Assembly (NCBI RefSeq): GCF_036884295.1
Contig: NZ_CP145608.1
Coordinates: 992,001-1,056,000, forward strand
Direction of reading: 5' to 3'
Source of the DNA: Brochothrix thermosphacta DSM 20171 = FSL F6-1036
GTDB lineage: Bacteria; Bacillota; Bacilli; Lactobacillales; Listeriaceae
DNA: 64,000 nt
The translations under genes were made by a program, and so were the position numbers. The notes under the pieces are model-generated. The model made no database searches. It saw nothing but the letters and a program-made list of their open reading frames with translations, and was not told the DNA's origin. This document shows, piece by piece, positions 1-64,000 of the stretch; the first letter of the stretch is position 1; each line of letters starts with the position of its first letter.

Positions 1-1
1 C

Positions 2-1549
2 TTTGATTACGGCGGGGATTTTTCAAAAGAAGCCAACCATATTGCGTATAACTATCCTTCAAAACCAGCAACATATATCGAGAATAGCCATGGTGGCGTT
101 TTAGGTATAGGAGCTACTAAATCAGTTAAGATAATCCATAATAACTTGCAATCAAAGAAATTTGTTGATAATAAGTGGCATTATTTAGACATTAGCTATG
201 AATTATCGTTAAATCAATTAACCTATCAATTTGATAACCTTCCGCCGGTCAAAGCCATAACTTCTAACGCAGATTTCGGAGGAGCCAATGATTTATATTG
301 GGGATTTACAGGTGCGACAGGTCAAAAAAGTTTAAATCAAAAAGTGCGTTTTGTAGAGTTGCCAGGTTTGGTTAATGCGAAAATTTCGATGTCTGCTGAG
401 GTAGCTACAGGTGACGGTTTGGGTTGGAGTGATTTACCTAACGGTACAGTTGTTGAACCTAATCAACGCGTGAAGCATATAGCATCATTACATTATACAG
501 ATGGTAAACAAGGGTGGGTAAAACCACAAGTGCAAATACCTTTAGATGTAAATGAAGAATTGGTACCAAATACTACAAAATATATTAGTGCTGGTAATCG
601 AGATGCTAAGATTTCAGATGATGATTGGATAGTAGGTGCTGACGGGCAATTAACACTAAAAACTACAGTTCCTGATCTGAATGGTATAAAGTATTTCACA
701 GATGTTACCTATGAAACACGTCCCAAAAATGTAAAAACAGAGACCACTGTTACAAATACATATGATGTTGTTGGTAAGAATTTAATTAAAAATTTAGAAA
801 CAAAACCAACTTATAAAATCGCTGCAAATAAAAAACCTGTTATACGTTGGCCTGATGCCTACAAGTCATTTGAGATTGGTCGTTCAGAAGTAATTGAAAC
901 TTATGCCAATGTCAGTGATGTTGACAGTGACTCTGTTGATGTTTTCTATAGATTAAATAGTGCTCCTTATAAAAAATTTGGAACTGTAAAAGGTAAACAA
1001 AAAGAAGCAGTTAAAGTTCCCTTTGAAATTAAAGGAACTGATTTAGTCGAAGGTAAAAATACCATACAAGTAGTAGCGACAGATTCATTAAATGCTGATT
1101 CAGATATTGATGTCGGAACTATTGCTAGTAATGTTTTCTTAGTTGGAAAACTAGAAATGATGTCGATTCCGAACTTCAGTTTCGGGGATTATACAATAGA
1201 TCAATTACCTCAAACTGCAAAAATAACGGTGGATAAGCCATTGATAGTTTCAGATTTCCGTGAAAAAAATCAAACGTGGAAATTATATGCACAAATGAAA
1301 ACGCCTTTTAAAAACGAGGATGACCACATTGGATTTGTAGAAGGATTTACGTACACTTCACCAATTAGCGGTGCAACAGTAAGTGATATATCTAATAATA
1401 CTTTGATTATAGAAGGTAAATCAGGCGGTAAAGAAGAAACGCTAACGGTAGATCAACTACAAGACAGTTTTAAATTAACTATTCCGGATGGAATCCGTAG
1501 TGGAAATTATACTGGGATAATAACGTGGACATTTTCAGAGACACCCTAA
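2..1549 (+). CDS. L-type lectin / WxL-domain cell-surface protein (5' end outside window)
   Basis: The frame is open from base 2, so the gene starts before the window; about 515 codons are visible. The first ~115 visible residues look like a bacterial L-type (legume-like) lectin domain, with the motif DLYWGFTGATG. Ig-like segments follow, including one with NTIQVVATDS. The C-terminus is a WxL module: WKL in the first motif and a degenerate second motif (YTGIITWTF). WxL domains bind peptidoglycan non-covalently, so this is probably a secreted, wall-attached carbohydrate-binding protein. It leads a cluster of LPxTG, WxL and DUF916 genes of the Csc (cell-surface complex) type. The lectin ligand cannot be read from sequence. 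An internal TTG at 146 is not credible as a start because the lectin fold extends upstream of it. Confidence 0.85.
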   Translation, partial: FDYGGDFSKEANHIAYNYPSKPATYIENSHGGVLGIGATKSVKIIHNNLQSKKFVDNKWHYLDISYELSLNQLTYQFDNLPPVKAITSNADFGGANDLYWGFTGATGQKSLNQKVRFVELPGLVNAKISMSAEVATGDGLGWSDLPNGTVVEPNQRVKHIASLHYTDGKQGWVKPQVQIPLDVNEELVPNTTKYISAGNRDAKISDDDWIVGADGQLTLKTTVPDLNGIKYFTDVTYETRPKNVKTETTVTNTYDVVGKNLIKNLETKPTYKIAANKKPVIRWPDAYKSFEIGRSEVIETYANVSDVDSDSVDVFYRLNSAPYKKFGTVKGKQKEAVKVPFEIKGTDLVEGKNTIQVVATDSLNADSDIDVGTIASNVFLVGKLEMMSIPNFSFGDYTIDQLPQTAKITVDKPLIVSDFREKNQTWKLYAQMKTPFKNEDDHIGFVEGFTYTSPISGATVSDISNNTLIIEGKSGGKEETLTVDQLQDSFKLTIPDGIRSGNYTGIITWTFSETP

Positions 1550-1585
1550 ATACCTGTAAGAGTAATAACAAAGGAGGTGCGTTTG

Positions 1586-1939
1586 ATGGATACGATGATG
1601 AAAAAAGTGTTAGGTGTTTTGTTAGTGGCAGTAATGTTAATTCCGATGTTGATGAATGTTGCTTATGTTAAAGCTGCAGAAAGCAAAAGTAGTATTTCTA
1701 TTCGCTTTACGAATGAAGGTAAAGATAACGGAACTGATAAGGGAACTAGCAATGGTACTGGATCTGATAACGGTAAAGGAACTGGTAATGTTAACAAGTC
1801 TGATAACGGAGGTAAGTTACCAGTGACAGGTGAACAAACACAGGGTTTTATCTTATTGATGGGGCTTGTATGCGTGATGGTATTTGCCGTTAGAATAAGG
1901 CAAATCAGAGTAGTTACAAATAAAAAGGAGGAAATTTAA
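1586..1939 (+). CDS. small LPxTG-anchored surface protein (CscD-like)
   Basis: This is a 117-aa protein. The start is ATG 1586, eight bases after AAGGAGG (1571-1577); the upstream in-frame GTG at 1577 lies inside that ribosome binding site. A hydrophobic signal peptide (about residues 5-28) is followed by a Gly/Asn/Asp/Lys-rich spacer and LPVTG at residues 78-82. A membrane segment and a basic tail complete a sortase anchor. Csc clusters typically carry one such short LPxTG protein together with WxL and DUF916 proteins, probably to help tether the complex to the wall. The next gene starts immediately after its stop, which suggests co-transcription. The spacer has no recognisable domain. Confidence 0.8.
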   Translation: MDTMMKKVLGVLLVAVMLIPMLMNVAYVKAAESKSSISIRFTNEGKDNGTDKGTSNGTGSDNGKGTGNVNKSDNGGKLPVTGEQTQGFILLMGLVCVMVFAVRIRQIRVVTNKKEEI

Positions 1940-2524
1940 ATGAAATTAGTAAAACCTTTGGCTACATTAGGAATGGCTTCAGCCATTCTCTTATCAGCGA
2001 GTAATATTGCTTTTGCAGATACAACAAGTACGGCATCCTTTACATTAAAAGCATCTGAGGGTGGTGAATCGGGTGCGGCCACAATCGATGAAATTTCTGC
2101 AATTGAATTTGGCGAAAAAACACTTTCAGACAAAGAAGAAACATACACTGCAATCAATCCACTTCTCATGAAAGTGAGTGATACGCGTGGAACAGGTGAA
2201 GGTTGGGCCTTAAACGCTAAAATAACAAAATTTGTTAAAGAAAATGATACAAGCGTCGAGTTACGTGGTTCAGTGTTGACAATTGCTCAAGGGGAAGTGA
2301 CGTCACCGAGTGGTTCAGCTTCAGAAAAACCCACAGCGGCTAAAAATGTTGTCCTTAACGACGAAGAACACACTTTATTTGCTGGACGAAGAGATCAAGG
2401 TTTGGGTACATGGTTAAATACCGTCAGTGCCTCAGGTGTTACTTTGAAAGTACCTAACGGTAATAACGCTGGTAAATACACTGCCACAATTAGTTATGTA
2501 TTGGCCGCAGCACCACAAAGTTAA
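1940..2524 (+). CDS. WxL-domain surface protein
   Basis: This 194-aa secreted protein consists almost entirely of one WxL domain. The signal peptide ends near NIAFA at residue 26. The first motif is GWAL. The second is YTATISYVL, in which the usual Trp of WxL is Tyr. The ending LAAAP is family-typical. GGAGG lies just upstream (1926-1930) of ATG 1940. WxL domains attach to peptidoglycan, and this protein probably sits in the same surface complex as its neighbours. It lacks the proline-rich linker seen in the next two paralogues. No enzymatic domain is visible. Confidence 0.85.
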   Translation: MKLVKPLATLGMASAILLSASNIAFADTTSTASFTLKASEGGESGAATIDEISAIEFGEKTLSDKEETYTAINPLLMKVSDTRGTGEGWALNAKITKFVKENDTSVELRGSVLTIAQGEVTSPSGSASEKPTAAKNVVLNDEEHTLFAGRRDQGLGTWLNTVSASGVTLKVPNGNNAGKYTATISYVLAAAPQS

Positions 2525-2583
2525 TTAGGCAACACAGATAGACCACATAGATACTACTTAAAACAACTAGGAGGAAGAGTAAC

Positions 2584-3264
2584 ATGAAATTAACTAAAAC
2601 TTTGGCAGTAACAGGTTTGGCAACGGCATTAATGATTACAGGAAGCGGAATCGTATCTGCTGACGAAACAGCACCAAAAGCAGAAACAGGTTCAGCAAGC
2701 GTTATCTTATCAGGTAGCAACGGCGAAACACCACCAGAAATTATCGATCCAACTTTACCAGTTGATCCAGAAAACCCAGGCGTAGACCCAGGTGAAACAG
2801 GACAAACAGGTCCATTGACAATTGACTATGTGCCACACTTTGATTTTGGTTCAGTTGAAATTGGTGAAAAACCAACAGTAACAGCTGCAACAAACGCAAA
2901 AGCATCTGTTCAAATCAGTGACCGTCGTGCATCAGGTGAAGGTTGGTCATTAACAGCGTCATTAAGTGAATTTACAGATGCTGAAGATAAGACTCAAGAA
3001 CTTAAAGGTGTGTCAATCACACTTCCAGCAGGAAAAGCGACAACAACAGAAGGTAACGTATCACCAGAAGCTGTGACATTAGCGGCAGATTTAAAAGCAA
3101 ATGGTGAAAGTGCAACAATCTTCAAAGCTGATGAAAACGCTGGTTTAGGTTCATGGGCAAACGTTATCACACCAGGTGATGTTAAATTATCTGTTGGATC
3201 AGGTAACCTTGCAGGCGATTACTCAGCAACAATGACTTACACTTTGGCAAATGCACCAAAATAA
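2584..3264 (+). CDS. WxL-domain surface protein
   Basis: This 226-aa protein has a signal peptide (MKLTKTLAVTGLATALMITG, cleaved near VSADE), a Pro/Glu/Asp-rich linker (about residues 50-78) and a WxL domain. The first motif is GEGWSL. The second is YSATMTYTL, again with Tyr in place of the second Trp, ending LANAP. A strong GGAGG lies before ATG 2584. It is one of three consecutive WxL paralogues, which are likely products of tandem duplication. Its role is non-covalent wall attachment in the Csc-type complex; the ligand is unknown. Confidence 0.85.
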   Translation: MKLTKTLAVTGLATALMITGSGIVSADETAPKAETGSASVILSGSNGETPPEIIDPTLPVDPENPGVDPGETGQTGPLTIDYVPHFDFGSVEIGEKPTVTAATNAKASVQISDRRASGEGWSLTASLSEFTDAEDKTQELKGVSITLPAGKATTTEGNVSPEAVTLAADLKANGESATIFKADENAGLGSWANVITPGDVKLSVGSGNLAGDYSATMTYTLANAPK

Positions 3265-3285
3265 GTGTAGATTGGAGTGGATGTA

Positions 3286-3987
3286 ATGGAACGTTTTAAT
3301 AAAAGAATTGCGAGTAGTTTGGTCGTTCTGATTGGTCTTCCACTAATGACGATACCTAGTGTTAGTGCAAATGAAACCACTGTTTCAGCACCATCAGAAA
3401 TGATTATTCGTTTTCTTCCGGGATCAACTGGTCCAACGGCACCAATTAACCCAATCAATCCAGGTGAAAAACCTAAGCCTGATCCAATCGACCCTACTAA
3501 TCCTGGGACAGGTCAATCAGGAACACTAACAATTGATTTTCTGTCGAATTTCAAATTTGGTGAACAAGCATTGGGTAAAAAAGAATATTATGCGGTTAAT
3601 GAAAACCCCTACATGCAAGTAACTGACAAACGTGGTCTTTCTAACGGTTGGGTGTTAACGGCAGCCGTTTCGCCCTTTGAATCAGCAGATGGTCGTTCTC
3701 AATTAACTGGAGCAGAATTAACGCTTGGTAAGGGGAATGTAAAGTCTTTGGCTGGTAATATCTCATCAGCGCCAATTGCACAAGCGGTTACTTTTAAAAA
3801 TAACGATAGTTTCACAGTGATGAAAGCTGGCAACGGTGGTAGTCGTGGAACATGGGTCAACGTATTGAGTGGCAAAGCGGGAAGTAATGAAAAAATAAAA
3901 TTAACTGTACCCGCAGGAGCAAAAGCTAATGTAGACTATTCAGCAGTAATGAAATGGCAATTAGCAGATGCACCAGTAGGTCTATAA
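3286..3987 (+). CDS. WxL-domain surface protein
   Basis: This is a 233-aa protein starting at ATG 3286, eight bases after GGAG; an in-frame GTG at 3277 overlaps that site and is not used here. A signal peptide (SVSANE boundary) is followed by a linker of repeated Pro-Xaa-Asn/Asp-Pro units. The WxL domain has both canonical motifs (NGWVL and YSAVMKWQL), so it is the most canonical of the three paralogues. A rho-independent terminator follows directly and separates it from the DUF916 gene, which therefore may be transcribed on its own. Confidence 0.85.
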   Translation: MERFNKRIASSLVVLIGLPLMTIPSVSANETTVSAPSEMIIRFLPGSTGPTAPINPINPGEKPKPDPIDPTNPGTGQSGTLTIDFLSNFKFGEQALGKKEYYAVNENPYMQVTDKRGLSNGWVLTAAVSPFESADGRSQLTGAELTLGKGNVKSLAGNISSAPIAQAVTFKNNDSFTVMKAGNGGSRGTWVNVLSGKAGSNEKIKLTVPAGAKANVDYSAVMKWQLADAPVGL

Positions 3988-3991
3988 AAGA

Positions 3992-4041
3992 GTGGGAAGC
4001 AGGGTTACGTTATGTGACCTCTGCTTCTTCTCCCTTTTTTT
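3992..4041 (+). terminator. rho-independent terminator after WxL genes
   Basis: GAAGCAG-GGTTAC pairs with GTGACC-CTGCTTC with a small bulge, and a run of seven T follows. It lies 5 bases after the last WxL stop codon. Confidence 0.75.
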
Positions 4042-4102
4042 AATTATGAAAGTTCGCAAATAGTGGTGATTCACTATTCTTAAAATAGAAGGAGGTACAA
4101 AG

Positions 4103-5103
4103 ATGAAAAAAATGATTTATGCAATAATGGTGTTAACGATTTTACTGGGATTTAACCTGAAAGCTGAAGCTGCCTCAATGGATTACGGTGTTAAAAGTAT
4201 TTTACCTGAAAACCAATTAAATAAAAATGTGACATACTACGATTTGAAAATGAAGCCGGGTGAAACACAACAAGTTGAGTTATTATTTGAAAACAATGCA
4301 ACTGAAACGGTAACATTGAATACGAAAATACATACTGCGAGTACTAATGCAAATGGCGTTATTGACTATAGTCGTAACCTTAAAAAACAAGATGAAAGTA
4401 TGAAATACCAAATTGCAGATTATGTAAAAGGCCCTAAAACAGTGACATTAAAAGCAAAAGAAACGCGTAAAGTAGCCTATACAATTACAATGCCTAAACA
4501 CTCTTTTGATGGCATTTTACTTGGTGGTTTTCATGTGTCTAAAGAGAAAAGTAAAGCAGAAGAAAAAAAGAACAAGGCCAACAAATTAAAAATGAATTCG
4601 CCTATGTTATTGGGTTGAAATTGACAGAAACAAACAAAAAAATTAAGCCGGAATTGAAATTGATTGATGTTAAGCCAGCTTTAGAAAACTACCATACAGT
4701 TGTGAAGGCGTTTATTCAAAATCCAACAGCTTCGATTATTTCGGATTTAAAAATTGAAGCTCAAGTAACAAAAAAAGATTCTAAAACGGTATTGCATGAG
4801 ATTAAGAAAGAAAATTATGCGATGGCACCTAACACTAATTTCGGTTTTGCCATACCTTGGGATAACCAAGAATTAAAACCGGGGAAATACACAGTGAGTG
4901 TTAAAGCCGAAGATAAAACCAAAGAAAAATGGGAATTTACACGTGATTTTGAAATTAAAAAGGAAGCAGAATCATTGAATAAAGAAGCTGTAGATATTGA
5001 AAAACCATTCCCTTGGGGATGGACAATTGCAGGAGGAATAGTACTCCTAGCCATTATTGCAGGTGCTGTTTACTTTATCATTAAGAAGCGTCGTAAAAAT
5101 TAA
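4103..5103 (+). pseudogene. DUF916/DUF3324 WxL-interacting protein, split by a one-base frameshift
   Basis: Two adjacent reading frames (4103-4618 and 4615-5103) together encode one typical ~333-aa DUF916 + DUF3324 protein. The first half has a signal peptide (to about residue 24) and the peptidoglycan-binding DUF916 domain. The second half has DUF3324, a C-terminal membrane helix (GWTIAGGIVLLAIIAG) and a basic tail KKRRKN. The family-typical junction NEFAYVIGLKLTE is encoded in the second frame starting at 4591, upstream of the first frame's stop. The break falls at the AAAAA run 4588-4592, where a sixth A would restore the frame. These proteins are thought to bridge WxL proteins, peptidoglycan and membrane, so loss would affect anchoring of the whole cluster. 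It could be a true mutation, a phase-variable tract or an assembly error. Confidence 0.8.
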
Positions 5104-5120
5104 TAATTAAAATAATAGCT

Positions 5121-5168
5121 AAAACACAAGCGCATGTTTTTAAATGTGAGTTTGTGTTTTTATTTTTG
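5121..5168 (+). terminator. terminator after DUF916 gene
   Basis: AAAACACAA (5121-5129) pairs with TTGTGTTTT (5152-5160), followed by a T-rich tail. Confidence 0.7.
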
Positions 5169-5268
5169 TTTAAGTGCAATTCATTTATCGATGTAAAAAA
5201 AACTGATAAGATGAAGTCATAATGATTTTTTAACGTTCTTACAGTGAATAACATGAGGTGATTCGATA

Positions 5269-5694
5269 ATGACACAGGGTGCTATACATCATATTGAGAT
5301 ATATGTGGCAGATTTAGCTGAATCAGAAAATTTTTGGGGTTGGTTGCTAGAAAGTTTGGGTTATACGCCCTATCAAAAATGGGATAAAGGAATAAGTTGG
5401 CAATTAAAAGGTCAATATTTAGTGTTTGTGCAAGCAGAATCGCAATTTACAGAATCAGGCTATCACCGAAAACGTATTGGTTTAAATCATCTTGCGTTTA
5501 ATGTTGAGTCGTCTGCTAACGTTGACGACTATAAAGTGAAGTTAGAAGAACGTGGGAGTCGTATACTCTATTTGGATAAACATCCGTACGCAGGAGGTTC
5601 AGAAAATTACGCGATTTATTTTGAAGATCCTAACGGTATAAAAGTTGAACTTGTCGCAACAAGAGCAAAGAATGAGAATGAAGGATGTGACTGA
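5269..5694 (+). CDS. VOC-family (glyoxalase/bleomycin-resistance fold) protein
   Basis: This is a 141-aa single-domain vicinal-oxygen-chelate protein. Characteristic pieces are HHIEIYVADL at the N-terminus, LNHLAFNV in the middle and EDPNGIKVELVA at the C-terminus; the His and Glu in these are the usual metal-ligand positions. GAGGTGA precedes ATG 5269. Substrates in this family range widely (methylglyoxal adducts, fosfomycin, aromatic diols), and nothing here identifies one. The next gene starts two bases after its stop, so the two are co-transcribed. Confidence 0.8.
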   Translation: MTQGAIHHIEIYVADLAESENFWGWLLESLGYTPYQKWDKGISWQLKGQYLVFVQAESQFTESGYHRKRIGLNHLAFNVESSANVDDYKVKLEERGSRILYLDKHPYAGGSENYAIYFEDPNGIKVELVATRAKNENEGCD

Positions 5695-5696
5695 TA

Positions 5697-6416
5697 ATGA
5701 CAACAAATTTATTTTTATTCGGTGGAGGTCCGCCTTTCACAAATAAACTTGCAGAACGTTTTCGTAAAATTGCAAAAAAACACACAGGTAAAGTGGTTGT
5801 TTTATATATAGAAAAAAACTTACAAAAAGATAAAACATACACAAAAAAATACATTAATACCTTAAGGAAAAAGGGGTATAATGATTTTTGTTTGTTACCT
5901 TTAGGGACAACAAAAGTAGCAGAAGTAGAAAACAGTGCAGGTATTATAATAGGTGCAGGTAACACACTTGTTTACGCTAAGCACATTGTTGATACAGCAA
6001 TTGGTAAGGCTATAAAAGATGCGTATGAACGAGGGGTGCCAGTTGCTGGATTTTCAGCAGGTGCTTTAATTAGCCCAAGTGAATGTGTAATATCACCAAG
6101 GGATAATAAAGAACGACTTTTTAAACAACGAAAAGGGCTAGGACTTCTCAACAATACGGTGTTAGTTGCACACTATCAACAATGGGAAGAAAGCAAGCAT
6201 CTGCGAGAAACAGCAACGGCTTTTCCAACGTTTCAAAATTATGGAATAAATGAGCACACCGATATTTATTTTAGAGATGGGACGTTTTTTGAAATGGAAG
6301 GTGACGGGGTTTTTACTATTATTGACCAACAGTTGCACGCCGTTATAAATAAAGAACCTGTATCCAAATTGAAGCTATGGCAAAAAATAAGGAATTTTTT
6401 CTTAAAGGTTAGATAA
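5697..6416 (+). CDS. peptidase S51 family (dipeptidase E-like) protein
   Basis: This 239-aa protein has an N-terminal Rossmann-like start (LFLFGGGPPFTNKL), the segment IIIGAGNT and the nucleophile elbow GFSAGA expected of peptidase S51 (aspartyl dipeptidase or cyanophycinase-like serine hydrolases). A His-containing stretch (LVAHYQQWEE) and NEHTDIYFRDG follow. There is no signal peptide, so it is cytoplasmic. It is probably a peptidase for small acidic peptides, but the substrate is inferred only from the family. It lies in a two-gene operon behind the VOC protein. Confidence 0.75.
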   Translation: MTTNLFLFGGGPPFTNKLAERFRKIAKKHTGKVVVLYIEKNLQKDKTYTKKYINTLRKKGYNDFCLLPLGTTKVAEVENSAGIIIGAGNTLVYAKHIVDTAIGKAIKDAYERGVPVAGFSAGALISPSECVISPRDNKERLFKQRKGLGLLNNTVLVAHYQQWEESKHLRETATAFPTFQNYGINEHTDIYFRDGTFFEMEGDGVFTIIDQQLHAVINKEPVSKLKLWQKIRNFFLKVR

Positions 6417-6555
6417 GCTAACAATATTTGATGTACTCTCTGCTAAATAAAGGTATAATAAGAATACAATAGGATGTTTTATGTAGTAATGCGAACAGAA
6501 GTATCGTGCTGATAGATTAGAGAGACAATATAAATTAATTTACACTAATTGTTTA

Positions 6556-6591
6556 AATTTTCTGTTATTTATAAAAGTAGTTTGATATACT
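6556..6591 (+). promoter_or_regulatory. candidate CodY box and promoter for ilvE
   Basis: AATTTTCTGTTATTT (6556-6570) matches the CodY consensus AATTTTCWGAAAATT at 12 of 15 positions. TATACT (6586-6591) is a plausible -10, and the CodY-like site covers the corresponding -35 position. CodY control of branched-chain amino acid genes is established in low-GC Firmicutes; its operation here is inferred. Confidence 0.45.
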
Positions 6592-6652
6592 AAGTAAATA
6601 CTTCTAAGCATCACATACAGACATTGATAAAATACACAAAGGTGGGGTTCAA

Positions 6653-7672
6653 ATGAGTGCAAAAGATATTGATTTTAACAATTTAGGTTTTAGTTATATA
6701 AAGACAGATTTACGTTATATTTCTTACTGGAAAGATGGTAAATGGGATGATGGGCAATTAACGGAAGATAATGTATTGCATATCTCTGAAGGCTCGCCAT
6801 CGTTACATTATGGTCAACAAAGTTTTGAGGGCTTGAAAGCATATCGTTGTAAGGATGGTTCAATTAACTTGTTCCGACCTGATAAAAATGCGGAACGTAT
6901 GCAAGCAAGTTGCGATCGTTTACTGATGCCTGAGGTTCCAACAGATGTGTTTGTAGAAGCGTGTAAACAGGTAGTGAAGGCGAATGAAGCATACCTTCCA
7001 CCATACGGCACAGGCGGTTCGTTGTATTTACGTCCATTTATCATTGGTACTGGTGATAACATAGGTGTTAATGCCGCACGTGAGTATATCTTTTCAATTT
7101 TCTGTATGCCTGTTGGCCCTTACTTTAAAGGTGGCATGACGCCACATAATTTTGTGGTATCTAGCTATGACCGTGCAGCACCTAACGGTACCGGTGCGGC
7201 TAAAGTAGGCGGTAACTATGCAGCGAGCTTATTAGCGGGTAAAGAAGCACGCGAACGTAAATTCAGTGATGCGATTTATTTAGATCCAGCAACACATACT
7301 TTAATTGAAGAGGTTGGCGCAGCTAATTTCTTTGGTATTACAGAAGATGATGAATTTGTAACGCCTTTATCACCGTCAATTTTACCAAGTATCACTAAAT
7401 ATTCATTGTTATATTTAGCAGAGCACCGCTTAGGTTTAAAAGCGACTGAAGGTTTAGTACCGATTGATGGACTGGAGCAATTTAAAGAAGCCGGAGCTTG
7501 TGGGACTGCTGCAGTTATAACACCTATCGGTGGTATTCAAAATGGTGATGACTTCCATGTGTTTTATTCAGAAACAGAAGTAGGTCCAATCACTACAAAA
7601 CTTTATGATGAATTAGTGGGTATTCAATATGGTGATGTTGTGGCACCGGACGGTTGGATTTTTAAAGTTTAA
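6653..7672 (+). CDS. ilvE: branched-chain amino acid aminotransferase
   Basis: This 339-aa fold-type IV PLP enzyme interconverts leucine, isoleucine and valine with their 2-oxo acids using glutamate/2-oxoglutarate. Diagnostic segments are LHYGQQSFEGLKAYR, the PLP-lysine region KVGGNYAASLLA, and LIEEVGAANFF. The length is usual for the family. AAGGTGGGG precedes ATG 6653. It is monocistronic, bounded by its own promoter region with a CodY-like site and a strong terminator. In meat- or food-associated Gram-positives this enzyme feeds branched-chain acid formation; that role is inferred. Confidence 0.92.
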   Translation: MSAKDIDFNNLGFSYIKTDLRYISYWKDGKWDDGQLTEDNVLHISEGSPSLHYGQQSFEGLKAYRCKDGSINLFRPDKNAERMQASCDRLLMPEVPTDVFVEACKQVVKANEAYLPPYGTGGSLYLRPFIIGTGDNIGVNAAREYIFSIFCMPVGPYFKGGMTPHNFVVSSYDRAAPNGTGAAKVGGNYAASLLAGKEARERKFSDAIYLDPATHTLIEEVGAANFFGITEDDEFVTPLSPSILPSITKYSLLYLAEHRLGLKATEGLVPIDGLEQFKEAGACGTAAVITPIGGIQNGDDFHVFYSETEVGPITTKLYDELVGIQYGDVVAPDGWIFKV

Positions 7673-7713
7673 TCACCGATTTATCAGGTTGTTAGAAAAA
7701 TAAGAAACTCTGT

Positions 7714-7753
7714 AAAAAAGCATTTTGACGTTTTGTTAAAATGCTTTTTTTTT
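7714..7753 (+). terminator. terminator after ilvE
   Basis: A 16-bp stem (AAAAAAGCATTTTGAC with GTTAAAATGCTTTTTT, one wobble pair) is followed by a continuous T run. Confidence 0.9.
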
Positions 7754-7853
7754 GCTGAAAAATAATGCGTTTCAATTGTTTGAATTATGAGTATTTTGAC
7801 GTCATTATAGAAATTATTTGAGGTGAAATAGACAAAATAGGGTCATAATATCA

Positions 7854-7929
7854 AATCGCGAACATTTGCTGGAAATTACTTTCTATTTGATAATAATTTC
7901 CGTGAATAACGGCATATCTATGCTATAAT
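7854..7929 (+). promoter_or_regulatory. xpt promoter region with PurBox-like sites
   Basis: AATCGCGAACATT (7854-7866) matches the PurBox AWWWCCGAACWWT at 11 of 13 positions. ATTTCCGTGAATA (7896-7908) is a weaker second copy overlapping the -35 position of TATAAT (7924-7929). No guanine-riboswitch core is seen, although xpt genes in relatives often have one. Purine control by PurR is therefore plausible but unproven. Confidence 0.35.
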
Positions 7930-7964
7930 AAGAGATAAATTCAGTTAATTAATAGATAATATAG

Positions 7965-8558
<594 letters not shown>

Positions 8559-8572
8559 TAAATAGCAGTACA

Positions 8573-8613
8573 ATAGCCAGGCTGATGTGGAAATCACACA
8601 TTAGTCTGGCTAT
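8573..8613 (+). terminator. stem-loop between xpt and exonuclease gene
   Basis: ATAGCCAG (8573-8580) pairs with CTGGCTAT (8606-8613), and the interior also pairs (ATGTG with CACAT). No clear T run follows, so termination may be weak or read-through may occur. Confidence 0.45.
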
Positions 8614-8643
8614 CATTAATAATGTGATAAAGGAGAGAATAGA

Positions 8644-9525
8644 GTGGAAAAAAAGAAAGTTTTATTGGTTGATGGAATGGCGTTATTGTTTCGTTCATTT
8701 TATGCAACAGCCGTTTCCAATCAATTTATGTATAATGAAGCAGGTGTCCCTACAAATGGCGTACAAGGGTTTGTAAAGCACTTGTTAACAGCGATAGAAG
8801 AACATCAATCGGACCACGTAGGTGTTTGCTGGGATTTAGGAGGAGGGACGTTTCGGAATGAAATGTGGAGCGAGTACAAAGCTCATCGTTCTGCGCCTCC
8901 TGCAGAATTAATTCCACAGTTTGATTACGCTAAAGAAATCGCAGATGCGCTTGGGTTCATTAATATTAGTTGTCAGGGGTATGAAGCTGATGATTGTTTG
9001 GGTACATTGGCAGATCATTATCGCTCTCAAAATGCGCACACAACGATTGTCACCGGTGATAAAGATATTTTACAGTTAGTGGATGAGGATACTAATGTTT
9101 GGATTTTACAAAAAGGTTATGGCAATTATAAAAAGTATGATCCGATTACATTTGTAGAAGAGTGGGAAATTCAACCAAAACAATTAATTGATTTAAAAGC
9201 ATTTATGGGTGATACAGCGGATGGTTATCCTGGTGTTAAAGGTATTGGTGAAAAAACTGCCACTGCTCTGATCAAAAAATACGGTAATGTACAAACAGTT
9301 ATTGATAACGTATCTGAGCTGTCAAAAGGTCAAATGACAAAAATACAAAATGATTTAGAGATGTTGGATATGTCTTTGAGACTTGCGGAAATAAATTGCA
9401 GTGTGCCTATAACAGTTGAAATAGATACACTGTTTTATAAAGGTTTTACAGCTGATAGCCTTGATATTTGTGGTTATTATGGCTTGAAAGTTGTACGCCG
9501 TGAAATTGAAAAATTATTAGGTTAA
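8644..9525 (+). CDS. 5'-3' exonuclease (PolI N-terminal domain-like)
   Basis: This 293-aa protein has the PIN-like flap-nuclease fold of the 5' nuclease domain of DNA polymerase I, without a polymerase domain. Acidic metal-binding motifs are visible (LLVDGMALLFRSFYA, GYEADDCLGTLA, VTGDKDILQLVDE). The helix-3-turn-helix is GDTADGYPGVKGIGEKTA. Stand-alone copies such as B. subtilis YpcP process RNA primers and flaps alongside PolI. The start is GTG 8644, preceded by AAAGGAGAG. Confidence 0.88.
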   Translation: MEKKKVLLVDGMALLFRSFYATAVSNQFMYNEAGVPTNGVQGFVKHLLTAIEEHQSDHVGVCWDLGGGTFRNEMWSEYKAHRSAPPAELIPQFDYAKEIADALGFINISCQGYEADDCLGTLADHYRSQNAHTTIVTGDKDILQLVDEDTNVWILQKGYGNYKKYDPITFVEEWEIQPKQLIDLKAFMGDTADGYPGVKGIGEKTATALIKKYGNVQTVIDNVSELSKGQMTKIQNDLEMLDMSLRLAEINCSVPITVEIDTLFYKGFTADSLDICGYYGLKVVRREIEKLLG

Positions 9526-9554
9526 TATTAATTTTGAAAGATTGAAGGAGTAGT

Positions 9555-9929
9555 ATGAGAAAATTAGCAGGAAATGTAGTTGTCGCAATAATTATCGCCT
9601 TGTTTCTTTTAGTATTACTAGCAATTATCACAGGGACTTTTATAGGTGTTTTGAGTTTTGTTGGAATTACTTATAGCAGTATGGGTTCGCTTTTTTTGTT
9701 TTTTGGTGTGATTATTTTAGTTGATAGTGCCATCTACTTGCCTGCTAGACTCATTCGACGTCATCTACCTACGCAGTTTTTATTTGCTGTATATATTCTG
9801 GAAAATCTCATCGCTTTGTTTTTTGCGGATTTATGGATGAGTAGTGTGTCGCTAACAATTGGAGCCCTCTTAGGTGCTAGTGTGATTTTTGGATTACTGG
9901 AGTACGCTTTGTCTGATAATGAGCGCTGA
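9555..9929 (+). CDS. YrvL-like small integral membrane protein
   Basis: This 124-aa protein has about four hydrophobic segments, including AIIIALFLLVLLAIITG near the N-terminus. The stretch FVGITYSSMGSLFLFF followed by LPARLIRRHL resembles the YrvL family, which includes a B. subtilis regulator of sigma-I. The assignment rests on pattern recall, and it could be another small membrane family. GAAGGAG precedes ATG 9555. It is followed by a strong terminator. Confidence 0.5.
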   Translation: MRKLAGNVVVAIIIALFLLVLLAIITGTFIGVLSFVGITYSSMGSLFLFFGVIILVDSAIYLPARLIRRHLPTQFLFAVYILENLIALFFADLWMSSVSLTIGALLGASVIFGLLEYALSDNER

Positions 9930-9980
9930 CTAGTGTGTGTTACTTTTTGAACACCACAAATGATAGTTAAAAAGAATACT

Positions 9981-10022
9981 ACGACGAACCATTGATTTAT
10001 TTTAATGACTCGTCGTTTTTTT
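9981..10022 (+). terminator. terminator after YrvL-like gene
   Basis: ACGACGA (9981-9987) pairs with TCGTCGT, with additional CATTGA/TTAATG pairing inside, followed by a run of T. Confidence 0.8.
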
Positions 10023-10162
10023 ATAGCTTAATGTGATTTTGTAAAAAGAGTCCCCTGTAGTCAGGTTCTGCAATTTAAAGGAATTGACTTTTTCACATGA
10101 AATGCTTTTTCATTTTCTGTTTTACGTATCGTTTAATGCTTTATAAAAATAAAATGAAAGGG

Positions 10163-10191
10163 TTTACATCTAACCGTTGGACCTATATAAT
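10163..10191 (+). promoter_or_regulatory. sigma-A promoter of ROK kinase gene
   Basis: TTTACA (10163-10168), a 17-base spacer and TATAAT (10186-10191). It lies downstream of an in-frame ATG at 10097 and therefore excludes that ATG as the start. Confidence 0.7.
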
Positions 10192-10243
10192 TTATACGAG
10201 TACGCAATGCGAGATAAGTATTGTTTTCGAGGGGGAGAAAAGC

Positions 10244-11110
10244 ATGTCAGTATTATGTTTTGATATTGGGGGGTCAGCCGTAAAATACGGTTTGTTTCAC
10301 AATGAAAATTTGATTGAACAAGCGAAGTTTACCACACCCGTAAACTGGGAATTAATGGTAGCAGAGATGCAAGCAGTAAAGAAGAAGTTCGAAGAAACAC
10401 ACATTCTAAGTGGTGTAGCTATCAGTAGCCCAGGGGCAGTTAATCAAGTAACAGGTATGATTGACGGTGCAAGTGCCGTGCCATATATCCATCATTTTGA
10501 AATAAATAAAGCATTAGAAAACGCTTTAGGCTTACCGGTGACAATTGAAAACGATGCGAATTGTTCTGGATTAGCTGAAGTTACTTTTGGGGTAGCTAAA
10601 AATGAAGATTCTGCGCTTTTTATTGTTTTAGGTACGGGTGTAGGTGGGTGCTTGATTATTGACAATAAAGTACATCATGGCCATCAATTACATGGTGGTG
10701 AATTCGGTTATATGTTGTTGGATGGCGAACGTTCATTTAGCGAGCTAGGCTCAGCTGTAAATATGACGAGACGTTATAATGAAGTGATGTTGACTGATTT
10801 ATCAGGTGAAGAGGTATTTGCGGCTGCGGTAGCTGGCGATGAAGTCGCACTAAAAGAAGTTGAAACATTTTATCATTATTTAGCATTAGGGATATATAAT
10901 TTACAGCATGCGTTTGATCCAGCATGTATCGTTATCGGTGGTGGGGTATCAGCTAAAACTGATTTAGTAGCTGAAGTCAACCATCGTATTCAAGCGATTA
11001 AAGCAACAGTAGAAATTGCAACTTTAACGCCAGATGTGCGTGTTTGTCAGTATCATAACGATGCTAATTTATTAGGAGCAGTGGTTAACTTTAAACAATT
11101 ACAAAAATAG
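10244..11110 (+). CDS. ROK-family sugar kinase
   Basis: This is a 288-aa protein starting at ATG 10244 behind GGGGGAGA; the upstream in-frame ATG would place the promoter inside the gene. It has the ATP-binding DIGGSAVKYGL, the catalytic region IENDANCSGLAE and the phosphate motif VLGTGVGGC. The zinc-binding CxCGxxGC segment of glucokinase/NagC-type ROK proteins is absent (the corresponding stretch is HGGEFGYMLL). That pattern, and the absence of a helix-turn-helix, fit the beta-glucoside-kinase-like ROK subgroup. The sugar is not identified by context, as no transporter is nearby. Confidence 0.8.
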   Translation: MSVLCFDIGGSAVKYGLFHNENLIEQAKFTTPVNWELMVAEMQAVKKKFEETHILSGVAISSPGAVNQVTGMIDGASAVPYIHHFEINKALENALGLPVTIENDANCSGLAEVTFGVAKNEDSALFIVLGTGVGGCLIIDNKVHHGHQLHGGEFGYMLLDGERSFSELGSAVNMTRRYNEVMLTDLSGEEVFAAAVAGDEVALKEVETFYHYLALGIYNLQHAFDPACIVIGGGVSAKTDLVAEVNHRIQAIKATVEIATLTPDVRVCQYHNDANLLGAVVNFKQLQK

Positions 11111-11117
11111 GTACTAT

Positions 11118-11163
11118 AAAAAGGATCACTTTCTTCTGGTAATAGAAGTCAGTGATCCTTTAT
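11118..11163. terminator. bidirectional terminator between ROK kinase and RNase H-like genes
   Basis: AAAGGATCACT pairs with AGTGATCCTTT, with an inner TTCT/AGAA pairing. A and T runs on both sides allow it to serve both converging genes. Confidence 0.8.
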
Positions 11164-11191
11164 TGTATCTTATTCTTAATTTTGAGAGAGA

Positions 11192-11584
11192 TTAATCAAT
11201 ACTTTTTACGATAGCTGCTCTGGCTAATTGATCAGCTTTTTTATTTTTATCGCGTGGAATCCAATTACAAAAAACAAGCTCATAAGTATCAAGCAACGTT
11301 AATATAGTTTGAAGATATGCTGCATAGGGTTCTTTTTTAGCATAACGCTTCTCAATGGCAGAGATAACAGCTTGCGAATCGGAAAATAATCTGATAACGC
11401 TCGATTCGATTTCCTTACATTGTTCAAGCCCCCATATAGCAGCTAGAAATTCTGCTTCATGATTGGTATAACGACCAATTGTTTTGTTAAGTTGTTGTTG
11501 TTGGTTGTTGTGCAAAATGACAACACCAATGCCGCTATTTCCAGGATTACCAGCGCTAGCTCCATCGACATATAAAGAAATCAT
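11192..11584 (-). CDS. ribonuclease HI-like protein
   Basis: This 130-aa protein has an RNase H fold. The first catalytic Asp is in MISLYVDGASAGNPG (D7), the Glu in NHEAEFLAAIWGL, the second Asp in RLFSDSQAVI and the last in DKNKKADQLARAA. It is shorter than canonical RnhA and lacks a basic protrusion, as in the YpdQ-type proteins found beside cspD in relatives. It may degrade RNA:DNA hybrids, but several members are weakly active or unproven. GAAGGAGA precedes the start. Confidence 0.82.
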   Translation of the reverse strand: MISLYVDGASAGNPGNSGIGVVILHNNQQQQLNKTIGRYTNHEAEFLAAIWGLEQCKEIESSVIRLFSDSQAVISAIEKRYAKKEPYAAYLQTILTLLDTYELVFCNWIPRDKNKKADQLARAAIVKSID

Positions 11585-11662
11585 CGCTTAGTCTCCTTCA
11601 ACATAAAAAAGACATCAAAAAAAATGCCTTTAAGTTTTTTTACCTTTGGTTAATTGTGTATA

Positions 11663-11869
11663 TTAATTTTGTGTTTTAACTACATTAGCCGCTTGAGGAC
11701 CACGCGTACCTTCAATAATATCAAATGTAACAGCTTGACCTTCATCTAGCGTTTTAAAGCCTTCGCCTTGTATTGCTGTAAAGTGAACAAAAATATCTGA
11801 GCCACCCTCAGTCTCTAAAAAACCGTAACCTTGTTCATTATTAAACCATTTAACTTTTCCAGTATGCAT
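11663..11869 (-). CDS. cspD: cold-shock protein
   Basis: This 68-aa single OB-fold protein carries RNP1 ([13 protein letters not shown]) and RNP2 (DIFVHF) and binds single-stranded nucleic acids as an RNA chaperone. AAGGAGGA precedes the ATG. The ~270-base divergent region to mntR presumably holds its promoter and 5' untranslated leader. I use cspD because of its position next to the RNase H-like gene; the sequence alone says only Csp family. Confidence 0.92.
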
Positions 11870-12141
11870 TATAAAATCCTCCTTGCTTTAAGTAGTAGAT
11901 TTTCAATGTTGAATAGTCGCTTTATACTACGAATAATAGCTTAATTGTTATCTTTAGTCAACTTATACCTACTGAAAAAAACGAAAGCGAAATAAAGGGG
12001 GATAAATACTGATGAAATAAGGGGGAAACAGCTGTTTTAATTATCAGATAAATCACTTGTGCAAAAGTTTGTCTTTGCGAAAGTTTTTTGATTGGTGTAC
12101 AATAATGTTAGAGAGTATAACAATGTACTGGAGGGATTTAA

Positions 12142-12552
12142 ATGACTACGCCAAGTATGGAAGATTATATAGAACAAATTTATCTATTGATAGAACAAAA
12201 AGGCTATGCACGGGTTTCAGATATTGCAGATAGTTTAAATGTACACCCGTCCTCTGTAACCAAAATGGTACAAAAGTTAGATAAGGACGAATACCTTATC
12301 TATGAAAAATACCGTGGCTTGATTCTCACGCCTCACGGTAAAAAAATGGGTAAACGCTTGGTTGAACGCCATGAGTTATTGGAAAAATTTTTATTGCAGA
12401 TTGGTGTAGATGAAGAACAAGCTTATAAGGATGTTGAAGGAATTGAGCATCACTTGAGTTGGGATACCATTGATTCAATTGGGAACTTAGTGGATTATTT
12501 AGAAAATAACCCAGAAGCAAAAACAGCAATTATAAATAAAAATAAAAAATAA
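12142..12552 (+). CDS. mntR: manganese-dependent transcriptional repressor
   Basis: This 136-aa DtxR-family protein has an N-terminal winged helix ([22 protein letters not shown]) and a metal-binding dimerisation domain. All six ligands known from B. subtilis MntR are at the same positions: D8, E11, H77, E99, E102 and H103. This makes Mn(II) sensing likely. It normally represses Mn uptake genes, none of which lie in this window. The start ATG 12142 follows GGAGGG. Confidence 0.92.
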
Positions 12553-12573
12553 GATTACTGTATCAATAGGGGG

Positions 12574-12645
12574 AGTTAGGCGATATTTTATGTCTGACTT
12601 TTTTTGTGTAAAAAAAACAACTAGCCTTAGCTAGTTGTTTTTAAA
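12574..12645. terminator. two terminators between mntR and glutaredoxin-like gene
   Basis: AGTTAGGC/GTCTGACT plus T run (12574-12605) serves mntR. AAACAACTAGC/GCTAGTTGTTT (12615-12640, a perfect 11-bp stem) is flanked by A and T runs and can serve the converging glutaredoxin-like gene. Confidence 0.85.
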
Positions 12646-12646
12646 C

Positions 12647-12916
12647 TTATAAAGTGATGTGTTTTTCCATGAAAGGAATAATTGTATCTGGTTTAGAATC
12701 ACTAAGCACTTCGCTAGATGCAACATCGATAAAAGTCGGAACAGTTAAGAATTCGTATTTGCTACGTAATTCAGCAAAACGCTCTTCGTCGTCTTCACGG
12801 TTGATAAATTCAATATGATCATTATAGTCACCTTCGAGTGCACCGTTAAGAACAACTTTCGCACGATCACAGTAAGGACAAACAGTTTGAGTTAACATTA
12901 AAACTTCTTTAGACAT
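12647..12916 (-). CDS. glutaredoxin-like thiol-disulfide protein
   Basis: This is an 89-aa thioredoxin-fold protein with the active site CPYC (MLTQTVCPYCDRAKVVL) and the cis-Pro segment FLTVPTFIDV. The start is ATG at 12916-12914, because GGGG sits about seven bases upstream; an in-frame ATG at 12934 lies ahead of that site. It may reduce disulfides or act with a low-molecular-weight thiol. The physiological partner is unknown. Confidence 0.8.
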   Translation of the reverse strand: MSKEVLMLTQTVCPYCDRAKVVLNGALEGDYNDHIEFINREDDEERFAELRSKYEFLTVPTFIDVASSEVLSDSKPDTIIPFMEKHITL

Positions 12917-13369
12917 AGTTAAAACCCCTTTCAAATTTCTATCTTAATTATAGCATCTATCAGAGAAAGTTGAAAAAATTCTGCTTTAGCAAAGGGAGGT
13001 TATTAAAAAAATTTACTAAGGGCAATTTTTTTGCTAACTTCTTTTTAGTAAGGAAAACTATATTTAAACTAATGACATGTAAGCGCTTCTATATGCTTTA
13101 AGTATCGTCTGAGTCATGATAAAATGGTAAGGTAGTGAATTGTCAGAAAAAGAAGAATAAAAAACGCTCACTGCAACTAGGTAGGTAAATAGTGTTAAGG
13201 CTAATTGTTCTCATGCTGACTAGCATATGGCGATTATTAATCCGCATATTGTAGGCTGTTCAAGCCAATAAAAAGTGTGATGTTAACACAACAACTGTTA
13301 CTTGAACTAAGACATGAAGGCACCACCTGTAAGCACATAGTAAAATACACTGAAAATGGGGGAATTATA
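12917..13369. other. intergenic region with long fhs leader
   Basis: About 450 bases without a gene. It contains a strong cre-like site (13078-13091) and a weak promoter-like TTTAAG-17-TAAAAT near 13098-13126. The following ~240-base AT-rich leader has small hairpins (GGCT-GTTCA-AGCC near 13252; GTGT-AACAC near 13275). I searched by eye for ZTP, THF and T-box riboswitch cores and found none. Confidence 0.5.
13078..13091. promoter_or_regulatory. cre site (CcpA operator) upstream of fhs
   Basis: TGTAAGCGCTTCTA matches TGNAANCGNTNNCA at all fixed positions but one (T for C near the end). It is placed just upstream of the likely promoter, so catabolite control of fhs is plausible. Confidence 0.55.
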
Positions 13370-15046
13370 ATGGTAGCATCTGATATTCAAATCGCGCAAG
13401 AAGCTCATTTAGATTCAATTTTAGCTGTGGCAAAAAAGGTCGGTTTAGAGGAAAATGATTTAGAGCTTTATGGTAAGCATAAGGCTAAGTTAACATACGA
13501 TGCGTTAACACGTATTGAAAATCAAAATGAAGCAGGGCGTTTGATACTTGTAACAGCAATTAATCCAACAGCTGCTGGTGAAGGAAAATCAACTGTTACT
13601 GTCGGTTTAGGTGACGCTTTAACAAAAAGTGGTCGCAAAACGATGATTGCTTTACGTGAACCGTCTTTAGGCCCGGTGTTTGGCCTTAAAGGTGGTGCGA
13701 CAGGTGGAGGTTATGCTCAAGTTATTCCAATGGAAGATATCAATCTACACTTCACGGGCGATTTCCATGCGATTACATCAGCGAATAACTTACTATCGGC
13801 AATGTTAGATAACCATATGCAACAAGGTAATCTGAAGCAAATTGATGGACGTCGTATCGTTTGGAAACGTGTAGTTGATCTCAATGACCGTGCTTTACGT
13901 CAAGTTGTTATCGGCTTAGGTGGCCCATTCCAAGGAGTTCCTCGTCAAGATGGATTTGATATCACAGTTGCTTCCGAAATAATGGCAATCATCTGTCTTG
14001 CGCGTGATATTGATGATCTGAAAACACGGATCGGCAATATTGTAGTAGGGTATGATTATGCAAGACAACCGATTACCGCACATGATATTGGTGCAGAGGG
14101 CGCTTTAACAGTTCTACTAAAAGATGCATTAAAACCGAATTTAGTTCAAACATTGGAGCATACACCAGCATTAGTACATGGTGGCCCATTTGCTAATATT
14201 GCACATGGTTGTAACAGTATTATGGCTACAAAATCAGCGTTGCACTTAGCGGATTATACAGTCACTGAAGCAGGCTTTGGTGCCGATTTAGGAGCAGAGA
14301 AATTTTTAGATATTAAAGTGCCACAATTAGGAAAAGTACCCGATGCCATTGTTATTGTTGCAACGATTCGTGCTTTGAAATTACATGGTGGCGCAAATAA
14401 AAACAACTTAAAAGAAGAAGATGTGTTAGCATTAGAGAAAGGCTTTGCAAATCTTGCGAAACATATTGAAACAATTGAGCAATATGGCTTGCCGTTTGTT
14501 GTAGCAATCAACCGTTTTGTTGGCGATAGTGATGCCGAATTACAAGCATTAGAAGCTTGGTGTACAGCAAACAGTGTAAGTTATTCATTAACAGAAGTTT
14601 GGGAAAAAGGCGGTAATGGTGGTCTTGACCTAGCGGATAAAGTAGTGAATGCAATTGATGAACATACGGGCACTTATCAACCAATTTATGATCAAGAACA
14701 ATCAATTGAAGAAAAAGTGACGGCAATTGTTCGTAAAATATATGGTGGCAAAAGCGTTGAGTTTACTTCTAAAGCACGAAAACAATTAAATGAATTCAAA
14801 CAACATGGATGGGATAAATACCCTGTATGTATGGCTAAAACGCAATATTCATTATCGGATGATGCAACGCTTGTGGGAAGACCTGAAGGGTTCGTTATCA
14901 CAATTCGTGAATTTGTACCGAAGATGGGCGCTGGTTTTATTGTTGCTTTAACAGGTGACGTAATGACGATGCCTGGTTTGCCAAAACATCCAGCAGCATT
15001 AGATATGGACGTTGATAATACAGGGCGTATTAGTGGTCTCTTTTAG
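13370..15046 (+). CDS. fhs: formate-tetrahydrofolate ligase
   Basis: This 558-aa enzyme makes 10-formyltetrahydrofolate from formate, THF and ATP, feeding purine and fMet synthesis. The start is ATG 13370 ([12 protein letters not shown]) behind GGGGGA; an earlier in-frame ATG would add 31 unrelated residues. The P-loop [43 protein letters not shown] and the C-terminal [17 protein letters not shown] are family signatures, and the length is standard. It has a cre-like site and a long leader upstream, and sits near thyA and dfrA in a one-carbon block. Confidence 0.95.
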
Positions 15047-15075
15047 GTTGAATGATAAAAAAAAGGATGTTGAAT

Positions 15076-16974
15076 GTGAAACAAATTACAGTTGAAAATA
15101 TATCACAAACGTATGGTGAACGAGCACTATTTAAAGATCTCTCTTTTGTAATGAACGAGGGTGAAATCAGTGGATTACTAGGGATTAATGGAACTGGTAA
15201 GTCAACATTGATGAAGATGATTGCAGGGATGGATACGCCAGATTCTGGTAAAATTATTCACCCGCGTGATTATCGTATTCATTACTTACAACAACAACCT
15301 GTCATGGACGATTCGTTGACGATTATTCAGCAAATGTTTGTGGGAAACAGTCCCGAATTACGAGCATTGCAAAATTATCAAACGGCAATGGATGGGCTAA
15401 CTGTTTATCCAATGGAAGAAAAATGGCAATTAGCATTTGAACGTGCCAGTGAAGAAGTTGAATCAACGAATGCGTGGGATACGCAGACACGAGCAGAGAT
15501 GATTTTGAATAAATTAGGAATTGAAGATATTCATCAGTCGATTAGTGAGCTCTCTGGTGGACAATTGAAACGTGTGGGACTCGCGCAAGTACTGTTGCAA
15601 CCAGCTGATCTTTTGTTGTTAGATGAACCGACTAACCATCTAGATTATCCATCAATTCAATGGTTGGCAGATACACTGAAAAATTATCGTGGTGCTGTAT
15701 TAATGATTACCCATGACCGTTATTTCTTAGATCAAACGACTAACCATATTTTTGAATTAGATAAAGGACAACTGTATCGTTATGAAGGAAACTATCAGAT
15801 TTATCTTGAGAATAAGGCAATGCGTGAAGAACAAAAACGCAGTGAAATGAACAAGGCAAATAATCTGTATCGTAATGAACTAGCGTGGATGCGTAAAGGT
15901 GCGAAAGCACGTACAACCAAACAAAAAGCACGTATTGATCGTTTTAGTGATATTGAAAAAGTAGTGAAAGGTGCTGAAGAAGAGTCTGACTTAAGCATCA
16001 GCCTACAAACAAGCCGTCTTGGAAAAGATGTGTTTGAATTAACAGAGGTCGGGCAAACATTTGATGAAACTGAATTATTCCGTGATTTTACAACAATCGT
16101 GCAAAATGGCGATCGTATTGGGATTACTGGTTTTAACGGTAGTGGAAAAACAACGTTGCTTAATATGTTAGCAGGGCGTTTAACGCCTGAATCGGGAACG
16201 TTGAAAGTCGGTCAAACAGTGCGTGTTGCATACTACACACAGCATAATGAAGGTTTAGACGACAGCAAACGCATTATTAGTTTCCTCGAAGAAATTGCCC
16301 AATCTGTTGTTAACGCTGAAGGTGAACAAGTCAGTGTGTCGCAATTGTTAGAAACATTCTTGTTCCCACCAAGTGAACATGGTAAGCTTATTAAAAGTTT
16401 ATCAGGTGGTGAAAAGCGTCGTTTGTATCTCTTGAAATTACTAATGACAAAACCAAATGTTTTATTATTGGATGAGCCTACAAACGATTTAGATACAACA
16501 ACGTTAACTGTTTTAGAAAACTACCTTGAAACGTTTTCCGGTACGGTTGTTGCTGTTTCCCATGATCGTTATTTCTTAAATAAAGTGGCTGATAAATTAT
16601 GGGTGTTTAACCAAGATCATACAATTTCGCCCTATTTGGGAACGTATTCTGAATGGTTAGAAGAGTATGGCTCAGTGAAGCCAGAAAATAAACAAAAAAT
16701 TATGGCTACTGCACAAAAAACAACAAAAATTAAACAAGAAGTTACACAAGAAAAAAAGAGTTTAACGTATAAAGAGCAATTAGAATGGGATGTTATCGAA
16801 GATAAAATGCTAGCGCTTGACGAAGAAGTTAGTGCTTTGCGTGAACAACTCGAAGCTGTAGGTGCTGATTATACAAAAGCACAACAACTCAGTGAACAAA
16901 TTGATGCAAAAGAAGCTGAGTCTGAAAAAACAATGGAGCGTTGGGAATACCTTTCTCAATATGCAAAAGGATAG
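15076..16974 (+). CDS. ABC-F ATPase of the Uup/YfmR type
   Basis: This is a ~632-aa soluble protein with two ABC ATPase domains and no membrane segments. Walker A motifs are GINGTGKSTLMK and GFNGSGKTTLLN, and the signatures are LSGGQLKRVGLAQ and LSGGEKRRLYLLK. A charged linker lies between the domains, and a C-terminal coiled coil (about the last 80 residues) is typical of Uup/YfmR. Such proteins act on the ribosome, relieving stalled translation. I place the start at GTG 15076, nine bases after AAGGA; ATG 15052 or 15067 are alternatives. There is no sign of the interdomain linker of antibiotic-resistance ABC-F proteins, but resistance function cannot be excluded by eye. Confidence 0.85.
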   Translation: MKQITVENISQTYGERALFKDLSFVMNEGEISGLLGINGTGKSTLMKMIAGMDTPDSGKIIHPRDYRIHYLQQQPVMDDSLTIIQQMFVGNSPELRALQNYQTAMDGLTVYPMEEKWQLAFERASEEVESTNAWDTQTRAEMILNKLGIEDIHQSISELSGGQLKRVGLAQVLLQPADLLLLDEPTNHLDYPSIQWLADTLKNYRGAVLMITHDRYFLDQTTNHIFELDKGQLYRYEGNYQIYLENKAMREEQKRSEMNKANNLYRNELAWMRKGAKARTTKQKARIDRFSDIEKVVKGAEEESDLSISLQTSRLGKDVFELTEVGQTFDETELFRDFTTIVQNGDRIGITGFNGSGKTTLLNMLAGRLTPESGTLKVGQTVRVAYYTQHNEGLDDSKRIISFLEEIAQSVVNAEGEQVSVSQLLETFLFPPSEHGKLIKSLSGGEKRRLYLLKLLMTKPNVLLLDEPTNDLDTTTLTVLENYLETFSGTVVAVSHDRYFLNKVADKLWVFNQDHTISPYLGTYSEWLEEYGSVKPENKQKIMATAQKTTKIKQEVTQEKKSLTYKEQLEWDVIEDKMLALDEEVSALREQLEAVGADYTKAQQLSEQIDAKEAESEKTMERWEYLSQYAKG

Positions 16975-16988
16975 AAGGACGTGATAAA

Positions 16989-17246
16989 GTGAAACTGACT
17001 AAAGTTGAACGGACACCTAATCCCTTAGCAATGAAATTATCTGTTGACGAGTATTTGGAAGCAGGCACTGTTGGTGTAACTTATACACGCAACCAAAAGG
17101 GATTGCCGCGTGATATCATGCGCCTATTTACGATACCGGGGTTGCATCAAATGTATCGTTACGCTGATTTTATTACAGTGGAAAAGACAGTAGATAGTGA
17201 CTGGAAAGATATTCTACCGCAAATTAAAAAGATTTTAAACGGATAA
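16989..17246 (+). CDS. NifU/Nfu N-terminal domain-like protein
   Basis: This is an 85-aa protein starting at GTG 16989, nine bases after [18 protein letters not shown] and the C-terminal [21 protein letters not shown] match the Nfu/NifU N-terminal domain also found at the start of B. subtilis YpgR (conserved virulence factor C). The CxxC iron-sulfur scaffold domain of full Nfu proteins is absent, so scaffold activity is not implied. It lies between the ABC-F gene and thyA with short gaps, in an apparent operon. Confidence 0.7.
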
Positions 17247-17260
17247 GGGGAGACAAACAC

Positions 17261-18220
17261 ATGACAAACCAAGCAGATGCAGCGTATCTTGAAATGTGCC
17301 GCCATATACTAGCAAATGGTAATAAGCGTGGCGATCGTACGGGTACAGGAACCTATTCGGTGTTTGGTTATCAGATGCGCTTTAATTTACAAGAGGGTTT
17401 TCCGTTATTAACGACCAAACGTGTGGCATTTAAACAAATTAAGAGCGAGTTACTTTGGTTCTTAAAAGGCGATACAAATATTCGTTACCTCTTGCAAAAT
17501 AATAATAATATTTGGAATGAATGGGCATTTGATAAATGGATCAAAAGCGCTGAATATAAGGGCCCGGATATGACTGATTTTGGACACCGTGTTTTAACTG
17601 ATGAAACCTTTAAAGAGAGTTATCTTTCTGAGATGGCACAGTTTAAAGAACGCGTGTTAACGGATGATGTTTTTAGTGAAAAATATGGTTCATTAGGAAA
17701 TGTTTACGGTTCGCAATGGCGTCATTGGGAAACGAAACGAGGAGAAGCAATTGATCAAATTCAAGATGTGATTGATACAATAAAAACAGCACCAGAATCA
17801 CGCCGTTTAATTGTATCTGCATGGAATCCTGAAGATGTACCTAGCATGGCTTTACCACCTTGTCACTCGTTATTTCAATTTTATGTTCATGATGGCAAGT
17901 TATCTTGTCAGTTGTACCAACGCAGCGCGGATACATTTTTAGGTGTGCCTTTTAACATTGCAAGTTATGCATTGTTAACACATTTAATTGCGAAAGAGTG
18001 TGGACTTGATGTGGGCGATTTTGTGCATACATTCGGTGATGCACATCTCTATCAAAATCATCTAGAACAAGTTAATACACAGCTTTCACGTGAAGCGCGT
18101 GAATTGCCGCGTTTAATTTTAAATGAATCAGTTGAGTCTGTGTTTGATTTTGATATGGACGATATCCAGATTGAAGGCTATGATCCTCATCCTGGAATTA
18201 AAGCACCCATAGCGGTATAG
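17261..18220 (+). CDS. thyA: thymidylate synthase
   Basis: This 319-aa enzyme methylates dUMP to dTMP using methylene-THF, producing dihydrofolate. The catalytic Cys is C201 in [12 protein letters not shown]. The phosphate-binding Arg region [16 protein letters not shown] and the C-terminal [12 protein letters not shown] are present. The length matches the Lactobacillus casei type with the ~50-residue insertion rather than the 264-aa E. coli form. dfrA follows ten bases later and regenerates THF from its product. Confidence 0.96.
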
Positions 18221-18230
18221 GAGGTTACCA

Positions 18231-18716
18231 ATGTTAAGATATATTTGGGCACAAGATAAAAATGGCGTAATTGGTTACAAGAATGATTTACCGTGGCAAT
18301 TGCCGGCTGATTTACGTTATTTTAAGGAACAAACAGTTGGTAAAACAATCATCATGGGTCGTAAAACGTATGAAGCAGTGGGACGTCCATTACCGAACCG
18401 TGTTAATATTGTTTTGACAACAGACACTAATTTTAAGGCAGATGGTATTGTTGTCATGCATACAAAGGCAGAAGTGTTAGAGTATGCTAAACAAGCAGAT
18501 CATCCGATTATGATTACGGGTGGTTCATCGATTTTTGAACTGTTTAAAGAGGACGTTGATGAATTATACGTAACTTTAATAGACGAGACATTCCCTGGTG
18601 ATACGTATATCCCTTCATTTGATTGGGAAAATTATCAGTTAGTATCAGATGTGGAAGGTGCCGTAGACGAAAAAAATATTTATCGTCACCAATATCAAAT
18701 TTATCGTAAAAAATAA
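18231..18716 (+). CDS. dfrA: dihydrofolate reductase
   Basis: This 161-aa NADPH-dependent reductase makes THF from DHF. Active-site Asp is D27 in LPWQLPADLRYF. The NADPH-binding IIMGRKTYEAVGRPLPNR and MITGGSSIFELF are clear. It is cotranscribed with thyA, the usual chromosomal arrangement, and shows no sign of being a mobile trimethoprim-resistance allele. GGAGG precedes ATG 18231. Confidence 0.95.
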   Translation: MLRYIWAQDKNGVIGYKNDLPWQLPADLRYFKEQTVGKTIIMGRKTYEAVGRPLPNRVNIVLTTDTNFKADGIVVMHTKAEVLEYAKQADHPIMITGGSSIFELFKEDVDELYVTLIDETFPGDTYIPSFDWENYQLVSDVEGAVDEKNIYRHQYQIYRKK

Positions 18717-18749
18717 TAGGGAAAAGCTTTGTTTTAGGAGGATTATAAC

Positions 18750-18914
18750 GTGAGTGTAACTGTATTTATTCTTTTACTCGTAGCCGTTCTTGCAATTTCA
18801 GGTGGGTCAACCTATGTGGCTTTTAAAATGATCAATGCCACAAAAGTACCACCTAAAGATCCTAATTGGGATAAAGATGAATGGAAGCAAGATGACTGGG
18901 ATAAAGATGAATAG
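18750..18914 (+). CDS. 54-aa small membrane protein with acidic Trp-rich tail
   Basis: GTG 18750 is preceded by TTAGGAGGA. The protein has one N-terminal membrane helix (TVFILLLVAVLAISGG). A short soluble tail follows, rich in Trp, Asp, Glu and Lys, in which the unit WDKDE occurs twice. It lies directly after dfrA and before a terminator, so it is probably the last gene of the thyA-dfrA transcript. I recognise no family. The strong ribosome binding site and the amphipathic composition argue that it is real. Confidence 0.6.
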   Translation: MSVTVFILLLVAVLAISGGSTYVAFKMINATKVPPKDPNWDKDEWKQDDWDKDE

Positions 18915-18931
18915 AAAAATGGTAAATAGAT

Positions 18932-18972
18932 AAAAAAACAATACACTCATCAATAGGGGTGTATTGTTTTTT
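18932..18972 (+). terminator. terminator after dfrA-small ORF
   Basis: AAAAAACAATACAC pairs with GTGTATTGTTTTTT across a short loop, with T-rich sequence following. Confidence 0.85.
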
Positions 18973-19016
18973 ATCTAGCTATCACAATAACACCAATTTA
19001 AAAATGGAGGTTATAT

Positions 19017-19173
19017 ATGAAGACGTTTATGCTCGGAGACTTTATGTTTTTACTAGTGTCCTTATTGATCCGTAACTATAATCATTTTAGTTATTTATTT
19101 AATCAAAGAAGTGAGTCGTCGCAATAAAAAGATGGCATTGTTAGAAGAACGTATCAAAAAGTTAGAAAAATAA
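19017..19173 (+). pseudogene. small membrane protein gene with a one-base frameshift
   Basis: ATG 19017 follows ATGGAGG. The first frame gives MKTFMLGDFMFLLVSLLI and then loses hydrophobicity. From about 19071 a second frame, without in-frame stops, continues as TIIILVIYLIKEVSRRNKK and ends in a coiled-coil-like basic tail (LLEERIKKLEK, stop at 19171). Joined by dropping one base near GATCCGTA, the two give a ~51-aa single-helix protein of a kind common in Firmicutes. Function is unknown. This may be a real mutation or a sequencing indel. Confidence 0.5.
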
Positions 19174-19198
19174 AGCTGTTTTTAGATAAATAGTAGAA

Positions 19199-19244
19199 CA
19201 AAATCACTGACTGAGCAAAATTGAGCTTATCAGTGGTTTTTTAT
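19199..19244 (+). terminator. terminator after small membrane protein
   Basis: AAATCACTGA (19201-19210) pairs with TCAGTGGTTT (19230-19239), with GAGC/GCTT pairing in the interior; T run after. Confidence 0.75.
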
Positions 19245-19335
19245 TTGGTAAGTAGCAGTTAAGGTCTGTTTAGCAGATAATCATCGTTCGTTTAAACGTT
19301 TGTTTAATTATTAAGCGGTTGTTTTTAAAAATAGG

Positions 19336-19363
19336 CAAAAAAAAGAGTGGGAAGCCCACTCTC
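19336..19363 (-). terminator. terminator of histidinol-phosphatase gene
   Basis: AGAGTGGG/CCCACTCT stem with an eight-A run on the plus strand, which is a T run for the minus-strand gene. Confidence 0.85.
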
Positions 19364-19376
19364 ACATATAAGTACA

Positions 19377-20210
19377 TTAACGGTACATATCAATAAATTT
19401 ATCATATCCACGACCAACCTCGTCAACACTGTGAGCATCAGAACCAAAAACAAATGGAATTCCTTTTGCAAGTGCCATTCGCGTTAATTCTTTACCAGGA
19501 TAAGTTTCACCACAATCAACTTTATAAAGACCAGCAGTATTGAAATCAAGACTATAATTTTGTGATGCAATTTGGTCAAGTAGACAAGAAAGTTGATGTT
19601 TTTGTTTCAGAGAATAGCCAATTTCAGCAGGTGTATAGTTTTTTTGGAATTTTTGGACAAGTGAAAGATGACCTAAACGAGTCGGTTTGAATTGCCCAAT
19701 ATCCCATGAAAGTGCCTCTTTTTGCATTTGGATATATTTATTTTGAACAGCGGTAAATGAGCCATAATGTTGAACCAAACCAGAATCAAAATCAGCAGCA
19801 CTATAATCGATAAAGCGCCAGCCATCTTTCCCTGGCATAAAGTGCACAGATAAAATATTGTCAGATAGATAGGGACCGTATTCATTTAAAAAATTGCGAA
19901 TATCATCTGTGTTTTCAGGTAAATAATCAAGTTCAAAACCGAAACGAATCGTAAGGTCAGATTGATATTTATACTGTAGTCGTTTTATTTTTTTGATATA
20001 ATGCTCAACATCATTCATGTCCATCGCTGTCGTTGCTATTTCAGCAGCTGTGTTAGGCATCATCTCTTTAAAAGATGTTGGTAAAGGTGGATGTTCAGTG
20101 ATGCTATAATGGGTGAATCCCATTTTAATCGCGCGTTCTATCATCAATTCAACATCTTCACCACTGCCATGCGGACAGAATTCAGTATGAGTATGCCCTT
20201 CGTATTTCAT
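19377..20210 (-). CDS. hisK: histidinol-phosphatase, PHP family
   Basis: This 277-aa PHP-domain metallophosphatase removes phosphate from L-histidinol phosphate in histidine synthesis. Metal-binding motifs are HTHTEFCPHG (residues 6-15), a Glu/His pair in THYSITEHPP, FGFELDYLP, and the C-terminal FVFGSDAHSVDEVG. Length and motifs fit HisJ/HisK-type enzymes. It is not in a his operon here, as is common for this enzyme in Firmicutes. It may act on another phosphoester, since PHP specificity is hard to read. Confidence 0.85.
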   Translation of the reverse strand: MKYEGHTHTEFCPHGSGEDVELMIERAIKMGFTHYSITEHPPLPTSFKEMMPNTAAEIATTAMDMNDVEHYIKKIKRLQYKYQSDLTIRFGFELDYLPENTDDIRNFLNEYGPYLSDNILSVHFMPGKDGWRFIDYSAADFDSGLVQHYGSFTAVQNKYIQMQKEALSWDIGQFKPTRLGHLSLVQKFQKNYTPAEIGYSLKQKHQLSCLLDQIASQNYSLDFNTAGLYKVDCGETYPGKELTRMALAKGIPFVFGSDAHSVDEVGRGYDKFIDMYR

Positions 20211-20811
20211 TCCCTTTACCCCCTATGTATAATTATTTTTGTGTGAGCTATTTTTTGACTAATAAAAATAATATTAATTTAATTTATAGCTATAGTAGAT
20301 ATCATCTAATTTTAATGGTTTTGTATATGCTAGCAAAGGGTACAATGCTGTTAGGCTTGTTATTTTAGAATAACGTGACAGACCGCTAATTGCAAGACAA
20401 TAAAACGTTTTCAGTGAAAATATGTCAACAGCTATCATAGTAACTAGAACGAAGACGATTTTAGCTTATCGGTGTATCTATTTAAAAGGATGAAATTTAC
20501 AGAAAATATCTATGTCGTTATCGTTTGCTTATCTGTACTAAAAGAAAAGGTAAGTAAAGTAACTATTATATTTACCATAAACAGAAAAATAGTGAAATTT
20601 TTTCAGAGTAGCAAAAATAGAACGATGAAAAGTTATAAATCTTTCCAAAACGGATTTAATGCTATAATTTTAGTGGAAAATGATGATTTAAAAAGGTTCA
20701 AATGAAAGATATTAAGAAACTTCATTAAAAAATAACTGAAATAACAGTTTAGTTTGTCAATTGGGCTAGTAAAAGGATATAATAAGATTAATATCTAGAA
20801 GGAGGCAAATT
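20211..20811. other. 600-base AT-rich intergenic region
   Basis: No convincing gene. It holds the degV promoter at its right end and an imperfect cre-like sequence at 20399-20413. A 77-codon frame at 20472-20705 has no ribosome binding site or family resemblance and is not called. Confidence 0.5.
20754..20783 (+). promoter_or_regulatory. sigma-A promoter of degV
   Basis: TTGTCA (20754-20759), an 18-base spacer and TATAAT (20778-20783), 29 bases upstream of ATG 20812. Confidence 0.7.
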
Positions 20812-21651
20812 ATGCCCAACATTAAAATAGTTACAGATTCGACAGCAGGATTAACAACGAAAGAAATTGAAAATTTTAATATTACGGTACTCCCATTAAC
20901 TGTTAGTTTAAATGGTGAGGAGTGGGTACCAGATGAAAATATGGATTACGAAGGTTTTATTGATCAAATGGAAGCTGCAAAGGAATTACCGCGAACATCA
21001 CAACCGGCAATCGGTAAAATGGTAGAAGCGTTAGAAAACTTAACTGCTGATGGCAGTTCAGTTATTGTGATTTCATTGACGGAGAAATTAAGTGGTACGG
21101 TGACAACTTTCCAACAGGCAGCTGATATGGTAAGTGGTGATGTTACTGTCGTTGATTCTAAATTTATTTCACGTGCTTTAGCATTCCAAGTTATAGAAGC
21201 AGGGGAAATGGCAAAAGCAGGTGCTACAAAAGAAGCTATTTTGGAACGTGTAAAATTCATTCAAGAACATACTAAACTCTTTATTGTTGTACTTAATTTA
21301 GATAATTTAGCGAAAGGTGGTCGTATTGGAAAAATGACATCGGCCATTGGACACTTATTATCAATTAAATTGATTGCAGAGCTTGGTGAAGGCGGTTTAG
21401 AAGCGAAAGCAAAAGTACGAAGTGAAAAACAAATCATTAAATTCTTTAATAGCCATTTTGAAGGTGTAACAGAGAATGTGAAATATATAGATATGATGCA
21501 TGCCATGAATAATGAACTCAGTGAAAAAGTAGCGAACTCAATTAAGGTGATTAAGCCACAAATTAAAGAAATTCCGCAATTTTTTGTTGACCCAATTATC
21601 GCAACTCATGCCGGTAAAGGCGCAGTTGCAGTCATGTATTGTACAGAATAG
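20812..21651 (+). CDS. DegV family fatty-acid-binding protein
   Basis: This 279-aa protein has the DegV start IKIVTDSTAGL, the lipid-carboxylate-binding segment RTSQPAIG, SLTEKLSGTVTTFQQA and LDNLAKGGRIG. DegV (FakB-like) proteins carry acyl chains; some deliver them to the FakA kinase, but no fakA is near. GAAGGAGG precedes ATG 20812. ypmR follows after nine bases, and the run degV-ypmR-ypmS-msrA-msrB-yozE looks like one transcript. Confidence 0.88.
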   Translation: MPNIKIVTDSTAGLTTKEIENFNITVLPLTVSLNGEEWVPDENMDYEGFIDQMEAAKELPRTSQPAIGKMVEALENLTADGSSVIVISLTEKLSGTVTTFQQAADMVSGDVTVVDSKFISRALAFQVIEAGEMAKAGATKEAILERVKFIQEHTKLFIVVLNLDNLAKGGRIGKMTSAIGHLLSIKLIAELGEGGLEAKAKVRSEKQIIKFFNSHFEGVTENVKYIDMMHAMNNELSEKVANSIKVIKPQIKEIPQFFVDPIIATHAGKGAVAVMYCTE

Positions 21652-21659
21652 GTGATAGA

Positions 21660-22397
21660 ATGAATAAAATTTTCAAATGGTTAAGTATTTTTATTATAGT
21701 GTTGGCTTTGGCAGGAGGTGCGACTTACCTATTCAAAGACCGTTTATTTCCCGAACCACCTAAAGATATCAACATTGTGGCGTTAGGCGATTCGTTAACT
21801 TATGGTGTGGGATCAAGTGAAGCAAACGACTATGTGACACGCTTAAAAACGCGATTGGAACGTTTAGAGACGATTGATGAGGTAACCACTTCTAATTTTG
21901 GTGTTACTGGTAATACATCTACTCAAATCCATCGACGATTAGTCGAACAAAAAGACATACAGCAAGCGGTTAAAAAAGCCGATATTGTAACCATCACAGC
22001 TGGCGGTAATGATTTAATGGCAGTTGTACGTCTTACTATGCTGCGAACAAATGCAAGTAGCTTTGAAGCAGCGTTAACGACTTACAAAAAAGAAATGAAA
22101 GCCATTTTAGATACGATTCACAAAGAGAATAACAAGGCAAAAGTCTATGTATTCGGTATCTATAATCCATTCACACAAATATTGGGTGATAATGAAGAGG
22201 CTGATGAAATACTAACAACATGGAACAACGCTTTAGCATCGATAACTAAAAAAGAGCATGCTGAGTTTGTCCCGATTGCAAGTGAATTTCATAAAGCAGG
22301 CGCAACTTTTATTTCACCAAAAGACCAGTTTCATCCAAATGATGAGGGTTATGCGTTAATGACGAAAAAACTATATGATAAAATAGAAGATAAGTAA
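21660..22397 (+). CDS. ypmR: SGNH/GDSL-type esterase (YpmR)
   Basis: This 245-aa protein starts at ATG 21660, just after the degV stop. An N-terminal membrane anchor or signal (residues 8-28) places it outside the membrane. The SGNH blocks are GDSLTYGVGSS (nucleophile Ser), GVTGNT, TAGGNDLM and DQFHPND (catalytic Asp/His). It is predicted to be a lipase or esterase acting on envelope lipids or acylated wall polymers; the substrate is not known. It precedes ypmS as in other Bacilli. Confidence 0.82.
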   Translation: MNKIFKWLSIFIIVLALAGGATYLFKDRLFPEPPKDINIVALGDSLTYGVGSSEANDYVTRLKTRLERLETIDEVTTSNFGVTGNTSTQIHRRLVEQKDIQQAVKKADIVTITAGGNDLMAVVRLTMLRTNASSFEAALTTYKKEMKAILDTIHKENNKAKVYVFGIYNPFTQILGDNEEADEILTTWNNALASITKKEHAEFVPIASEFHKAGATFISPKDQFHPNDEGYALMTKKLYDKIEDK

Positions 22398-22410
22398 GGG
22401 CGGAATGAAC

Positions 22411-23010
22411 ATGTCACGAGAAACAAAAACAACAAAAAAGCTTAACATTTGGAAGTGGACAACGATACTGTTATTAGCGATGATTATCATCCCGACGATT
22501 ATCATTTTCATTCAAATAACGGATAGTTCAGGCTCTAAACCATTAAAAGAGCCACTGCCACAAAACACACCTAAGGTAACAATGTATTTTTCACCTGATG
22601 ATCTTAATAAGGTAATTGCTGGTTATCTAAGTGCCAATACAAAAGATAGTTCACAGTATCGAGTGACTGCCGAAGGTGATAGCATTTCATTTAAAACCAA
22701 TTTTGAATTTCTTAATCAAAACGTTGATCTTAAGTTAACTTTCAAACCTGAATTAGATTCAGCTGGAAATGTTATTCTTCATCAAGAGAGCATGACGTTA
22801 GGAAAAGTGAAATTACCAGTAAAATTGGTTATGAGTGCAGTTAAGAAAAATTTTGATTTCCCTAACTGGGTTCATGTTCAAAGTAACAAAAAGCAAGTCT
22901 ATTTAGCGCTTGATGAAATTGAATCAAAAACTTTTCCGCGTTTAGCGATCGATTCCTTTGCATTAGACGAGGAACGTATTACAATAACATTATTACTACC
23001 AACGAAATAA
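22411..23010 (+). CDS. ypmS: YpmS family (DUF2140) membrane-anchored protein
   Basis: This 199-aa protein starts at ATG 22411, about seven bases after AAGGGCGG; ATG 22405 is too close to that site. A basic N-terminus and one membrane helix (TTILLLAMIIIPTIIIF) are followed by an extracellular domain matching DUF2140. In relatives it always travels with ypmR. Its function is unproven; a role in wall or lipoteichoic acid metabolism has been suggested only from context. Confidence 0.75.
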   Translation: MSRETKTTKKLNIWKWTTILLLAMIIIPTIIIFIQITDSSGSKPLKEPLPQNTPKVTMYFSPDDLNKVIAGYLSANTKDSSQYRVTAEGDSISFKTNFEFLNQNVDLKLTFKPELDSAGNVILHQESMTLGKVKLPVKLVMSAVKKNFDFPNWVHVQSNKKQVYLALDEIESKTFPRLAIDSFALDEERITITLLLPTK

Positions 23011-23028
23011 ATAAAGGGGGATACGCAA

Positions 23029-23562
23029 ATGACAAAAGAACAATTAGAAGTCGCAACATTTGCAGGGGGATGTTTCTGGTGTATGGTCGAACCATTTGAA
23101 TCACAACAGGGCATCAAAACGGTCGTTTCTGGTTATACAGGGGGTCACGTTGAAAATCCAACATACGAGCAAGTATGTTCACATACAACAGGGCATACAG
23201 AAGCGGTCCAAATAACATTTGATCCTACTATTTTTAGTTATGAACAATTACTGACTGTTTATTGGCAACAAACGGATCCAACAGATGCAATGGGTCAATT
23301 CGCTGACCGCGGTGATAGCTATCGCCCAGCTATTTTTTTCCATTCTCCCGAACAACAAGCAGCTGCCGAAGCATCGAAACAGGCATTGCAAGAAAGCCGT
23401 CGTTTTAGCAAAGATATCGTTACGGAAATCTTGCCAGCTGTCGCTTTCTATCCAGCAGAAGATTACCATCAAGCATTTTACAAAAAAAATCCCGTCCACT
23501 ATGAACGTTCACATGAAGGTAGTGGTCGTGCAGGTTTTATTCGCGAAAATTGGGAGGGTTAA
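23029..23562 (+). CDS. msrA: peptide methionine (S)-S-oxide reductase
   Basis: This 177-aa protein carries the catalytic motif GGCFWC (C15, C18) and the family blocks [16 protein letters not shown] and [10 protein letters not shown], and reduces Met-S-sulfoxide in proteins. The stop overlaps the region of the msrB start, so the pair is translationally coupled. The separate msrA and msrB genes are the common Bacilli arrangement rather than the fused MsrAB. Confidence 0.95.
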
Positions 23563-23564
23563 TG

Positions 23565-24002
23565 ATGGATGTTAATAAAAAAGCAGCTCGTCTAAAAGAG
23601 TTAACACCGTTGCAATTGGATGTAACTCAAAATGCCGGAACAGAAAGACCGTTTACCCATGAGTACAATGATAATCACCAAGAAGGTATCTACGTCGATA
23701 TTGTTTCAGGAGAAGCATTATTCTCTTCTAGAGATCAATATGATGCGGGATGTGGTTGGCCGAGCTTTACAAAACCAATCAACCAAACAGAAGTTGCCGA
23801 ACACACAGATGATACACTAGGCATGCGCCGTGTCGAAGTACGTTCAACAACTGCTGATTCACATTTAGGTCATGTTTTCCCAGATGGACCACAAAAAACA
23901 GGTGGTTTGCGTTACTGCATTAATGGTGCCGCATTAAAATTTGTTCCAGTAACAGAGCTTGCAGAAAAAGGTTATTCCGACTATATCAAGTATTTCGAGT
24001 AA
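23565..24002 (+). CDS. msrB: peptide methionine (R)-S-oxide reductase
   Basis: This 145-aa protein uses the catalytic Cys in [12 protein letters not shown], with [10 protein letters not shown] and [11 protein letters not shown] as family blocks. The zinc-binding CxxC pairs of many MsrB proteins are missing, as in a subgroup of Firmicutes enzymes. ATG 23565 is seven bases after GGGAGGG; ATG 23562 overlaps the msrA stop. It reduces Met-R-sulfoxide, complementing MsrA. Confidence 0.95.
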
Positions 24003-24018
24003 AGATTGGGGCAATAGT

Positions 24019-24252
24019 ATGGCACGAACGTTTTATCATTATTTAATGACCTATCGCGATCCATTCAAAAAAGATGATGCAACAGCGTTTGCAAATTCTG
24101 CCTATCGCGATCATGGTTTTCCTAAACAAGAAAAAAATTATCATAAAGTGAGTGACTATTTGGAAACGCAAGTTGATTATATTGACTCGCTGAGCTTGTT
24201 TGATGATTTATGGGATCAGTATCTATTAGACGAAGATAAAAATCGTCGCTAA
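24019..24252 (+). CDS. yozE: YozE family (UPF0346) protein
   Basis: This 77-aa protein has the family pattern [12 protein letters not shown] followed by [25 protein letters not shown]. Proteins of this family are small, acidic, SAM-like helical bundles of unknown function. ATG 24019 lies 16 bases after the msrB stop. An earlier in-frame ATG inside msrB is not plausible. Position after msrB is conserved in Listeria-like genomes as I recall them. Confidence 0.82.
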
Positions 24253-24276
24253 TTAAAAATTGGAGGTAGTCAAACA

Positions 24277-24984
24277 ATGAGTATTCATATCGAAGCAAAA
24301 AAAGGTGAAATAGCAGAAACAATTTTATTACCGGGAGATCCATTACGAGCAAAATATATCGCGGATACATTTTTAGAGGACGTTGTTCAATATAATGCAG
24401 TCCGTAATATGTTTGGTTATACAGGAACTTATAAAGGTAAACGCATCTCTGTTCAAGGAACAGGTATGGGGATTCCTTCGATTTCAATCTATGCTAATGA
24501 GTTAATGATGGAATATGGCGTTAAAAATCTAATTCGTGTCGGTACAATGGGTGCTTTATCAACAGACGTACATGTACGTGATGTTGTTATTGCACAAGCT
24601 GCTTCAACAGACGCACAAATTAACCGTAACACATTCTCACATGGTGTTGACTATACGCCAATCGCAGACTTTGACTTGTTACACACTGCTTATCAAAAAG
24701 CGACGGAAGCAGGTTTAAGTGTTCGTGTAGGTAATGTTTTTTCAGCAGATCGTTTTTATAATCAACAATTGGATAAACAACAATTAGCTGATTATGGTGT
24801 GTTAGGTATTGAAATGGAAGCTGCAGCTTTATATACATTAGCAGCACAATACAAATGCCGCGCGTTAGCTATATTAACAGTTAGCGATCATATCTTCTTA
24901 GATGAAGATACAACAGCTGAAGAACGTCAAACAACATTCGTTGATATGATGAAAATTGCTTTGGATACAGCAATCGAATTTTAA
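24277..24984 (+). CDS. deoD: purine-nucleoside phosphorylase, DeoD type
   Basis: This 235-aa hexameric-type enzyme phosphorolyses purine (deoxy)nucleosides to base and ribose-1-phosphate. Blocks include [40 protein letters not shown] and [14 protein letters not shown], with the catalytic Asp region VSDHIF. GGAGG precedes ATG 24277. A strong terminator ends the transcript. Confidence 0.95.
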
Positions 24985-24996
24985 ATAGAAGCAACA

Positions 24997-25029
24997 GAAA
25001 AAAGCAGCCTATTTGTGGCTGCTTTTTTT
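24997..25029 (+). terminator. terminator after deoD
   Basis: AAAAAAGCAGCC pairs with GGCTGCTTTTTT, followed by T. Confidence 0.9.
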
Positions 25030-25287
25030 GGTTCTATATTTTAGGGTATTAGTGAGCTGTCAGTGAAGCCAATTTTTTTGCGAAATAATGAGAGACATTT
25101 TCAAATATTCTATAAAGTTGTTTGTGACATATTTATAAGTGGACTTGAACAGGTCCTTTACTACTTCTAGTAATATCTTAAATTCATCTGGAATTATAGA
25201 TGGAGATATTTCTTTTTCAAAAGAGGTTCGTTAAAACAAATGGTTAAGAAGCAAATTTACATAGATAACCATATGTTGTTAGTACTC

Positions 25288-25923
25288 TTAAATCGTGATG
25301 ATGCTGTCGTAATAGTCATCAAAATGATTGTCATGTGTCACCATAATAATTGTACAACCAGAAGCATTAATCTTTTTTAAGAGCATCATTATGGCTGTCG
25401 CGTTTTCATTATCAAGCGCAGCCACTGGTTCATCGGCAAAGAGTAAGCGTGGTTGGCGAAGTAAGCAGCGGGCAATCGCAACGCGTTGTTGTTCGCCACC
25501 ACTTAAACGAAAAATTGATTCAGTTAACAGGGTAGCATCTAAATTAACGGCAATTAAGGCTGCTTTACAACGTATTTGAATTTCTTTTTTTGATAATTTT
25601 TCATACTTAAGCGCAATATTTAAATTGTCGCGTACCGTTTCATTTTCCATCAATCCGAAATTTTGTACGATAAAACTAATTTCTCTACGGTACAAGCGAC
25701 TTTTTTTATACCACTGTAAGCGTGTGACATCCTTTTCATCGAAGTAGATTTTACCATTACTAGCAGGTTCAATCAGCGCTAAACAATTGAGTAAGGTTGT
25801 TTTACCAGAGCCGCTTTTTCCCTTAATTGCAACAAATTCCCCTGCTGAAATCGTTAAATTAAGCTGTTCAAACAGATAATTGTCATCAAATTGTTTAGTG
25901 AGTTTGTCCATCGTTACTTTCAT
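25288..25923 (-). CDS. ABC transporter ATPase of the lactococcin-972 group
   Basis: This 211-aa ATPase has Walker A GKSGSGKTTLLN, signature LSGGEQQRVAIARCLL and Walker B LLFADEPVAALD. Its ATG overlaps the stop of the preceding membrane-protein gene (ATGA), so the two are translationally coupled. It is a MacB/LolD-like ATPase, and context with a DUF1430-type membrane protein and a lactococcin-972-like gene assigns it to the bacteriocin export/immunity group. It appears intact although the bacteriocin gene is broken. Confidence 0.85.
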   Translation of the reverse strand: MKVTMDKLTKQFDDNYLFEQLNLTISAGEFVAIKGKSGSGKTTLLNCLALIEPASNGKIYFDEKDVTRLQWYKKSRLYRREISFIVQNFGLMENETVRDNLNIALKYEKLSKKEIQIRCKAALIAVNLDATLLTESIFRLSGGEQQRVAIARCLLRQPRLLFADEPVAALDNENATAIMMLLKKINASGCTIIMVTHDNHFDDYYDSIITI

Positions 25924-28013
25924 AAGAGACTTCCTTTCAATAACTTGTATTTAATGCGATATAAACACACATAAAGGATTGTAAATTCGATAAAGCCGAT
26001 TAGTGTAAAGAGGCCTGTGTTCACCGAACGTTGCGTAATAATTAAATTGTAAGCCGTTAATAGCAACCAAGGGCTACAACCGATCAAGAAAAGCAAGCAG
26101 TAGATACGAGTAATTGGATAACCTGCTTGTAGAAGTACCTGTGCTTTTTGGATGTTTAACAACAGATAATTGTGTATAAAAGATAACGTTAACAGCAAGT
26201 ATAAACTCAGCGTGATAATAATAATGGTGAGAAATAAAGAAATTACTAAATTATGATCAGTGAAGCGCTCTTTCAAAAAAATTTGAGCCGGGATAATTTC
26301 GGGATAAGTTTTTTGTAACTGATTTTTTTCAACAATGTTTTTAATAGCGCTCATTGATGTTTGAGTGTTCCCGATAAAAAATGTATCTGCGCGACCACTA
26401 ATACTATCAGCATAGGCTGATAAATTCTTATCGACATTATTTTGTGTTAATACCTTTATGAGTGGATTTTTAAGCGGACGTTGATGGGGTAAGAGAGTGA
26501 GCAGGGCTTGGTTATCGCGTATCTCAATGTAGCGGAATTTAACTTTTTGCGGCGTTGCTTTTAAACCGAAATTTTTTCCAACTTCATTATTTTGAAAATT
26601 ATGTTCTTTTTCAATATAGGATTTAATTTCCGGTAATAAAGCATAGTAAGTTGTCGGAACAAGTGTAATTAATGTTTTTTCATGGTTGTTAATTTTAATT
26701 TCAGTGCCATTAATATCATATAGGGGATTTAACTTCAAGTAATCAGGCGAAATCAACAGAACATTATTTTCAAATTTTTCATGTCCAGGATTATACTCAT
26801 CATCTAATAATTTATGTTCGGTATCATCCTCAAGTCGAAATAGTAACATCCCATGATTGTAGTAGTCATTGAATAAGTGGTTGGTACGTACTAAATTATC
26901 TAATTGAGCGTTATCATCCGTGGAGGACACGTCGGATAGTAAAGGTAAATAAAAGCGATGTTCAACTGCTTTGAGTGCGCGTTGCGTTTGTGCTTGTTCG
27001 ACAATGAAATAATAGATTTTTTGGCCGCTGAACTGAAGTGTAAATAGTAAAAAGATACTTAAAATGATTTTGACAGCGAGTAAGAGGACGACGAGTTTTT
27101 TTTGTGGCGATTCGCCTTTTGATGAGCGTGAGTTGAGGGGATAAAAAATTAGAAAACTGGCGATTAATAAATAAGTCAGTAATAACACGGTTAAACCAAG
27201 TAATGTCGCAAATATGGCGATGTTAAAAGCAGGTTTAATAGCGTTTATAAAGTAATAGTAGCTTGCGAGACTGAAAGTAATCAATGGAATCATCAATGCA
27301 TAAGGCAATTGGCGTTTGATAATGTCACTCAGTAACGTAATATGGCGATAACCGACCATAAGTTTAATGCTGTTTTGGCGATATTTAATATAATAATCGC
27401 TGACAATGATGAACATTAAAATCCCGCTTGTGATGAAGATACTAAGAAAAATTATTATTTTAGAAAAGAGCACTTGTGGATGAGATACCTCGGATTGCTT
27501 ATCTAGTGCGATGTTAACGCCCGTTTTATTTGAGAGGTCTTTTATTATTACAGAAATATGAGGCGATTGTTTACTTAACTGAATAACGTAATTGCCACTT
27601 TTTAGTTCCGTATTCTTTAGGGAGGTGAGAGGGGAAAGGAGTAGTTGATTGAATTCTGAATAGACATGTTTTTTATTTGTGTACTGTTCATTACCGAAGG
27701 GTTTCAAATCGAGGCCAGCAGTGATTTTTTGTTTATGATGGTTTAACTGGGCGTATACCATCAGTTGATTCGTTATTGAACTTACTGATTCTTTGTAGAT
27801 ATTAAAATGATAGGTTTGACTGCTTGTTATCATTTTTGCTGTCCAATCGTTAGCAGTTTGAACATCTGCGTCATCAGCTACTGTGACGGTATAGGCACTT
27901 TCTTTTTTGATAGCGTTATATGTTTGGAATTGGTGTGTTGTTAAAAAAAGTTTTGTGGAAAAAAATAATAACAAGGCGATCGTGAAAAAACTTAAAATAA
28001 AAGCCTTTTTCAT
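25920..28013 (-). CDS. bacteriocin-associated integral membrane protein (DUF1430, lactococcin-972 type)
   Basis: This ~697-aa protein has an N-terminal membrane segment (AFILSFFTIALLLFFS) and a ~140-residue extracellular domain. Three membrane helices lie about residues 190-310, with another near 315-335. A second extracellular domain follows, and three C-terminal helices end the protein. This FtsX/MacB-like layout matches the putative immunity/export membrane proteins found beside lactococcin-972-type bacteriocins. ATG 28013 follows AAAGGTG; the GTG at 28022 lies within that site. It sits directly downstream of the decayed bacteriocin gene on the same strand and upstream of the ATPase. No stops or frameshifts are visible. 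It is either immunity or export, and family knowledge does not settle which. Confidence 0.8.
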   Translation of the reverse strand: MKKAFILSFFTIALLLFFSTKLFLTTHQFQTYNAIKKESAYTVTVADDADVQTANDWTAKMITSSQTYHFNIYKESVSSITNQLMVYAQLNHHKQKITAGLDLKPFGNEQYTNKKHVYSEFNQLLLSPLTSLKNTELKSGNYVIQLSKQSPHISVIIKDLSNKTGVNIALDKQSEVSHPQVLFSKIIIFLSIFITSGILMFIIVSDYYIKYRQNSIKLMVGYRHITLLSDIIKRQLPYALMIPLITFSLASYYYFINAIKPAFNIAIFATLLGLTVLLLTYLLIASFLIFYPLNSRSSKGESPQKKLVVLLLAVKIILSIFLLFTLQFSGQKIYYFIVEQAQTQRALKAVEHRFYLPLLSDVSSTDDNAQLDNLVRTNHLFNDYYNHGMLLFRLEDDTEHKLLDDEYNPGHEKFENNVLLISPDYLKLNPLYDINGTEIKINNHEKTLITLVPTTYYALLPEIKSYIEKEHNFQNNEVGKNFGLKATPQKVKFRYIEIRDNQALLTLLPHQRPLKNPLIKVLTQNNVDKNLSAYADSISGRADTFFIGNTQTSMSAIKNIVEKNQLQKTYPEIIPAQIFLKERFTDHNLVISLFLTIIIITLSLYLLLTLSFIHNYLLLNIQKAQVLLQAGYPITRIYCLLFLIGCSPWLLLTAYNLIITQRSVNTGLFTLIGFIEFTILYVCLYRIKYKLLKGSLL

Positions 28014-28027
28014 ACGTAACACACCTT

Positions 28028-28405
28028 TCAGAGGTTATCGAGTAGCCAATACGAATTATTTGAAGAATAGCTCCAATACCAAGGCGTTTTAGCTGTTGCT
28101 GTGATTTTTGGATTTTTCCAATCAGAGCGTATACTCTTGCTATTCATCATCGAAGTTGTTCGATGTTGTTTCTTATTGTGGTCATATTCGCTTTTTTGCC
28201 TAGCTTGCCCCCAAATTGACCATTGCACCATGTACCTGAAAGTGTCGCCACCCACCTTAACGATTTTTCGAGTTAATGAATGGTTACTGCTACTATTTTT
28301 TCTGTCGTATAAGCTTGCCCAGTTTCACTTGTAGCATAGGCGGTTGTTGCGAGAGAAGTTGCGATAAAGATGACTACGATGAGGATGATTTATTTTTTTA
28401 TTTAT
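28028..28405 (-). pseudogene. decayed lactococcin-972-type bacteriocin precursor
   Basis: The mature part reads VGGDTFRYMVQWSIW, KSEYDHNKKQH and SKSIRSDWKNPK and ends SYWLLDNL with stop at 28028. This is the lactococcin-972 pattern (VGGGTW-like start, YxHxxKxH, RSxW). A perfect ribosome binding site (GGAGGA, complement of 28412-28417) faces ATA at 28405-28403 where ATG is expected. A signal-peptide sequence (IILIVVIFIATSLATTAYA) is present but in another frame, with TAA just ahead of it. A second frame change occurs between about 28263 and 28310. Lost start plus two frameshifts make it non-functional as read. Confidence 0.72.
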
Positions 28406-28436
28406 TTGAAATCCTCCTTTTCTTATGATTGTGTCA

Positions 28437-28465
28437 AGTATACAGTAAATAGAATCTGAGTACAA
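28437..28465 (-). promoter_or_regulatory. sigma-A promoter of the lactococcin-972-like locus
   Basis: On the minus strand TTGTAC (complement of 28460-28465), a 17-base spacer and TATACT (complement of 28437-28442), about 32 bases before the broken start codon. The promoter looks intact, so the transporter genes may still be transcribed. Confidence 0.6.
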
Positions 28466-28523
28466 TGTAAAGGGAATTAAGTGTCGATAAAAGCTTTTTT
28501 GGAACTGAAAAAGATAGAGGGAA

Positions 28524-28849
28524 GGAACTCTCAAGGCATTAACATAAGGTTTGGTACTCTCAAGGCGTTAACATAAGGATTGGTACTCAATTTCTTGAAG
28601 GATAGGTACTCTCAAGGCGTTAACATAAGGATTGGTACTCAATTGCTATCACAATTTCCGTCCCATACTGTTCTCGTAAGCGGATAAATCCGCTACGATA
28701 GTAGCAATTCGCAACGATAAGAGCAGAGGATTGGTACTCAATTGCTATCGCAATTTCCGTCCCATACTGTCTTTGTAAGCTCATAAATTCGCACAATGTC
28801 AGCACCCATACTACTCTCGTAAGCGGATAAATCCGCTACGATAGTAGCA
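28524..28849. repeat. patch of three interspersed repeat types
   Basis: Type A (29 bp, containing CTCTCAAGGCGTTAACATAA) occurs at 28524-28552, 28553-28581 (tandem) and 28605-28633. Type B (about 43 bp, containing CAATTTCCGTCCCATACTGT) occurs at 28629-28671 and 28728-28770. Type C, a near-palindrome with core AGCGGATAAATCCGCT, occurs at 28672-28706 and 28813-28849. The copies are nearly identical within each type, so duplication looks recent. Confidence 0.8.
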
Positions 28850-28852
28850 GTC

Positions 28853-28890
28853 TTAACGTTTTCTTAACACGGGGGGCTATTTTCTTAACA
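28853..28890 (+). promoter_or_regulatory. direct repeats upstream of kdpF (candidate response-regulator site)
   Basis: TTAACG (28853), TTAACA (28864) and TTAACA (28885) are spaced 11 and 21 bases apart, that is one and two helical turns. The last two lie in identical 12-mers TTTTCTTAACAC (28859-28870 and 28880-28891). Same-face direct repeats are typical of OmpR/PhoB-family regulators such as KdpE. Two TTAAAC elements follow nearer the start. Confidence 0.5.
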
Positions 28891-28944
28891 CTATCTTTCG
28901 TTTTTCAGCGTTAAACTAAATTTATCTTAAACAAGGGAGTTGCA

Positions 28945-29037
28945 ATGATGACTGCTATTATTTTAATTGCTGGCATACTAGGATTATGCCTCTTCATTTA
29001 TTTACTAATTATATTGTTTTGGGGGGATAAAGCATGA
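28945..29037 (+). CDS. kdpF: potassium-transporting ATPase small subunit KdpF
   Basis: This 30-aa hydrophobic peptide is one membrane helix ([21 protein letters not shown]). AAGGGAG precedes ATG 28945. Its stop overlaps the kdpA start (ATGA), the usual kdpF-kdpA arrangement. KdpF stabilises the KdpABC complex. Identification rests on position and composition. Confidence 0.8.
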
Positions 29038-30716
29038 TGACCATCGTGATGAGTTATTTATTATTTTTTATTGTGTTGCTTGCGCTTGGTATTCCGCTTG
29101 GTTTTTATATCTATCGTGTGATGACAGGTCAAAAAGTTTTTATGACACGAATAATAGCACCAGTCGAGGGGTGGATTTATCGGTTTATCGGTAAACCAGC
29201 AAAACAGGAGATGACTGCTAAAAAATATATTGGCTCAATTGTTGCTTTTAGTTTGTTTAGTTTTTTAGCTATTTTCTTACTGATGTTGTTTCAAGGTGTT
29301 TTACCATTAAATCCAGCGGGGCTAAAAGGGACTTCGATTGGGTTAGCGTTTAACACTGCGATTAGCTTTGTAACAAATACAAACTGGCAGGCTTATTCAG
29401 GAGAAACAACCTTATCGCCACTGACACAAAGTTTAGCACTCACCGTGCAAAACTTCGCTTCAGCTGCCGTCGGAATTGCCGTGCTTTTTATTTTATTACG
29501 TGGTTTTGTAGCAGAGGGAAAACGTAAACTTGGTAATTTTTGGCAAGATATCACACGAATCACACTCTATCTTTTGATTCCTGTCTCATTTGTGATTGCC
29601 ATCCTTTTAATGTCACAGGGTGTGGTGCAAACTTTCCAAGCAACAACGACCATTACAGAACTTGAATCAGGTCTAAAAGCAGTTATTCCGTTAGGTTTAG
29701 CTGCGAGTCAAATTGCGATTAAACAATTGGGTACAAACGGGGGAGGCTATTTTGGAGCTAACTCAGCGATGCCTTTTGAAAACCCAACGGTATTCAGTAA
29801 CTTTGTAGAAAACATCGCGATACTGTTGATTCCAGTTGCTTTGATTATGGCATTTGGTTTATTCGTTAAAAATCGTAAACAAGGTCGCACGATCTTTATC
29901 GTATCGTTTGTATTGCTTATTTTAGCGCTTATCGGTGTTACTCTCAGTGAACACCTGAATGGACCTGTTTTTGATGCTGTCGCACACAGTGGCAGTATGG
30001 AGGGGAAAGAAGCACGATTCGGTATTGGTTGGTCGAGCTTGTGGGCAGTGAGTACCACAGCAGCATCAAACGGTTCCATTAACGCCATGCTAGATAGCTT
30101 CACACCTTTGGGTGGTTTGATTCCGATGTTCTTAATGCAACTTGGTGAAATTGTCTTTGGTGGAGCCGGCAGCGGTTTATATGGCATGATTGCTTTCGTA
30201 TTACTTACCGTTTTTATTGCAGGATTACTAGTGGGTCGTACACCGGAGTATCTTGGTAAAAAAATTGAACCTGCAAATATGAAAATGGTTTGTTTGGTCA
30301 TATTGACACCACCATTATTAGTCTTGATAGGATCAATGAGTTATGTGTTGATGTCTCAACCCATGCTAGGTTTGGTGAACACAGGTCCTCATGCTTTTTC
30401 AGAGGTACTGTATGCTTTTAGCTCGTTAGCGAACAATAACGGGAGTGCGTTTGCTGGTTTAGCAGCGGATACGCCTTTTATGAATAGTGTCGGTGGCATC
30501 ATTATGTTGTTGGTGCGCTTTATTCCAATGTTTGCGATTGTTGTACTGGCACATCAATTAGGCCAAAAAAAATGTGTTGCAAGTACAGATGGAACATTAT
30601 CAACAACCGATGGTACCTTCACTGGGATGTTACTGGGTGTTATTTTATTAATTGGTGCACTCAGCTTTTTACCCGCATTGGCTTTAGGACCATTAGCGGA
30701 TTACTTTATGAGATAG
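29034..30716 (+). CDS. kdpA: potassium-transporting ATPase potassium-binding subunit KdpA
   Basis: This 560-aa polytopic protein has the SKT-superfamily fold. Selectivity-filter-like segments include [50 protein letters not shown] and [14 protein letters not shown]. It takes up K+ with high affinity and passes it to the P-type subunit KdpB. It is the second gene of kdpFABCDE, overlapping kdpF and 12 bases before kdpB. Confidence 0.97.
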
Positions 30717-30728
30717 GAGCAATCACAA

Positions 30729-32780
30729 ATGACTGAATCTAAACAAGGCATCTTTAAAGATGCATTCAAACAATCATTTTATAAATTATCACCCCGTTTA
30801 CAAGTGAAAAATCCCGTGATGTTCGTGGTTTATTTGGGAGCTTTGGTCACTAGTGGGTTATATGTTTTAGCTTTTTTCGGTATCCAAGACAGTTCGCCTG
30901 CTTTTACGCTCAGTATCGCTGTGATTTTATGGCTAACCCTCTTGTTTGGTAACTTTGCGGAGGCAATGGCGGAAGGGCGTGGCCGTGCGCAAGCAGAGAG
31001 TTTAAAAAGTGCCCGACAAGAAGTAATCGCTAAAAAAATGACAGATATTACCAATAAAGCGCAACTCGTCGATATCTCATCAGCACTTTTGAAACGTGGC
31101 GATATGGTATACGTCGTGGCAGGTGAACAAATTCCGATGGACGGTGATGTGATTGAAGGGGCAGCATCAGTTGATGAAAGTGCCATTACAGGTGAATCAG
31201 CCCCAGTCATTCGTGAATCGGGTGGCGATCGTAGCGCTGTTACAGGTGGTACAACGGTTGTATCGGATTACTTAGTCATTCGCGTTACAGCTGAGGAAGG
31301 TGAAAGCTTTTTAGATAAAATGATTGCGATGGTAGAAGGGGCTGCCCGTAAGAAAACACCTAATGAAATTTCACTTCAAATACTATTAGTGACCTTAACG
31401 CTGATCTTTTTAGTGGTATGTGCATCTTTGTTACCGTTCACCCAGTTTGCGACAGTTGCATCTGGCAAAGGTGACGCTTTATCACTCACCGTGATTGTGG
31501 CATTGCTCGTTTGTTTGGCGCCTACTACCATTGGTGCACTGTTATCTTCAATTGGAATTGCCGGTATGAGTCGTTTAAATCAAGCAAATGTGATGGCGAT
31601 GAGCGGTCGTGCGATTGAAGCTGCTGGAGACGTTGATATTTTAATGCTGGATAAAACAGGGACTATCACATTGGGAAATCGCCAAGCAAGTGAATTTTTA
31701 CCTGTTCCTGGTGTCACTGAAGAAGAACTAGCTGATGCGGCTCAACTTTCTTCATTAGCAGATGAAACGCCAGAAGGTCGTAGTATAGTTGTATTAGCAA
31801 AAGAACGGTTTGCGATACGTGGCCGTGATTTATCGGATAATCAAGCTGTTTTTATTGATTTTTCGGCTAAAACACGTATGAGTGGAATAGATTATCAAGG
31901 GGATGAAATTCGTAAAGGTGCCGCTGATACAGTAAAACAATTTGTGAGTGCCGCAGGTTATGATTATCCTGTAGCATGTGAAACGATTGTTAGTCAGATT
32001 GCAAACTTAGGGGGAACACCACTTGTTGTTGTTAAAAACAAACGCGTTCTCGGTGTTGTTTATTTAAAAGATATTGTAAAAAAAGGTGTAAAAGAACGTT
32101 TTAATGATATGCGTACAATGGGCATTAAAACCATTATGATTACGGGGGATAATCCGATGACTGCTGCGGCTATTGCTGCTGAAGCAGGAGTAGATGACTT
32201 TTTAGCAGAAGCGACACCCGAAGCAAAACTGGAACTGATTCGCGAATATCAACAAAAAGGTCATTTGGTAGCGATGACTGGTGATGGTACGAACGATGCA
32301 CCAGCATTAGCGCAAGCTGATGTAGCAGTCGCTATGAATACCGGAACACAGGCAGCAAAAGAAGCCGGCAACATGATTGATCTTGATTCAAGTCCAACAA
32401 AATTGATTGAAATCGTTCGTATCGGAAAACAATTGTTGATGACACGTGGGGCATTAACTACGTTTAGTATCGCCAACGATGTTGCAAAATATTTTGCGAT
32501 TATTCCGGTGTTATTCTATAGTATTTATCCACAATTGAACGCATTGAATATCATGCATCTCAGCTCACCAACAAGCGCGATTTTAGCAGCAATTATTTAC
32601 AATGCTTTGATTATTATTGCGTTAATTCCGTTGTCTTTAAAAGGTGTGAAATATAAAGAATTACCCGCTAGTAAGTTGTTACAACACAATTTATTTGTAT
32701 ACGGTTTAGGTGGTTTGATTACACCATTTATTGCAATCAAAGTGATTGATCTTATTATTACAGCCTGCGGTTGGGCATAG
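30729..32780 (+). CDS. kdpB: potassium-transporting P-type ATPase KdpB
   Basis: This 683-aa P-type ATPase has the phosphorylated Asp D308 in [11 protein letters not shown], the actuator motif TGESAP and the hinge [22 protein letters not shown]. The helix motif [16 protein letters not shown] is characteristic of KdpB. It energises K+ uptake with KdpA and KdpC. Length and motifs are complete. Confidence 0.97.
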
Positions 32781-32794
32781 GAGGAGAGAGAAGA

Positions 32795-33370
32795 ATGAAA
32801 ATAATCAAAGAGATTATGATGCCAGGTTTGAAAATGCTCCTTGTCTGGACGGTAATTTGTGGCGTGATGTATACTTTATTATTGACGGGTATTGGTCAAC
32901 TTTTTTTTCCGAGCCAAGCTAATGGTAGTCTCGTCAGTGCTAAAAGTGAAACAGGTGAAAAAGTCGTGGGTTCAACACTTATTGGTCAAGCTTTCACAGC
33001 TAATTATTATTTATGGAGTCGTCCTGATACAGGCGAAGCAGCAAGCCAACTGGCTCCAAATAGTGCAAAAGAAAAAGCACGTGTTGCCGAACGTGTAGCA
33101 AAAATCAAAGCAGCTGACCCAGCTAATAAAGCAGCAATTCCAATGGAATTAGTCACAGCTTCTGCTAGTGGGGTTGACCCTGATATTTCAACAGCGACGG
33201 CTGCTTATCAAGTCAAACGAATTGCCGAAGCACGCCATTTATCTGTTGCTAAAGTTGAGAAAATAATTCAAAACAATACAAGTGGCGTTAAATTTGATAA
33301 AATGGGAACAAAGCTTGTACATGTTCTGCCAGTCAATCTCGCACTTGATCAATTGGCACCCATGAAATAA
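32795..33370 (+). CDS. kdpC: potassium-transporting ATPase subunit KdpC
   Basis: This 191-aa protein starts at ATG 32795 after GGAGGAGAG; an in-frame ATG inside the kdpB end is not used. One N-terminal membrane helix is followed by an external domain with GSTLIGQAFT, YLWSRPDTGE and the conserved ASASGVDPDIS and AAYQVKRIAEAR. KdpC is needed for complex assembly and K+ occlusion. Confidence 0.95.
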   Translation: MKIIKEIMMPGLKMLLVWTVICGVMYTLLLTGIGQLFFPSQANGSLVSAKSETGEKVVGSTLIGQAFTANYYLWSRPDTGEAASQLAPNSAKEKARVAERVAKIKAADPANKAAIPMELVTASASGVDPDISTATAAYQVKRIAEARHLSVAKVEKIIQNNTSGVKFDKMGTKLVHVLPVNLALDQLAPMK

Positions 33371-33383
33371 AGGAGTGAAGGAC

Positions 33384-36071
33384 ATGATTGAAGACGAACG
33401 TCCAAATCCAGATGCAATACTTAAACAAGTCACACAACAGAACCGCCAAAAGACCGGAAAACTCCGTGTCTTTTTTGGCTATGCTGCAGGAGTGGGTAAA
33501 ACATATGCAATGTTACGTGATGCGCATGAACAGCTGTTACAAGGGAAAAAGATTATGGCAGGTTATATTGAACCGCATGTTCGCCCTGAAACGCTTGCTC
33601 TTCTAGAAGGAATTCCAACAATACCAGTGAAACAAATGTCGTACAAAAAGATGACGTTAAGTGAATTTGATTTGGATGAGGCATTACGATTAAAGCCAGA
33701 TATTGTACTCGTAGACGAGTTGGCACATACAAATGTTATTGGCTCACGCAATAAAAAACGTTACCAAGATATTGATGAATTATTACATGCGGGTATTGAT
33801 GTCTACACGACTGTCAATGTACAGCATATCGAAAGTCTGAATGATGTTGTTGAAAGCATCACACACGTACAAGTTGTTGAAACAGTGCCCGATACATTTT
33901 TAGACCAAGCCTATCTAAGATTAATTGATATTGAACCGGAAGAATTATTAGAACGTTTACGAGCTGGGAAGATTTATCGCCCCCTTCAAGCTAAGAAAGC
34001 GATGCAACATTTTTTCGCCCTCGAGAATTTGAAACTTTTGCGTGAAATTGCTGTGCGCCGTGCTGCTGATCACATCGGAATGACGAATCCAATTGAGGAA
34101 GTTTCTGTCCGAGTAAAATTACTCACTTATTTAGACGAGGAACATATTCAAGGGACCGAAAAATGCTTGCGTTGGACCGCGCGATTAGCTGCGGCTTTTC
34201 GCTCAGAATGGACGTTATTAGTCATTGAAAACGAAGAGGATGAACACGATGATTTGATGAGAGAGCAACGCTTCAAAGTTATGAAGCTCGCTCAAAGTCT
34301 AGGTGCGGATATTGTGACATTAAGCGGTCATGATACCCTTGATACGCTCACTCATTATGCTAAAATGACGGGTGTAACAGATATTATAATCGCCAAACAA
34401 CGGAATCATTCACACGTCCACCGTTTATTTAAACAAGAGCTTGAGGATGATATAATTCAACGATTACCACAGGTGGATTTGCATATTATACCCTACCATG
34501 ACAAAAGGGAAGGGCAAAAAAGAAACCGTCTCAACCATATAAATTTTATACAACGCCATTTTTCAGCGGCTGACTTTATAAAGATGCTCTTTTATATCTT
34601 AGTTGCAACGTTACTATCAAAAATTGTTTTATTAATGCATAGTGGCGATCAAAACGTTATTATTGTGTATTTGTTTTTTATTCTTATTATCTCCCGTGTC
34701 ACACATGGTTATTTTTATGGTGCACTCGCTTCCGTTATTTCCGTTTTATTGTTCAACTGGTTATTTGTTGATCCACTCTACTCTTTAACAGTTTATAAGC
34801 CAGGCTATCCTGTGACTATGGTAATCATGTTATTAGTCGCACTGTTTACGAGTAACATGATGATCCGGGTGAAGAGTCAAGCGAAAGAAGCCGTGCGTAA
34901 GGAACATCGTATGACAATCCTTTATGAATTGAATCAGCAGTTACTCGCGAGCCAAAGTTTAGCAGGAATGATGGCCATTGCTAATACGAAGGTGATGGAA
35001 ACGATGGGACGCAGTGTAATTTTCTATAGCGGCCTACCTGAAGGGAAAAGTGATCGGAAACTGTCGGTCTATCGTGGTGATCCAACAGCTGCAGCTTTAA
35101 CAACACCAGAAGAAGAAGCGGTCGCTCACTGGGTTTATCTTAACCAAAAATTTGCTGGATCAGGCACGGATACTTTGAATGGTGCCGCGGGGTATTATTT
35201 CCCAGTTGTGTCGCAGGGGCGTAGCTTAGCCGTTATTGGTCTCCGGGTTAATCCGGAACGGCCTTTGCACCGTGAAAATTTGAACTTTTTGAAACTGCTA
35301 ACCTCACAATTATCATTAGCCTTAGAACGACATCGTTTAATGATTGAACAGCAACAAACAGTGATTGAAAATGAAAAAGAAAAAATGCGTGGGAATCTTC
35401 TGCGCGCGATATCACACGATTTACGAACACCACTCACAGGCATCTTAGGCGCCAGTTCTGCCATTATTGAAAATCATGAAAAGTTTTCAGCAGAACTAAC
35501 CTTGAATTTAGTAAAAGATATCAAAGAAGATTCGGAATGGTTGATTCGGATGGTCGAGAATTTGTTATCCGTGACGCGCATTGATGAAGGTACAATGAAA
35601 GTAAAAAAAATACCGGAAGCCATCGAAGAAATAGTGGGTGCAGCCGTGCGACGTATTCGTAAACGATTCAAAGAAACCGATTTAACGGTGCGTGTTCCTG
35701 AGGAATTATTATTGGTACCAATGGATGGGACTTTAATTGAACAAGTGTTAATCAATCTTATTGAAAATGCCATTAAGCATGCGGAAAGCACAGCGATTTC
35801 AGTGATTGTTAAACAGCGTAAGCAACGCGTGATCTTTGAAGTGAGCGATAATGGCAAAGGATTGCCAACACAAAGATTAGAAACGCTGTTTCGCCCTTTT
35901 AATAATGAACAACATTCAGAAATCCCCGTTGATGCAACACGAGGAATGGGGATTGGTTTATCAATTTGTCAAACAATTGTTGCTGCGCATGGTGGTACGA
36001 TTGAAGCGTGTAATAAAACACAAGGTGGTGCAGTTTTCCGCTTTACGTTGCCAATAAAGGAAGGTGATTAA
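33384..36071 (+). CDS. kdpD: sensor histidine kinase KdpD
   Basis: This is an ~895-aa kinase. The N-terminal KdpD domain has Walker-like GYAAGVGKTYAML and DIVLVDELAHTN, followed by a Usp-like domain (about 250-365). Membrane helices of the DUF4118 type lie about 395-495, then a GAF-like region. HisKA has H678 in AISHDLRTPLTG, and the ATPase domain has NLIENAIKHA and DNGKGLP. It senses K+ limitation or osmotic signals and phosphorylates KdpE; c-di-AMP binding by the Usp domain is known in some Firmicutes but not tested here. ATG 33384 follows AAGGAG by eight bases. Full-length, unlike the truncated KdpD of some relatives. Confidence 0.95.
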   Translation: MIEDERPNPDAILKQVTQQNRQKTGKLRVFFGYAAGVGKTYAMLRDAHEQLLQGKKIMAGYIEPHVRPETLALLEGIPTIPVKQMSYKKMTLSEFDLDEALRLKPDIVLVDELAHTNVIGSRNKKRYQDIDELLHAGIDVYTTVNVQHIESLNDVVESITHVQVVETVPDTFLDQAYLRLIDIEPEELLERLRAGKIYRPLQAKKAMQHFFALENLKLLREIAVRRAADHIGMTNPIEEVSVRVKLLTYLDEEHIQGTEKCLRWTARLAAAFRSEWTLLVIENEEDEHDDLMREQRFKVMKLAQSLGADIVTLSGHDTLDTLTHYAKMTGVTDIIIAKQRNHSHVHRLFKQELEDDIIQRLPQVDLHIIPYHDKREGQKRNRLNHINFIQRHFSAADFIKMLFYILVATLLSKIVLLMHSGDQNVIIVYLFFILIISRVTHGYFYGALASVISVLLFNWLFVDPLYSLTVYKPGYPVTMVIMLLVALFTSNMMIRVKSQAKEAVRKEHRMTILYELNQQLLASQSLAGMMAIANTKVMETMGRSVIFYSGLPEGKSDRKLSVYRGDPTAAALTTPEEEAVAHWVYLNQKFAGSGTDTLNGAAGYYFPVVSQGRSLAVIGLRVNPERPLHRENLNFLKLLTSQLSLALERHRLMIEQQQTVIENEKEKMRGNLLRAISHDLRTPLTGILGASSAIIENHEKFSAELTLNLVKDIKEDSEWLIRMVENLLSVTRIDEGTMKVKKIPEAIEEIVGAAVRRIRKRFKETDLTVRVPEELLLVPMDGTLIEQVLINLIENAIKHAESTAISVIVKQRKQRVIFEVSDNGKGLPTQRLETLFRPFNNEQHSEIPVDATRGMGIGLSICQTIVAAHGGTIEACNKTQGGAVFRFTLPIKEGD

Positions 36072-36758
36072 ATGGATACAACAATACTTGTAATTGAAGA
36101 CGATAGTGCCATCTCTAACTTTATGCGTGCCATTCTAGAAGGCAATGAATATACCGTGCATAATGCGGAAACGGGTAAACATGGTATTACGTTATGTGCG
36201 ACGTTAGCACCTGATATTGTGATACTGGATTTGGGTTTGCCTGATATGGATGGGTTAGATGTGTTAGCAACAATCAGAGGTTGGTCAGAAGTGCCTGTTC
36301 TTATCGTTTCTGCTCGCGGAAATGAAATCGAAAAAGTCGCTGCATTGGACGCGGGTGCCGATGATTATATCACAAAGCCCTTTGGGACATCAGAGCTATT
36401 AGCTCGTATTAGGGCAGCGCTGAGGCATGCTCAACCACAAGGCGTCACCGAAAGTAAATATGTCACTGGTGAGCTTGTCATTGACGTTGCCAACTTTCAA
36501 GTAGCACTTGCTGGAAAAGCGTTACATTTAACACCGATTGAATTTAAAATATTAAAATTACTCGCACAAAATATGGGGAAAGTACTGACACATGATTACA
36601 TCACTAAAGCCATATGGGGACAATACACAACTGAAAATCAAGCGTTGCGCGTTAATATGTCTAATATCCGTCGTAAAATTGAGCTTAACCCAGCAGAACC
36701 GATTTACATTGTAACTGAAGTCGGTATCGGTTACCGTATGATATTAATCGGTGAGTAG
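36072..36758 (+). CDS. kdpE: response regulator KdpE
   Basis: This 228-aa OmpR-family regulator has phospho-acceptor D53 in VILDLGLPDMDG, Lys in ADDYITKPFG, and a C-terminal winged helix ending NIRRKIELNPAEPIYIVTEVGIGYRM. It directly follows the kdpD stop. It should activate kdpFABC, plausibly through the spaced TTAACA repeats upstream of kdpF. Confidence 0.95.
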   Translation: MDTTILVIEDDSAISNFMRAILEGNEYTVHNAETGKHGITLCATLAPDIVILDLGLPDMDGLDVLATIRGWSEVPVLIVSARGNEIEKVAALDAGADDYITKPFGTSELLARIRAALRHAQPQGVTESKYVTGELVIDVANFQVALAGKALHLTPIEFKILKLLAQNMGKVLTHDYITKAIWGQYTTENQALRVNMSNIRRKIELNPAEPIYIVTEVGIGYRMILIGE

Positions 36759-36787
36759 TTACAGCTTTTAATAAAAAATAAAGGGTT

Positions 36788-36863
36788 ACACCAAAGAAAT
36801 GATAACACTCGAAAATGAATGTGTTTTATGGCATTGATTGAGTGCATTTCTTTGGTGTTTTTT
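36788..36863 (+). terminator. terminator after kdpE
   Basis: ACACCAAAGAAATG (36788-36801) pairs perfectly with CATTTCTTTGGTGT (36845-36858); a T run follows. The 43-base loop has further internal pairing. Confidence 0.9.
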
Positions 36864-36989
36864 AAATTCATAGAAAATAAAGTTTTTATAAGCATATAAT
36901 TTAATAAAACAGTTATAACAGTTTATTGAAATAGTTATTTAAGATTAAAAATGTATTGTTTTTTTAGTTAAAAAGTAACTTTTGTATTT

Positions 36990-37018
36990 TTGACACAAAC
37001 AAATAAGTTTGATAATAT
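36990..37018 (+). promoter_or_regulatory. promoter of decayed peptide / ABC transporter locus
   Basis: TTGACA (36990-36995), a 17-base spacer and TAATAT (37013-37018). The -35 is consensus. Confidence 0.65.
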
Positions 37019-37056
37019 AGGTTTTATAACTAGTTAAACGTGAATAAGAGTTTGGG

Positions 37057-37431
37057 ATGAAGAAGAAAAAGTGGTTAAGAAAAGTTATAATCATTTTAAT
37101 GCTGGCATTGATTACTGCCCCCGAAGTAGTTTCTGCTGGGAGTTATTCTCAAAGTTTTTCAAGAGGGATATTCAGTACATGTGTTGGTCTGAGTCACAAT
37201 TTTTATGAATAACAAGTAGTACTAATATAACTAAGTCATATGCTACACAGCAAAGAAGCAGGTTATTAGTGAATTTAAAAGGTATGAAAAAAACAGGTAT
37301 CTCCACAAGTAAAACACACTATTATGACTCGAATAAAGAGTTGCTATAAGGGGAACAGGTAGCTGGAGTGATGAACGATCTTTATCGATCGTTTGACTGT
37401 AACACATGAAGGGAAATCTTCAGTTAAATAA
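37057..37431 (+). pseudogene. decayed small secreted protein gene next to an ABC transporter
   Basis: ATG 37057 starts a clear signal peptide (KKKKWLRKVIIILMLALITA, cleaved near VVSAG) and about 28 further residues before a stop at 37210. In the next frame coding-like sequence continues (TKSYATQQRSRLLVNLKG, STSKTHYYDSNKELL), then stops at 37347. Short pieces GTGSWSDERSLSIV and VTHEGKSSVK follow in shifted frames up to 37431. Stitching three shifts gives a secreted protein of about 115-125 residues. I recognise no family. Position before a two-gene ABC transporter suggests a peptide bacteriocin or similar cargo, but that is inference. Confidence 0.5.
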
Positions 37432-37484
37432 ATATTTAATTTTCGAATCATACGCTACTACTTTTTAGAAAAAGAGGAGTTAAA

Positions 37485-38132
37485 ATGATATCTATACAAA
37501 ATTTCGCGAAAACATATAATAAAAAACACATTATAAAACACTCTAGTTTTAAAATACCACAAAATCAAATTACTTTTTTAATGGGAGAAAATGGTGCCGG
37601 AAAAACGACTTTTATAAAATGTGTGACGGGTTTGGAAAAATGTGAAGGTGACGTGACGTTTACACAGGGGAAAGATTGTTTTGTTGTATGGGACGACACC
37701 CCTTTTTATCAAAATTTATCTGGGGTAGATAACCTGTTAATACTTGGCGATAGCAAGCTAACAAAAAAAGAAGTGATACATAACTGTCAAAAATACGTGG
37801 ATAATGCTTTATTAAAGCGCAAAGTTAAACATTATTCATATGGGCAGAAGAAAAAACTTTCTTTGGCATTAGTAGCGCTTCTTAGACCGAAATATTTAAT
37901 AATGGATGAAATCTCTAATGGTCTAGATTTTCAGTTTAGTAAAGAGTTGAAAAAAATAGTATTAGATTTATCTAAAGAGACGACAATTTTACTTACTGGT
38001 CATCAGTACGATTTTTATAACGATATAATTGATAATTTGTTGGTGTTTGAAGATAAAAAAATAGTGATGCTGGAGAAGAATTTTAAATCTGAAAAGAAAA
38101 AATTGGAGACGATATATGATTCGCTTTATTAA
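37485..38132 (+). CDS. ABC transporter ATP-binding protein
   Basis: This 215-aa ATPase has Walker A MGENGAGKTTFIK, signature YSYGQKKKLSLALVALL and Walker B YLIMDEISNGLD. GAGGAG precedes ATG 37485. Its last 17 bases overlap the start of the permease gene, so the pair forms one exporter. The single-ATPase plus single-permease layout is common for peptide-antibiotic export or self-immunity. The decayed secreted-protein gene upstream is a candidate former substrate. Confidence 0.8.
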   Translation: MISIQNFAKTYNKKHIIKHSSFKIPQNQITFLMGENGAGKTTFIKCVTGLEKCEGDVTFTQGKDCFVVWDDTPFYQNLSGVDNLLILGDSKLTKKEVIHNCQKYVDNALLKRKVKHYSYGQKKKLSLALVALLRPKYLIMDEISNGLDFQFSKELKKIVLDLSKETTILLTGHQYDFYNDIIDNLLVFEDKKIVMLEKNFKSEKKKLETIYDSLY

Positions 38133-39051
38133 AATGGAACTTAGACATGCCATGAAATCAAAAATAGTTGTGAAGTTTATCATAGTAGCGACTGTACTGT
38201 TTTCGATGATTCTGTTGATGAACTTTGCAGCTGTGAATTCGACCCACAGTGATTTTCAAACGCAAGTTAAATTTGCAAAAGAAAACGGCGAAGATATTAA
38301 CGTCGAACTAAAAAAAGAGTATAAAGTGACTGAACAGAGTTCAAATAGTACCCACATCGAGAACCTGTTGTCGTTTTACAAAGAACTATTAGATAAATCA
38401 ATTTTTGCCAGTAGCAATGAGTATCGTTTAACGCAAATTTTTGAGTCTTCAATCGTATTGTTTCCAATTGTATTTGGTGTATTAGGTATTTTTAATGCCA
38501 CATACGATTATCGATTTAAGACGATAAAATTAAAAGCAGTGAATGTCAATCGTAAAACGCTCGCAACAGGTAAACGCCTAACAAGTTGGCTTATTAGTAT
38601 TGTTATATTAGTGGTAAGTATTTCTTTAGCATGGTTGGTAGGATGGGCAATTAACAGCTATTTACAGCAATTGCATACTTTCAATACGACAGTGTCATTA
38701 CCGCTAAGAGATATGGGATTGAAGGTAGCATGGACCGTTTTTTTAGCGATATTCTACTGTGAATTAGGCTATACAATCGGGTATATAACTAAAAATAGTT
38801 CTATCAGTATTATCGCCATATTTATTGTTAGTTATATAATGCCGATGTTGAATTTTAACTTGGGATATTTTGATATTAACAAAGCGATTTTAGCCATTTC
38901 AGCTCAAGTATTTGACTATTATGGCGTGATTCAAAATGAATTTATCATTCACCCTTTTTCATTTTATTCAATAGCTACCCTTGTTTTTTATGCGTTACTT
39001 ATGGTTATAGTCAATAAAACAATTGCTTCAAACAGAAGTAATTTCGAATAG
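38116..39051 (+). CDS. ABC transporter permease (ABC-2 type)
   Basis: This 311-aa protein has one N-terminal helix (about 20-37) and a ~75-residue external loop. Five hydrophobic segments then follow (VLFPIVFGVLGIF, SWLISIVILVVSISLAWLVG, KVAWTVFLAIFYCELGY, ISIIAIFIVSYIMPM, and a C-terminal one). This topology fits ABC-2/BcrB-like permeases. It partners the ATPase it overlaps. Substrate unknown. Confidence 0.72.
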   Translation: MIRFIKMELRHAMKSKIVVKFIIVATVLFSMILLMNFAAVNSTHSDFQTQVKFAKENGEDINVELKKEYKVTEQSSNSTHIENLLSFYKELLDKSIFASSNEYRLTQIFESSIVLFPIVFGVLGIFNATYDYRFKTIKLKAVNVNRKTLATGKRLTSWLISIVILVVSISLAWLVGWAINSYLQQLHTFNTTVSLPLRDMGLKVAWTVFLAIFYCELGYTIGYITKNSSISIIAIFIVSYIMPMLNFNLGYFDINKAILAISAQVFDYYGVIQNEFIIHPFSFYSIATLVFYALLMVIVNKTIASNRSNFE

Positions 39052-39260
39052 TTGAAATGAAAAAATATGTATATAGTTATACTTTTAGGTCTATCAATTA
39101 GGGTGTTGGTGAATTTTCACTAATGCCTATTTTTCAAATGATAGCGAGAGTAAAAAAATTGTAAAATTGCTACCATAAAAAAGATAGCGTTTCGCTGATT
39201 TAAAAAATAGGATTCTAACAGTAAAGTACGTCTTTATTGATAATATAGTGTGTGTTAGAT

Positions 39261-39292
39261 AAAAAAACCCCCCAGAAAATTCTGGGGGGTTA
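39261..39292. terminator. bidirectional terminator before acetate transporter gene
   Basis: CCCCCCAGAA pairs with TTCTGGGGGG. A seven-A run on the left gives a T run for the minus-strand transporter gene. Confidence 0.85.
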
Positions 39293-39295
39293 AAT

Positions 39296-39919
39296 TTATT
39301 TGTTTTGTGATGCTTTAATGATATTGAATTTCTTGCCAATTGGTAGAAATACAAATCCGAAGTGAGCGTTTAAAAGAGCAGCAGCACTTCCATAAAAAGC
39401 CAGGATTGAAACAATTAGTTCAGCAATTGCTGCAACATTATGGAAAAATTCTGGTAAAAATCCTAATGTAGAAAGTGATAAACCAAGGAATAAAAAGTTA
39501 ATGAAGAAGAAAATAAAGAATAATACTTTATTTGTTTCTAAGGCACCGATTGTCATAAAGAGCGTAAAAATCAGGTAACCAACAAAGGCAAAACCAATTT
39601 GTTTAGGATCATAGCTGACTTGTAGTGCATTACCAAAAACACCACTTTGAATCATCCAACTGAAAGCAGTCGCAATCCAGAAAAGACCATATCCGAAAAA
39701 GGCAGTTGCACCAAAAACGTTTTTAACTTTTGCATCGTAAAACGCTGCGATTATTTGACCGATACCACCAAGGATAACTGCCCAAGAAATAACACCGCTG
39801 ACACTTTCTGTCCAACCTAATTTTTGTGAAGAGGCAACCAAGGTTACAATTGCTAGTCCGAAAAGTCCAATCGCAGTTGGATCAATTCCGCTGTGTTTAA
39901 CATGTACTTCGTTTTTCAT
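39296..39919 (-). CDS. acetate/succinate transporter of the GPR1/FUN34/YaaH family
   Basis: This is a 207-aa six-helix membrane protein starting at ATG 39919-39917 after AGGAGA. The family motif NPAPLGL appears as DPTAIGLFGLA. GGIGQIIAAFYDAKVKNVFGATAFFGYGLFWI is diagnostic when read as consecutive segments of the SatP family. It likely moves acetate or succinate with protons, fitting a fermentative organism that secretes acetate. It is monocistronic. Confidence 0.85.
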   Translation of the reverse strand: MKNEVHVKHSGIDPTAIGLFGLAIVTLVASSQKLGWTESVSGVISWAVILGGIGQIIAAFYDAKVKNVFGATAFFGYGLFWIATAFSWMIQSGVFGNALQVSYDPKQIGFAFVGYLIFTLFMTIGALETNKVLFFIFFFINFLFLGLSLSTLGFLPEFFHNVAAIAELIVSILAFYGSAAALLNAHFGFVFLPIGKKFNIIKASQNK

Positions 39920-40505
39920 TTTAAATCTCCTATCAGTATATAATAACAACCTTTTAATAGTACCATTTATTCAACCGGAAATATATAGTAATATATTAGT
40001 AACTAGTTTTATGTTCAGTAAAAAAAGCGCTAATCATAGTAATGGTTAGGTGTTTTTTATCTTTCATGCTTTTTTATATGTTTGATAGTGTAATACTCCT
40101 TACTTATTAGAATGTATACACGTTTCTAATGAAACAATTACAATACAAAAGATATTGAGTACTAATTACAATTAACTTTTTCAAAAATACTGTATAATCA
40201 TTATATAATTGATGATGGAAGTTTAACTGTTTAAAATTGCCTTTTGATAATGACTTAAAATCATTTTATGTAACTACGGTGCCAAAGGTGTGATTTATAA
40301 AAAGTGGGTGACTGATATAAACGCCACATCAAAAGTAACGTTAACTAAGGTGAGTGTTTTATAGAAGTATTTTCTTGGATTTTGTCGATGTTACGACGAT
40401 TAAGGATGAACTGCCAACAGACGCGTTCAACCAATTGTCAAGGGTATCGTTGACTGTTATACTGAGGAGGAAGTTAAATTAGTGTAGTTTGAGAGGACGA
40501 TGAGG
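39920..40505. other. intergenic region with possible coding remnants
   Basis: No intact gene. Between about 40225 and 40480 short stop-bounded stretches look coding-like in alternating frames (for example IYKKWVTDINATSKVTLTKV near 40292 and VDVTTIKDELPTDAFNQL near 40387). They may be the ruins of one gene. Evidence is weak. Confidence 0.3.
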
Positions 40506-40706
40506 ATGAAACTGAATTTTGAAGCTAAAAACCTGATTAAGGCACGAGTGCTTTTGCAAACATTAATATTTATGGCAGCTTATTATATTATTGCCCAATA
40601 TCAAGGGAAATTTAGTTGGGGTTACTTTGCATTGATTTCCTTCTTAGTATGGTCGGTATTTGCTTTCACACCAAAAAAAGATCGATCAGAAAACAAACCA
40701 AAATAA
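40506..40706 (+). CDS. small membrane protein of unknown function
   Basis: This is a 66-aa protein taken to start at ATG 40506, eight bases after GAGAGGA; ATG 40500 is only two bases from that site. Two hydrophobic stretches (LLQTLIFMAAYYIIA and YFALISFLVWSVFAF) flank a short loop, and the tail is basic (KKDRSENKPK). No family is recognised. It lies upstream of a CsoR-type regulator with a 35-base gap, so the two may be cotranscribed. Confidence 0.55.
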   Translation: MKLNFEAKNLIKARVLLQTLIFMAAYYIIAQYQGKFSWGYFALISFLVWSVFAFTPKKDRSENKPK

Positions 40707-40741
40707 CTGGGTAATAACGTATTAACACATAGGAGGCTAGG

Positions 40742-41044
40742 ATGATGGAAAAACATGAACATGCGTTAGAGTGCATGTCTGAAAGTAAAAAGGATGCCAT
40801 CCAGAAAAGGCTTCGACGTGTAGAAGGACAGGCACGAGGAATACAAAAAATGGTTGAAGAAGATCGTTATTGTATTGATATAATCACACAGATTTCAGCA
40901 GCTAATGCGGCACTAAAAAAAGTATCATTAGAATTGTTAGAGCACCATACGGAACATTGTATGGCAAAAGCAGTCAAAGATGGTAATGTTGAAGGTATGA
41001 GTGCTGATATCATGAAAGTAGTTAATCAAATTAACCGTATATAA
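40742..41044 (+). CDS. csoR: CsoR-family metal-sensing repressor
   Basis: This 100-aa all-helical DUF156 protein has RLRRVEGQARGIQKMVEEDRYC. The Cu(I)-binding triad of CsoR is present at C44, H69 and C73, with the exact 25 and 4 residue spacing known from M. tuberculosis CsoR (C36, H61, C65). This favours copper over nickel (RcnR), formaldehyde (FrmR) or sulfane sulfur (CstR). No copper ATPase or chaperone is next to it, which is unusual. AGGAGG precedes ATG 40742. Confidence 0.82.
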   Translation: MMEKHEHALECMSESKKDAIQKRLRRVEGQARGIQKMVEEDRYCIDIITQISAANAALKKVSLELLEHHTEHCMAKAVKDGNVEGMSADIMKVVNQINRI

Positions 41045-41077
41045 TATATAGAACTGATTGAAGGAGTAGTGAATAAC

Positions 41078-42592
41078 ATGACAGAAGATTCCGCAAATAA
41101 ACAACCAGAAAAACAACCAGAAAAACAACCAGAGAAACAGCCGAAAATGCTTGTAATTCGTCGCCGTTCGCTTGTATTGGCCCTCATCAGCCTTTTTGTT
41201 GTAGGTGCGCTTGTGATGGGTATTTTCTCAGTGACATATTTCAATACTAAGAGCAGTAATAACAATGGAACAAAGGCAGGTTCAGACAACGCCTCATTTG
41301 AAAAAATTTATGAAGTATATGATAATATTACCGCCAATTATTATAAAAAAGTTGATTCACAAAAACTAATTGATGGTGCAATTTCAGGTATGTTAGATTC
41401 ATTAGATGATCCCTATACAACATACATGAATCAGGAAGAAACCAAAGGCTTTAAGAGCGATATTTCTTCATCGTTTGAAGGTATCGGCGTCGAAGTCCAA
41501 ATGACAGATAAAACACTCACTGTCGTATCACCTATTAGTGGCGCACCAGCAGAAAAAGCAGGCTTGAAGCCCAATGATCAAATTTTAGAAGTTGATGGTA
41601 AATCAATTCAAGGTAAAACATTGTCTGAAGCAACAAATAAAATTCGTGGTGAAAAAGGGACACGAGTATTATTAACCATTCAACGTCCAGGAGAATCGGA
41701 AACACGTAAAGTGAGTATCAAACGTGACACAATTCCAATTGAAACAGTGAGCACAAAAATGTTAGATAATAAAATTGGTCATATTAGTATCACAAGTTTC
41801 TCTTCACATACACACGAAGAAGTTTTAGAAGGTCTTAAAAAGTTAGATAAAGAAGGTATGAAAGGGCTTGTTGTAGATGTCCGACAAAACCCAGGTGGTT
41901 TGTTAGACCAAGCAATTGATATTGCGAGTCTCTTCATTGAAGATGGAAAACCAGTTGTTTCGATTGAAAATAGAGCAGGGCAAAAAGAAGTCTACAAAGC
42001 GGATTCATCGAAAGATGGTGATTTCAAAGTAAAAGTACCTGTCACTGTTTTAACAGATAAAGGAAGTGCTAGTGCTTCTGAAATTCTAGCAGGTGCTTTA
42101 AAAGAATCAGCAGGCTCAACATTGGTTGGTAATACAACCTATGGTAAAGGCGTTATGCAAACAGCTGGTGAGTTGGATGATCAGTCAGAAGTGAAATTAA
42201 CAACAGCAAAATGGTTAACCCCCGATGGCAACTGGATCAACAAAAAAGGGATTAAACCAGATGTCAAAGTAGATGCGCCGAAATACGCAAACATCTCATT
42301 ATATGATGTGACTAAAACATATCAAAGTGGAGATGTATCAAGCGCCGTTCAAAGTATCCAGCAAATGCTTAATGTGTTTGGTGCTGATTTAAAACAAGCA
42401 AAAGGAAGTTTTGATGATGCAACTGTTGCAGCTGTAAAAGCTTTCCAAGCAGAACATAAATTGCCAGAAACAGGTAAAGTAGATACAAAAACAAGCACAG
42501 TTCTCATTACAGAGTTACAAGAAAAATTAAGCAGTAACGATACCCAACTTAAAAAAGCACAAGAGGTAACTGCTACTAAAGTGAAAAAATAG
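41078..42592 (+). CDS. carboxy-terminal processing protease (S41, CtpA/CtpB type)
   Basis: This is a ~504-aa membrane-anchored protease. A cytoplasmic N-terminus carries four tandem EKQP-type repeats, then one membrane helix (about 32-55) and a PDZ domain (ISGAPAEKAGLKPNDQILEVDGKSI in pieces). The S41 domain has the Ser/Lys dyad in GSASASEILAG and TYGKGVMQ. A C-terminal peptidoglycan-binding domain (SIQQMLNVFGA, VKAFQAEH) follows. It cleaves proteins from their C-terminus outside the membrane. The start is ATG 41078, since GTG 41069 is only two bases from AAGGAG. It follows csoR closely. Confidence 0.9.
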   Translation: MTEDSANKQPEKQPEKQPEKQPKMLVIRRRSLVLALISLFVVGALVMGIFSVTYFNTKSSNNNGTKAGSDNASFEKIYEVYDNITANYYKKVDSQKLIDGAISGMLDSLDDPYTTYMNQEETKGFKSDISSSFEGIGVEVQMTDKTLTVVSPISGAPAEKAGLKPNDQILEVDGKSIQGKTLSEATNKIRGEKGTRVLLTIQRPGESETRKVSIKRDTIPIETVSTKMLDNKIGHISITSFSSHTHEEVLEGLKKLDKEGMKGLVVDVRQNPGGLLDQAIDIASLFIEDGKPVVSIENRAGQKEVYKADSSKDGDFKVKVPVTVLTDKGSASASEILAGALKESAGSTLVGNTTYGKGVMQTAGELDDQSEVKLTTAKWLTPDGNWINKKGIKPDVKVDAPKYANISLYDVTKTYQSGDVSSAVQSIQQMLNVFGADLKQAKGSFDDATVAAVKAFQAEHKLPETGKVDTKTSTVLITELQEKLSSNDTQLKKAQEVTATKVKK

Positions 42593-42598
42593 AAAACT

Positions 42599-42628
42599 AA
42601 AAACCGCCAAATTTTGGCGGTTTTTTTA
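42599..42628. terminator. bidirectional terminator between ctp and tetR
   Basis: AAAACCGCCAAA pairs with TTTGGCGGTTTT, flanked by A and T runs. Confidence 0.9.
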
Positions 42629-43510
42629 TAGTGCTATTTTAATATAATGCCAGAGATGCATGGCCAATTCTTTTGAAACACCAGAGACAGGCGTCTTTTC
42701 AAATGTTTGGCGAAAACCAGGTAATATCGATTGAATGATGTGATATTTTGGTGTTTCTTTTTGTAATTCAGCCAGAATGAATACAGCATATTCAAAACCT
42801 TCTGGATTATTTTTTACAGAATTAATAGCGATGAACAGTTCAAATTCACTTATTAATGCCGCTTGAGTAAGTGGACTAAGGTCGATGTTATTACGAATGC
42901 TATCCAACATTTCAACTGAAATAGAAACTTCTTTGGTGCGAAGCATATTTGGTAGAATAGCCTTGATGTTTGCTAATGACCGGCGGATAATTCGCTCCGG
43001 TTCAAACTGTGTTTCACCCGAACCAACAATGATACGGATAACGTGATGAATCATCCCAAAAGTAAGAACGGCAGCTTCATAGCTATAGGGTTTTACCTCT
43101 TCACCATGGACCTCCACAAGACGATTAGACAACCAGTCTAATTCTGTTAAATGATGTAAATTTACGACTTTTTGAATTTCTTTATCATCCGAATGATAAA
43201 TAGATTCGAAGATACGCACAAGATTACGTTCTTTATTGATCCGCATAAAAACACCAATTTGACGAGCAAGGATATCTTCATCTGCTAATTTTGATCCAAT
43301 CGCTAATTCATTTCGCAAGAGCGTAGCTTCTGCACGGCTTTCTTCTAAGATAGCAATCAAACACTCACTCTTAGAAGTAAAGTGGTTATAAAACGTACCT
43401 TTAGAAATTTGAGCAGCGGTAATGATATCAGTCATAGAAGTATTAGTGAAGCCTTTATCGATGAATAGATCACGAGCCGCATTTATAATTTGTGTTTTAC
43501 GTAGGTTCAT
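42626..43510 (-). CDS. TetR-family transcriptional regulator
   Basis: This is a 294-aa regulator, longer than most TetR proteins (about 200). The N-terminal helix-turn-helix is TSMTDIITAAQISKGTFYNHFTSKSE. The rest is helical ligand-binding and dimerisation sequence without recognisable specificity. It is divergent from an MFS exporter gene 157 bases away and probably represses it. It is a paralogue of the regulator at 61411, which is also divergent from an MFS gene. AAGGAG precedes its ATG. Confidence 0.85.
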   Translation of the reverse strand: MNLRKTQIINAARDLFIDKGFTNTSMTDIITAAQISKGTFYNHFTSKSECLIAILEESRAEATLLRNELAIGSKLADEDILARQIGVFMRINKERNLVRIFESIYHSDDKEIQKVVNLHHLTELDWLSNRLVEVHGEEVKPYSYEAAVLTFGMIHHVIRIIVGSGETQFEPERIIRRSLANIKAILPNMLRTKEVSISVEMLDSIRNNIDLSPLTQAALISEFELFIAINSVKNNPEGFEYAVFILAELQKETPKYHIIQSILPGFRQTFEKTPVSGVSKELAMHLWHYIKIAL

Positions 43511-43532
43511 ATCTGCTCCTTTTTAATTGTTA

Positions 43533-43622
43533 TATACCATTATTCTAACGTCAAAGGGTTGATTTATCAAGAGTACAATAAAAAAACAAAAAATATATTG
43601 CTATAATTAGACCGATGGTATA
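43533..43622. promoter_or_regulatory. inverted operator-like pair between tetR and MFS genes
   Basis: TATACCATTATTCTAA (43533-43548) and, inverted, TTAGACCGATGGTATA (43607-43622) agree at 13 of 16 positions. One copy lies near each gene start, as expected for TetR sites controlling both. Confidence 0.5.
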
Positions 43623-43667
43623 AAATTGTTCTAGCATGGAAAATGAATCGATAAGGAGATACAATTA

Positions 43668-45149
43668 ATGACAACCGAAAAAATCGTACAAAAAGCACCA
43701 ATTGGGATGATAGTTATTTTGTTTATTGGAGCGTTCGTAGCGTTTCTTAATAATACATTATTAAATATAGCATTACCAACAATTATGAAAGACTTTAATA
43801 TCACTTACTCAAAAGTACAATGGGTAACAACAGGGTATATGTTAGTCAGTGGGGTATTGATTCCTGCTTCTGCCTTTTTCATTACTCGTTTTAAAACAAA
43901 AGGGCTTTATATTACGGCAATGGCCATTTTTACAGCCGGTACAGTATTAGCTGCGTTGTCACCTAACTTTGGGACATTGCTTGCTGGACGTATGATTCAA
44001 GCAGCAGGGGCATCAGTGATGTCGCCGCTATTAATGAATGTTATGTTAAAAAGCTTCCCGATTGAAAAACGTGGAGCGGCAATGGGAACCTTTGGATTAG
44101 TTCTCTTTGTTGCTCCTGCAATTGGACCCACACTATCAGGGTATATTATCCAAAGCCATGATTGGCGCATGTTATTTGAAATGATTGTGCCATTCGCAGT
44201 AATTAGTTTATTACTCAGTGTCTGGAAGTTAGAGAATATTCTTGATACGCGTCATGTGAAATTGGATTACCTTTCATTAGTATTATCAACGGTTGGATTT
44301 GGTGGTTTATTATATGGCTTCAGTTCTGCAGGTGATAAAGGTTGGTCAAGTCCCATCGTCTACGGCATGATTGCTGTTGGAGCGGTAGGGTTAGTGTTAT
44401 TTATTTTACGTCAATTACGCATGAAAGAACCAATGTTACAGATGCGTGTTTATAAATACCCAATGTTTGCATTAGCTTCTGCTATTTCGATGATTTTATC
44501 GATGGCGATGTTTGCCGGCATGATTTTAACACCTGCATACGTACAAAGTGTGCGTGGTATTTCACCTTTACATGCAGGTTTGATGTTATTACCAGGTGCA
44601 TTAGTCATGGCGATTATGTCGCCAATTACAGGTCGCTTATTTGATAAATTTGGTCCAAAGATTTTAGCGATTACTGGGTTAGTCATCACAGCAGTCGCAA
44701 CATATTTCTTAACGCAATTAGAAGTAGATTCAACGTATACGTTTATTATTTCAATTTATACAATCCGTATGTTTGGTATTTCATTAGTGATGATGCCGAT
44801 AATGACGAATGGTCTGAATCAATTGCCACAAGAATTGAACCCTCACGCAACAGCTGTTAATAATACGGCGCAACAAGTCGCAGGGGCGATTGGTACAGCT
44901 ATATTGATTACTATTATGGATAAACACATTGTGACGCGTGCAACGGAGCTAGCAGCAACCGCTAAAGAAAAAGCAATTCAAGCAGGTGCAGCAATGTCTC
45001 CAGATCAAGTCGCTGCAGTGAAAGCTCAAATTACACAAACGGCTTTACTTGATGGTATTAATTATACGTTCATGGTTGCCACAGGTATTACAATTCTAGC
45101 ATTAGTGTTATCGTTCTTCTTGAAACGTTCGAAACCTTTCGGAAAATAA
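43668..45149 (+). CDS. MFS drug:proton exporter, 14-helix DHA2 (EmrB/QacA-like)
   Basis: This 493-aa protein has 14 predicted helices. It shows the DHA2 pattern: N-terminal LNNTLLNIALPTIMKDF, WVTTGYML, GRMIQAAGASVMSPL in motif A/B, and the antiporter motif C APAIGPTLSGYI. It likely exports hydrophobic or cationic compounds. It lies divergent to a tetR gene. It is clearly similar to the MFS protein at 59729-61216 (shared FVAxLxNTLLNIALPxIMKDFN). AAGGAGA precedes ATG 43668. Confidence 0.88.
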   Translation: MTTEKIVQKAPIGMIVILFIGAFVAFLNNTLLNIALPTIMKDFNITYSKVQWVTTGYMLVSGVLIPASAFFITRFKTKGLYITAMAIFTAGTVLAALSPNFGTLLAGRMIQAAGASVMSPLLMNVMLKSFPIEKRGAAMGTFGLVLFVAPAIGPTLSGYIIQSHDWRMLFEMIVPFAVISLLLSVWKLENILDTRHVKLDYLSLVLSTVGFGGLLYGFSSAGDKGWSSPIVYGMIAVGAVGLVLFILRQLRMKEPMLQMRVYKYPMFALASAISMILSMAMFAGMILTPAYVQSVRGISPLHAGLMLLPGALVMAIMSPITGRLFDKFGPKILAITGLVITAVATYFLTQLEVDSTYTFIISIYTIRMFGISLVMMPIMTNGLNQLPQELNPHATAVNNTAQQVAGAIGTAILITIMDKHIVTRATELAATAKEKAIQAGAAMSPDQVAAVKAQITQTALLDGINYTFMVATGITILALVLSFFLKRSKPFGK

Positions 45150-45167
45150 TCAACAAATGCTTAAACA

Positions 45168-45199
45168 AGCACCCTCTATTTTGGATAGTGGGTGTTTTT
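45168..45199 (+). terminator. terminator after MFS gene
   Basis: CACCC-TCTAT pairs with ATAG-TGGGTG, then five T. Confidence 0.75.
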
Positions 45200-45374
45200 G
45201 TGCAGAGAAGAATTTTTTAGTTTTCAATATAACAGCTTATTAATTTAACTGTTTTCCAAAAGTTTTCTTTATGAAAAGTGTATTGACAGAGTTTATGTGC
45301 TAACATAAAACTAATGAAACGCTTTTAAACCTATTTACTAAAGCCGTAATTAAATGAGAGAAGAGGTTATAAGT

Positions 45375-45614
45375 ATGCTGAAAAAAACCGTAGTAGCCTT
45401 AGCGCTATTTTTTATGATTTTAATAGTAGGTAATATAATGTATTCTTTTTTAACTGAAAAAACAGGTTTTGATTATCCGATATGGCTGCAAATTGTGATG
45501 GTTATTTCTTTTAGTGTTCTTGCTATTATGAAAGTTCAAACGAAAAATTACATCGTAACGCTGGCTGCTAGTCTAGCAATTATCTTACTTATTACAAGCC
45601 TATTAAATACGTGA
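45375..45614 (+). CDS. small membrane protein of unknown function
   Basis: This is a 79-aa protein starting at ATG 45375 after AAGAGG. Three hydrophobic helices are visible (TVVALALFFMILIVGNIMY, WLQIVMVISFSVLAIM, IVTLAASLAIILLITSLL). I do not recognise a family. It is monocistronic with its own terminator, and the ~170-base upstream region is AT-rich with no consensus promoter I would assert. Confidence 0.55.
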   Translation: MLKKTVVALALFFMILIVGNIMYSFLTEKTGFDYPIWLQIVMVISFSVLAIMKVQTKNYIVTLAASLAIILLITSLLNT

Positions 45615-45634
45615 TTTTTGAATAACTGAGTTAA

Positions 45635-45670
45635 AGAGTGTAGACATTGAATTGTCTACATTCTTTTTTT
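45635..45670 (+). terminator. terminator after small membrane protein
   Basis: AGAGTGTAGACA pairs with TGTCTACATTCT (one wobble), followed by seven T. Confidence 0.85.
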
Positions 45671-45793
45671 ATAGTTTTAAGGTGAGAATCATGCCACCAG
45701 TGGTTTAGTTTGGTGTGATGGAGTATAAAATAATAATTAGAGTCCAATAGATAAAAAAGTTAAAAGTTAAATTGTGCTGAAGTTAAGTATTAA

Positions 45794-45809
45794 ATAGAGC
45801 GCTTACAAT
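45794..45809 (+). promoter_or_regulatory. cre-like site overlapping a -10 element (first PTS locus)
   Basis: ATAGAGCGCTTACA (45794-45807) has the strong right half CGCTTACA of a cre site and overlaps TACAAT (45804-45809), a possible -10. The second PTS locus has the same arrangement at 53846-53861, which supports both. Confidence 0.4.
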
Positions 45810-45835
45810 ATATAGTTTTAGTGGGGGGAGCAAAC

Positions 45836-47893
45836 ATGATAAACAAAAGATTCAATCGTATTATTGTGGAGTTAGCTAAGAAGGAAGAAAACATTATTAC
45901 AAAAGAACAACTGATGTTCTTCTTGTCTTGTTCAGAGAGTAAAGCGCTTGAGGAAATAGATAAAGTTAATATGAATTTAACTTTACTCGGTCTTCCGTTA
46001 ATTGAACAAACAGGTGATCAGTTTTTCATTTCGGCATTAGTTCAACATCGTTGGAACGAAGTAATCATTGGTCGGAAATTCGCGACAATAGTCTATAGTG
46101 AGTCTGACAGACAAGCACTACTCTATTTAATTACTTTTACTGAGTTAGAAAATTTATCAGTTTTTCATTATCAGTCTTTTTTAAGAGTTAGTCGTAATAC
46201 AGTGTTGGCTGATATAAAAAAAATGCGAAAAAAATTAGAGAGAATGAATATTCAATTAACATATTCTCGTAGAACTGGTTTTCATCTCGTGGGTAATGAA
46301 AAAAATGTAAGAACTGTTGCACGAAAATACATTCTTAAAATAGCTATAACTGAGACAGGAAAGTGGGGACTTTCACAAATATTGAAAATAAAAACGAATA
46401 CCTTTTATTGGGAATTAACAGCAAATTTTGAAAAATTTATTCAAAATAATGAATTGTCAGTTGTCCCAAGTCGTATTGAGGAAACTATTTGGTTTATTGG
46501 TTTGTTACTATGTCGAAGACTACAACATCCAGTTATTTTTTCTAAGCAAGAACTTTAAGAGTTAGAACAACTTAATATATATAAACTAAGTGAACTTTTT
46601 TTAAAAGAGTATACCGAGGATGAAGATAATAGTAGTGAAATTGCTTATTTCACAATCATTTTAATGACAATTGTACAGGGTGATATTAGTGATACTTCGC
46701 TCAATCATTGGATGCAAACTGCTGATAAAATCATCCGTAATATGGAACGATTAGCAGTTGTGAATTTTAGTAATCGACAAAAATTCGCAATTGATTTGTT
46801 TAGCCATCTTGTCCCTGCTATCTATCGAATCAAATATAAAATGCCTCTAAGTAATGTCATGATTGATCAGATTAAAGAGTCGCATGAGGAACTTTTTGAA
46901 TTGACGAAGAGTGCACTTTATCAACTAGAAGAAGAGATGAAAACAGTTATTCCCGAAGATGAAGTAGGTTATTTTACAATTCTATTTGGTGGTCAAATTG
47001 CTCACCAAACACACACAGAAAAAATAAGTAATTACAGAGGTATTATTGTTTGTCCTAATGGTATTAGTTCTTCTCTTATTATGTCAGCAGAGTTAAAAAA
47101 ATTATTCCCCACAATTGAATTTAAAGGTATTTATTTAGTTAGTGAAGTGTCTCAACTATCAGATGCAGAATACGATATGATTTTTACAAGTGCTCCAATA
47201 GCATCGCCCAAAAAGGGTTATCAGATATGCCCCCTTTTAACGACAAAAGAAAAAAATCAATTATTACATGAAGTGCAACATGATTTCTTAATTCCTGGAC
47301 TAGTCGTTCCCTCTATTAATGAAATTGTTGAAATAATTTTAGATCATGTCGATTTACGCAAAGGCATAACCAAAGAAAAACTCTTACGTACCGTTACAAA
47401 TAAGGTGATGAAAGAGGTTAGAGGAATGAAGGAGGACGGCCCTATGTTGAATGAAATATTAGATAAAGATACTGTCCAAGTATCCGATGAAAAGCTTGAT
47501 TGGGAGGAAGCTATAGCTCTCAGTGCAAAACCATTAGTGAACAATGGTAGTATTGAAAAAAAATATATCGAAGCGATGATAAATAAAGTGAAGGAATTTG
47601 GTGCTTTTATTCATATTGGCGAAGGTGTTGCCTTACCGCATGCACGTCCAGAAGATGGCGTTAATAAGTTAGGAATGTCATTGCTTAAAATGAAAGAACC
47701 AGTTTTTTTATTAGATGATGAAAAACATCCGATCAGAATTTTTATTTGTTTAGCAGCGGTGGATAATGAGATGCATCTTAGAGCATTATCTGATTTGACA
47801 AAAATCTTGTCCCATAAAGAAAAATTACAGTGTTTATTAGAAGCAAAGACGCAAACAGAACTATTGAAAATTATAAATGAAGGAGTGATTTAG
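45836..47893 (+). pseudogene. PRD-containing PTS transcriptional regulator with in-frame stop
   Basis: A single ~685-codon frame is interrupted by TAA at 46556-46558 (codon 241); the frame stays open on both sides without a shift. Domains in order are an N-terminal helix-turn-helix region, PRD1 (hit by the stop), PRD2 (ending EDEVGYFTILFGGQIAH), an EIIB-like domain (VCPNGISSSLI) and a C-terminal EIIA domain with GEGVALPHARPEDG. It resembles the intact 681-aa protein at 53894, so the stop is very probably a substitution. The EIIA domain may be the only EIIA of this PTS, so loss could also stop transport. GGGGGGAG precedes ATG 45836; the first ATG after the stop has no ribosome binding site. 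Confidence 0.8.
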
Positions 47894-47894
47894 G

Positions 47895-48176
47895 ATGAAA
47901 ATTGCAGCGGTATGTGGATCAGGACTAGGGTCAAGTTTTATGGTTGAAATGAACATTAAAACAGTGCTAAAAGAGCTTGGATTAGAAACTGTCGAGGTGA
48001 ATCATTATGATTTGGGGAGTACAACACCCGATTTAGCAGATATCTTTTTTGTAGCGGCAGATTTAGCAGATAGTGCGGGACATCTGGGAAATGTTGTTGT
48101 TTTAAATAGCATTATTGATATGGATGAACTGAAAGAAAAGGTTACAAAAGCATGTCAGAACTTTGGAATTTTATAA
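47895..48176 (+). CDS. PTS EIIB component (UlaB/SgaB-like)
   Basis: This 93-aa protein has the phosphorylated Cys loop AAVCGSGLGSSFM (C8), typical of lactose/ascorbate-type EIIB. It receives phosphate from an EIIA, here probably the EIIA domain of the upstream regulator, and passes it to the sugar bound by the EIIC encoded next. It lies one base after the regulator stop and 18 bases before eiiC. Confidence 0.85.
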   Translation: MKIAAVCGSGLGSSFMVEMNIKTVLKELGLETVEVNHYDLGSTTPDLADIFFVAADLADSAGHLGNVVVLNSIIDMDELKEKVTKACQNFGIL

Positions 48177-48194
48177 AAATGAGGAGGGAATAAC

Positions 48195-49556
48195 ATGAAA
48201 AGTTTTTTGAATGTCTTAATCGATGTCGCAAGTACACCAGCTATTTTAGTAGCATTAATTGCTGTGCTTGGTCTTGTTTTACAAAAAAAATCAACAAGTG
48301 ATATTTTTCGAGGCGGTATTAAAACATTCGTAGGTTTCCTGGTCGTCACCGCTGGAGCAGGTGTTGTACAGGCATCATTAGAGCCATTTGGCGAGATGTT
48401 TAAAGTTGCCTTTAATATGCAAGGAGTTGTGCCAAACAATGAGGCGATTGTAGCGATTGCACTTACCAAATTTGGAACATCAACGGCTCTTATTATGTTA
48501 ATTGGAATGATATTTAATGTCCTCATTGCGCGTTTTACACGCTTTAAATATATTTATTTAACAGGGCATGCCACTCTTTATATGTCATGTATGATTGCGG
48601 TTATTTTATCAGTGACAGGTTTTACAACCGCACCACTGATATTATTAGGCGGTTTAGCACTGGGTATTGTAAATACCTTATCTCCTGCGATCTTACAACC
48701 TTTTATGAAAAAAATCACAGGTAATGACACTGTTGCATTAGGTCATACAGGAGGTGTGGGTTATGCATTAAGCGGCTTAGTTGGTAAATTATTTGGAACT
48801 AAAAGCAAATCAACAGAAGATATTAATTTTCCAAAAGGTCTTGCTTTTTTACGTGATTCTACGGTCAGTATTACAATTACGATGGGAATCATTTATATTA
48901 TTGTGGCGTTATTTACAGGTAGCAGCTACATTACTGAAAACCTTAGTGGAGGAACAAACTACTTGATCTATGCTTTACAGCAAGCTGGTACTTTTGCTGC
49001 AGGTGTATTTGTTATTTTATCTGGAGTACGTTTAATACTTGCTGAAATTGTGCCCGCATTTAAAGGTATTTCCGAGAAACTTGTCCCTAATGCAAAACCG
49101 GCGTTAGACTGTCCGATTATTTTTCCATATGCACCTAATGCAGTTTTAATAGGCTTCTTTTCTAGTTTTGCTGGTGGTATTGTCAGTATGATGATCATGA
49201 TTTTTTCAGGGGGTGTCATTATTATCCCAGGCGTGGTCCCGCATTTCTTCTGTGGTGCAACTGCAGGTGTTTTTGGCAATTCAACAGGTGGTTTAAAAGG
49301 AGCTATATTTGGTTCATTTATTCAAGGAATTCTTATTAGTTTTTTACCTGTATTATTAATGCCTGTTTTAGGGAACCTAGGTTTTGCGGATTCCACATTC
49401 TCAGATGCAGATTATGGCATTGCTGGTATTTTCTTAGGTGGCTTGTCCTCCATTGGAGGGAAAATAGCCGTTATCATTGGTATTATGTTAGTTTTAGCAG
49501 TGATGTTTGTTTTGACATATATGAAAAAAAATAAAAATACAGAAGTAATAAAATAG
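48195..49556 (+). CDS. PTS EIIC component, UlaA/SgaT family
   Basis: This is a 453-aa polytopic transporter of the ascorbate (UlaA) family. Signatures are GVVPNNEAIVAIAL, NVLIARFTRFKYIYLTGHA, PNAKPALDCPIIFPYAPNAVLIGFF (in pieces) and IPGVVPHFFCGATAGVFGN. The substrate need not be ascorbate, as no ulaG/D/E/F genes are present; transketolase genes follow instead. GGAGGG precedes ATG 48195. A paralogue lies at 56235. Confidence 0.85.
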   Translation: MKSFLNVLIDVASTPAILVALIAVLGLVLQKKSTSDIFRGGIKTFVGFLVVTAGAGVVQASLEPFGEMFKVAFNMQGVVPNNEAIVAIALTKFGTSTALIMLIGMIFNVLIARFTRFKYIYLTGHATLYMSCMIAVILSVTGFTTAPLILLGGLALGIVNTLSPAILQPFMKKITGNDTVALGHTGGVGYALSGLVGKLFGTKSKSTEDINFPKGLAFLRDSTVSITITMGIIYIIVALFTGSSYITENLSGGTNYLIYALQQAGTFAAGVFVILSGVRLILAEIVPAFKGISEKLVPNAKPALDCPIIFPYAPNAVLIGFFSSFAGGIVSMMIMIFSGGVIIIPGVVPHFFCGATAGVFGNSTGGLKGAIFGSFIQGILISFLPVLLMPVLGNLGFADSTFSDADYGIAGIFLGGLSSIGGKIAVIIGIMLVLAVMFVLTYMKKNKNTEVIK

Positions 49557-49567
49557 GAGGAATCAAT

Positions 49568-50410
49568 ATGAATTTAGAAGTATTTGCTGATAAAATTCGA
49601 TATTATACTTTACGAGAACTTCATACGTTAGGTTTTGGGCATTACGGTGGCAGTCTTTCAATTGTGGAAACATTAGCCGTTTTATATGGTGAAGAAATGA
49701 ACACATCAGTTGCTCAAAAAGATGATGTTCAACGCGATTATTTTGTGTTATCAAAAGGCCATGCAGGACCATCTTTATATGCAACGCTATTTTTGAAGGG
49801 TTATTTTGATGAACAGACACTGTATAGTTTGAATAAAAATGGTACAAGCTTACCATCGCATCCGGATCGTAATAAAACCCCAGGAATAGACTTAACGACA
49901 GGTTCATTAGGTCAAGGTATATCAGGTGCAACTGGTATCGCTAAAGGACATAAAATTGCAGGACGATCTAATAACACCTATGTTATTGTTGGAGATGGTG
50001 AATTAAATGAAGGGCAATGTTGGGAAGCTTTTCAATTTGCAGCACATCATCAATTAGACAACTTGATTGTTTTTATAGATGATAATAAAAAACAACTAGA
50101 TGGCTTCACCTCTGAAATATGCGAACCGTTTGATTTTGTAGAAAAAATGACAGCTTTTGGTTTTGCAAGCTGGCGAATAGATGGAGGAAGTACTAAAGCA
50201 ATATCTGAAGCTGTGAAAGAAGCAAAAAAAATGATAGGAAAACCAATAGCAATCGTGTTGGATACAGTTAAAGGTCAAGGTGTGCCTTTTTTAGAAAACT
50301 TGAAGGATAATCATCATCTTCGACCAGATGAAAGCATGCAACAACAAATTAATGATGCGATTCAAGAGTTAGGATTAAGACTAGGGAATGAGGTGTCGAA
50401 TCATGTTTAA
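49568..50410 (+). CDS. transketolase, N-terminal subunit
   Basis: This 280-aa protein covers the TPP pyrophosphate-binding half of transketolase. The motif is GDGELNEGQCWEAFQFAAHHQLDN (in pieces: GDGELNEG, AAHHQLDN, FIDDNKKQ), with GHYGGSLSIVE and SKGHAGPSLYATL at the start. It functions only with the separately encoded C-terminal subunit, which overlaps it by eight bases. Location in a PTS operon suggests it processes the imported sugar (phosphate) or a product of it through pentose-phosphate chemistry. Confidence 0.9.
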   Translation: MNLEVFADKIRYYTLRELHTLGFGHYGGSLSIVETLAVLYGEEMNTSVAQKDDVQRDYFVLSKGHAGPSLYATLFLKGYFDEQTLYSLNKNGTSLPSHPDRNKTPGIDLTTGSLGQGISGATGIAKGHKIAGRSNNTYVIVGDGELNEGQCWEAFQFAAHHQLDNLIVFIDDNKKQLDGFTSEICEPFDFVEKMTAFGFASWRIDGGSTKAISEAVKEAKKMIGKPIAIVLDTVKGQGVPFLENLKDNHHLRPDESMQQQINDAIQELGLRLGNEVSNHV

Positions 50411-51329
50411 CCTGGAAATGAGACAAGTTTATTCACAAACATTGCTTGAACTGGCACAAAAAGATGAGCGAGTAGTCTGCTTAGAAGCCGATTTATCAAG
50501 TTCGATTAGCACGAATAAAATAAAAGAAGAGCTAGGAAAAAGATATATAAATGTCGGTATTATGGAAGCAGAGGAAATGGGTGTCGCTGCGGGTTTGTCA
50601 GTAACGGGCTATATCCCTTTCATCCACACATTTGCTCCTTTTGCGACACGACGTGCATTTGATCAGGTGTTTATTTCGTTAGGGTTTGCTCAAAATCATG
50701 CCATTATTGTCGGTAGTGATGCCGGAGTGACTGCAGAGATGAATGGTGGTACACACATGCCATTTGAGGATCTTGCTTTAATGAGAGCCATCCCTAATAT
50801 TTCTGTTTATGAAGTATCAGATCCACATCAATTCAAATATATTTTAGAGCATTGTTATAAAACGAAAGGTTTGCATTATATTCGTACTGTTCGTAAAGTG
50901 ACACCACCTATTTACGAAGGAAATGAAGCTTTTGGAGAGGGATTGTTAACGGTAGTAGAAGGAACCGATGTTACAATAGCAGCGTCGGGTATCATGGTGA
51001 GTGAAGCAAGGTGTGCGGCTGAAACCCTACTGAAAAAAGGTATTTCTGCAAAAGTAGTAGATGTGTTTCGTATTAAACCGATAAATCAATCGAAAATCGT
51101 TGAAATTGCCCAGATGGGACCCATAGTAACCGCAGAAAATCATAATGTTATTGGTGGTTTAGGTAGTGCAGTTGCAGAAGTTGTTGTCGAACAGCATCCT
51201 GTAAAAATGAGTCGTATTGGTGTAAAAGAACAATTTGGTCAAGTCGGAACAATGGCTTATTTGATGGAAGAATATGAGCTGACAAAAGAAGCTATTGTAG
51301 CGGCTGTTGAACAAGTTTTGAATAAATAA
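50403..51329 (+). CDS. transketolase, C-terminal subunit
   Basis: This 308-aa protein has the pyrimidine-binding domain and C-terminal domain of transketolase (CLEADLSSSIST, NVGIMEAEEMGVAAGLSVTG, GGTHMPFEDLALMRAIP, AENHNVIGGLGSAVAE). ATG 50403 lies inside the end of the N-terminal subunit gene, indicating translational coupling. It is separate from the housekeeping one-chain transketolase expected elsewhere. It is the last gene of the first PTS locus. Confidence 0.9.
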   Translation: MFNLEMRQVYSQTLLELAQKDERVVCLEADLSSSISTNKIKEELGKRYINVGIMEAEEMGVAAGLSVTGYIPFIHTFAPFATRRAFDQVFISLGFAQNHAIIVGSDAGVTAEMNGGTHMPFEDLALMRAIPNISVYEVSDPHQFKYILEHCYKTKGLHYIRTVRKVTPPIYEGNEAFGEGLLTVVEGTDVTIAASGIMVSEARCAAETLLKKGISAKVVDVFRIKPINQSKIVEIAQMGPIVTAENHNVIGGLGSAVAEVVVEQHPVKMSRIGVKEQFGQVGTMAYLMEEYELTKEAIVAAVEQVLNK

Positions 51330-51351
51330 AACATAATATAAAAAACAGCAC

Positions 51352-51500
51352 ATGACTGAAGCGACCCCCAAAAGCTAGACTTAAAATCTAACTTCTGGAG
51401 GTCGCTATTTTTATGGGGAAATATAGTTTTGAATTTAATTTGAAAATTGTTAATGACATTTCAAACGGATAAGGAGGTTATAAAATGTTTTTTTAAAAGA
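51352..51500 (+). mobile_element. IS3-family (IS150-like) left-end remnant
   Basis: An imperfect inverted repeat (GCGACCCCCAAAAGCTAGAC at 51361 against the complement of CTAACTTCTGGAGGTCGC to 51405) is followed by ATG 51413. It encodes GKYSFEFNLKIVNDISNG, the start of an IS3-type OrfA (family pattern KYSFEFKLxVVxDYLNGEGGY), with a stop after 19 codons. Only about 150 bases remain and no other transposase sequence is nearby. Confidence 0.6.
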
Positions 51501-51506
51501 TGGCGG

Positions 51507-52616
51507 CTATTTTTTAACCTTAAAGTTAGAGAGGTACATACCGGAGATCGTTAACGGAAACATAACGTTAGTCGTGCTTTTCAAATGCAATGTTCCATCA
51601 GATTTTAATGTGTATTCTTTCAGCAAATTATTTGTATCATTTTCCTCAAAGAGATACAGCGAATCTTTCTTAATATCAATATATCTATTTGTCGTATCGT
51701 TTGCTAATGTTTGTTTGGTTAATGTGAGCGTTTTTAAATCTACTTGGTGTAAAATACCTGTGGCATCTAAAAAATAGCAATTTTCTTTAAATAGAAAGAC
51801 AGAATTAGTATTACTATAAGGTGTTAATTCAGATATTTCATCGCTTGTTTTATAGCTTAAAAGCTTTTTCTTAGTTATTTTATTATCAGGAAGATTAATC
51901 ATCACGAAGTTCACTTTGCCAATACCATCATCTTCGACAAATAAGAGTGACTCATTATAATAAATTAAATCGCCAATGATATGAGACTCACCATTGTTAG
52001 TTCCTTGAAAATAAAGTTTTTTAGCAGGGGTGAGTTGGTCATTTTTTGATGTAACAGTGTAAATAGTCATCCGATTGTTTTCATCCCGATCAGACATTAA
52101 AAATAGTGTATTATTTGAATGACCGACATTCGAGATTATATCTTTAATTATAAGCTGATTATTTTTTGTAGCGTTATATAACGTTGTATTGTAGGAGTTG
52201 TCATCGCCATAACCACTATTATTTATATGAACTATATCACTTCCAAATTTAAATGAACTGATACTCATGCTTTCAAACTTACGCTTCTTTTTATACGTTT
52301 GAAGATTATTTTCATCATAGGCAAACATTGTTTCTGTATCTGATGAGTGTAGTGTGTTTTCATCGTAAAAAATAATGCCATTATCAATCCCTGTAGTAGA
52401 AATTTTATTTTTTATTGTGGAGTCTTGATATGAAATTATTTTACCTTTGTTGATGCCAGAAGTCATATCTTTCGTGAAATATAAGGAGAATGCTATTTTG
52501 TTATTATCAGTTGTTGAGGTATCTGTAGTGTTCGTTATTATGTGATATAAAACCACAGTCAAAATAATGATGAGCGTACTGCTTATTAGTGTGACCTTTA
52601 TTTTTCTATTCATCAT
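51507..52616 (-). CDS. membrane-anchored extracellular protein, possible beta-propeller
   Basis: This 369-aa protein has one N-terminal membrane helix (VTLISSTLIIILTVVLYHII) and a long beta-rich external part with repeated short blocks of the type YxDxNxLxxY. That would suit a propeller, but no family is identified. Its start overlaps the stop of the upstream papain-like gene (ATGA), so the two are coupled and probably work together. Codon use is AT-rich with many Asn, Asp, Thr and Lys. The name is structural only. Confidence 0.6.
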   Translation of the reverse strand: MMNRKIKVTLISSTLIIILTVVLYHIITNTTDTSTTDNNKIAFSLYFTKDMTSGINKGKIISYQDSTIKNKISTTGIDNGIIFYDENTLHSSDTETMFAYDENNLQTYKKKRKFESMSISSFKFGSDIVHINNSGYGDDNSYNTTLYNATKNNQLIIKDIISNVGHSNNTLFLMSDRDENNRMTIYTVTSKNDQLTPAKKLYFQGTNNGESHIIGDLIYYNESLLFVEDDGIGKVNFVMINLPDNKITKKKLLSYKTSDEISELTPYSNTNSVFLFKENCYFLDATGILHQVDLKTLTLTKQTLANDTTNRYIDIKKDSLYLFEENDTNNLLKEYTLKSDGTLHLKSTTNVMFPLTISGMYLSNFKVKK

Positions 52617-53340
52617 TTAATCGTTTTATAGGTGTGCGTATAGTTCGAATCACGAATATCTTTTGGATAAACACCAGCACCCTTATCTTTATCAATATCG
52701 ATATCAGCTTTTAAGATGTAAGCACTCCAAACAAGTTTAGAACAATTTTTTGCACCATATTTGCCTGTTTTTCTATTTGTAGCAAAGTTTTTAGAGTATT
52801 TTTCACCTACTTGTGAGTTTGCCCAATTAGCGGCGGCAGTGCATTTTTTTTGAGATACTTTGACATCTTGCATGACTGTGTTTTTTCAACATTACGCCCG
52901 TTGTAGGCAATATTGCGTACACCAGTTTTAGGAATACTTTCAACTATACGATCCTTTTTGACATAGATACCGTTGTGTCCATGAGGGATCCCTAAAGTAG
53001 AAGAGGGTGTATAAAAGACATCACCAACATATTTGGACTTAGAAAGCTTATACTTGCCAGAGCTAGCTCCTCTAGTTGTGTGAGTTTGGTTCATTTGTTC
53101 GGAACGATCCTCTTTAATTTTAGACTCAAGCTCAGCTGTTAATTGTTTTTCTGCTTCATCAACGCTTAACGACGTATTTGTTGCATAGTTAGCAACGATT
53201 ATTTTTGCTTCGTCCAATGTTAAAGTGGTTTCTAATGCTTTTAAATTAGCTCCAGTAGTGTTGGCGTTTGTTTCTTGTATCGGTAAACATACTGTGAAAA
53301 TAGTTGCTAAAACAACGAGTGATATAACTTTTTTAATCAT
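52613..53340 (-). pseudogene. secreted permuted papain-like (NlpC/P60 or YiiX type) protein, frameshifted
   Basis: The first frame (53340 down to 52807) has a signal peptide (VISLVVLATIFTVCLPIQ, cleaved near ETNA), an acidic helical region, and GDVFYTPSSTLGIPHGHNGIYV, in which the His is a likely catalytic residue. The second frame (to 52613) has the Cys motif KNCSKLVWSAYI. The two join naturally if the T run 52881-52886 had one more base (giving NVEKNTVMQDVKVSQ). A Cys/His pair in His-first order is typical of permuted papain-fold amidases acting on peptidoglycan or lipids. AGGAGGG precedes the start. As read, the enzyme lacks its Cys domain. Confidence 0.65.
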
Positions 53341-53893
53341 CTAATCCCTCCTATTTTTAATGTCTATTAAACATATTGCTAATTATAGCTTAATAGTGTG
53401 AATAGTTTTGGTTATTTTTTGACACGCTTTAAGTTCTAATATAGCAACTTAGAGATACTGAACACTTTTTTTAAAAAAGTATTTACATAAAGCCCATTTT
53501 ACAATAATAATGTCCTGTTTTTTCTTATAACAAGAACGTTTTTAACTGTAAAAAAATGACAAACGCAAGCTATTAAATAGAGTCAAACTGTTAAAAGGCG
53601 GATAAAGCCACTTTTTAAGTCAAACGCTTATAAAATATCGTTTAGATATAGAACGAAAGAAGAAGGTTAACGACTATTCAAAGGGTCTTATCGTTCTCAA
53701 AAACGCATCAATCAATTGTAATTGGTTTGGTATACTAGAAAATAAGCACAGCATCTAAAGTCATGTGGGATAAGGTCTTATAAACCATCCGCCCAATAAA
53801 AAGGAAATTGGCTCTAATATTTAGTGCTTAAAATAGATTGAATAAAGAAAGCGGTTACAATAGACTGAAAGTAGAGATAGGAGAGGCATACAC
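53341..53893. other. 550-base intergenic region upstream of second PTS locus
   Basis: AT-rich, with no credible gene. It carries the cre/-10 block (53846-53861) near its right end. A TATACT at about 53732 could be another -10 without a good -35. Confidence 0.5.
53846..53861 (+). promoter_or_regulatory. cre site overlapping a -10 element (second PTS locus)
   Basis: AGAAAGCGGTTACA (53846-53859) matches TGNAANCGNTNNCA except for the first base, and overlaps TACAAT (53856-53861). CcpA binding here would block transcription, the usual effect for a PTS operon. Confidence 0.55.
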
Positions 53894-55939
53894 ATGTTAG
53901 ATTCTAAATTTGTTACGACAGTGACATTATTGTTGACGCACTCAACTTTGTCGATTGCAGAGTTTGCAATTGAGCAGCAAGTAACGAAAAAACAAGCGTG
54001 GTATGAAATAGAGCAGTTAAATAAGCGACTTGCTGCGTTATCACTCCCACGGGTTACGATTAAAGAGGGACATATTAGTGTACCAGCCACATTAAAAACT
54101 GACTGGACGACAATACAAGCACAAGAACTTTTGCTAGACGGCGAAGAGCGTATACATATGGTGATCTTATATACGTATTTGAGGCAAGAGTGGGTGTCTA
54201 ACGCACATTATCAACAGTTATTGAATATGAGTAAGAACTCAGTCGTGCTCGCCTTAAAAAGAGTGAAGTCCTCTTTATCAGTATTTGATTTAACGCTAAA
54301 ATACTCACGTAAAGAAGGGTATGTTATTTCAGGTCCTGAACACGATATTCGTCGATGTATTGATGCCAGTTTAAACAGCTTACGAAAATCACCGCACGCG
54401 GGTCAATTACTCGATTTAATTTTTGCGAGATGGCAGCTACCAGATGATAAACAGGCATTAAGAGAATTTGTGATGTCACTTGCTGCAAAATATGATGTGC
54501 GTTTCGTTAATGAACGGTTTGAACATGTGATTCAGCTCCTACTTTTTATCAAACATGGTGAACAGCAACATGAATTAGTTTATTCGCCACAACAATTGCA
54601 ATACATTCAAAGCGTAACCATGCAACAAATGGCTGAAGAGGTGGCGACGTATCTAGGCTTAACTAACGATAGGTCTGGTAACGTGATTTTCGTCACCGCT
54701 CAGTTATTATCAAGTTTGCAAGGTAAGCAAGGATTGGTGCAAGAAAAAGCGTTTTTAGTATTAACAGAGGCTATCATAAATGAGGTGCAACGCTACACGT
54801 TAAACAGTTTTGAAGCATCACAAACATTAATTGATAGTTTATATGAGCATTTAGTCCCTTGCTATTTTCGTCTATTATTTGGAACACCGCTTCATAACCC
54901 TTATGTTAAAACGATACAAGACGAGTACACGGATTTATATGAACTTGTAAAAAAGGGATTGCGACCTTTAGAGGAAGCGGTCAAACAACCGTTAACCGCT
55001 GATGAAATTGCTTACTTTACCATTCATTTTGGTGGACAGTTACAATTGCCGACTGAAACTAAAAGTATCCGCGCATTGGCAGTATGCCCTAACGGTGTCA
55101 GTTCTTCTTTGATCATGGTATACCAACTGCGTTTGTTATTCCCAAATATTACGTTTCAACCCGTACACAGCGTATCAGAAGTAGCAGATTTAGCAGCGGG
55201 TACATTTGATTTAATTTTCTCGACTGTTCATTTTGTTACAACACAACCCTTATACGTTATTAAACCGATATTGAACCCTGTTGAAAAAGAGATGTTAAAA
55301 AAACAATTACGTCATGATTTTAATTGGCAACCTGCACAAGCAGCTGTCAATGTCAGTGATGTCATGTCAGTTGTACAGCGTTATGCTTCAGTGAAAGATG
55401 AACAGGCGCTCTTTAAGGCACTATCTGACTTGATGAATTTAAAAAGACAAGATCAAGGAGGGATTAACTTGCATGAATTAGTAACCACAGACTTTATTCA
55501 ACAAACCGAGCAGCAACTCACATGGCAAGAAGCAATCAAACAAGCAGCACAGCCATTATTAGTGAATGATTATATTAGTGACGGTTATATTGAAGCGATG
55601 ATAACAATGGTGGAAGATGTTGGACCTTACATCGTGATTGCACCACATGTTGCCATTCCGCATGCTCGACCAGAAAGTGGCAGTAAGAAATTAGGGATGA
55701 GTCTTTTACAATTAAAACACCCCGTCGATTTTGATTTACGACATGACGGTGATGATGATTATCAGGTGCAATTGGTGTTCGTATTGAGTGCAGTAGACAG
55801 TGAAAGTCATTTAACGGCTTTGAAGCAATTATCCAATATCCTCGAAGATGAAGAAACGATTGCCGAACTGGTAGTCGCTCCAACAATTGAAGCAATTTAT
55901 AGCATTATTAAAACAAAAGGGAGTGTTGACAATGATTAA
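53894..55939 (+). CDS. PRD-containing PTS transcriptional regulator with EIIB-like and EIIA domains
   Basis: This 681-aa regulator contains an N-terminal helix-turn-helix part (about 1-100), PRD1 and PRD2 (about 170-390, ending DEIAYFTIHFGGQL), an EIIB-like domain (AVCPNGVSSSLIMVYQL) and an EIIA domain with HVAIPHARPESG. PTS components phosphorylate these domains, so activity responds to sugar supply and to HPr. It is the intact counterpart of the stop-interrupted gene at 45836. It precedes its eiiB and eiiC genes and overlaps eiiB by eight bases. GGAGAGG precedes the start. Confidence 0.88.
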   Translation: MLDSKFVTTVTLLLTHSTLSIAEFAIEQQVTKKQAWYEIEQLNKRLAALSLPRVTIKEGHISVPATLKTDWTTIQAQELLLDGEERIHMVILYTYLRQEWVSNAHYQQLLNMSKNSVVLALKRVKSSLSVFDLTLKYSRKEGYVISGPEHDIRRCIDASLNSLRKSPHAGQLLDLIFARWQLPDDKQALREFVMSLAAKYDVRFVNERFEHVIQLLLFIKHGEQQHELVYSPQQLQYIQSVTMQQMAEEVATYLGLTNDRSGNVIFVTAQLLSSLQGKQGLVQEKAFLVLTEAIINEVQRYTLNSFEASQTLIDSLYEHLVPCYFRLLFGTPLHNPYVKTIQDEYTDLYELVKKGLRPLEEAVKQPLTADEIAYFTIHFGGQLQLPTETKSIRALAVCPNGVSSSLIMVYQLRLLFPNITFQPVHSVSEVADLAAGTFDLIFSTVHFVTTQPLYVIKPILNPVEKEMLKKQLRHDFNWQPAQAAVNVSDVMSVVQRYASVKDEQALFKALSDLMNLKRQDQGGINLHELVTTDFIQQTEQQLTWQEAIKQAAQPLLVNDYISDGYIEAMITMVEDVGPYIVIAPHVAIPHARPESGSKKLGMSLLQLKHPVDFDLRHDGDDDYQVQLVFVLSAVDSESHLTALKQLSNILEDEETIAELVVAPTIEAIYSIIKTKGSVDND

Positions 55940-56213
55940 AGTTGTAACAGTATGTGGGAATGGAATTGGTAGCAGTTTAATGTTGAAATTAAAAATTGAA
56001 GAATTAGCGAAGGAAAATGGCATTGAAATTGATGCGGAATCTATTGATTCTAATGCAGCGGTAGGCAAAGATGCTGATTTATTTGTGACAGTGAAAGAAT
56101 TTGCTGATATTTTTAAAGCGGATCAAAAAGTTGTTTTTACACGCAGCTACATGAACCGCAAAAAAATTAAAGAAGATGTGTTACCAACACTATTGGAAAT
56201 GGCTCAAAAATAA
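55932..56213 (+). CDS. PTS EIIB component (UlaB/SgaB-like)
   Basis: This is a 93-aa protein starting at ATG 55932 inside the regulator's 3' end, after GGGAG. The phospho-Cys loop is VTVCGNGIGSSLML (C8). It works with the EIIC encoded next, and the EIIA domain of the regulator is the likely phosphate donor since no free EIIA gene is present. Confidence 0.87.
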   Translation: MIKVVTVCGNGIGSSLMLKLKIEELAKENGIEIDAESIDSNAAVGKDADLFVTVKEFADIFKADQKVVFTRSYMNRKKIKEDVLPTLLEMAQK

Positions 56214-56234
56214 ACGTACAGAGGAGGAACTAAA

Positions 56235-57599
56235 ATGGCATTTTTAGAATTTCTTAAAGATATGTTAAGTGAACCGGCAATTTTGATGGGGCTTGTGGCG
56301 ATGGTAGGTTTGATTGCATTGAAGTCACCGGGTCATAAAGTGCTGACAGGAACATTAGGACCGATTTTAGGTTATTTGATGTTAGCGGCCGGTGCCAATG
56401 TAATTTCGAGTAATTTGGAACCGCTTTCGAAGATGATTGAAGCAGGTTTCCATATTAAAGGTGTTGTTCCTAATAATGAAGCGATCACTTCAGTGGCTCA
56501 GGATTTATTAGGTGTCGAAACGATGAGTATTCTCGTTGTAGGTCTTTTATTTAACTTATTAATTGCACGTATTACGCGTTATAAATATGTTTTCCTAACA
56601 GGTCACCATAGTTTCTTTATGGCTTGTCTCTTATCAGCTGTTTTAGGTGCAACAGGCTTCAGTGGCTGGAAAATGGTCTTGTTAGGTGGTTTCTTCCTCG
56701 GTGCATGGTCAGCAATTTCACCAGCAATCGGGCAACGCTTTACGCTTAAAGTGACTGATGGTGATGAAGTTGCACTGGGTCACTTTGGCAGCTTAGGCTA
56801 TTACTTGTCAGCAGTGATTGGTAAAGCTGTAGGTGGAAAAAGTGCGAGTACAGAAGATATTAAAGTGCCTGAAAAATTTAGTTTCCTACGCAACACAACA
56901 ATTTCGACAGGTTTAACAATGGTTGTCTTTTATCTGATTGCTGCGATTGCAGCAGGTAGCGATTTCGTCTCTACTATATCGGATGGTAAGTCACCTTATA
57001 TCTTTGCTGTATTAAGTGGTTTACAATTTGCAGTCGGTGTAGCCATTGTTTATGCAGGTGTTCGTATGATTCTTGCAGATTTAATTCCTGCTTTCCAAGG
57101 AATTGCAACAAAACTAATTCCTAACGCAGTACCAGCAGTTGATTGTGCTGTCTTCTTCCCTTATGCACCAACAGCAGTCATTATCGGGTTTGTTAGTAGT
57201 TTTGTAGGTGGTTTAGTTGGAATGTTTATTCTTGGAGCTGCCGGAGGCGTTTTAATTATTCCAGGCTTAGTACCGCATTTCTTCTGTGGTGCAACAGCAG
57301 GTATTTTTGGAAATGCAACAGGTGGGCGTCGTGGAGCTATGGTAGGTGCGTTTGTTAACGGTTTATTACTTGCATTCTTACCAGCACTATTATTACCAGT
57401 GCTTGGTGACCTTGGATTTAGTAATACAACCTTCGGTGATGTTGACTTTGGTGTTATCGGAATTGCACTCGGTAAATTGGGCGACATGATGGGATCATTT
57501 GGTGTATACGGTTTAGCGATTGTACTTGTCATTGTATTAGCTTTACCAAGTATTCTCCGTCCTTCAAAAGTAGCAGTCAATAATATTGAAGAAGAATAA
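56235..57599 (+). CDS. PTS EIIC component, UlaA/SgaT family
   Basis: This 454-aa polytopic protein shares GVVPNNEAIT, NLLIARITRYKYVFLTGHHSFFM, IPNAVPAVDCAVFFPYAPTAVIIGF (in pieces) and IPGLVPHFFCGATAGIFGN with the EIIC at 48195. TGHHS here is closer to canonical UlaA than TGHAT in the paralogue, so the two may differ in substrate. No catabolic enzyme gene follows; a terminator ends the operon. Confidence 0.87.
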   Translation: MAFLEFLKDMLSEPAILMGLVAMVGLIALKSPGHKVLTGTLGPILGYLMLAAGANVISSNLEPLSKMIEAGFHIKGVVPNNEAITSVAQDLLGVETMSILVVGLLFNLLIARITRYKYVFLTGHHSFFMACLLSAVLGATGFSGWKMVLLGGFFLGAWSAISPAIGQRFTLKVTDGDEVALGHFGSLGYYLSAVIGKAVGGKSASTEDIKVPEKFSFLRNTTISTGLTMVVFYLIAAIAAGSDFVSTISDGKSPYIFAVLSGLQFAVGVAIVYAGVRMILADLIPAFQGIATKLIPNAVPAVDCAVFFPYAPTAVIIGFVSSFVGGLVGMFILGAAGGVLIIPGLVPHFFCGATAGIFGNATGGRRGAMVGAFVNGLLLAFLPALLLPVLGDLGFSNTTFGDVDFGVIGIALGKLGDMMGSFGVYGLAIVLVIVLALPSILRPSKVAVNNIEEE

Positions 57600-57690
57600 A
57601 GATGGGTAGTAGATTCGGTTGATAACATTAATTTTGAGAGATAGTATCTAGCAAAAATAGTATTTGAAACAATCAGGTAGTATACAAAAT

Positions 57691-57737
57691 AAAACCTATA
57701 GAGATCACTTTTTAGTGCCAACTCTATAGGTTTTTTT
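57691..57737. terminator. bidirectional terminator between PTS and DoxX genes
   Basis: AAAACCTATAGAG pairs with CTCTATAGGTTTT, inner ATCACT/AGTG pairing; seven T follow on the plus strand. Confidence 0.88.
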
Positions 57738-57753
57738 GATTGTCATTTTTAGG

Positions 57754-58095
57754 TTAGGCAATGATTACAATAATAATAGCAAAAATCCCAACGAAAATAA
57801 TCGGTAACATTTTAACAAAATCATCTTTTGCACGTATATGTGCCAAAGTGCCTCCGATAGCTACACAGATAGTAAGCACAGCTCCAATTAATAGTGTGAT
57901 AGGGAACCAAAATCCTAGTATTAATAAAATAACAATTAGAATTTCAACAATACCAGTAACACGCACAAACCAAGCAGGTAAACCGTAGGCTTCGAAGCCT
58001 TTTTCATATTCGGTACCACCTTTTACTTTTCCAGCGCCAGACATTAAAAATATAAGTGCTAATATGACTTGTAGTATCATTTGAAAAATAACCAT
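57754..58095 (-). CDS. DoxX-like membrane protein
   Basis: This 113-aa four-helix protein has LALIFLMSGAGKVKG, the characteristic DoxX N-terminal block, then helices around RVTGIVEILIVILLILGF, LLIGAVLTICVAIGG and a C-terminal one. DoxX-like proteins are implicated in thiol-stress or quinone reactions, but the role here is unknown. It is divergent from an HxlR-type regulator that may control it. The exact start is uncertain, since the ribosome binding site abuts the first ATG. Confidence 0.78.
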   Translation of the reverse strand: MVIFQMILQVILALIFLMSGAGKVKGGTEYEKGFEAYGLPAWFVRVTGIVEILIVILLILGFWFPITLLIGAVLTICVAIGGTLAHIRAKDDFVKMLPIIFVGIFAIIIVIIA

Positions 58096-58237
58096 TCCTC
58101 ACGCATCCTTTAATTATAATTTAATCACTATCAAAAATAATAACTTGTTATCGATAAATGACTAAGGTTATAATACAATATATCTTTTAAGTTTGTAAGG
58201 AGGCACTTTATAGTGACCTGGTATCTAAAGAGTAACC

Positions 58238-58579
58238 ATGGATGAAAAAATCGGCACAAATGCGATTGAAAAATCATTAGAAATTTTCACCGGGAAATGG
58301 AAAGTCATCATTTTATTTCAAATTTTTCAATATGAAACGCTACGATTTAGTGAATTACAACGACTGATTCCTTCAATCACGAAAAAAATGTTAAGTGGGC
58401 AACTACGAGATCTAGAAAAAAACGGTATTTTGAAAAGAGAAGTATTCCCTGAAATCCCGCCAAAAGTGGAGTATTCAGTTACTGCACATGGAAAAACACT
58501 AACCCCTTTACTTTCAGAAATGCATCGATGGGGAAGTGAACATATCGATTACATTGAAGAAGGTAATCCCCTCAACTAA
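58238..58579 (+). CDS. HxlR-family winged-helix regulator lacking cysteines
   Basis: This is a 113-aa protein with EIFTGKWKVIILFQIF, FSELQRLIPSITKKMLSGQLRDLEKNGIL and VEYSVTAHGKTLTPLL, the HxlR pattern. Redox-sensing members use a Cys just before the first helix; here that position is Asn and the protein contains no Cys at all. It must therefore respond to something other than thiol oxidation, or act constitutively. It is divergent from the doxX gene. The ribosome binding site is weak (AAAGAG). Confidence 0.82.
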   Translation: MDEKIGTNAIEKSLEIFTGKWKVIILFQIFQYETLRFSELQRLIPSITKKMLSGQLRDLEKNGILKREVFPEIPPKVEYSVTAHGKTLTPLLSEMHRWGSEHIDYIEEGNPLN

Positions 58580-58679
58580 AGATTACGTGTAATTATAAAA
58601 CAAACGAGTAGATATGGCTCTCACTAGTTGATTGAATCTGTCTACGTCTTTTGATTTACGACAAAAAAGAGGTGAAACG

Positions 58680-58940
58680 GTGTTTATTATTGATATGAAA
58701 AAAGATGATTATCAATTTTTAATGGAAGTATCTCCTACAATTTTTGAAGGGTTTATCCAAGATATCAAGGTTGAGGAAGATAAGTTCAGGTTGTATTTTG
58801 AAAATTATGCTAGTTACGATAAATTTGACACGAACTACAACTGTGCAATTGTTCATTTTGGGATGATTAATCAAGATTTTTTGAATGAAACAGGTGAAAG
58901 AATGCAAAGAATTTATGATTTAATGATATATGCAGACTAA
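58680..58940 (+). CDS. hypothetical protein, 86 aa
   Basis: GTG 58680 follows AGAGGTGA; an in-frame TTG at 58632 lacks a site. The protein is soluble, with alternating acidic and aromatic residues (KKDDYQFLMEVSPTIFEGF, FRLYFENYASYDKF) and no recognisable domain. A terminator follows directly, so it is expressed alone. Confidence 0.5.
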   Translation: MFIIDMKKDDYQFLMEVSPTIFEGFIQDIKVEEDKFRLYFENYASYDKFDTNYNCAIVHFGMINQDFLNETGERMQRIYDLMIYAD

Positions 58941-58971
58941 CTTTTAATTTATTTTTATAGTTAGTTTTTTT
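58936..58971 (+). terminator. terminator after hypothetical gene
   Basis: ACTAAC (58936-58941) pairs with GTTAGT (58960-58965), then T run. Confidence 0.6.
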
Positions 58972-58983
58972 ATGGGGAAATTT

Positions 58984-59014
58984 AAACAGCCACGCTATAG
59001 TTACGTGGCTGTTT
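58984..59014. terminator. stem-loop downstream of GNAT gene
   Basis: AAACAGCCACG pairs perfectly with CGTGGCTGTTT around a 9-base loop. The tail is only moderately T-rich on the minus strand. Confidence 0.65.
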
Positions 59015-59036
59015 AAGTAAGGTAAACACAGAGTCA

Positions 59037-59597
59037 TTAGTGATATTCTGTTTTTAAGATAGAGTAATAACTGTAGTCACAAAATTTCCCTTTAAAGAAT
59101 TTATCTTGCCGTAAAGTACCTTCATAGGTCATATTAAGTCGTTTCATCACTGCCCCTGATTGGGGGTTTTTCACATCATGTAACGAAAAAACTTTATTTA
59201 AACGTAAGGTATTGAAAGCTAAATCAAGTATTAATGCACCGGCTTCGGTCATATACCCGTTTCCCTGACAGGCTTTATTAAGAACATAACCAATTTCTGC
59301 TTTTGAATCGTTTTCATTAACACGTAAATCAAACGTACCAATCATTTTGTTTTCTGAACGTAATTCAATGGCAAATTTTCCAATGGGATCAGACATAAAA
59401 TAAGTACCAATACCCAAAATGCTTTCTTCAATAGTGGCATGTGTTTCAAAGACGAATTCAGTTGTTTCAGGATCATGTCCATATTCATATAAATCAGCGG
59501 CATCATCGAATGTAATAGGACGTAGAATAATTCTTTCGCCAGGAATAACAGTGTTTTGTGCCAATAAAAGTTGTGTTTGCGTACGTTCTGCTGTCAT
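59037..59597 (-). CDS. GNAT-family N-acetyltransferase (RimJ/RimL type)
   Basis: This 186-aa protein has IILRPITFDDAADLYEY, KMIGTFDLRVNE, EIGYVLNKACQGNGYMTEA (acetyl-CoA loop with the Q-x-x-G-x pattern) and NPQSGAVMKRLNMTYEGTLR. This is the RimJ/L layout for acetylation of protein N-termini or small amines. Substrate unknown. AGGAGG precedes its ATG. Confidence 0.85.
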   Translation of the reverse strand: MTAERTQTQLLLAQNTVIPGERIILRPITFDDAADLYEYGHDPETTEFVFETHATIEESILGIGTYFMSDPIGKFAIELRSENKMIGTFDLRVNENDSKAEIGYVLNKACQGNGYMTEAGALILDLAFNTLRLNKVFSLHDVKNPQSGAVMKRLNMTYEGTLRQDKFFKGKFCDYSYYSILKTEYH

Positions 59598-59661
59598 AAT
59601 TAGCCTCCTATCAGTTAAATTGAGACTAGTATACCATATATATTAGTGGTCTTACAAAATA

Positions 59662-59696
59662 GAAAAAGCATCTTGACAAGAATCGTCAAAATGCTA
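59662..59696 (-). terminator. terminator of second MFS gene
   Basis: AGCATCTTGAC pairs with GTCAAAATGCT (one mismatch); the five-A run on the plus side is a T run for the minus-strand gene. Confidence 0.7.
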
Positions 59697-59728
59697 ATTT
59701 AATTCGTTTCATTGTTCTGCAGTTCGTC

Positions 59729-61216
59729 TTACTTTTCAGAAGTAGGTGCTTTTGCGCGTTTAATAAAGAATGAGGCAATTAACGCAATGACAGCTACAAA
59801 TGCTGAAACTAGGAAAGCATCATTAATCCCTTCGATAGTTGCTTTCATTGTGATTAATTCTTTTAAGTGTGCTAAAGCTTCTGGAGACGTTGCGGCTTGT
59901 AATTGTTTGGCAGCATCTGCAAACAGTTCTTTACCGTGGGTGACACTTCGATTCGACATAATCGTTACGAGTAATGAACCACCAATCGCACCAGATACTT
60001 GTTGAATGGTTGAGTTTACAGCAGTACCATGTGGCGTGTATTTAGCTGGTAAAGCATTAAGACCATTTGTCATAACAGGCATCATTACCATTGAAATACC
60101 AAACATACGAATAGAGTAAAGCCAGATTAACTGAGTATAAGTGGTATCTAATGTAAGTTTTGCAAAGAAATAGGTGGTAACAATTGTAATTGATAATCCG
60201 ATAATAGCCAAGATGCGGCCACCAAAACGATCAAATAAACGTCCTGTAATAGGTGACATAATCCCCATTACGATTGCCCCCGGCAATAATAGTAAACCAG
60301 AGTCTAACGGTGAAATGCCTCGAATGTTTTGTAAGTAGATGGGCATCAACAGCATTGCTGAGAACATTGCCATGTTGAGTGTGAATGAAATGACAGTTGA
60401 TAAGGCAAACATTGGGTATTTAAAGACATGAAAATCGAGCATAGGTTCTTCTAATTTGAATTGACGCCATACGAGTGAAATTAAGCTGATAACACCTACT
60501 ACTAAAGATGTAATAACAATCGCATCGCTCCAACCTTTATTACCTGCTGAACTGAAGCCGTATAAAATACCTCCGAATCCAAATGTTGAGAAGATAACCG
60601 ATAAGATATCAATACTACCAGGGAGACTTTCTTTTTTATCATGTAATCTAAAGACAGCGATTAATAAGATGATAAATGCAATCGGTGCAATCATGAAGAA
60701 TAACATCGGCCATTCATAATTTTGGATGATCCAACCTGAAAGTGTAGGTCCAATTGCTGGAGCGAAAATCATTACAAGACCAAAAAGTCCCATCGCGCTC
60801 CCGCGTTTTTCAGGTGGAAAACTTGTTAACATTACGTTCATCAAAAGTGGCATCATAATTGCTGCCCCAGAAGCTTGAACCATACGACCCGTTAATAGAA
60901 TACTGAAACTTCCTGCAAAACCGGCAATTAAAGTACCTGTTGTGAACAACGCCATCGCAGTAATGAACAGTTGACGCGCAGAGAATTTTTTAATTAAAAA
61001 GGCTGTGGTTGGCACTAAAATACCATTAACGAGCATATAACCCGTAGATAACCATTGTACCGTTGCAGCTGAGACGTTAAAATCCTTCATAATTGAAGGC
61101 AACGCGATGTTAAGTAGCGTATTGCTGAGTAACGCTACGAAAGCCCCTAACATTAAGACCACTAGGACCCCGTAGGCTACTTTAGGTTTGTTGGTTTGTG
61201 TGTGTGTTTCTGACAT
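59729..61216 (-). CDS. MFS drug:proton exporter, 14-helix DHA2 (EmrB/QacA-like)
   Basis: This is a ~495-aa protein starting at ATG 61216-61214, ten bases after AAGGAGA. LSNTLLNIALPSIMKDFNVS, WLSTGYMLVNGIL, GRMVQASGAAIMMPL and motif C APAIGPTLSGWI mark the DHA2 family. It is a paralogue of the exporter at 43668 and, like it, divergent from a tetR gene. Likely multidrug or biocide efflux; substrates unknown. Confidence 0.88.
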   Translation of the reverse strand: MSETHTQTNKPKVAYGVLVVLMLGAFVALLSNTLLNIALPSIMKDFNVSAATVQWLSTGYMLVNGILVPTTAFLIKKFSARQLFITAMALFTTGTLIAGFAGSFSILLTGRMVQASGAAIMMPLLMNVMLTSFPPEKRGSAMGLFGLVMIFAPAIGPTLSGWIIQNYEWPMLFFMIAPIAFIILLIAVFRLHDKKESLPGSIDILSVIFSTFGFGGILYGFSSAGNKGWSDAIVITSLVVGVISLISLVWRQFKLEEPMLDFHVFKYPMFALSTVISFTLNMAMFSAMLLMPIYLQNIRGISPLDSGLLLLPGAIVMGIMSPITGRLFDRFGGRILAIIGLSITIVTTYFFAKLTLDTTYTQLIWLYSIRMFGISMVMMPVMTNGLNALPAKYTPHGTAVNSTIQQVSGAIGGSLLVTIMSNRSVTHGKELFADAAKQLQAATSPEALAHLKELITMKATIEGINDAFLVSAFVAVIALIASFFIKRAKAPTSEK

Positions 61217-61256
61217 TATATTCATTTCTCCTTTTAATTGAAATTACGATTGGAAC

Positions 61257-61365
61257 GATAGTACATTTTATGAACTATCAGTTTATGTATGAGCTAATAG
61301 TACACCGATTATTAGTGGATTGCAAGGTTTTTATACTAGCGGTTTATTATTGGACTAATTGTACA
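61257..61365. promoter_or_regulatory. repeated TetR operator-like elements between MFS and tetR
   Basis: CTAATAGTACA (61294-61304) and CTAATTGTACA (61355-61365) are near-identical, and CGATAGTACA (61257-61266) is a related third copy. They flank both divergent starts. Confidence 0.45.
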
Positions 61366-61410
61366 TGTGTTATAATAACCCTATTATTCGATTGAAAGGA
61401 TGCGCTCAAT

Positions 61411-62307
61411 ATGAACAAACGCAAAATGCATGTCATCGATACTGCCCGTGAGCTTTTTATAAAACACGGTTATCATGCCACATCAATTCAAGATATATTA
61501 GAAGCAAGTGGTATTTCAAAAGGTTCATTCTACAATTATTTTTCATCAAAATCTGAATTATTTCAGTCGGTTTTTTCATCGATGTTTGCACTGTTACGTG
61601 AACGCCGAGATGCTTTGGTAGTAGGCAAAGACTTGAAAGATCCCACTATTTTCATTGAACAAATGGTATTGTTGATGGGGAATAACGATAAAATTAAAAT
61701 ACAAGAATTAATTAATGATGTGATGATTTCAAATGATTTAGAACTCATCGCCTTTATTAAAAATTTCCGCTACTTTATGATTGTTTGGGTCAATGAGCGT
61801 TTGATGGATATTTTACCATCAGACAAAAAAGAACATTCCTTTGATGTGACACTGCAATTCATGGGATTAACGCATATGATGTTTGAAATGAATCGTGCGG
61901 TGAATAAAAAATACACAAATGAGGAAATGATACGGTACGCATTGGATCAGTCATTATTATTGGTACAACATAGTGATGTAATGGCGACACCTTTGTTTAC
62001 CAATCAAGATATCGCTGATTATTTTCCGCAAATTGAAGGCGGTATTGATAATAAACGTCGTTTAACTTTAGTTACGATGAATTTAAAAAAAGCGCTAGAT
62101 ACTAAAAGTAATCTTTCAGAAGGTGATAACGATTATCTAACAAAAATGTTGTTCTTTATCCAAAAAAATATTTTGGACGAAAATTTCAGTGACGATTTTA
62201 TTTTTGAAAGTTTTACACTATCGATAGAGAAGGTTTTACATAATAAAGAGATAGAAGAATATTGTGTCTATAGAACATTTTTAAGAGAATTATTAAACGA
62301 ACGTTAA
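61411..62307 (+). CDS. TetR-family transcriptional regulator
   Basis: This is a 298-aa regulator, unusually long and alike in length and N-terminus to the one at 42626. The helix-turn-helix is TSIQDILEASGISKGSFYNYFSSKSE. It probably represses the divergent MFS gene and itself through the GTACA-containing repeats. AAAGGATG precedes ATG 61411. Confidence 0.85.
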   Translation: MNKRKMHVIDTARELFIKHGYHATSIQDILEASGISKGSFYNYFSSKSELFQSVFSSMFALLRERRDALVVGKDLKDPTIFIEQMVLLMGNNDKIKIQELINDVMISNDLELIAFIKNFRYFMIVWVNERLMDILPSDKKEHSFDVTLQFMGLTHMMFEMNRAVNKKYTNEEMIRYALDQSLLLVQHSDVMATPLFTNQDIADYFPQIEGGIDNKRRLTLVTMNLKKALDTKSNLSEGDNDYLTKMLFFIQKNILDENFSDDFIFESFTLSIEKVLHNKEIEEYCVYRTFLRELLNER

Positions 62308-62404
62308 ATGAAGTCTATTTATATTCGAAAAATAGGTTAATTATTACTATAAGAGGATATATAACTAAGAGAGAAGGTTTTTAAAACAACAATGGGGTGA
62401 GTCT

Positions 62405-63526
62405 ATGAATATTATCATTGCGATGGATTCAATGAAAAGTGCGTTAACAAGTGAAGCAGCTAATCGTATTATTGCAGATATTGTGACAACAAGAGGTCAT
62501 CATGCACTATCATTTACAATGGCGGATGGTGGCGAGGGTACAGCTGAGGCCTTCATGTCAGGTCAATCAGACGGTGAATGGTGTCATGTCGTTACGGTAT
62601 CACCCGCTTTTAAAAAAATCGAAGCAAAGTATGGCTGGGTCCCTACTGAAAAAACGGCTTATATTGATGTGAGTGCTGCGTCAGGTATTCAGTATGCATC
62701 AGCTGATACACATCCATTGAATCGTACAAGTGCAGGAACCGGTCATTTAATGCGCGATGCATTGGATAAAGGGGCACAAAAAATTGTGCTTGGTTTAGGT
62801 GGTAGTGCAACAATTGATGGGGGGATTGGCTTAGTGACTGTTCTAGGCGGTCAATTTTTTAATCGACGCGGTGAACGTTTACAGGGGTGTGGTGCTGATC
62901 TCGGTGAAGTGGCTTATATTGATTTATCTCTCTTAGATAAACGATTAGCCAACACAACCATCATTGGTGCCAGTGATGTTACGAACCCTTTGATTGGTGA
63001 GAACGGTGCAGTGCGAGTATTTGGCGCCCAAAAAGGCTTATTACCTGATGAAGAAATTGCCTATGATGAAGCAATGCAGCATTATTTAGAAGTAGCAACT
63101 GGCGCGCTTACAAGCGAAGCGGGTGATGGGGCAGCTGGTGGGATTGGTTTTGCGCTCCGTTTCTTTCTAAAAGGTCAACTGCAATCTGGCGCTACGATGT
63201 TAGTAGAAGCTAATCAATTGCAGGAAGCATTGGAAACAGCAGATTTACTGATTACAGGTGAAGGTCGAATGGATAGCCAGAGTTTAATGGGAAAATTACC
63301 GATTACACTCGCACGTCAAGCTAAAGCTGCAAAAGTACCAGTTATTGCGTTTGTTGGCGGATTTGAAGGTGATGTTGCAGCAGTTGCATCTGAAGGAATT
63401 AGAGCTGTGGTACCCATTGTGCAAGGGCCAGTGACTATCCCTGAAGCGATTTCTGCGGCAGCAACTAATTTGGCAGCTGCAGTTGAACGTACTTTTATCC
63501 TATTAGAATGGGATAAAAAAAGCTGA
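62405..63526 (+). CDS. glxK: glycerate kinase
   Basis: This 373-aa protein belongs to the GlxK/GarK glycerate 2-kinase family (IIIAMDSMKSALTSEAAN, TMADGGEGTAEAF, LGLGGSATIDGGIG, LITGEGRMDSQSLMGK). It phosphorylates D-glycerate, linking glycerate or serine breakdown to glycolysis. It stands alone with GGGGTGAG before ATG 62405. It has no neighbouring glyoxylate genes. The nearest terminator-like structures lie about 300 bases downstream and may belong to another transcript. Confidence 0.92.
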   Translation: MNIIIAMDSMKSALTSEAANRIIADIVTTRGHHALSFTMADGGEGTAEAFMSGQSDGEWCHVVTVSPAFKKIEAKYGWVPTEKTAYIDVSAASGIQYASADTHPLNRTSAGTGHLMRDALDKGAQKIVLGLGGSATIDGGIGLVTVLGGQFFNRRGERLQGCGADLGEVAYIDLSLLDKRLANTTIIGASDVTNPLIGENGAVRVFGAQKGLLPDEEIAYDEAMQHYLEVATGALTSEAGDGAAGGIGFALRFFLKGQLQSGATMLVEANQLQEALETADLLITGEGRMDSQSLMGKLPITLARQAKAAKVPVIAFVGGFEGDVAAVASEGIRAVVPIVQGPVTIPEAISAAATNLAAAVERTFILLEWDKKS

Positions 63527-63699
63527 CGTACAAAAAAGTTATCATCAAATGAGTTATATTGTCGGTTATAGCTTCAAATTTAATTGATAAATAAGCTGGT
63601 TTTAATTAAGCAAACAGTCGATTCTTCAATATTGTAACTTAAATAGCTAAAATTGAAGAATAATAATGGGGTCAAACGTGTTAAATTAAAACAGTGCTA

Positions 63700-63871
63700 G
63701 TTAGATGTTTATCTCAAATTACACTCTCCCCAACCCTATAGGTGTAATTTAGTATCCCCAATACAGTAGATATTTAACGAATTTTTTTCCCAACTCCCTA
63801 TTATAATTAATAGCACACAAAGCAACTGTGTAGAATAAAGTCATCACTTTATTCTGTGCAGTTGTTTTTTT
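63700..63871 (+). ncRNA. candidate small RNA with C-rich loops
   Basis: Hairpin 1 is a perfect 9-bp stem, AAATTACAC (63716-63724) with GTGTAATTT (63742-63750), exposing a 17-base loop with TCTCCCCAACCC. Hairpin 2 is GTAT-CCCCA-ATAC (63752-63764). An unpaired stretch follows containing CCCAACTCCC (63789-63798). The end is a 19-bp stem with wobble pairs (63823-63841 with 63846-63864) and seven T. Exposed UCCCC loops plus a strong terminator are the hallmark of Firmicutes regulatory RNAs such as Listeria LhrC and staphylococcal Rsa RNAs, which pair with ribosome binding sites. The 5' end and promoter are uncertain; a TATAAT at 63802 may mark a shorter transcript instead. Confidence 0.45.
63823..63871 (+). 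terminator. strong terminator at right end
   Basis: A 19-bp stem with a 4-base loop (CATC, 63842-63845) and a seven-T run. It ends the candidate small RNA and may also serve glycerate kinase read-through. Confidence 0.85.
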
Positions 63872-64000
63872 GTTTACAAAGAATAGCGGAACCACTAATT
63901 TTCAACAAAGAAGTAGTCGATAAATAGATCTAAAAAGTAGTTCTGAAATGGACTGCTTTTTTATTTGAGTTGCAAATAGATTCCGCTAATAAGTGCATTT

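Follow-up and report, generated by a model that had tools for sequence, protein, structure and literature searches.

Why would a bacterium keep two transporter genes intact behind a bacteriocin gene that has been destroyed? The question is raised by a locus, here called locus A, in a 64,000-nucleotide window (the whole stretch of DNA that was analysed) from the chromosome of Brochothrix thermosphacta DSM 20171. The host is a meat-spoilage bacterium, and its genome of 2.56 Mb lies on one contig and is rated 99.96% complete. As shown in Table 1, locus A consists of a broken bacteriocin gene followed by the genes of a permease and an ABC ATPase (hereafter the pair).

Table 1. Features of locus A, in positions of the window.
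Feature	Position	Strand	Evidence
Broken lactococcin-972-like bacteriocin gene	28028..28415	minus	sequence, frames, B. campestris alignment, profile, resampling control
Mature bacteriocin region, 75-aa open frame from internal GTG, without leader	28028..28255	minus	
697-aa permease, about seven hydrophobic segments	25920..28013	minus	full-length TIGR01654 match below cut-off
211-aa ABC ATPase	25288..25923	minus	TIGR03608 236.1 bits (cut-off 254.85)

The bacteriocin gene has a Shine-Dalgarno site (AAAAGGAGG on the minus strand), and the codon at the usual spacing behind it is ATA, not ATG, GTG or TTG. An in-frame TAA follows three codons past the ATA. A hydrophobic Sec-type leader, in the same frame as the ATA, ends at a TAA before the mature region, which is open in another frame; in the homologue from B. 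campestris, by contrast, Sec leader and mature domain lie in a single frame. The ATA and the frame difference had both been described in a sequence-only reading of this DNA and were confirmed when we read the sequence directly. The lesions it listed are real, and the list was incomplete, the early in-frame TAA being one extra. As sequenced, the gene cannot yield a secreted product, and we consider it almost certainly dead.

The remnant can still be assigned to a family. Over 63 aa, the mature frame of locus A is 67% identical to the intact bacteriocin (123 aa) of B. campestris; the best local score of this alignment is 254, whereas 1000 Markov-resampled sequences reached 58 at most. A survey profile, made from the bacteriocin ORFs that neighbour other permeases and leaving out locus A, matched the mature region at 34.9 bits (E 4.2e-10) and the B. 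campestris homologue at 29.2 bits. Because of this alignment, the resampling control and the profile match, the remnant is not a chance resemblance. A third relative, in L147, has a C-terminal motif block in common with it. The locus A frame scored 21.2 bits against TIGR01653 (cut-off 32.1) and 13.4 bits against PF09683 (E 0.12, cut-off 22), and the B. campestris homologue reached 22.1 bits against TIGR01653 and had no Pfam match. The assignment to the lactococcin-972 type made from sequence alone therefore stands as homology to the bacteriocins beside TIGR01654 permeases, and fails at the curated cut-offs. Since these were missed, we use the name lactococcin-972-like: by its sequence the peptide is a divergent branch of this type, and locus A is a decayed lactococcin-972-like operon. 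On the question of a beta-sandwich fold, the predicted structure of the B. campestris bacteriocin was poor (mean pLDDT 50.1). Lcn972 itself is described as binding lipid II, and lipid II binding and inhibition of septum formation are given as traits of the lactococcin 972 family (PMC9964109).

The frames of both pair genes are open throughout, as had been claimed, and the ATPase start overlaps the permease stop. The permease matches TIGR01654 (bacteriocin-associated integral membrane protein) over residues 20-695 at 72.9 bits (E 1.9e-20, cut-off 189.35). The DUF1430 check proposed for it earlier came out negative: the locus A permease has no Pfam match, DUF1430 and FtsX included, although in the alignment of its family DUF1430 matches 28 of 36 members (FtsX, 4 of 36). 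Searched against the PDB, a profile of the 36 permeases reached MacB chains with E values from 0.0032 upwards, and the predicted structure of the permease was poor (mean pLDDT 41.6). For the ATPase, TIGR03608 (lactococcin 972 ABC ATPase) was best among the 208 NCBIfam models listed. Walker A, signature, D-loop and H-switch were found by pattern; the Walker B pattern was unmatched, and a stretch LLFADE is present there by eye. Its best scores in the PDB were to ABCB1 multidrug transporters, then, among separate ATPase chains, to MJ0796, LolD, BceA, PsdA and FtsE. The promoter, said earlier to look intact, was not borne out: our scan found no site upstream of the bacteriocin gene on its strand, and the whole region, with 14 promoter-like sites against a shuffle mean of 16.3, is no richer than shuffles. 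The sole promoter-like stretch seen by eye is TTGTAC-17-TATACT.

The genus Brochothrix is described as having two species (PMC12562394). Named genomes were scanned twice: the first pass gave no relative, and the second, which used an alignment of three rows, gave one, B. campestris; the plasmid collection searched gave no match. B. campestris FSL F6-1037 shares the three genes of locus A and their order (L011/L178, NZ_AODH01000017.1). Unlike in B. thermosphacta, the bacteriocin is intact, the permease is split into three frame pieces (the assembly is a draft) and the chromosomal neighbourhood is different. The B. campestris locus A lies on the purD contig, and the purD counterpart in B. thermosphacta is about 340 kb from its own locus A. 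The deoD gene of B. campestris is on another contig, with no such locus within the 14 kb viewed, and kdpA was not found in the draft.

The B. thermosphacta genome has three TIGR01654 loci. Locus B (L009) is intact in all three genes (bacteriocin 124 aa, permease 711 aa, ATPase 205 aa), and its B. campestris counterpart (L022/L159) is intact as well. In locus C (L010) the pair is intact, and bacteriocin leader and mature part are in different frames; this mature part passes the Pfam cut-off (40.5 bits, cut-off 22) and misses that of NCBIfam (27 bits, cut-off 32.1). B. campestris also has a third locus (L157), in which the two pair genes are broken and no bacteriocin was recognised.

Between the two species, amino-acid identity at locus A is 67% for the ATPase, 46-51% for the permease and 67% for the mature bacteriocin. 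At locus B it is 66% for the ATPase, 60% for the permease, 63% for the whole bacteriocin and 84% for its mature part. Since the dead mature part equals the ATPase of its locus in conservation and exceeds the permease, the bacteriocin of locus A looks to have been lost recently relative to the species split. Against a recent loss, the mature part is less conserved in locus A than in locus B, which may reflect early relaxation. LWL85 estimates of dN/dS for locus A (0.17-0.27) are not decisive, as synonymous sites are saturated; third-position identity of the locus A and B genes is 37-56%.

We then asked how such loci decay across the order. TIGR01654 had matches in 12 of the 36 family genomes and in 131 of the 395 genomes from the order. 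The survey took the matches listed among the 395 genomes, a list that covers the stronger matches, with two candidates scored per genome, plus the loci of the two Brochothrix species, and omitted duplicates and fragments (L001-L008, L018, L021-L023, L025-L029, L055, L178). This gave, among the matches listed, 153 permease rows from 148 stretches, and 76 of them had bacteriocin-like sequence upstream. Among these 76, again for the matches listed, 51 were wholly intact, 16 had a broken bacteriocin and an intact pair, nine had an intact bacteriocin and at least one broken pair gene, and none had both bacteriocin and pair broken. These counts (51/16/9) follow the ORF rule for the ATPase; a stricter first rule gave 47/16/13. 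The B. thermosphacta genome accounts for two of the 16 bacteriocin-broken rows; the other 14 are spread over 12 genomes in four other families. Their lesions vary between the loci compared (missing 5' ends, stops, frame breaks). The other 77 rows had no recognised bacteriocin, among them at least one, L156, whose divergent bacteriocin was missed by the profile; 64 of the 77, among the matches listed, have an intact pair, and the remaining 13, with a pair gene broken, absent or cut off, may include loci in which everything has decayed. When 56 pairs without a recognised bacteriocin were compared, the permease in 34 of them shared 70% identity or more with that of a locus whose bacteriocin is intact, so that absence of the whole bacteriocin gene is common too.

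If genes were lost in proportion to their length (about 110, 700 and 210 codons for bacteriocin, permease and ATPase), the bacteriocin share of single-gene losses would be 0.108, as the pair offers about eight times its codons. Observed bacteriocin losses were 16 of 25 (p=2.6e-10). They were 14 of 23 without the B. thermosphacta genome (p=9e-9), 16 of 29 under the stricter ATPase rule (p=5.7e-9), and 12 of 21 without the B. thermosphacta genome and two doubtful rows (p=2.8e-7). Doubtful rows are L136 and L138 among the 16 and L151 (with an ATPase-size ORF) among the nine; L127 was scored bacteriocin-intact despite an in-frame stretch missing from its leader. All these values concern rows from related species, which are not fully independent, and a permease-first search, which may overlook badly decayed permeases. 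Draft errors may make single broken rows of either class; they would not create the excess, because the longer pair should be hit more often. As the bacteriocin share of losses far exceeds the 11% or so given by gene length, the survey supports the view that the pair is preferentially kept, as retained immunity would predict.

By gene content locus A fits the immunity-only (cheater-type) kind of locus, with the bacteriocin lost and the pair intact. Our main reading, to which we give a probability of roughly 65%, is that the pair is kept as putative immunity against the locus A bacteriocin, or a close relative of it, that neighbouring cells produce. Production would have been lost, and the retained pair would protect the cell from the peptide of its neighbours. 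The peptide would leave the cell by Sec, and the pair, a putative MacB/BceAB-like machine, would clear it from the membrane or take it off lipid II, to which Lcn972 binds outside the cell according to the literature. Sec is the presumed secretion route of lactococcin-972-type peptides, with supporting data for streptococcin B (PMC11796350), and mediterrocin is reported to carry a Sec-type signal (PMC12345188). Because of the presumed Sec secretion and of lipid II binding outside the cell, the pair is probably not needed for export. In L. lactis NZ9000, plasmids with the Lcn972 cluster are reported to raise the Lcn972 MIC to 800-1600 AU/mL from 12.5 without them; the cluster in question is the bacteriocin gene plus orf2-orf3, so the value concerns the whole cluster and not the pair alone (PMC4055356).

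Several observations bear on this reading from either side. The lesions of locus A beside an intact B. campestris homologue favour it, as do the survey counts, the variety of lesions among the loci compared, the permease similarity in 34 of the 56 pairs and, for the whole cluster, the Lcn972 MIC values. Against it, the permease of locus A is less conserved (46-51%) than either the ATPase or the mature bacteriocin (67% each), a reverse class exists (9-13 rows among the matches listed, the B. campestris locus A included), and locus A has no promoter-like site upstream. The functions of the B and C genes are described as experimentally unverified in any lactococcin 972 locus, and pneumococci with the pair only were inhibited by producers, which the authors attribute to a pair that was not switched on (PMC11796350). 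The earlier proposal of selection to keep immunity thus holds in part: the loss with retention is real and the survey favours selective retention, while the immunity function of the locus A pair is only putative. A cheater state proper would need producers in the same population; the population considered here is a single B. thermosphacta genome.

Other explanations must be weighed. It is conceivable that the whole operon is decaying and that the pair has merely not been hit yet. The loss looks recent, as the mature region has kept 67% identity with its B. campestris counterpart, and a single inactivating event would fall in the bacteriocin with a chance of 0.11 (0.001 for three independent events), so locus A by itself is compatible with neutral decay. 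The order survey, with bacteriocin loss far above the gene-length share, speaks against such a snapshot, which we regard as unlikely. The main job of the pair may also lie elsewhere, for example in general envelope defence against other lipid-II-directed antimicrobials, with the link to the bacteriocin secondary. In at least 60 of the 153 rows (64 counted) an intact pair stands without a recognised bacteriocin, the profile of the permease family reaches MacB (PDB, E 0.0032), and the ATPase matches BceA among others. Yet 34 of the 56 such permeases compared share 70% identity or more with the permease of a locus whose bacteriocin is intact, and the operon order is conserved; we hold this explanation to be quite improbable.

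Two further readings would restore a product of the bacteriocin gene. A sequencing or assembly error, with the gene intact in the cell, is suggested by the leader/mature frame break that locus C likewise has. Locus A, however, has three separate defects in a single-contig genome, two of which are not simple frame breaks, which leaves an error very improbable. The cell might still produce the mature region, through recoding or a start at the internal GTG, for a non-secreted role, since its frame is open and conserved and 12 of the 16 broken rows are stop-free over at least 50 of the 66 profile positions. A form with the leader would need several recoding events, and the lesions in broken relatives are of unrelated kinds; we give this hardly any weight. 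Programmed frameshifting, which the leader/mature split of locus C had suggested, was ruled out by the further defects in locus A. Phase variation by slippage in A-runs at the leader start was also considered. As the lesions of the relatives compared differ (A-run breaks in a few, deletions and stops in others), they have no common phase-variation switch.

Like locus A, the partial streptococcin clusters of S. pneumoniae have lost the bacteriocin and kept permease and ABC genes (Rezaei Javan et al. 2018, PMC6120550), and the cheater idea has already been proposed for pneumococcal lactococcin-972-type clusters in the same paper. Streptococcin B is reported complete in 414 of 571 genomes and with the other two genes only in 157 of 571 (PMC11796350). 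The pneumococcal case is polymorphic within the species and the bacteriocin gene is mostly absent, whereas Brochothrix has a readable pseudogene in one genome. Like locus A, the L. lactis plasmid pBL1 has a bacteriocin gene followed by genes of a presumed ABC immunity transporter (lcn972, orf2, orf3; PMC4055356); unlike pBL1, locus A is chromosomal and divergent, and its bacteriocin is dead. In P. (Cutibacterium) acnes clade II a gene with a lactococcin-972 domain alone is deleted and the rest of the island is kept, as described in PMC4746626. That organism belongs to another phylum, and the remaining genes are called transport genes there, possibly for iron. Our literature search, over the titles and abstract openings listed, found a description neither of Brochothrix locus A nor of an order-wide count of losses. 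Since loss of the bacteriocin with the pair kept is already published for pneumococcus, the Brochothrix case is a further member of that pattern, together with a modest general result.

More generally, and more tentatively, we put it at a little short of even odds that in Lactobacillales the lactococcin-972-type pair would be a self-standing defence module at lipid II that persists after its bacteriocin is gone, with the toxin lost repeatedly, often at the leader or start, and the pair selected; two of the three B. thermosphacta loci are of this kind. Locus A adds a clear pseudogene case from a food-spoilage genus to the pattern of toxin lost and pair kept, and the survey puts figures on the imbalance of these losses in a sample from a single order. 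The intact and broken versions in the two Brochothrix species are material for testing the claim that the pair confers immunity.

Several adjoining genes of the B. campestris FSL F6-1037 draft, among them the permease gene of the locus homologous to the bacteriocin locus, were found in frame pieces (L011, the stretch holding that homologue, 3389-6040 and 6843-8942), which suggests assembly errors in that part of the draft. Within family f4 of the order-wide survey, loci L085, L089 and L090, beside which no bacteriocin was recognised, each have two TIGR01654-type permease genes in tandem, followed by a single ATPase gene.

At locus C, another TIGR01654 locus of the B. thermosphacta genome, a short stretch with inverted ends resembles a small insertion element (see the table). 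Its flanks carry a 20-base direct duplication.

The repeat in the window is built of modular units of about 45-66 bases. When window 28500-28760 was compared with the whole genome, 81 matches were obtained, part of them tandem, and the repeat looks like a repeat family of the B. thermosphacta genome.

Positions of the two repeat-like features
Feature	Coordinates	Location
Modular interspersed repeat	window 28520-28860	flanked by the kdp genes on one side and the bacteriocin locus on the other
Stretch of ~130 bases, inverted ends	L010 (stretch with locus C), reverse complement of about 8200-8520	between the broken bacteriocin gene and the permease gene of locus C
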